A stretch of DNA of 22,208 nt from a virus, in the IMG/VR virus record IMGVR_UViG_3300005748_000419, positions 1 through 22,208 of that record; one strand, 5' to 3'. The translations under genes were made by a program, and so were the position numbers. Position 1 is the first letter of the stretch. Every line of letters begins with the position of its first letter. This document shows, in pieces, positions 1 through 22,208 of the stretch. A model generated the notes under the pieces. It was given only the letters and a program-made list of their open reading frames with translations, searched no databases and was not told the origin of the DNA.

Positions 1-15
1 GCGACGGAACATATA

Positions 16-21
16 TATAAT
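16..21 (+). promoter_or_regulatory. -10 box upstream of queE
   Basis: A perfect TATAAT lies 6 nt before the queE ATG at 28. The -35 region would fall outside the window. The spacing implies a transcript starting at or very near the start codon, as at several other genes here. No Shine-Dalgarno sequence is present between the box and the ATG. Confidence 0.45.
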
Positions 22-27
22 TAATGT

Positions 28-774
28 ATGTCTAATCTAAATAAAACGCTATCTCTTAGCGATGATCACGTCTTTTATACTGTAGAGGGTGAAGGTAAAT
101 TCATTGGTGAGCCTTCTGTTTTTATGAGACTTGCTATGTGTAACCTTACATGTCAAGGCTTTGCATCCGAAGATTCACCGCATGGATGCGATTCGTTCGT
201 TTCATGGTCTGTGAAGAACCGATATACATATGATGAGCTTAATAATTTCTATGAGAATAACGGGTTCGTTAAGAATCTTAAGGACGGTGCAATTCTTAAG
301 ATTACCGGTGGAGAACCGTTGCTGCAACAGAAGCGACTTATAGAATGGCTAGTATCTTTTATGGAGAGGTTTAGTTTTTGTCCGCGTATTGACTTCGAAA
401 CAAACGGATCTTTAATGCCTCTACCGGAATGGGCTTCGATATATAAAGCAACATTTACCGTATCTCCAAAGATGAGTAATAACGGTGATGCAGAAAAGCT
501 TAGATATAAACCCGACGTATTAAAATATCATAATGAATTAGGTTCTTGCTTTAAATTTGTCATTAATAATGAAGATGACGAGAAGGAACTATTTGAAAAA
601 TATATTGATAATGGTTTAGTTAGCCGTGAAAGAGTTTGGTTAATGCCTTGTTGTGGTAGTAGAGAAGAGCATACTGCTAAATCTGCAATGGTAGCTGAGT
701 TATGTAAGAAACATACACTTAAGTTTAGCCCGAGACTACAGTTAGTCATCTGGGATATGGCTCTTAAAGTCTAG
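28..774 (+). CDS. queE: QueE: 7-carboxy-7-deazaguanine synthase (radical SAM)
   Basis: Radical-SAM enzyme of 248 aa. The family converts 6-carboxy-tetrahydropterin to 7-carboxy-7-deazaguanine (CDG), a precursor of queuosine and of phage 7-deazaguanine DNA bases. Visible: the VEGEG segment with a substrate-binding look (residues 19-23), cluster cysteines C38, C42 and C54, and the SAM-binding TGGEP motif at 93-97. The third cysteine is displaced: spacing is CX3CX11C rather than the canonical CX3CX2C, so the cluster loop carries an insertion, as in some known QueE proteins. The ATG at 28 is preferred to the out-of-frame ATG at 24, which opens a three-codon frame. It is followed after 3 nt by an unknown gene that it probably shares a transcript with. 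A DUF366 gene at 15595 may act on its product. Confidence 0.93.
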   Translation: MSNLNKTLSLSDDHVFYTVEGEGKFIGEPSVFMRLAMCNLTCQGFASEDSPHGCDSFVSWSVKNRYTYDELNNFYENNGFVKNLKDGAILKITGGEPLLQQKRLIEWLVSFMERFSFCPRIDFETNGSLMPLPEWASIYKATFTVSPKMSNNGDAEKLRYKPDVLKYHNELGSCFKFVINNEDDEKELFEKYIDNGLVSRERVWLMPCCGSREEHTAKSAMVAELCKKHTLKFSPRLQLVIWDMALKV

Positions 775-777
775 ATT

Positions 778-1431
778 ATGAGTGAGTTGATATGCAACCT
801 ACCTAGCGCAAAAGTATATATTCGCAAAGAATATCTACATGACGGTAAAGAAGGTCACGGGGAGTTTGTTGAAGGTCATTGGGTTAGTGCTAAATCACTA
901 CCTGGTAGAGCTTTCTATTTTGAAACATATTTACCAGAATATGGAGCATTATATGATAAGCTACCGATATCAGCGTTTGTATCATCACCTGAAACACCAT
1001 CACCGGATTTACCATTGCAGGATTTACAGTTTTGGAATTGTATGGATTATGGAGTCACGGCAATATTTAAACAATTTATAGGATCTATGGACTTTGAAGT
1101 TTTTACTCGAAGCCATGAAGTGCTAAAAGGTACATATATGTTTACACTGGATAATTACCACTCAGACCCTGACAATATCGATTACTCAACTGCAGAAGTA
1201 CCAGAAGAACATAAATCGTTTAACTGTATTGAGCTTGAGAATGGACAATATGCATTATATCCTAATAATAGGATGAGAGTTTATGACAATTCTCTTACAC
1301 CTCCGGAGCCAAAGATGCCTGACTTTAAAGTAAGTACGGAATACTATCAGGTTGAGAATGGCTATCAATACCGTCTCGGTGATACTGATGAGTATTACTG
1401 GAAGACGAGTGATTCAAAATCTAAAAAGTAA
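778..1431 (+). CDS. conserved phage protein of unknown function
   Basis: 217 aa, beginning 3 nt after queE and ending at a strong terminator, so it is the last gene of a two-gene unit with queE. I recall similar proteins in other phages, with a conserved stretch around residues 37-66 (KSLPGRAFYFETY, then EYGALYDKLPISAF), but know no function for them. The protein is soluble, acidic and rich in Tyr, Pro and Asp. It has no signal peptide, membrane segment or recognisable catalytic motif. The C-terminus is a charged tail (DSKSKK). Its pairing with queE could mean a role in base modification, but position alone does not establish that. Confidence 0.8.
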   Translation: MSELICNLPSAKVYIRKEYLHDGKEGHGEFVEGHWVSAKSLPGRAFYFETYLPEYGALYDKLPISAFVSSPETPSPDLPLQDLQFWNCMDYGVTAIFKQFIGSMDFEVFTRSHEVLKGTYMFTLDNYHSDPDNIDYSTAEVPEEHKSFNCIELENGQYALYPNNRMRVYDNSLTPPEPKMPDFKVSTEYYQVENGYQYRLGDTDEYYWKTSDSKSKK

Positions 1432-1467
1432 AAAAAAGCCGTAATTAAATTTAATTACGGCTTTTTT
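1431..1467. terminator. bidirectional intrinsic terminator
   Basis: A 12-bp perfect inverted repeat (1438-1449 with 1450-1461, GCCGTAATTAAA and its complement) is flanked by seven A on the left and six T on the right. It can therefore terminate transcription from either side. It sits between the queE-unknown pair on the plus strand and the minus-strand gene ending at 1487. Confidence 0.9.
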
Positions 1468-1486
1468 AATGTTTTTAAATTATTTT

Positions 1487-1831
1487 TTAAACGTAACCGA
1501 GTGTATATAATCTACGCAATGAAGGGCTCACTGAAATATAGCCAGAATCTGTTTCAGTTTGAGATGCTGCACCGGATGCAAAAGTAAATTGTGTTGCAAA
1601 ACGATTTTCATCGATAATAGATAGAACACTACCATTGTAACCAGCGAATAAATCGAATTCATATGGAGTACCGTTAAGTGTAGCTGAAGTAGTAACAACG
1701 GTAGTATCAGTACCCTTATCATCAGCATTATATAGAATTTTTGAAGTATTGGTACCCGCTATACCTGAAACGCCGTCAGTTACAGACCCGCTACCAAAAA
1801 GAAGTTCGTTATTAAAAGAAAGATTGCTCAT
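1487..1831 (-). CDS. small probable virion-associated protein
   Basis: 114 aa, not confidently recognised. It is rich in Ser, Thr, Gly and Asn, with a beta-strand look and no membrane segment or enzyme motif. The C-terminus (SGYISVSPSLRRLYTLGYV) looks like the end of small phage structural proteins, and the whole resembles in style the 99-aa protein at 6177-6476. The start at 1829-1831 lies 5 nt downstream of ATTAAATA (minus strand, 1844-1837), a weak relative of the late octamer. It converges on the bidirectional terminator. A virion role is inferred from composition and from the late-like motif only. Confidence 0.6.
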   Translation of the reverse strand: MSNLSFNNELLFGSGSVTDGVSGIAGTNTSKILYNADDKGTDTTVVTTSATLNGTPYEFDLFAGYNGSVLSIIDENRFATQFTFASGAASQTETDSGYISVSPSLRRLYTLGYV

Positions 1832-1847
1832 ATTATTATTTAATAAA

Positions 1848-2087
1848 TTATGCGTTAGATTTACCGGGACTTACACGAAATCCGCGCGATGCTGGTTTTA
1901 CAGGTGATTTAACAGGTTCAGGTGAACTAGTTGCTTTAGATATCGTTGAGGATTCTTTTTTAAATAAACTGGATATCTGGGTTATTAATGTTTTTTTATT
2001 AGATCTTCTATCCAATTCAATACCTTTTGTTCTACCTAATTCCTCTAATTCAATTTTAGAAAGTTTTTTTAATTGTATGTCGTCCAT
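1848..2087 (-). CDS. SAP/Rho-N-like small protein
   Basis: 79 aa. Residues 6-45 form a helical module of the type seen in SAP, HeH and Rho N-terminal domains (LSKIELEELGRTKGIELDRR, then K-K-LI--I). Such modules often bind nucleic acid or mediate protein contacts in phage proteins. The second half is a low-complexity tail of Ser, Pro and Lys with two similar PVK motifs and basic residues. The start is 5 nt after the octamer AATAAATA on the minus strand (2100-2093), so late expression is likely. It lies 16 nt upstream of the next minus-strand gene. The exact function is unknown. Confidence 0.7.
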   Translation of the reverse strand: MDDIQLKKLSKIELEELGRTKGIELDRRSNKKTLITQISSLFKKESSTISKATSSPEPVKSPVKPASRGFRVSPGKSNA

Positions 2088-2092
2088 ATTAA

Positions 2093-2100
2093 TATTTATT
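2093..2100 (-). promoter_or_regulatory. T4-type late promoter octamer (variant)
   Basis: On the minus strand the sequence reads AATAAATA, one base from the T4 late consensus TATAAATA. It lies 5 nt before the ATG at 2087. In T4 the start site is about 6-7 nt beyond the octamer, which would put it at the start codon itself. Confidence 0.5.
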
Positions 2101-2138
2101 GTTGAACATGGTCATATTTTTGATTAAATAATTGTCTT

Positions 2139-2333
2139 ATGGATATTCTAATTACATTAATAATCTTCGTTGCAGGTTTTATTGCCGGTGCCTTGGTGTT
2201 TCGCAATAATGCTGTAAAATCAGAGCAAATCGTTAAAGATGCTCTTGAATTAGCTGCAAAAGCTGAAGCTGAAGCTAAAGAGCTAACAGCAAAAGTAAAG
2301 AAGACAAAAAAGCGTACTTCAACAAAGAAGTAA
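2139..2333 (+). CDS. single-pass membrane protein with charged tail
   Basis: 64 aa. Residues 2-21 are a clear transmembrane helix (ILITLIIFVAGFIAGALVF). They are followed by an Ala/Glu/Lys-rich helix (residues 28-53) and a very basic C-terminus (KKTKKRTSTKK). It is the only plus-strand gene inside an otherwise minus-strand block. A weak late-like ATTAAATA (2123-2130) precedes it by 8 nt, and two hairpins follow it, the second a terminator. Small phage membrane proteins of this shape have many possible roles (lysis accessory, spanin-like, host membrane modification). I do not recognise a family. Confidence 0.65.
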   Translation: MDILITLIIFVAGFIAGALVFRNNAVKSEQIVKDALELAAKAEAEAKELTAKVKKTKKRTSTKK

Positions 2334-2347
2334 ATACCCCTTCACCT

Positions 2348-2374
2348 CTTAGATTGTCTCATAGAGCATCTAAG
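2348..2374 (+). other. hairpin upstream of terminator
   Basis: CTTAGAT (2348-2354) pairs with ATCTAAG (2368-2374). Inside the loop, CTC (2358-2360) can pair with GAG (2364-2366). It is separated from the terminator hairpin starting at 2377 by two bases, giving two stacked stem-loops in the 3' untranslated region of the 64-aa gene. Confidence 0.5.
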
Positions 2375-2376
2375 CC

Positions 2377-2405
2377 CCCTACTAGCTGCGGTTAGTAGGG
2401 TTTTT
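2377..2405 (+). terminator. intrinsic terminator
   Basis: CCCTACTA (2377-2384) pairs with TAGTAGGG (2393-2400) across an 8-nt loop and is followed by TTTTT (2401-2405). It acts on the plus strand. The stop codon of the minus-strand gene at 2392 lies inside the stem, so the convergent genes share this sequence. Confidence 0.85.
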
Positions 2406-2688
2406 CTTTCTCTGATATAAGTTCTTTTCTATTTTTATCTATAATATGACGTTCTTGAATTAATATTTTTAATTTCATATCCAGTCTTATCATATCATTA
2501 TCTAGAGCTTGTATTTGTTTTTTAAGTTTACCTAAAGAAGCTCCAGCTTTATCTAGAGAAGGGTTAACTTGTTTAGTTACCCATTTCCAAATATACCATA
2601 TAAATGAACCTAAACCTATTAAAGCAATAACAGGGAATCCAAATTTTGTTATAATATCAGCCCAGTGTGAAAATTCGTAACCACTCAT
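2392..2688 (-). CDS. membrane-anchored coiled-coil protein, paralogue A (lysis candidate)
   Basis: 98 aa. It has one transmembrane helix at about residues 17-37 (FGFPVIALIGLGSFIWYIW) and then a long charged coiled-coil-like helix to the end. It aligns with the 94-aa protein encoded just upstream: both have K-x-G-x-P before the helix, QVN after it, then G-x-SL--L and ND-x-x-x-x-D at matching positions. The pair is thus a tandem duplication. The layout resembles BhlA/UviB-type holin-like proteins (one helix plus coiled coil), but I cannot assign the family. It is the third gene of a minus-strand unit with two other membrane proteins, starting 2 nt after the upstream stop. Confidence 0.65.
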   Translation of the reverse strand: MSGYEFSHWADIITKFGFPVIALIGLGSFIWYIWKWVTKQVNPSLDKAGASLGKLKKQIQALDNDMIRLDMKLKILIQERHIIDKNRKELISEKEKPY

Positions 2689-2690
2689 AA

Positions 2691-2975
2691 TTAATCGTCT
2701 CTACAATCTTCTTTACCTTCGCTTGCTGCAATGCGATCAAGGTTTGGTTCAACATTAAATGCACTAGAAAAAAGAGCGTCAATTTTCACAATATCATTAT
2801 TCATTACATCAACTTTATTTTCTAAAGATAATAAGGAGTTACCTAAACCTGAAATCCTACTATTTACTTGAGCTAAAATAAACTTAAGAATTATAAATAA
2901 AAACCAACCAACAGCTAATGCAGCTGTAATAGGTAAACCAACTTTTTCAATAAATGTCAATATATCACCTATCAT
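2691..2975 (-). CDS. membrane-anchored coiled-coil protein, paralogue B (lysis candidate)
   Basis: 94 aa, with one transmembrane helix at about residues 14-34 followed by a heptad-like region and an acidic C-terminus ending CRDD. It is the paralogue of the 98-aa product of the next gene. Its start codon overlaps the stop of the 160-aa membrane gene (2972-2975). It is preceded by AGGAGGT (2987-2981 on the minus strand), the only strong Shine-Dalgarno I noticed in the window. Two similar short membrane proteins beside a three-helix protein suggest a holin/antiholin-like set, but this rests on topology and position only. Confidence 0.65.
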   Translation of the reverse strand: MIGDILTFIEKVGLPITAALAVGWFLFIILKFILAQVNSRISGLGNSLLSLENKVDVMNNDIVKIDALFSSAFNVEPNLDRIAASEGKEDCRDD

Positions 2976-3454
2976 CTCTTACCTCCTGGTGTAAAGTAGA
3001 AACCAATTATCGCTCCCAAAGTGGCGATTGAGACCAAAGCAATGTGCCCTGTCGTAATTGAGGTGGTAATGTCTGCTCCTGAGGGGAAAGAAACCAATCC
3101 CCAGAGGATTTTGAACGACTCTTTGTTTTCGGGAGGGGTAAAGGTAACGAGCTCAACTCCTGGCCAGAGGGTGCAGAGGACTGAGATGACGAAAAAGTTA
3201 CACATCCCGATAAGAGCAATGAGCCTACGAGTACCCCTGGTAAAAGCAGATGTATCTCTATCCATTTCACCAAAAACAGCTTTTTGAAATTCGAGATCTG
3301 CTTTTTGCATTTGCATATCTCTAACAAGCTCTCTTTTAGCTTTAGCCTCTTTAGCGTCTGATATACCTGCGAAGAGACCACCGACAATCTTGAGCATTGA
3401 GCCCATACCCGTTGCACCGAGTGTTGTAAGTAACATTGTAATAAGTCCAAACAT
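2972..3454 (-). CDS. probable three-helix membrane protein (holin-like)
   Basis: 160 aa. There is a hydrophobic, glycine-rich N-terminal stretch (residues 3-30), a charged helical segment (33-75, rich in Lys, Glu and Asp), then two clear transmembrane helices at 78-97 and 136-155. This layout is compatible with three-helix phage holins, though no diagnostic motif is seen. The gene heads a minus-strand unit with two single-helix membrane proteins, under a perfect late octamer (3470-3463). About 3001-3240 is close to 50% G+C, against roughly 30% in most of the window, which suggests a different origin for this gene. The frame is supported by the ATGA overlap with the next gene. Confidence 0.7.
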   Translation of the reverse strand: MFGLITMLLTTLGATGMGSMLKIVGGLFAGISDAKEAKAKRELVRDMQMQKADLEFQKAVFGEMDRDTSAFTRGTRRLIALIGMCNFFVISVLCTLWPGVELVTFTPPENKESFKILWGLVSFPSGADITTSITTGHIALVSIATLGAIIGFYFTPGGKR

Positions 3455-3462
3455 GTCATAAA

Positions 3463-3470
3463 TATTTATA
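3463..3470 (-). promoter_or_regulatory. T4-type late promoter octamer
   Basis: The minus strand reads TATAAATA, a perfect match to the T4 late consensus, 8 nt before the ATG at 3454. It overlaps by four bases an identical octamer on the plus strand (3467-3474), so two late units fire in opposite directions from one 25-nt gap. Confidence 0.65.
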
Positions 3471-3474
3471 AATA
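3467..3474 (+). promoter_or_regulatory. T4-type late promoter octamer for Nudix-SOD operon
   Basis: The plus strand reads TATAAATA, a perfect late consensus, ending 5 nt before the ATG at 3480. It predicts that the Nudix, basic protein and superoxide dismutase genes are expressed late, with virion proteins. No Shine-Dalgarno intervenes. Confidence 0.65.
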
Positions 3475-3479
3475 CTTAT

Positions 3480-3869
3480 ATGTCTTCACCTAATTTTACT
3501 AAAGAAAGCGAACGCTCAGTTAATGACTCGTGTATTTCAGCAAAAACTATAGCAATTTACATGGGTAAATTATTACTTCTACAGAATAAAGATGGTACGT
3601 ATGAACTACCAGGCGGTCATATCAAAGTAGGAGAGGATATATTAACTGGTGCGAAGCGTGAATTTAAAGAAGAGACCGGGATAGATATGGTACCAGTGCG
3701 TATTCTCAGCAAAAAAACGAAAAGAGTAATTTTTTACAGTAAAATTAAATCGAGATTTATAAAATTAAGCCACGAACATGTAGGTTTTAGATTCGTTGAT
3801 ATAAATATGGTATATAGCTTGAGACTAAGTAAAAAAGCTTACAAAGACTTACTCCTTTTTAAAAAATGA
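3480..3869 (+). CDS. Nudix hydrolase
   Basis: 129 aa with a complete Nudix box, G46-x5-E52-x7-R60-E61-F62-x-E64-E65-x-G67-I68. The family hydrolyses nucleoside diphosphates linked to another moiety, using divalent metal held by the Glu residues of this box. The substrate (damaged nucleotide, ADP-ribose, NAD, capped RNA) cannot be read from the sequence. The first ~20 residues precede the usual first strand (KTIAIYMGKLLLLQN) and could be a short extension. The gene overlaps the next by ATGA (3866-3869) and starts an operon ending in a superoxide dismutase. A late octamer lies 5 nt upstream. Confidence 0.9.
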   Translation: MSSPNFTKESERSVNDSCISAKTIAIYMGKLLLLQNKDGTYELPGGHIKVGEDILTGAKREFKEETGIDMVPVRILSKKTKRVIFYSKIKSRFIKLSHEHVGFRFVDINMVYSLRLSKKAYKDLLLFKK

Positions 3870-4066
3870 ATTCATTTATACAATTTTTTTCAGAAAACTA
3901 TGCCGACGGTAAAAAGAAGGGTAAGAGTAAACCAGGTAGAGTTAAGAGAGCCGGAGCTAGTTGTAAAGGTTCGGTTACCGAACTCCGTAAAAAAGCTAAA
4001 AAATACGGTGGTGAAAAAGGTAAGATGTACCATTGGTGTGCAAATATGAAAGGTGGTAAGAAATGA
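3866..4066 (+). CDS. small basic Cys-containing phage protein, possible packaged protein
   Basis: 66 aa, strongly basic. After an N-terminal segment (MNSFIQFFSENYADG) comes a Lys-rich core with KPGRVKRAGASCKGSVTELR and a C-terminal MYHWCANMKGG. I recall this core in other marine phages, without a known function. C33 and C58 with H56 could bind metal or form a disulfide; this is inference. The first ten residues have the pattern M-x-S-F-x-x-aromatic-aromatic-x-E, like the lysozyme-like protein at 19850 and T4 internal-protein leaders, so the protein may be packaged in the head beside DNA. It overlaps both neighbours by ATGA. Confidence 0.75.
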   Translation: MNSFIQFFSENYADGKKKGKSKPGRVKRAGASCKGSVTELRKKAKKYGGEKGKMYHWCANMKGGKK

Positions 4067-4683
4067 ACTATGATAAGTTAGCAGATTTAATTCTAGAAGA
4101 GGTAGGCGGTTATAAGCCAGTAAAACTACCATACGCATTTAATGCGTTAGAACCTTATATTGATGAGGAGACAATGAAGCTCCACTATAATAAGCATTAT
4201 AAGGGTTATGTACAAAAATTAAATAATGCTATAGGTGTATCACAGCCTCCTTTAGAAGAATTAATTAAAAAGACCGGTAATAAAAAAGCCGCTGTTCGTA
4301 ATAATGCAGGAGGAGCTTATAATCATCAACTTTTCTGGAATATGATGACACCTAATAGACATCCAATTAGAGGCAATATAAAAGATGCTATCGAAAAGAA
4401 GTATAAAACAGTAGAGGGCTTCTATAAAGAATTTACAGAGCAAGCTAAATCACACTTCGGTTCAGGGTGGGTATGGCTTGTTAAGAGGGATAATACATTA
4501 AAAATTGTACAGACAGACAATCAAGATAACCCGCTTATGTTTGATCAAGGTACTCCTATCTTAGGAATTGATGTATGGGAGCATGCATATTATAAGAAGT
4601 ACGGACCGGATCGAGAGAAGTATATCAAGCAATTCTTAAAAATTGTTAACTGGGATTATTGTAATCTTCAATTAGAGCAATAA
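4063..4683 (+). CDS. sodA: Mn-type superoxide dismutase with N-terminal leader
   Basis: 206 aa, Fe/Mn superoxide dismutase, converting superoxide to peroxide and oxygen. Metal ligands are all present: H41, H88, D170 and H174 (DVWEHAYY). H45 and the active-site Tyr (Y49) are conserved. Gly at 84 and Gln at 154 (NQDNPLM) are the pattern of manganese rather than iron enzymes. The family domain begins at about residue 18 (KPVKLPYAFNALEPYID); the preceding 17 residues (MNYDKLADLILEEVGGY) are extra. This leader matches the start of the basic protein at 20388-20618 at L6, D8 and I10-L11-E12 and contains an [LI]xE motif like T4 prohead protease sites. It is last in a late operon, overlaps the upstream gene by ATGA, and its 3' end overlaps the nuclease gene on the other strand by 38 nt. 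Confidence 0.93.
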   Translation: MNYDKLADLILEEVGGYKPVKLPYAFNALEPYIDEETMKLHYNKHYKGYVQKLNNAIGVSQPPLEELIKKTGNKKAAVRNNAGGAYNHQLFWNMMTPNRHPIRGNIKDAIEKKYKTVEGFYKEFTEQAKSHFGSGWVWLVKRDNTLKIVQTDNQDNPLMFDQGTPILGIDVWEHAYYKKYGPDREKYIKQFLKIVNWDYCNLQLEQ

Positions 4684-5329
4684 TCTCCTTCTTCATATAG
4701 TTTAATCGAATTGGATACCAAGCGTCGTTATTTTTATAGAAGATAACTAAACCGCTGCATTTTTTCCCACTGCTTAATTCGTATAGATATGCATATAGTG
4801 AGAGCTGTAATGAGTATGTATTAAATTCACATACCCCTAGATGGTCGACCGGTTTCTTAAAAAACTCATTATATTCACTATAAAATCTAAAAGCTTTATT
4901 CGTTTTAAAATCTCCGATATAAAAATAGTTTTTATTCTCGTATACTAAATCTGCCGTACCGGCAATATTCAGATCAACATTATTAAGTCTCATCTCACAT
5001 GTGAGTGTCGGAAACTTTTTAAATATATGCTCCCATTTTTTATATGATGTGTATAGCTGTTCATATTCTGACTCTTCAATACCTTCACCGAGAAAATCTT
5101 CCATTACCTTATGTACATGTGTACCGTAATCGCAAGCTCTATTCTTTTCTGCTTCCCATTCTTCGAGTATGAAATCTACGGTCACTCCTTCTCTTTTTGC
5201 GACACGTGTAGCATTACCAATCTTATCAAACTGCGGCTTAAACTTACCAATCAAGGTAGTTGCAGATATAAGCTTCTTACCTGTTTCGGTATCTATATAG
5301 GTATGCTCTTCCTCGTTAAAAACTATCAT
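4646..5329 (-). CDS. PD-(D/E)XK (RecB-type) nuclease
   Basis: 227 aa with the motifs of Cas4/RecB-type exonucleases. There is GTHVHKVMED (69-78, with H73 and E77), GTADLV (124-129, catalytic D127), IGDFKT (138-143, D140 and K142), and Q175 in a QLSLYAYL helix at 175-182. It should cleave DNA in a metal-dependent manner, in phage recombination, host DNA breakdown or replication-end processing. It has no Cys cluster of the Cas4/AddB type. Its promoter is sigma70-like (TTGATT, 16 nt, TATAAT on the minus strand), pointing to early expression, unlike the late superoxide dismutase operon with which it converges and overlaps by 38 nt. It is divergent from a P-loop kinase. Confidence 0.88.
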   Translation of the reverse strand: MIVFNEEEHTYIDTETGKKLISATTLIGKFKPQFDKIGNATRVAKREGVTVDFILEEWEAEKNRACDYGTHVHKVMEDFLGEGIEESEYEQLYTSYKKWEHIFKKFPTLTCEMRLNNVDLNIAGTADLVYENKNYFYIGDFKTNKAFRFYSEYNEFFKKPVDHLGVCEFNTYSLQLSLYAYLYELSSGKKCSGLVIFYKNNDAWYPIRLNYMKKEIIALIEDYNNPS

Positions 5330-5336
5330 ACAATAT

Positions 5337-5364
5337 ATTATAAATTAAGTACTTGAAAAATCAA
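5337..5364 (-). promoter_or_regulatory. sigma70-like promoter of nuclease gene
   Basis: On the minus strand, TTGATT (5364-5359) and TATAAT (5342-5337) are separated by 16 nt, with the ATG 7 nt further on. The -35 box lies in a palindrome shared with the divergent promoter. Confidence 0.55.
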
Positions 5365-5366
5365 GT
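5351..5366. repeat. palindrome at divergent promoters
   Basis: ACTTGA-AAAA-TCAAGT, a 6-bp perfect inverted repeat with a 4-nt centre. It contains the -35 boxes of both divergent promoters (plus TTGAAA, minus TTGATT). It could be an operator for coordinated control or a simple consequence of two back-to-back -35 boxes. Confidence 0.55.
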
Positions 5367-5380
5367 TTATAGTATAAAAT
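5353..5380 (+). promoter_or_regulatory. sigma70-like promoter of P-loop kinase gene
   Basis: TTGAAA (5353-5358), a 16-nt spacer and TAAAAT (5375-5380), each box one base from consensus. The ATG at 5387 is 6 nt beyond the -10 box. Confidence 0.55.
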
Positions 5381-5386
5381 AATATT

Positions 5387-6184
5387 ATGAGAATTGCAAT
5401 TAGCGGAACTGGTAATCAGGGTAAGTCTACATTAATTAACGACTTTGTACAAGAATGGTCAAATCATAGAACAGAGAGCTCGACATATAGAGCTAAGTTA
5501 GTATCTGAGAAGTTACCGCATAGTAAAGAGGCGACAAAAGATACTCAATGGAAGATTTTGAACCACATGATCGATGAAATGCAGACATTTAAGTCTGATG
5601 ATTATGTGATTATGGATAGATGCCCGATTGATAATCTAGTCTATTCTCTCTGGTGTTTTGAAAAGGGTGTAGGTGATATTGATAAGGAATTTATTGATAA
5701 ATGTATACCATTGGTATGCGAGAGTATGAAGCATTTAGATATTATATTCTTTATACCTATTACAAAAGCGGCTCCTGTTGAAATCGAGAACGACGGTGTA
5801 CGTGAAATTGATCCTGAGTATATTAAAGAGATTGATAACATCTTTAAGATGATTGGTGCGCAGCATCATGAAAATAATGGAAAAAATCCTTTCTTCCCTA
5901 AAGACGATGCTCCTGGTTGGATCGAAGTTTTTGGAGATCGCCAAACTCGAATTGCTATGATTAAGCAATATTTAGATGTCGACGGTGATCTAATCGGCGG
6001 TACTGAAGAAAGTTTAAATGAATTAATTAACCCATCTGATGGTCAGTTCTTAGATTCCGACGCTCAATCAATGCAAAATCTAATCGATTCTCAAATTGAA
6101 GCGAAAGATCTCCAGCAAGCGCTTGCTTACGAGCGCGAGCAGATTAAGAAGGTATTAGGTTCTGATGGTGAGGTTACTAGTTAG
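5387..6184 (+). CDS. P-loop nucleotide kinase-like ATPase
   Basis: 265 aa. Residues 7-14 (GTGNQGKS) form a Walker A loop. DRCPID (77-82) resembles the acidic, Arg-containing motif of NadR-like and dNMP kinase-like P-loop proteins (AAA_28 type), and IIFFIPIT (119-126) is the next core strand. The C-terminal third (about 205-265) is an acidic helical extension of unknown use. A role in phosphorylating nucleotides or cofactors fits the surrounding nucleotide metabolism (nrdA, the thyX remnant), but the substrate is unknown. It is transcribed divergently from the nuclease from a sigma70-like promoter. Its last 8 nt overlap the converging 99-aa gene. Confidence 0.75.
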   Translation: MRIAISGTGNQGKSTLINDFVQEWSNHRTESSTYRAKLVSEKLPHSKEATKDTQWKILNHMIDEMQTFKSDDYVIMDRCPIDNLVYSLWCFEKGVGDIDKEFIDKCIPLVCESMKHLDIIFFIPITKAAPVEIENDGVREIDPEYIKEIDNIFKMIGAQHHENNGKNPFFPKDDAPGWIEVFGDRQTRIAMIKQYLDVDGDLIGGTEESLNELINPSDGQFLDSDAQSMQNLIDSQIEAKDLQQALAYEREQIKKVLGSDGEVTS

Positions 6185-6476
6185 TAGCTGACAGCATTAT
6201 TGCGTAATTTACACCGCCTATTGTTATAGGTATTGAGTGGGTAGATTGTCCTGCGTTAGTATCAGGTGTACTGCCGTATAATGTACTTGATAGAGCTTCA
6301 ATATCAGTCGTATTAGTTTCAATAGTATTCTTAAACGTAGTGTTATCTAGCCCAATAACAAAATCACTAAAATCTAATCGATTTGTCGCATTAGGTGTTT
6401 GAATAATTAAAAAATCACCATCTGTGATTTGATTTGTTACTGGTAACTGGTTTATACTTACTTCTACGCTGGCCAT
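6177..6476 (-). CDS. small tail-fibre-like structural protein
   Basis: 99 aa. The N-terminus (VSINQLPVTNQITDGDFLII, then QTPNATNRLDF) is the kind of repeat-unit start found in phage tail fibre, neck or whisker proteins. The C-terminus (IPITIGGVNYAIMLSATN) is typical of small virion beta proteins. The central part (residues 42-65) is a Thr/Asn/Ile heptad-like stretch that could form a trimeric coiled coil. It has no enzymatic motif. It starts 6 nt after the late-type octamer AATAAATA on the minus strand, which supports a virion role. It lies beside the glycosyltransferase operon and could be a glycosylation target, which is speculation. Confidence 0.65.
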   Translation of the reverse strand: MASVEVSINQLPVTNQITDGDFLIIQTPNATNRLDFSDFVIGLDNTTFKNTIETNTTDIEALSSTLYGSTPDTNAGQSTHSIPITIGGVNYAIMLSATN

Positions 6477-6482
6477 ATTAAT

Positions 6483-6490
6483 TATTTATT
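6483..6490 (-). promoter_or_regulatory. T4-type late promoter octamer (variant)
   Basis: AATAAATA on the minus strand, one base from TATAAATA, 6 nt before the ATG at 6476. It abuts a plus-strand TATAAATT that precedes the glycosyltransferase operon. Confidence 0.5.
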
Positions 6491-6497
6491 ATAAATT
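6490..6497 (+). promoter_or_regulatory. late-like octamer before glycosyltransferase operon
   Basis: TATAAATT on the plus strand matches the late octamer at seven of eight bases, 7 nt before the ATG at 6505. I see no -35 box. It is the only promoter candidate found for the eleven-gene unit that follows. A sigma70 reading (TATAAA) is also possible. Confidence 0.4.
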
Positions 6498-6504
6498 ATA
6501 TATA

Positions 6505-7293
6505 ATGTCAAAGATTGGTATAGGTATTATAACATGTAACAGAAATGAGTTTTTAGCAAACTGCGTTAAGAGTATTGCTCCGGAGTGGTATGATGAGTTA
6601 ATTATTGTTAACGATGGTGATAAGCCTATTACAGCATTTTACGAATGTGAAGTAATTAATAATGGTCAAAATATAGGTGTATGCAAGAGTAAGAATAAAG
6701 CGCTTAAAGAGCTACTGGATAGAGATTGTGATTATGTATTCCTAGTGGAGGATGATATGAGATTTAAAGGGAATGCTTTTGACGAATATATTAAAGCTAG
6801 TGCAATTACCGGTATACAGCATATGTCCTTTGCTTACCATGGACCAGCTAATAAAGGTAATATTAGTAAGGGAGAGCCAAAACCGAGAAAGGTAATTGAT
6901 TACGGGGATGTTAAAATTGCCTTAAATCAACATTCAGTTGGAGCGGTATGTTTTTATACAAAAAAATCTTTAGAAGATGTAGGTATATTTGACGAAGATT
7001 TCGATAAAAATAATTTCGAGCATGTTGAACATTCATATAGATTAGCAAAATCCGGTTACAGTACACCTTACTGGTGGTGGGCTGATTTAGCTAATAGCTG
7101 TGATTTTATTGAAGAGCAAGCTTGTAGTGAAGAGTCTTCCTCTATAAGGAGAGGAGATGACTGGAAACAGAAGATAATTGATAGTGCATATATTTTTCAA
7201 AAGAAGCACGGTTATATGCCAGCTTGGCAGAATGCCGTCCCGGATACTAGTATTAATGATATTGTTAAGTTTCTTAAGAAAATTAAAAAATGA
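6505..7293 (+). CDS. GT-A fold glycosyltransferase (GT2-like)
   Basis: 262 aa. The N-terminal half is a GT2 nucleotide-sugar domain: strand IGIGIITCNR (4-13), VNDGD (35-39), NIGVCKSKNKAL (56-67) and the metal-binding VEDDM (81-85). After the DxD-like site are a segment for the acceptor (AYHGPANKG, 110-118) and FDEDFDKNNFEHVEHSYRLA (about 164-184), typical of GT2 enzymes that end with E-D/E-H and a basic residue. It has no membrane segment, so it is cytosolic. It is the first gene of the long glycan unit and overlaps the next by ATGA. Donor and acceptor are unknown. Confidence 0.88.
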   Translation: MSKIGIGIITCNRNEFLANCVKSIAPEWYDELIIVNDGDKPITAFYECEVINNGQNIGVCKSKNKALKELLDRDCDYVFLVEDDMRFKGNAFDEYIKASAITGIQHMSFAYHGPANKGNISKGEPKPRKVIDYGDVKIALNQHSVGAVCFYTKKSLEDVGIFDEDFDKNNFEHVEHSYRLAKSGYSTPYWWWADLANSCDFIEEQACSEESSSIRRGDDWKQKIIDSAYIFQKKHGYMPAWQNAVPDTSINDIVKFLKKIKK

Positions 7294-8021
7294 AAATCTC
7301 TCTTTTATGCCCTAGCCGTGAAAGGTTAAATAAGTTTATTACTTTCACCAGCAGTGTTTTTGCTACTGTTAATAATATTAATAATGTCGAGATAGTGTTA
7401 GGTGTCGATGATGATGATTCGAAAATTGACTCATATAAGCGAATCGCTAAAAATCTTAATTTTGTAACTCTCATAGTCTTTGAAAGTAAGCTGTTTAAAG
7501 AAGAAGGCCTCTCAGGATTATGGAATATAATGGCAGATAGATGTACTGGTGATATTATCTCAATGGTAGGCGATGATATGATCTTCAAAACAAATGACTG
7601 GGATAAAAAGATTATTGATACATTCCAACAACAAAAAGATAATATACATCTTATACACTGCAATGATGGTATGAGAGGCCCAGGCAATAAATACGCTGCT
7701 GTTGAACCGTTAGCTGTTAATTCATTTATACATAGAGATTATGTAGACGCTGTTGATAGGTACGTTCAGACTGAAGAGCCTAATATATTCCAAGACACAT
7801 ATCTAGATACTCTTTTTAAAGCGTTAGGTAGAAAAATATATTATCATGATATAATGATAAAGCATTTACATTTTTCTGAAGGAGGTACTAAAGATACGAC
7901 GTCGGAAAGATTGGAAGAAACTCGTGTAGGTATATGGGATAATAATGATTTGTTTAAGAGAAAGTTAGCTCCTGTAATGCAAAAAGAAATAAAAATATTA
8001 GAGGGTATAATTAAAGGATGA
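7290..8021 (+). CDS. GT-A-like glycosyltransferase
   Basis: 243 aa. It has the GT-A pattern ISLLCPSRERL (3-13), an acidic GVDDDD (38-43) and VGDDM (93-97), the likely metal and nucleotide-sugar site. Further on come HCNDGMRGPG and QDTYLDTLFKALGRKIYYHD, the latter like the C-terminal acceptor/base region of GT2 relatives. The family is more divergent than the first gene, so the donor sugar is not predictable. It overlaps both neighbours by 4 nt (7290-7293, 8018-8021), so translation is probably coupled. No membrane segment is seen. Confidence 0.8.
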   Translation: MKISLLCPSRERLNKFITFTSSVFATVNNINNVEIVLGVDDDDSKIDSYKRIAKNLNFVTLIVFESKLFKEEGLSGLWNIMADRCTGDIISMVGDDMIFKTNDWDKKIIDTFQQQKDNIHLIHCNDGMRGPGNKYAAVEPLAVNSFIHRDYVDAVDRYVQTEEPNIFQDTYLDTLFKALGRKIYYHDIMIKHLHFSEGGTKDTTSERLEETRVGIWDNNDLFKRKLAPVMQKEIKILEGIIKG

Positions 8022-8680
8022 AAATATATACACACTATAGTGACTCTCATAGAGACTTATATGAAAACTATTTCAAAAAATCGATTAGAAATCTATATAC
8101 AGAAGATGAGCTGATTATAAGATCTGCTTGTCATAAACAGACAACCCAAGCTGGTAAGTTTATGGAACAAGGTTGGCTCGAATCAATGAAGTACAAGCTT
8201 CAGGTGATTCTACAAGCTATAGAAGAAAATAAAGATGAGTATTTTATCTTTTCTGATGTCGATATATATTACTATGATAGATTTTTAGATGATTTAGTTG
8301 AAAGTGTACAGGGTTACGATATTGCATGTCAGGAAGATTGTGGTACATTGTGCGCTGGGTTTTTTATCGCAAAAGGTAATGATAACGTTAAGAATTTATT
8401 TGAGGAAGTATATAGAACATTCACTACATTAGTAAATGATCAAGTTGCTTTGAATCACCATAAAGATATGGTCAATTTCAAGCTTCTCGATAAAGAAAAG
8501 TATTACACTATAGGTAATTTCTTTAATAATAATGACGGTACTCATATCTGGGATAATAGTTCAAATATTAACCCTCCCGCTAATATGCTAATACATCATG
8601 GTAATTATGTGCAAGGAGTAGATAATAAGATAAATTTAATGCAAATGATAAAAGCTAATTATGAAAATCTGGTACGATAA
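8018..8680 (+). CDS. nucleotide-diphospho-sugar transferase (GT77-like)
   Basis: 220 aa. It carries FSDVDIYY (78-85, a DxD site), CAGFFIAKGN (112-121), NDQVALN (140-146) and MLIHHGNYVQGVDNKINLM (190-208). These are the marks of the Nucleotid_trans (GT77-like) family, whose known members add galactose, arabinose or xylose in other organisms. The phage donor is unknown. The C-terminal His pair with the downstream Gly-Asn is the usual metal/diphosphate site in this fold. It overlaps the preceding gene by ATGA and the next by 20 nt. Confidence 0.82.
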   Translation: MKIYTHYSDSHRDLYENYFKKSIRNLYTEDELIIRSACHKQTTQAGKFMEQGWLESMKYKLQVILQAIEENKDEYFIFSDVDIYYYDRFLDDLVESVQGYDIACQEDCGTLCAGFFIAKGNDNVKNLFEEVYRTFTTLVNDQVALNHHKDMVNFKLLDKEKYYTIGNFFNNNDGTHIWDNSSNINPPANMLIHHGNYVQGVDNKINLMQMIKANYENLVR

Positions 8681-10100
8681 AACGCAAATAGATCTCGAGG
8701 ACTTTAAGTCGGAGAAGTTCTTATTACTGCCTCTATATAGTAAAGACGTTATAGATACAGATAAAGACTTTATTGGTAATAAATGGTCAGAAAGCATTAA
8801 ATCAAATGTTGAGTATACATCAATTGAAGAGGCAGATTTTATTATATATCACGACAAATATTGTGGTGATATTATATCGTTTACACGGCAAGTTCAAGGG
8901 TATAACCATAAGCCAATATTAGCGTTTTTTAATGATGATAATGATAAACCTATAGGTGATACCTTACCGGATAATGTATACGTATTCAGAACATCTATTA
9001 ATAAATCTAAGCAGAAGCTTAACGAGTTTCCTATGCCGGCTTGGAGTTGCGATTTTGGGGTATCTGATATACGATCACTTAGATTAAAGCCGGTAGTTAG
9101 CTTCTGTGGAGCGTTAACTCACTCAACCAGATCTGAATGCGTTAAAACTCTCGAAAATAATGTAGATATTGATACAAATTTTATTATTAGGAGTTCATTC
9201 TGGGGAGGTAGTCCTCATAATTCTGATCTACGTAGGGAGTATATAGACAATATGAAGGGTAGTGATATGGTTCTATGTTGCAGAGGCGCTGGTAACTTCT
9301 CATACAGATTATATGAAGCGTTATCTTGCGGTAAGATTCCGATTATAATTGATACCGATATATTGTTACCTTGTAGTAATATAATCGACTGGAATAGATT
9401 TATCATTACAACACCTAAAAATATTAATCACGATATCAAAGAATGGTGGAGTAATATCGATGAGGATTCATATATAGATATTCAAAAATATAGTAGATTT
9501 ATATATGAGCAGTATTTAAACCCAGCAGGGTTTTCAAAGTACATCTCTACTTACAATACATTTAAAACATGGATTCGTTCATCAGGAATGGGTTTATATG
9601 AGTTATTCAAAGATAAAGGTCCTATCAAGGGTATAGAGATTGGCTGTTATGAAGGTGTAAATGCTACATACTTACTTGAAACGTTACCGGAATTACAATT
9701 AACAGGGGTGGATCCATATGATACCTACATTGATTGGAACGGGTTAAATGTTGATTACAATCAAGGTGAATTTAAATTAGCTAAAGATAAGATAGAACAG
9801 GTTAAATATAAATTCTCCAGATTCAATATTATCGAACGTACATCTGACGATGCTGTTTCAGAGTTTGAAGATGAGAGTGTTGACTTTGTTTTTGTTGATG
9901 GTCTTCATACATATGAGCAAACTCTACAGGATTGTATTAATTATTTACCTAAAGTTAAACCAGGTGGTATTATATGCGGGCATGACTATAATGTCATTTC
10001 AGGTGTAACCAAAGCTGTTGATGAATTTTCATCTCTACATAAAAAATCTGTGATGGCCCTGAGAAGTTCAACAAGAGCTTGGTATTGGGTAAAGGAATAA
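8661..10100 (+). CDS. exostosin-like glycosyltransferase fused to methyltransferase
   Basis: 479 aa, a two-domain protein. Residues about 1-300 are exostosin (GT47)-like, with VVSFCGALTHSTR (145-157) and the signature CCRGAGNFSYRLYEALSCGK (206-225) followed by IPIII. Residues about 310-479 are a class I SAM-dependent methyltransferase of the Methyltransf_24 type: GIEIGCYEG (324-332, SAM loop), VDPYD (350-354), VDGLHTYE (412-419) and GGIICGHDY (435-443). The fusion suggests one enzyme that adds a sugar and methylates it or the chain end. The start overlaps the previous gene by 20 nt. The next gene begins 1 nt after its stop. Confidence 0.85.
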   Translation: MKIWYDKTQIDLEDFKSEKFLLLPLYSKDVIDTDKDFIGNKWSESIKSNVEYTSIEEADFIIYHDKYCGDIISFTRQVQGYNHKPILAFFNDDNDKPIGDTLPDNVYVFRTSINKSKQKLNEFPMPAWSCDFGVSDIRSLRLKPVVSFCGALTHSTRSECVKTLENNVDIDTNFIIRSSFWGGSPHNSDLRREYIDNMKGSDMVLCCRGAGNFSYRLYEALSCGKIPIIIDTDILLPCSNIIDWNRFIITTPKNINHDIKEWWSNIDEDSYIDIQKYSRFIYEQYLNPAGFSKYISTYNTFKTWIRSSGMGLYELFKDKGPIKGIEIGCYEGVNATYLLETLPELQLTGVDPYDTYIDWNGLNVDYNQGEFKLAKDKIEQVKYKFSRFNIIERTSDDAVSEFEDESVDFVFVDGLHTYEQTLQDCINYLPKVKPGGIICGHDYNVISGVTKAVDEFSSLHKKSVMALRSSTRAWYWVKE

Positions 10101-10101
10101 C

Positions 10102-10941
10102 ATGATTAGTTTTTTTGAAGATATTTTTAAATATGAAAAGTTTCCAACAGAGTATGAATGTTACAAGACTCTTGCAGGCTTTTCAAATTATGTCGCGGTT
10201 CCATGGACTCAGATTTTAAACAGTCACTGGTTGAGATTCCCTGGTAATATAGGCCGTGATTCCTTTCTAAAAGAGATAAGCAAGTATAAAATACAAACAA
10301 AAAATAACTTTACAGTATGTCAGCATGACAGCTTCAAGCAGCTCGAATTATACTTTAAGCATCTGAATATTACAAAAGTATTCTGTACGTTACATAGTGT
10401 AAATGATACTATGCAAGGCATCGACCTGATACCTATATCCTTTGCGTTTAATGATATCTTTGATCATAACGCCAAGAAGGATATATTGGTTTCGTTTATG
10501 GGAGCATATACAACTCACCCGATTAGAGGTATATTAAAGAATAATATTATAGGCGATACATTTATATATCGTGATACCTATCATGTAGAAGATTTAAATC
10601 AAAATAAAGAAAAGGAAGAAGAGGAGTATAAAGATATGTTAGAACGTTCTATCTTTAGTTTATGCCCACGCGGTTCATCTCCTTCTGCTGTAAGATTCTG
10701 GGAGTGTTTATCAGCCGGTACAATACCTATTTTAATGAGCGATGAATGGGCTTTACCAGACTGGGACTGGGATAATACTATAGTACGAATACCTGAACGA
10801 GAGGTTAGCAATTTAGATAATAGTAAATTAGACGCCTTACTCTCATCTCTTGATCATGTAGCTATGAGAGAAAAATGCTTACAAGCATATAATAAATTTA
10901 AAAAACAAAATTTTAGAGAGTATATCCAATATCACTTATGA
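10102..10941 (+). CDS. exostosin-like glycosyltransferase
   Basis: 279 aa. The C-terminal half has the GT47/exostosin pattern: VSFMGAYTTHPIR (130-142) and SLCPRGSSPSAVRFWECLSA (186-205) followed by GTIPILM, then acidic and Trp-rich DEWALPDWDWDN, as in the donor-binding half of GT-B-like exostosins. The first ~110 residues are divergent and would contain the acceptor side. It is a paralogue of three other exostosin-like domains in this unit. It overlaps the fucosyltransferase gene by ATGA. No signal peptide or membrane helix is seen, unlike eukaryotic exostosins. Confidence 0.83.
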   Translation: MISFFEDIFKYEKFPTEYECYKTLAGFSNYVAVPWTQILNSHWLRFPGNIGRDSFLKEISKYKIQTKNNFTVCQHDSFKQLELYFKHLNITKVFCTLHSVNDTMQGIDLIPISFAFNDIFDHNAKKDILVSFMGAYTTHPIRGILKNNIIGDTFIYRDTYHVEDLNQNKEKEEEEYKDMLERSIFSLCPRGSSPSAVRFWECLSAGTIPILMSDEWALPDWDWDNTIVRIPEREVSNLDNSKLDALLSSLDHVAMREKCLQAYNKFKKQNFREYIQYHL

Positions 10942-11702
10942 GTGTTATAGTACAGTATGACCCGGCAGGTAGAATGGGTAATAGAATGTTTCAATATGCG
11001 TTTGGATATATATTATCCAAACTTAAAAACTGCGAATTCTTTTACGGTGATTTACCTAACTTTAATATTAAAGGAAATTTATATACGAGTAGATTTAATA
11101 AACCCATTACTACAAGAAGTTTTGGTAATCAATACGTAGACATGGAATCTCTAATCGACCACGACGGAGATATAATTGTTAATTCTTTTCTACAAAAAAG
11201 CAGCTTGTATGTTGATTATAGAGACGAGTTGAGAGCGCTTTTTAATATAAAATCAGATATAATTAATAAAGATGATTTAGTAGTTCATATTAGAGAAACT
11301 GATTATACTCTAGTTAATGCATTTTTAGGCTACGATTTTTATAAAAGCTTAATTACTAGTAGTAAATTTGACAATGTAATAATTGTTACTGATAACTCAA
11401 ATTGCGAAACCGTAAAAAGGCTTATTGATGATGGATGTATGCTTAGCACGGAAGGTGTTGTTAATACTTTTAAAGTCTGCAGTGATAGTAGAGGTATGCA
11501 AGATTTCAATACACTAATGTACAGTGAAAATATAGCTATCTCACAATCTAGCTTTTCATGGTGGGCAGCTTTTCTAGGTAACCATAAACAGATCATATTT
11601 CCATTTAAACGCGATACTGACTGGTGGCCTATATCTCCTGATAAAGATGATATTGATCTATACTTTGATTTTAATAATATATCACGTAAGTATATTGTAT
11701 GA
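10938..11702 (+). CDS. GT11 alpha-1,2-fucosyltransferase-like
   Basis: 254 aa. It shows the GT11 motifs: GRMGNRMFQYA (11-21, usually GRLGNQMFQYA), HIRETDY (117-123, equivalent to HxRRxDY, with Glu-Thr in place of Arg-Gly/Arg), VTDN (150-153) and SSFSWWAAFLG (204-214). The family transfers fucose from GDP-fucose to galactose. No GDP-fucose synthesis genes lie in the window, so donor would come from the host or elsewhere in the genome. The altered second residue of the HxRR motif may shift activity. It overlaps the next gene by ATGA. Confidence 0.88.
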   Translation: MSVIVQYDPAGRMGNRMFQYAFGYILSKLKNCEFFYGDLPNFNIKGNLYTSRFNKPITTRSFGNQYVDMESLIDHDGDIIVNSFLQKSSLYVDYRDELRALFNIKSDIINKDDLVVHIRETDYTLVNAFLGYDFYKSLITSSKFDNVIIVTDNSNCETVKRLIDDGCMLSTEGVVNTFKVCSDSRGMQDFNTLMYSENIAISQSSFSWWAAFLGNHKQIIFPFKRDTDWWPISPDKDDIDLYFDFNNISRKYIV

Positions 11703-12430
11703 AAACAAGTACTTCCGATGATAATGTGTACCCTGCTTTTTGTGAACTGGCATCAAAAGATGATAATGTATTTAAGGTATTTAAAACATCATCTGCATAT
11801 ACTGGTATTCTAGAACATGTAAGTACGGAAGAAGGCCAGCAGTATTTTAATCACTTTAAGTCAAACAAAGATATTATGTACCATCTAGATAAATTTAAAA
11901 AGAATGATGAGATAGGTGGTTCGAATATTATTAAATATAGTTTTGGTGAATTCAGCCCGACTACCTTAAGATATATAAAGGTACTTTCAGATCTATCTCA
12001 ACTTAAATTGGACGGTATGGATATAATAGAAATAGGCGCTGGATATGCTGGTCAGTATACAGTATTACGTCAATACGCTAAGCCTAAATCATATACAATT
12101 GTAGATTTACCTGAAGTAATAAAACTACAGAAAAAATATATTAATCGAAATGGTCTAGATGATATTGAAGTTAACTTTTATAGTCTAAACAACTTACCAG
12201 ATCTCTGCGGAGATTTAGTTATAAGTAACTACGCCTTCTCTGAGTGCGTAACTGCAGTACAAGATATCTACATTAAAAAAATTATTAACAACTGCAAGAG
12301 GGGGTATATTATTCATAATAATTTTGAGGGGCATGACCATACTATGCTTAAAGATATTTTATCGCATAAAGTGAATGAGTTTAAGGAGATACCGCAGACG
12401 GCTCCAAAAAATGTATTATTAACCTGGTGA
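11699..12430 (+). CDS. putative sugar O-methyltransferase (NanM-like)
   Basis: 243 aa. A class I methyltransferase: EIGAGYAGQY (111-120) is the SAM-binding loop, VDLPEV (135-140) the second acidic site and VISNYAFSEC the fourth strand. The arrangement SPTTLRYIKVLSDLSQL before the loop is that of the putative sugar O-methyltransferase family found in bacterial surface-polysaccharide clusters. It probably methylates a sugar made by neighbouring enzymes. It is flanked by fucosyltransferase and GT32 genes and overlaps both (ATGA upstream, GTGA downstream). Confidence 0.82.
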   Translation: MKTSTSDDNVYPAFCELASKDDNVFKVFKTSSAYTGILEHVSTEEGQQYFNHFKSNKDIMYHLDKFKKNDEIGGSNIIKYSFGEFSPTTLRYIKVLSDLSQLKLDGMDIIEIGAGYAGQYTVLRQYAKPKSYTIVDLPEVIKLQKKYINRNGLDDIEVNFYSLNNLPDLCGDLVISNYAFSECVTAVQDIYIKKIINNCKRGYIIHNNFEGHDHTMLKDILSHKVNEFKEIPQTAPKNVLLTW

Positions 12431-13197
12431 AGGCAATGAAGGATATGTTACCGGATTTTAATGAATCTATGAAGTTTTCTCTAGATTATAAGTCTAAAGA
12501 AAAGGTAGATAAATGGGATATATTAATTAATAGATATAACGAGTTTAAATCAAGTAATAACTCTAAATCCATTATACCTAAAATAATACATCAAGTCTGG
12601 GTCGGCCCGAAGATGCCTGATCTCGAAACTAAACTTACTACAGATATACGCTCTAATATAAATCCTGATTGGGAATATGTAATGTGGGGAGATGATAATA
12701 TCAAGCAGTTAAAATATCTAGATTTTGATCTATATAATAGATTAGGTAAGACAAAAAGTGGTGTAGCAAAACAAGCAGATCTTATTAGATACGCTGTTCT
12801 CTTTGAATTCGGTGGAGTATATATAGATACAGACTTTATTATACATACTAATTTTAATAGATTTTTAAGTCTAGACTCATTTATAGGCATTGCGTATGAT
12901 AAAGAACCTACTATCTTCAACGGCTTAATTGGATGTATACCAGGATCTAAATTTTTAGAGTCTCTTTTAGTTTTAGATAGTAGCATTGAAGGAGATGTTC
13001 TTAACGTTACCGGTCCATGGTTTGCTACACGGCGATTATTTCAAAATATAGAGATCGAAAATGTAGTAGCTTTTCCTTGTTCTTTCTTCTACCCTTTCCC
13101 GAATTTTCAACGATCTAGATCGCTAGGTAATGATTATACGGCGTATATTCAAGATGAGAGTGTCTGCACTCACATGTGGTCTTCTTCATGGATGTAA
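12427..13197 (+). CDS. GT32 (DXD) glycosyltransferase
   Basis: 256 aa, with the GT32/Gly_transf_sug signature IPKIIHQVWVG (50-60), WEYVMWGDDN (82-91), and ADLIRYAVLFEFGGVYIDTD (117-136), whose DTD is the metal-binding site. The C-terminus has VTGPWFATRRLF (about 193-204) and a Cys-Thr-His end (VCTHMWSSSWM) as in OCH1/capsular relatives. These enzymes use mannose, galactose or other donors; the donor here is unknown. The GTG start at 12427 gives a GTGA overlap with the upstream stop; an in-frame ATG at 12436 is an alternative. The protein is soluble. Confidence 0.87.
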   Translation: MKAMKDMLPDFNESMKFSLDYKSKEKVDKWDILINRYNEFKSSNNSKSIIPKIIHQVWVGPKMPDLETKLTTDIRSNINPDWEYVMWGDDNIKQLKYLDFDLYNRLGKTKSGVAKQADLIRYAVLFEFGGVYIDTDFIIHTNFNRFLSLDSFIGIAYDKEPTIFNGLIGCIPGSKFLESLLVLDSSIEGDVLNVTGPWFATRRLFQNIEIENVVAFPCSFFYPFPNFQRSRSLGNDYTAYIQDESVCTHMWSSSWM

Positions 13198-13200
13198 ATT

Positions 13201-14055
13201 ATGTTAAATTATATTTCAGGTGAAAAGTTACAAGAGTTAATAGAGTTAACGGTTATTTTTGAAGATCAAAGGCACCCGGATCTTTGGCAAGCTCAATTAC
13301 CTAATACTAATTGTGATCATATAATACTTAGAAACGACGAACCTATACCGGAGAAGGTATTACATGCAAAATCGCTATTTGTGTATACACACGCTCTTGA
13401 TTTATTTTTCTCTAGAGTATTCCCGTATATTAAACATCCAATTATACTGATGTCGCATAATTCAGATTGGGGGATAGATAACGGTATGTATGACTGCTTC
13501 TTAAATAGCGGTAAAATTATAAAGTGGTATGCACAGAACGTAAATCATAATCATGATAAGCTAATACCTTTACCGATAGGTATTGCAAACTCACAGTGGG
13601 AGCATGGTAATTTTAATAATATCTTAGAAGTTATATATCAACAAAATACTAAAACTAAATTGGTTTATAATAATTTCAATTGCTCGACGTCGCCCGGGCA
13701 CCGGTCATATATTGAGAGAGTTTTAGAGGCAAATAACATACCTCGCGATCCGCCCGTAGATAGTAGAGTGTTCTTAAGCGAGCTTTCGAAATCAAAATTC
13801 TGCATATGCCCATTCGGAGCAGGGTATGATTCGCATAGAATATGGGAAGCCTTGTATCTAAATACTATACCAGTCGTTCCGCGCTGTGTAGGATTTGAAA
13901 AATTTAGAAGTTTACCAATATTATTAATAGACGACTGGAGCTCCGTTGATGTCAATTTTCTAAACAGCGCTGTAGATAAAATTAAATTATCAGATTATGA
14001 TATGAACCCTTTACGTATTGAGTATTGGAAGGATGTTATTGATAATGAAATGTAG
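13201..14055 (+). CDS. exostosin-like glycosyltransferase
   Basis: 284 aa. Residues 199-218 (KFCICPFGAGYDSHRIWEAL) plus the following YLNTIPVV are the strongest match to the donor-binding signature shared by the exostosin-like enzymes here. HNSDWGI (86-92) and PLPIGIAN (123-130) are other conserved points of this type. The gene starts 3 nt after the previous stop. It is likely part of the same transcript, followed after 17 nt by another paralogue. Its substrate is unknown. Confidence 0.78.
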   Translation: MLNYISGEKLQELIELTVIFEDQRHPDLWQAQLPNTNCDHIILRNDEPIPEKVLHAKSLFVYTHALDLFFSRVFPYIKHPIILMSHNSDWGIDNGMYDCFLNSGKIIKWYAQNVNHNHDKLIPLPIGIANSQWEHGNFNNILEVIYQQNTKTKLVYNNFNCSTSPGHRSYIERVLEANNIPRDPPVDSRVFLSELSKSKFCICPFGAGYDSHRIWEALYLNTIPVVPRCVGFEKFRSLPILLIDDWSSVDVNFLNSAVDKIKLSDYDMNPLRIEYWKDVIDNEM

Positions 14056-14072
14056 TATGGTAAATATGTTAT

Positions 14073-14930
14073 ATGATAGGAATTATAGCAACTGATGATT
14101 TAACTATTGTTGGGCATAGTTTATTTAAAAATTTTAGACTTGGACTACAAAATTATTTTAATCAAAATCTTATCAATATAAGATCGGTTCATGATCTAGA
14201 TAATATTGATATTCTGTTTATTGTGGATGAACATTTCGCTCCCAATGTGGATATATGGAAAAACGATACATTTATCAACAAGGTTAATTCAAAAAAAATT
14301 AAGACAGTTGTATTTAACTTCGAAAAGATATTCAGTAGTAAATTCCCGTGGAATGAAGATCATCAACGTGTATTAACACAAATACAGGATCTTATACAGA
14401 TTGTATCAGATGTAAATGACGCTAACAAATTAAGTAAAGAGATTATTAACAAGCAGCTACTTTCACGTGATACAGAGCTAGAATTTGATATTACAGAAAA
14501 GAAAAATAGAATACTCTTTATAGGTCAATCTGATAAGATATATAATCCGTCATATGCATACTCTAGAAGATATCAGCTGCTTAATAAACTATCAGAAAAT
14601 AAATCTCTACCAATTGATATAGTGGTAACGGATAGAAAATTTACATATAAAGAATATCTAACAAAACTGGCTAGTTATAAATTTATTCTAAACCCTCTCG
14701 GTACTGGAGATTTTTTAAATTTAAGATTTTATGAGACATTAAAGGTGGGTAGTATACCTATTCAACAGATAACACCAGACATGCAATCTATGTATAGAGA
14801 GTTAGATTTCTGTCATACATTTACAAATGCTGATGATCTATATATACCTGAAATTGAATTTAAGCAATTAGATTATTATCTAGAAGATTATTTTAATGAT
14901 ATAAATTTAAAATCATTACTAATAAAATGA
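14073..14930 (+). CDS. exostosin-like glycosyltransferase (divergent)
   Basis: 285 aa. Residues 203-222 (KFILNPLGTGDFLNLRFYET) with LKVGSIPIQQ are the signature shared with the other three exostosin-like domains. RILFIGQSD (146-154) is the preceding core strand. The N-terminal 140 residues are divergent and carry no motif I know. It begins 17 nt after the previous stop, the longest gap in this unit, and overlaps the last gene by ATGA. Assignment to a glycosyltransferase rests mainly on the motif and the context. Confidence 0.7.
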   Translation: MIGIIATDDLTIVGHSLFKNFRLGLQNYFNQNLINIRSVHDLDNIDILFIVDEHFAPNVDIWKNDTFINKVNSKKIKTVVFNFEKIFSSKFPWNEDHQRVLTQIQDLIQIVSDVNDANKLSKEIINKQLLSRDTELEFDITEKKNRILFIGQSDKIYNPSYAYSRRYQLLNKLSENKSLPIDIVVTDRKFTYKEYLTKLASYKFILNPLGTGDFLNLRFYETLKVGSIPIQQITPDMQSMYRELDFCHTFTNADDLYIPEIEFKQLDYYLEDYFNDINLKSLLIK

Positions 14931-15547
14931 ATACAGTTTTAATATTATCATATACAAAAGATATAGCATACTACAATATGCTTAAAGAATGTATAGAATC
15001 TATAGATGCAGATTGTGATATAGTTGTAGTTGAAACTAATTCAAAGCTCAAAGGTAAAGATATTAAACTACCTGCTCAGTTTATATTTCCAGAAGAAGAG
15101 TTTAATTATAATAGATTTTTAAATATTGGATTCTCTCATATTAGAGACAGTAAAAAGGTTATTATATCAAATAACGACGTCGTATATAGTAAAGGGTGTA
15201 TTGAAAAACTATTCAAATCATTAGATATCTACGACTCGGTCAGCCCCTCTGAGACAAAAATGGAAAAAAATATTGAAGGTAATACTGTCGGTAAACTCGT
15301 TAAAGGTTGGTGTATTGGTCTTAGTATAGAAGTATATAACAAGATGGGTGAGTGGGATGAGAATTTCTCATTCTGGTATCAAGACAATGATTACTGTAAT
15401 TTCATTTCTAGAGAAAAATTTAAACATTGTTTAATAGGAGATGCTGTAGCAGTACATAGAATATCTGCAAGTCATGGTCTCGTTAGCAATATACATGAAA
15501 TGACACATGGACTCGAAGATGTATTGCATGCAAAGTGGGTTAAGTAG
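14927..15547 (+). CDS. GT2-like glycosyltransferase
   Basis: 206 aa, short for the family. It has VVVET (33-37), FNYNRFLNIGF (59-69), SNNDVVYS (81-88, equivalent to the DxD site), CIGLSIEVYNKMGEWDENF (129-147) and FWYQDNDYC (149-157). This is the pattern of GT2 rhamnosyltransferase-like enzymes, in which the last acidic residues act in catalysis. It ends the eleven-gene unit; no terminator is visible in the following 41 nt, where the next promoter lies. Confidence 0.83.
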   Translation: MNTVLILSYTKDIAYYNMLKECIESIDADCDIVVVETNSKLKGKDIKLPAQFIFPEEEFNYNRFLNIGFSHIRDSKKVIISNNDVVYSKGCIEKLFKSLDIYDSVSPSETKMEKNIEGNTVGKLVKGWCIGLSIEVYNKMGEWDENFSFWYQDNDYCNFISREKFKHCLIGDAVAVHRISASHGLVSNIHEMTHGLEDVLHAKWVK

Positions 15548-15557
15548 CATTAGATAG

Positions 15558-15586
15558 TTGATACCTTATTAGTCATATATTATAAT
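15558..15586 (+). promoter_or_regulatory. sigma70-like promoter of DUF366 gene
   Basis: TTGATA (15558-15563), a 17-nt spacer and TATAAT (15581-15586). This is the best sigma70 match in the window (five of six and six of six bases). The ATG at 15595 is 8 nt further, so the mRNA would start at about the start codon. It separates this gene from the glycan operon upstream. Confidence 0.7.
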
Positions 15587-15594
15587 AGGTGTAT

Positions 15595-16185
15595 ATGATT
15601 ATTAAAGATATTAAAGTATACGATGGTCCATTAATTCATAAGCGTTTTGCATATGATTACTTCCGCAATAAGACTCTGCCGATTGGTAATATTATTGCAT
15701 TTAGATGTCCGATGGATGTTAGTATCGATGGTATGATCGATCAAGAAGATGTTCTCCAAGGTGATTATATTGCTAGTGATGATGCTATTAACTTCTGTTG
15801 GGAAATCCCTAATCTGGATAAGCTCGGAGCTGTAGCATTTCAGCGACTGTTGAACACGCAAATCGCTAATATTCTCTCGTCAAAATATATTAAAAAGCCT
15901 ATCGAAGTGGATGGTGATGATCTCATGGTACATGATGAGTTTGAAGGTAGTGATGGTACTTTACAGAAGGTAGGTAAGTGCAGTGTTAGTATTACATATT
16001 CTAAAGATAACGTCGCTATTGGACATACCGGTATTAATGTTAATGCTGGTCGTAAGGCTCCAAACTTTGCATATAGTACCGAATTAACAGATGAGCAAAC
16101 TGAGCAGTTTATGAAAGATATTATTGATCTATTCTACGCAATGGTTGACGATATGTTTATTGCAACAACTAAAATTAATCTTTAA
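15595..16185 (+). CDS. DUF366 family protein (7-deazaguanine modification candidate)
   Basis: 196 aa. Residues 9-42 (YDG, then IIAFRCPMDV), 47-67 (MIDQEDVLQGDYIASDDAIN, then F), GDDLMV (107-112), VGKCSVSITY (126-135) and GHTGINVNAG (143-152) follow the order and spacing of the DUF366 family, known mainly from archaea and bacteria. From memory, a DUF366 protein in phages with 7-deazaguanine DNA was named DpdL and linked to conversion of 7-carboxy-7-deazaguanine to 7-deazaguanine; I cannot check this here. QueE at 28-774 would supply the substrate. The ATG at 15595 is chosen over an in-frame GTG at 15589 because of promoter spacing. The next gene overlaps its stop by 1 nt. Confidence 0.82.
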   Translation: MIIKDIKVYDGPLIHKRFAYDYFRNKTLPIGNIIAFRCPMDVSIDGMIDQEDVLQGDYIASDDAINFCWEIPNLDKLGAVAFQRLLNTQIANILSSKYIKKPIEVDGDDLMVHDEFEGSDGTLQKVGKCSVSITYSKDNVAIGHTGINVNAGRKAPNFAYSTELTDEQTEQFMKDIIDLFYAMVDDMFIATTKINL

Positions 16186-16364
16186 TGTTAGAAATTGAAA
16201 ATAAGATTAAAGTAGTACTCCGTATGCTGCTAAGCGATACTGCATGGGAGTACCAGAGATTTAAATCTCACAATGAAGAAAAATCTATTAATTCCTTTGT
16301 AGCTAGAAATACAGCACTATCAAAAGCTAAAGAAATGGTAGAGAAGGAGCTTACTAACTTATGA
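16185..16364 (+). CDS. small protein of unknown function (59 aa)
   Basis: 59 aa, starting MLEIENKIKVVLRMLLSD and ending VEKELTNL. It appears wholly helical and charged, with no membrane segment and no family I recognise. It is supported by its packing: the ATG overlaps the DUF366 stop (TAATG) and its TGA overlaps the next ATG (ATGA, 16361-16364). Its reading frame has the codon style of the neighbours. It is probably co-transcribed with DUF366 from the promoter at 15558. Confidence 0.7.
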   Translation: MLEIENKIKVVLRMLLSDTAWEYQRFKSHNEEKSINSFVARNTALSKAKEMVEKELTNL

Positions 16365-16726
16365 CAATATTTCAATACTTAAATAGTCTATTATTTAGTA
16401 AGAAGAAAATAGATATGAATTGTGATGATGAGTCGCAATTCAATTTATTTATGGTTAATAGATGGACGAGTATGTATTCAAAAGAGATGAATGAATACGT
16501 AAATGAAACAACTAACAAGTATTGGAGTCTGTTCGATGATAAGTTATCGCAGTACGACTATATATATTCAGTGTTTCCGAGATTGAGGTTTAAAAGGTTA
16601 AACTATCTTAAAAAGACAAAAAAGGAGAAGAAGAGTAAAGAAGAAAAGCAAATTATTCCAGAGTTTTACAGTGAGCGAGAATATAAGCATAACAGAGAAA
16701 TGTCAGACTTATTGCTCAGTCAATAA
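16361..16726 (+). CDS. possible clamp-loader small subunit-like phage protein
   Basis: 121 aa. The segment LFMVNRWTSMYSKEMNEYVN (about 29-48), then QYDYIYSVFPRLRFKRLNYL (64-83) and a Lys-rich helix (84-97), recalls the small clamp-loader (gp62-like) or related replication proteins of T4-like phages. There the pattern is an FMVNR-type motif, then a tyrosine-rich stretch and a basic KR-rich end. The match is from memory and partial; a conserved hypothetical protein is the safe reading. It follows the 59-aa gene by ATGA, and a broken thyX begins 6 nt after its stop. Confidence 0.6.
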   Translation: MTIFQYLNSLLFSKKKIDMNCDDESQFNLFMVNRWTSMYSKEMNEYVNETTNKYWSLFDDKLSQYDYIYSVFPRLRFKRLNYLKKTKKEKKSKEEKQIIPEFYSEREYKHNREMSDLLLSQ

Positions 16727-16732
16727 AATACT

Positions 16733-17043
16733 ATGAACAAAGTAAAATTAGTTTCGTACTCAACACCTGCGATTGAATTTAATGACAGGGGTATAAACGA
16801 CTGCCAAGATCTAAAGAAGCATACGAGTGGGTTATCGGTAAAGGTATTGCGAAAGAGCAGGCCCGAGCCGTTCTGCCTGAAGGAAACACAGTAAGTAGAA
16901 TGTATGTGAACGGTACTCTTCGTAGCTGGGTACATTATATTGAACTTAGAGCTGGCGTTGAAACTCAATTAGAGCATAGATTAATTGCTCGGGAATGCGC
17001 AAAAGAGATTGCTAAAACTTTCCCGTTGATTTGTGATTTATAA
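16733..17043 (+). pseudogene. thyX: thyX remnant with internal deletion and frameshift
   Basis: A broken flavin-dependent thymidylate synthase gene. From 16733 the frame starts like ThyX (MNKVKLVSYSTPAIEFNDRG, then INDCQDL) and stays open to a TAA at 16892-16894. From about 16807 another frame reads the C-terminal part of ThyX: KEAYEWVIGKGIAKEQARAV (from 16813), NTVSRMYVNGTLRSWVHYIE and LEHRLIARECAKEIA, ending at 17043. Together these supply about 105 residues of an expected 210-220 or more. The missing part contains the RHR motif and FAD site, so no active enzyme can be made. The join is in CCAAGATCTAAAG (16804-16816); AGATCT suggests a microhomology deletion. An assembly error cannot be excluded. 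Confidence 0.88.
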
Positions 17044-17062
17044 GGTTTAAATAACTTTATAT

Positions 17063-17476
17063 ATGGCACAGGCAAGTATTGATAATTTAGCAACAAAAAG
17101 AAGTTTAATTGACCTTGAAGGTCACAGTCAAGGAGATTTTGGAATGGGAGATGAGTATATTCTCTCATTCCTTTTTGACGATATTCTATTAGTGGAGTTT
17201 ATTGATGAGGCGTCTGATGAATCTGGTGACGCAGTTAAAAGAGGCGGTATTTATATACCAACTAATGCTCTTAATAAGGCTTGGCGAAAAGCTAAAGTTA
17301 TTTTAGCAGGTCCGGAAGTTAAATATGCAAAGCAAGGAGATATTGTTATGTTTCCTAATGATAAAGGAGCTTCGATTGCAAATATGGACGTTGAAGGCTA
17401 TGGTAGAATTAAAAAGGGTATGTTCTTAAATGAGCAGCGCTTATTTGGAATTTGCAAAGAGCAACCTAGTAAATAA
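17063..17476 (+). CDS. GroES/gp31-like co-chaperonin
   Basis: 137 aa. Residues 39-130 fit the Cpn10 barrel: DDILLVEF (39-46), GGIYIP (61-66), WRKAKVILAGPEV (74-86), GDIVMFPNDKG (92-102) and a final LFGIC (127-131). The stretch SDESGDAVKR (51-60) would be the mobile loop. T4 gp31 is the phage co-chaperonin that replaces GroES to fold the major capsid protein; this protein probably has that job. The first 35 residues are an extension without a known role. A late-like TTTAAATA (17046-17053) lies 9 nt upstream. The next gene begins on its last nucleotide (TAATG overlap). Confidence 0.7.
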   Translation: MAQASIDNLATKRSLIDLEGHSQGDFGMGDEYILSFLFDDILLVEFIDEASDESGDAVKRGGIYIPTNALNKAWRKAKVILAGPEVKYAKQGDIVMFPNDKGASIANMDVEGYGRIKKGMFLNEQRLFGICKEQPSK

Positions 17477-17853
17477 TGCCGCAAATAGGTTTACAGAGCT
17501 TAAAGCAGATACTTCAAAGTAATGTCTGTGAGATTAGATTTACAAAAAGAAGACCTGAGCTAACAGGTCAGCTTTATAGAACGATGCTCTGTTCTCTAGA
17601 TAATAGCCTTTTAAATAGTGTCAATGGTCGTACAACTCTTAACTTCAAGCCACCTACAGGTGCGCCAAAATATAATCCGGAAAGTAAAAATCTATTATTA
17701 GTATGGGATATTTTTATGCAGGATTGGAGAATGGTTAGCATGGATAGCTGCGATTTAATTAAGACTATTCCGAGTGATGAGTTTTGGGAATATTTTAATA
17801 AACATATCTATAATATGACTATACAAGAAAAAAATCAATTTATGGGACGATGA
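17476..17853 (+). CDS. WYL_2/Sm-like SH3-fold protein (DUF2693 type)
   Basis: 125 aa. VCEIRFTKRRPELTGQLYRT (17-36) and LLLVWDIFMQDWRMVSMDS (73-91) are the two halves of the WYL_2 (formerly DUF2693) pattern, a small beta-barrel common in T4-like phages. Its role is not established; Sm-like barrels usually bind nucleic acid. The section between (residues 47-72) is a proline-rich loop. It overlaps the following unknown gene by ATGA. Confidence 0.75.
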   Translation: MPQIGLQSLKQILQSNVCEIRFTKRRPELTGQLYRTMLCSLDNSLLNSVNGRTTLNFKPPTGAPKYNPESKNLLLVWDIFMQDWRMVSMDSCDLIKTIPSDEFWEYFNKHIYNMTIQEKNQFMGR

Positions 17854-18194
17854 GTAATATAGATAGTGTAGAAGATAGTATTAGTAAATTCCTATTAAGA
17901 GATGTCGTTTTCTATATAAAAGAAGGTAAGACGCTCAAGAAAGGTAAGTTAATATTGTTTAGATTTAAAGAATTTCACTTTAATTTTACTCTAAAAAACG
18001 AAAAAGGTGATCATAAAATATATGAAATACCTTATCCATATGCTCATAATATTTACGATGATCATATTAACTTCTCTTATAATATTGAAGACTTTACATT
18101 AAAGGATAGTAGTTTATATTACAAGGTAAAGGCGATGAATACATCAACAGCATCTAAACTATATAATTCGATGCTTGTTTTATCAGCTATATAA
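17850..18194 (+). CDS. conserved-looking protein of unknown function
   Basis: 114 aa, not recognised. It is rich in Phe, Tyr, Lys and Asp with a beta-sheet look (KLILFRFKEFHFNFTLKN at about 33-50) and a Tyr-rich middle. There is no membrane segment or metal motif. It overlaps the WYL_2 gene by ATGA, and the helicase promoter follows at once, so it is likely the end of the GroES-WYL_2 unit. Confidence 0.65.
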   Translation: MSNIDSVEDSISKFLLRDVVFYIKEGKTLKKGKLILFRFKEFHFNFTLKNEKGDHKIYEIPYPYAHNIYDDHINFSYNIEDFTLKDSSLYYKVKAMNTSTASKLYNSMLVLSAI

Positions 18195-18202
18195 TGTATA
18201 AT
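18175..18202 (+). promoter_or_regulatory. sigma70-like promoter of helicase gene
   Basis: TATAAT (18197-18202), with TTGTTT (18175-18180) at 16 nt upstream as a weak -35 box. The ATG at 18213 is 10 nt further, again nearly leaderless. Confidence 0.5.
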
Positions 18203-18212
18203 ATGGCTATAT

Positions 18213-19841
18213 ATGATAAGCCATTTTTTAGCTAACTTCCCGGAGAATTTTAAACCTAACGATCAGCAGGTTAATATTATTCAGCAAATCGAAAAGGCGT
18301 TTAACAGCGGTAGTAAATTTGTTATATGCAGCGCACCTACAGGTTCTGGTAAGAGCTTTGTATCAAAAACATTAGCGAACGTCTCAAGCGATCCAACTGC
18401 AACATTTAAAAATTATATTAATACGTACGAGGCGTATAAAATGGATCAAGCAGGTTCATATACATACGAACAAGAATGTAAAGATGAACTACCTGCAGGG
18501 GCATTTGCATTAACAATCACTAAAACATTACAGGATCAGTATAAGAGTATATTTGAAGATACAGCTATACTTAAAGGTAAATCTAATTATCAATGTGAGG
18601 TAGATCCTAATTATGATGTTGATACTGCACCTTGTATACATACAAGGCATATAAGAGATGATTGCTGGCGTAAAAATATCTGCCCGTATTATAACGCACG
18701 TAATAACTCCCTAACAAGTAAATTTAGCGCGTTGAATTATAATATGTTTTTGGCTTTACCAAACCATGTTAAATATAGGGATTATATTATTTGTGATGAA
18801 GCATCGGAGTTAGAAGATGAAATAGTTAAGCAATTCTCAGCTACTATTGATATTAAAAAGCTTCGAGCATTTAAGGTTAAAATCTTCCCCTTATCATCTA
18901 CTTCACCAGCTACCGTTAGAACTTGGATCAATACAATTCGTGCAGAGGTAACAGAGCATATGAATGATCTTCATAATAATATGAAGAAGAAAGCAGGTCT
19001 AACTCAGAGCGAAAAGGGTAAGTTACAGTATTTAAAAAATATACATAGAACGTTAACTCTAATTGATGAAACATGGGAAACATGTGAGTATGTCGTACAG
19101 GTAGTAGATAGAGATAACATAAAGCTTACACCTCTTAAAGTTAATACATTAACCAAATATATCTTTCAATACGCTGATAAGGTTTTATTAATGTCAGCTA
19201 CTATTATTGATCATAAAAATTTAGCCAAAACGTTAGGTATCACTGATTACGAATACATTGAGTCAGATAGTGGTTTTGATCCTGCGAAAGCACCCATTTA
19301 TATTTCTCAAACAAATAAATTAAATCATGCTAATCTCCAGAAGGCTCTACCTTCTATAGTTAAGCAGATTGATGCTATATGTGAAAAGCATAAAGACGAG
19401 AAGGGGATTATACATACACATACTAATAGTATAACAAGCTTTATTAAGAATAATACAAATAGCAATAGATTTCTATATAGAGATCAAATGAATAAGAATG
19501 AAGATATTCTTGATATGCACGAAAAATCTCAGAATCCTACTGTTCTTGTTAGCCCATCTCTTGGCCTTGGTGTGGATCTTAAAGGCGATTTAGCAAGGTT
19601 TCAAATTATCGTAAAAGCAGCCTATTTACCTTTAGGTGATGATAGAATTAAAAAAATGTTCAATCAAGATAAACAATGGTACACAAACAAGATGCTTTCA
19701 AATTTTATACAGCAGTGTGGTAGAGGTATTAGAAGTAAAGATGATCATTGTGTTACATATGTTTTAGACGCAAATATTTTTAATGCTGTTATACGTAATA
19801 AGAGCAAACTACCAAAGTACTTTCTCGAGAGGTTCGTATAA
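18213..19841 (+). CDS. XPD/DinG-type superfamily 2 helicase with Fe-S cluster
   Basis: 542 aa. Motif I is APTGSGKS (41-48), motif II DEAS (195-198), motif III LMSAT (326-330) and motif VI QQCGRGIRS (500-508), the order of Rad3/XPD/DinG helicases. Four cysteines between motifs I and II (C128, C141, C151, C157) match a 4Fe-4S cluster of that family. It should unwind DNA 5' to 3' using ATP. A role in phage replication, recombination or repair fits the nearby nrdA and nuclease. Its own promoter is sigma70-like. The stop codon lies inside the late octamer of the next gene (19837-19844). Confidence 0.88.
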   Translation: MISHFLANFPENFKPNDQQVNIIQQIEKAFNSGSKFVICSAPTGSGKSFVSKTLANVSSDPTATFKNYINTYEAYKMDQAGSYTYEQECKDELPAGAFALTITKTLQDQYKSIFEDTAILKGKSNYQCEVDPNYDVDTAPCIHTRHIRDDCWRKNICPYYNARNNSLTSKFSALNYNMFLALPNHVKYRDYIICDEASELEDEIVKQFSATIDIKKLRAFKVKIFPLSSTSPATVRTWINTIRAEVTEHMNDLHNNMKKKAGLTQSEKGKLQYLKNIHRTLTLIDETWETCEYVVQVVDRDNIKLTPLKVNTLTKYIFQYADKVLLMSATIIDHKNLAKTLGITDYEYIESDSGFDPAKAPIYISQTNKLNHANLQKALPSIVKQIDAICEKHKDEKGIIHTHTNSITSFIKNNTNSNRFLYRDQMNKNEDILDMHEKSQNPTVLVSPSLGLGVDLKGDLARFQIIVKAAYLPLGDDRIKKMFNQDKQWYTNKMLSNFIQQCGRGIRSKDDHCVTYVLDANIFNAVIRNKSKLPKYFLERFV

Positions 19842-19844
19842 ATA
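19837..19844 (+). promoter_or_regulatory. T4-type late promoter octamer
   Basis: A perfect TATAAATA ending 5 nt before the ATG at 19850 and overlapping the helicase stop codon. It predicts late expression of the lysozyme-like protein. Confidence 0.65.
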
Positions 19845-19849
19845 ATATT

Positions 19850-20401
19850 ATGCAGACGTTTAAAGAGTACTATATTGAAGAAGGTAAGTTAGGTAAAGCT
19901 TTAGCGATGGGAGCATTAGCTACATCCTCTCTATTCGGAGATTTCGTACAAGATTGGTCGAAATATTATCAAACTAGTAACGATCCTCAGAAAGAAGCTC
20001 GAGCTACAAAAGTATTAAAAGCCGATATTGAAGCACCTGCAGATGCTAAAACGGCAATACAGGTAGCTGCAAAGATTTTTGCTGGTGATGAAGGTCATAC
20101 AGAGCAAGAATTTATTGATGTTTTAATAAAAACAGGAGCTGTAGAATCTGGTTACCGTACAAGAGTGCAGAGTGGTGGTGGGCCTGCTAGAAGTTATTGG
20201 CAAGTTGAACCTAAAACTGCTATGAGTCTGGTTAAGAATTCTCATCAATATTTTGGACCTAAATTTCATAAAGCGTTTGGTAAAGATGCATTAAAAAGAT
20301 TACAAGATTATGACGAGAAAGCTTGGTCTAATATTTTAGAGAAGAATGATGCATTAGGAGCTACAATGGCAGCTGCAAAATGGTTATCTACTTCTTGGTA
20401 G
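19850..20401 (+). CDS. virion lysozyme/transglycosylase-like protein with internal-protein leader
   Basis: 183 aa. Residues 98-117 (VESGYRTRVQSGGGPARSYW) followed by QVEP hold the glutamate of the lysozyme/transglycosylase fold (E99), with a GGGPAR-type loop known from phage virion lysozymes. Cleavage of peptidoglycan on DNA entry would be the role. Residues 1-13 (MQTFKEYYIEEGK) look like the leader of T4 internal head proteins (M-x-T-aromatic-x-E), with I9-E10-E11-G12 matching the [LI]xE-G site of the prohead protease. Residues 15-30 are hydrophobic. The protein ends soon after AAAKWLSTSW, and I expected a longer C-terminal part, so a shortening is possible. It converges on a gene that overlaps its last 14 nt. 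Confidence 0.72.
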   Translation: MQTFKEYYIEEGKLGKALAMGALATSSLFGDFVQDWSKYYQTSNDPQKEARATKVLKADIEAPADAKTAIQVAAKIFAGDEGHTEQEFIDVLIKTGAVESGYRTRVQSGGGPARSYWQVEPKTAMSLVKNSHQYFGPKFHKAFGKDALKRLQDYDEKAWSNILEKNDALGATMAAAKWLSTSW

Positions 20402-20618
20402 ATTTCTTCTTACGCTTTGGTAACTTAATAAACAGCGTATTCATCTTACCGCCAGGTTGCCCTTTAAATCCGCTAATAGCTTTAGTGCTATGAGGTTCAT
20501 TTAATTGAGGGTTGACTGTACCAAATTTACCGCGCGGTTTAACTTTACCTGGGCGCTGAACATCTATAGGTATACGAAAATCTTCTAATATATTATCAAC
20601 TAGGCTATTGAATTTCAT
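20388..20618 (-). CDS. basic protein with capsid-targeting-like leader
   Basis: 76 aa, not recognised. The N-terminus MKFNSLVDNILEDFRIP shares L6, D8, I10, L11 and E12 with the leader of the superoxide dismutase, and contains an ILE-D site like that used by T4 prohead protease. The rest is proline- and glycine-rich and very basic (PGKVKPRGKFGTVNP, then a KRKKKSTKK end), suited to contact with DNA. It starts 5 nt after the late-type AATAAATA on the minus strand. A packaged DNA-binding protein is my inference. It converges with the lysozyme-like gene and overlaps it by 14 nt. Confidence 0.65.
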   Translation of the reverse strand: MKFNSLVDNILEDFRIPIDVQRPGKVKPRGKFGTVNPQLNEPHSTKAISGFKGQPGGKMNTLFIKLPKRKKKSTKK

Positions 20619-20625
20619 ATAAATA
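20618..20625 (+). promoter_or_regulatory. T4-type late octamer (plus strand)
   Basis: TATAAATA on the plus strand, overlapping by two bases the minus-strand AATAAATA. It ends 12 nt before the ATG at 20638. The TATAAT at 20631-20636 is a second candidate box for the same gene, closer to the start, so the real driver is uncertain. Confidence 0.4.
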
Positions 20626-20631
20626 TTTATT
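20624..20631 (-). promoter_or_regulatory. T4-type late promoter octamer (variant)
   Basis: AATAAATA on the minus strand, one base from the late consensus, 5 nt before the ATG at 20618. Confidence 0.5.
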
Positions 20632-20637
20632 ATAATT

Positions 20638-21012
20638 ATGTTAATGGCAAAGACAAAAAAGATAACTTGTGTTGTTACTGGTAAGCAGACTATTTATTCC
20701 GGCGACTTTTTACAGAAAAAAATAGATGAGTACGGCTCTGAAGAAAAGTTAAATGAGATGTATATCTGTAGAGAAGTAAAGAGCTTTCTTAAAAAAGGAT
20801 ATAAAGTCGTAGATATTCGAAAGATTTTAAATGTCGATGATAAAACACCTCTACCTAATGATGAGACTCTTACCAGTATAGAAGCCGCGTTTCTTAAAGT
20901 TAGTATCTTAAAAGACCACCCAACATTTAATGAGGCATTAACATGCTTTACTTATAATAAATCTGATAATGACGTTGAAAATTTTATAAACCAGTATATA
21001 ATTGGAGTATGA
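20638..21012 (+). CDS. conserved phage protein of unknown function
   Basis: 124 aa. The segment KKITCVVTGKQTIYSGDFLQ (7-26), then YGSEEKL and MYICREVKSFLKKGYKVVDI with a following RKILNV, is a pattern I recall in T4-like phages without a function. C11 and C44 could be metal ligands, but only two are seen. The ATG at 20638 reads MLMAKTKK; the ATG at 20644 (MAKTKK) is an equally likely start, at 7 nt from a TATAAT. It overlaps the next gene by ATGA. Confidence 0.75.
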   Translation: MLMAKTKKITCVVTGKQTIYSGDFLQKKIDEYGSEEKLNEMYICREVKSFLKKGYKVVDIRKILNVDDKTPLPNDETLTSIEAAFLKVSILKDHPTFNEALTCFTYNKSDNDVENFINQYIIGV

Positions 21013-21230
21013 AAACATTAACAGCAAGGATTAGAAAAGATAAAATTGAGATATTTGATGCCGTTTCAGGTGGTATATACCGCACTCACTCATTACCACC
21101 AGGTAATTATACAAATCTGGCAATTGCTGGTGATATGGTATCTGTAACTATCCAAACACCGTATTCAGGTGATAAGATTAGAACAATCAACATGCAGACA
21201 GGATCAATCGTTAGCGATATTAGCATGTAA
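21009..21230 (+). CDS. small conserved-looking beta protein
   Basis: 73 aa, with alternating polar and hydrophobic strands (ARIRKDKIEIFDAVSGG, then MVSVTIQTPYSGDKIRTIN). It could be a single small beta-barrel domain, as in small phage proteins of unknown function. No membrane or enzyme motif is seen. It overlaps the previous gene by ATGA (21009-21012) and is followed after 2 nt by the next. Confidence 0.65.
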   Translation: MKTLTARIRKDKIEIFDAVSGGIYRTHSLPPGNYTNLAIAGDMVSVTIQTPYSGDKIRTINMQTGSIVSDISM

Positions 21231-21232
21231 TC

Positions 21233-21763
21233 ATGATTGATATATCATTAACAGAGCAGCCAGTTAATACAGACTCATTTAATGCGTTCGACGAAAAGTT
21301 ACCTTGTTTATTTTTGGGATTCGCTATAAAGAATGAATATGATAACCAGCGTCTAGAAATTTGTGGAAAATATAATCCAAAAAGACGTCTTTTTATATTC
21401 GAAAACAAAGATGGGGTTTCAAAAATAAATGAAGAATTTAGCGTATTGCCGCTATACGGATTATTTCTACCTCTAAATACGGTTGGTGCCGCAGTAGCTA
21501 AGACATTACTAAATCAAGAAGTTGCCGGTAATATGAATATTAATATTTACGAAACTATTCTTGATGAACATAATATGTCATGTAAAGATGCGTATTCTTA
21601 TCTCAATAAGAGAGTGTATCCTGTTGATTTTAAACACTTTAAAAAAATAACTAATGATAGTATTAGAGATGATAATAAAATATTACAGCATCTCTTAAAT
21701 CTTAACGAAGATAAGTTTGATTTCCAAAAATTCGGTGCATTCAAGCTATTAATCCTGGTATAA
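21233..21763 (+). CDS. protein of unknown function
   Basis: 176 aa, not recognised. It starts MIDISLTEQPVNTDSFNAF and contains one Gly/Leu/Pro-rich stretch (LPLYGLFLPLNTVGAAVAKT, about 72-91). It is mainly charged elsewhere, with no signal peptide. It is probably co-transcribed with the two genes before it. Its last codons lie within the extended -10 box of nrdA. Confidence 0.6.
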   Translation: MIDISLTEQPVNTDSFNAFDEKLPCLFLGFAIKNEYDNQRLEICGKYNPKRRLFIFENKDGVSKINEEFSVLPLYGLFLPLNTVGAAVAKTLLNQEVAGNMNINIYETILDEHNMSCKDAYSYLNKRVYPVDFKHFKKITNDSIRDDNKILQHLLNLNEDKFDFQKFGAFKLLILV

Positions 21764-21764
21764 T
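21756..21764 (+). promoter_or_regulatory. extended -10 promoter of nrdA
   Basis: TGGTATAAT, a perfect extended -10 (TGnTATAAT), 10 nt before the ATG at 21775. No clear -35 box is seen, which is usual for extended -10 promoters. Confidence 0.6.
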
Positions 21765-21774
21765 TTTGTAAATA

Positions 21775-22208
21775 ATGAATATGAATATTGTAAAAAGAAA
21801 CGGTGAATCAGTCCCATATGACGTAGAGAAGATTCACAAGGTTGTTAATTGGGCGGTTGAAGATATTAAAGGAGTTACAGCTTCTGATATCGAGATTAAC
21901 GCAAAGCTTCAAATGAAAGAAGGTATAACAACTGATGAAATTCATAATGTATTAATTGACTCAGCTGTTAATTTAATTTCACTAGCAGCACCAAACTATC
22001 AATTTGTTGCATCGCGTTTACTGTCCTATCAGTTACGTAAAGACGTCTGGGGTGGTAAAAATCCGCCTAAGCTTGTTGATTTTATTAATAAAAATGTACA
22101 TGAATACGACGTGTACGATGAAGACATTTTGATGCTTTATACTGAGAAGGAAATTAATAAATTAGATGAGTATATTCAACATGATAGAGACAATAACTTT
22201 ACATACGC
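21775..22208 (+). CDS. nrdA: ribonucleotide reductase class Ia alpha subunit (5' part)
   Basis: The first 144 codons of NrdA, cut by the window end. The protein begins with the ATP-cone (IVKRNGESVPYDVEKIHKVV, then NWAVEDI), the regulatory domain. It continues with residues that follow NrdA closely (APNYQFVASRLLSYQLRKDV at about 80-99, then YTEKEINKLDEYIQHDRDNN). The enzyme reduces ribonucleotides to deoxyribonucleotides; the full active site lies beyond the window. The start may be the ATG at 21775 or the one at 21781 (MNIVKRNG). Its presence with an inactive thyX suggests that thymidylate comes from the host or another gene. Confidence 0.93.
   Translation, partial: MNMNIVKRNGESVPYDVEKIHKVVNWAVEDIKGVTASDIEINAKLQMKEGITTDEIHNVLIDSAVNLISLAAPNYQFVASRLLSYQLRKDVWGGKNPPKLVDFINKNVHEYDVYDEDILMLYTEKEINKLDEYIQHDRDNNFTY

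Follow-up and report, generated by a model that had tools for sequence, protein, structure and literature searches.

The superoxide dismutase locus

The window, which is the whole of the 22,208-base virus record and is without further contigs, comes from a marine T4-like bacterial virus. It carries a gene for a 206-residue superoxide dismutase (SOD) of the Fe/Mn family (Table 1). The Pfam domain PF00081 (Sod_Fe_N) is matched from residue 19 and PF02777 (Sod_Fe_C) to residue 200, both above the cut-off. The metal ligands His41, His88, Asp170 and His174 (three His and one Asp) do not vary in an alignment of 20 phage SODs. The closest solved structure is a manganese SOD (E = 1e-53). Gln154, which we take to occupy the Mn-type Gln position, is only suggestive of manganese use. 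The cellular Mn/Fe SODs (SodA/SodB), the nearest of which is 51% identical, share the fold family, the four metal ligands and the Mn-type Gln, but they lack the leader described below and the phage SODs form a distinct clade. The enzyme has no SOD family match in PHROGs and no relative above 48% in INPHARED, where several of the SOD matches resemble host DNA inside phage records.

Table 1. Features of the window discussed in the text, with positions on the 22,208-base record
Feature	Position	Strand	Basis or remark
Late-type box TATAAATA	3467..3474	+	13 nt before the Nudix-like start at 3480; likely promoter of Nudix-basic-SOD
Nudix-like gene, first in the run to SOD, no leader	3480..3869	+	ORF; family by inspection only
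66-aa basic protein, leader MNSFIQFFSE, T4-type (F4, F7, F8, E10)	3866..3895	+	Homologue junctions
66-aa basic protein, basic domain NYADGKKKGKSKPGRVKRAGASC...	3896..4066	+	Overlaps SOD start by 4 nt
SOD ORF	4063-4683	+	206-aa Fe/Mn SOD
SOD leader, residues 1-12, MNYDKLADLILE; proposed capsid-targeting propeptide	4063..4098	+	Conserved in phages, absent from cellular SODs
Predicted mature SOD, putatively Mn-type, residues 13-206 with stop	4099..4683	+	Pfam PF00081/PF02777, invariant ligands, PDB match
Late-type box TATAAATA	19837..19844	+	13 nt before the 'lysozyme-like' gene
183-aa 'lysozyme-like' protein, leader MQTFKEYYIEE, T4-type; proposed cut E11/G12	19850..19882	+	Conservation in relatives
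183-aa protein, body, all-helical	19883..20401	+	PHROG 3108, function unknown
76-aa basic protein, body	20388..20582	-	ORF
76-aa basic protein, leader MKFNSLVDNILE, SOD-leader type	20583..20618	-	ILEDF conservation
Late-type box NATAAATA	20624..20631	-	13 nt before the 76-aa gene

The original prediction assigned late-type promoter boxes to the genes of both SOD and the 76-residue basic protein. The latter does have an (N/T)ATAAATA box 13 nt upstream, as has the lysozyme-like gene, but SOD has no box of its own and is the third gene of a run that begins 13 nt past the box at 3467. The Nudix-like, basic and SOD genes would then form one operon. The number of TATAAATA copies was discarded as promoter evidence (seven against 7.9 by chance in the AT-rich window) and only the spacing of 13 nt is informative. 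Sites with this spacing lie at 3467-3480, 19837-19850 and 20631-20618. In G001 (IMGVR_UViG_3300029787_005452), a related contig of 185 kb, 12 of the 24 boxes with an ORF, genome-wide, have the exact arrangement TATAAATA-N5-ATG; the same scan of T4 gave a 13-nt spacing for 0 of 23, the range being 21-60. Given T4-type initiation, transcription of such late genes would start at the AUG, giving leaderless mRNAs with no space for a Shine-Dalgarno site. By eye, from the ORFs, we noted about ten glycosyltransferase-like and methyltransferase-like genes in a block (6505-15547) that separates the SOD region from the late genes.

The SOD leader and its conservation

The N-terminal extension of SOD must be translated because no ATG, GTG or TTG lies in frame between the ATG at 4063 and the domain; with a stop codon in the same frame just 5' of this ATG, a start-site artefact is ruled out. 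About the first 15 residues are an addition, since Sod_Fe_N starts at residue 19 and the nearest cellular SODs typically begin 3-6 residues before the LPxLPY stretch, which bears out the extension originally placed at the first 17 residues. In the predicted structure most of the core has a pLDDT above 90. Residues 1-13 are not part of the confidently folded region (residues 1-10 average a pLDDT of 49), and the leader is weakly predicted, at low confidence, as a lone short helix. Its reported likeness to the N-terminus of the 76-residue protein (MKFNSLVDNILED) is exact at L6, D8, I10, L11 and E12, and I10-L11-E12 fits the L/I-x-E site that had been recognized in it.

We found 35 SOD loci in IMG/VR, and a profile search confirmed at least 590 phage SOD candidates, the best 80 of which were kept. 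Among 22 distinct phage SOD leaders, from relatives down to 53% SOD identity, the only residue identical throughout is Glu12, the glutamate expected at a gp21 cut, and it is encoded by both GAG and GAA. Position 3 is aromatic in all 22, positions 9 and 10 are aliphatic (or Met or Phe; position 10 is Ile, Leu, Val or Phe) and the residue following Glu12 is variable. None of the 80 nearest cellular SODs, which reach 51% identity at most, has a leader of either of the patterns defined below. The expected difference between phage and bacterial enzymes is therefore observed, 22 of 22 against 0 of 80. No leaderless close homologue came to light: wherever the start could be read, the SODs examined, down to 53% identity, all carry the leader. 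This conservation is stronger evidence for the leader than the pattern enrichment given below.

The propeptides of T4 internal proteins comprise 10-19 residues and bind the prohead core, after which gp21 cuts following L/I-X-E; in IPIII residues 4 and 7 are the most important for targeting and 8 and 10 for processing (PMC9026906). The SOD leader, at 12 residues, is within this range. The leaders of T4 IPI, IPII, IPIII and Alt, each a CTS (capsid-targeting sequence) cut by gp21, are of the same kind: short and N-terminal, with aromatic residues, hydrophobic residues and L/I-x-E. The spacing differs, with positions 4, 7, 8 and 10 in IPIII corresponding to 3, 6, 9-10 and 12 in the SOD-type leader, which is two residues longer. 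We read the SOD leader as a variant CTS because its layout is that of the T4 propeptides, except that the aromatic and hydrophobic residues sit at other positions and the cut would fall after residue 12.

Other leaders, the protease and the capsid genes

A second leader type had also been claimed and is present as described: MQTFKEYYIEE then Gly in the lysozyme-like protein and MNSFIQFFSE then Asn in the 66-residue basic protein. These two have aromatic residues (Phe4 and Phe/Tyr7) at the targeting positions 4 and 7, as does IPIII; the SOD and 76-residue leaders have an aromatic residue 3 and Leu6. The leader of the 183-residue protein stands, but its identity as a lysozyme is unconfirmed. Lysozyme and transglycosylase enzymes occur among the top PDB fold matches, none of them significant, and neither fold nor sequence gave a significant PDB match. 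Residues 1-26 lie outside its predicted fold, and Glu11-Gly12 is kept in relatives even where Glu10 is changed (MQTFKEFHIKEG). In the 76-residue protein ILEDF is kept in most relatives, which were found only at loci of this phage group.

The junction in homologues of the 66-residue protein was sought with a pattern that permitted Glu, Asp or Gln before N[FYLA]. Glu immediately precedes it in 59 of 59 distinct sequences, whether a leader or a whole domain lies upstream, and the residue two before this Glu (P3) is hydrophobic in most. A tblastn search of INPHARED at 1e-5 gave no match to the 66-residue protein. The basic domain, ENFADGKxKGKSRPGRVKRAGASC, also occurs as a C-terminal module with Glu at the joint at five loci and others, and its partners, judged by eye, are as diverse as ParB-like, GNAT-like and nucleotidyltransferase-like domains.

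We scanned N-termini with two patterns, A for the SOD type and B for the T4 internal-protein type. Both are short and owe part of their design to the proteins under study, and enrichment is clear in some contigs only. A Shine-Dalgarno-weighted gene caller missed the starts of the window SOD and the lysozyme-like protein, and longest-ATG calls were used instead. Pattern A, informed by SOD and the 76-residue protein, is matched by two of 40 window genes against 0.15 on shuffling (p ~0.01). In G001 six of 234 N-termini match it, where shuffling of residues 2-20 gives 0.70 (p <= 0.0005); the real set is smaller than six, since at least two of these matches look unrelated to packaging. Pattern B has six matches in G001 against 0.94 (p <= 0.0005), and T4 under the same scan yields IPII and IPIII. 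Further leader-bearing proteins, for which a genome-wide search had been proposed, are thus found above shuffling in this relative. One small family has a differing leader per copy with a constant cut: TILE/SLWANINKKKK, QLVE/SLWANINKKKK and TILE/GLWANINKKKK. Leader-like starts were also seen on enzymes, namely an ATP-dependent zinc protease-like protein (G001 70730-71161; MITFKKFFE/S), a protein with DUF6267 and a cytidylyltransferase-like part (G001 85210-87207; KVLLE/FFD) and a HAD-like protein (G012 11725-12657; TLLE/GRKLRVFDFDDT).

The window, a fragment of 22 kb in which the protease is not to be expected, contains no protease or capsid gene. A gp21-type prohead protease, on whose presence the original prediction depended, is found in related long SOD-bearing contigs. 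Peptidase_S77, the gp21 family, is present in six of 18 such contigs and five of 16 others from IMG/VR, where an incomplete contig could explain a missing match. Two cultured jumbo phages whose SODs are distant have it as well, against 0 of 14 control genomes. Seven of the 11 S77-positive SOD contigs, G001 included, have a leader-form SOD. In G001 the S77 protease, a scaffold-like gene and gp23 stand in a row, and early cut sites can be picked out by eye in the protease (LIVE/T), the scaffold-like protein (ILSE/A) and the capsid propeptide (CLNE/A).

In most close relatives, as in the window, the SOD gene and the stop of the preceding basic gene share 4 nt. In G010/G011-type phages (three loci) it lies 83 nt 3' of gp23 and in the separate L025 lineage 138 nt 3' of gp23, a neighbourhood that adds support for packaging beyond that of the original prediction. 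The nearest cultured capsid relatives are cyanophages and other T4-like phages, with gp23 only about 32-34% identical.

A superoxide dismutase as candidate head cargo

Our analysis supports, with good probability, the idea that the 12-residue leader is a capsid-targeting propeptide, akin to those of the T4 internal proteins, by which a Mn-type SOD is loaded into the head. That the leader is a CTS and is cut seems likely on the sequence evidence, and so, to a like degree, does the presence of SOD in the mature virion: with an enzyme that bears a removable tag of the kind that loads T4 heads, the virus probably has SOD in its particle and does not just produce it inside the cell. SOD would be made late, along with the small basic protein, and its leader would bind the scaffold core of the prohead. 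A gp21-type S77 protease would then cut after I-L-E, leaving the freed Mn-type SOD in the head during DNA packing, and the virion would carry it beside several small, mostly basic proteins with the same two leader types. It would most likely enter the cell with the DNA and clear superoxide before phage gene expression. The predicted set of head-packed, injected proteins is favoured by the leader conservation, the S77 protease and the extra leader proteins; late synthesis, scaffold binding, cleavage, carriage in the virion, injection and early action are events that we infer.

In T4, foreign enzymes fused to a CTS reach the host cell (PMC9026906), and internal protein I enters by injection and acts against a nuclease of the host (PMC3012670). 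The SOD phages are alike in that their relatives have an S77 protease and a scaffold-like gene and in that unrelated cargo lies behind a shared leader. They differ in that the putative cargo is a metabolic antioxidant enzyme. A folded SOD dimer would need to pass the tail as a monomer or unfolded, and we lean only slightly towards SOD acting mainly after injection. An enzyme that is packaged and cut could instead work in the free particle, where in sunlit water it would guard the packaged DNA and the proteins of the head against oxidants, with injection incidental. The same sequence evidence fits this and the relatives are environmental viral contigs, but SOD alone yields peroxide and we noticed no leader-bearing catalase-type partner; the precedent of internal protein I, which acts after injection (PMC3012670), also points the other way, and we regard a function in the free particle as rather unlikely.

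Readings without packaging fare less well. The short helix predicted at low confidence for the leader, and the basic gene that usually adjoins SOD, would suit a helix that anchors SOD to, or pairs it with, another phage protein such as the basic protein in the infected cell. This seems improbable, given that the leader is retained where gp23 is the neighbour instead, is common to unrelated proteins and has as its sole identical residue in 22 sequences the very glutamate at which gp21 would cut. It is very improbable that the extension is a peculiarity of a single phage SOD lineage and resembles other leaders by coincidence, even though the motif is short and all of the SOD leaders come from one family. 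Against this stand the conservation of particular positions down to 53% identity, with Glu written in synonymous codons, the shuffling test, and unrelated proteins in which leaders vary around a constant Glu (TILE/SLWANINKKKK, QLVE/SLWANINKKKK).

Many of the best 80 among at least 590 phage SOD candidates are parts of fusions with other domains, and L/I-x-E-type sites mark the joints. Of the more distant phage SODs, 31 of 34 distinct sequences have h-x-E, usually LITE/MKKIGIEKLPYSY, directly before the SOD domain, and in 34 of 38 long ones the stretch joining SOD to a C-terminal domain contains [LIV]-x-E, followed closely by a Cys. The latter has no Pfam match; by eye it contains a GGxDA...QIKPF motif of nuclease type. 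At six loci and others, SOD is either fused to a C-terminal domain with such a motif or follows a domain that is metallopeptidase-like (HExxH). Since such sites flank the SOD domain in larger proteins and some of these contigs (four) also carry S77, we suggest tentatively that tailed phages may widely carry SOD as head cargo, which the prohead protease would cut from a packaged polyprotein, although we consider this doubtful.

Two viral SODs invite comparison. The Cu/Zn SOD of chlorovirus PBCV-1 (a245r) is, in the relevant passages of PMC7019647, the product of a late gene, packaged in the virion and proposed to lower superoxide during infection. It is likewise a viral SOD in a particle, the location of the phage SOD here being inferred, but it belongs to an unrelated enzyme family and a eukaryotic virus, and those passages describe no gp21-type leader for it. 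The SOD-like protein EST35_0261 of Pseudomonas phage PA5oct, only 25% identical to the SOD of the window, has I-A-E/A near its N-terminus, and the phage genome encodes an S77 protease. Its record carries an ESI-MS/MS detection note, which we set aside as virion evidence; the note is silent on location because non-structural enzymes (ribonucleotide reductase and thymidylate synthase) bear the same mark. PA5oct is a cultured jumbo phage and a possible laboratory test system.

SOD as a phage CTS cargo appears to be new; among open-licence papers we found no report of a CTS-bearing SOD in a bacteriophage. If our interpretation is correct, a phage delivers a ready-made antioxidant enzyme along with its DNA, and an 'auxiliary metabolic gene' would act from inside the particle, before gene expression. 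It would be a natural T4 CTS system with a metabolic enzyme, where the T4 literature describes engineered fusions. The leader patterns would amount to a sequence rule for head cargo, making the injection cargo of phages testable at scale from genomes.
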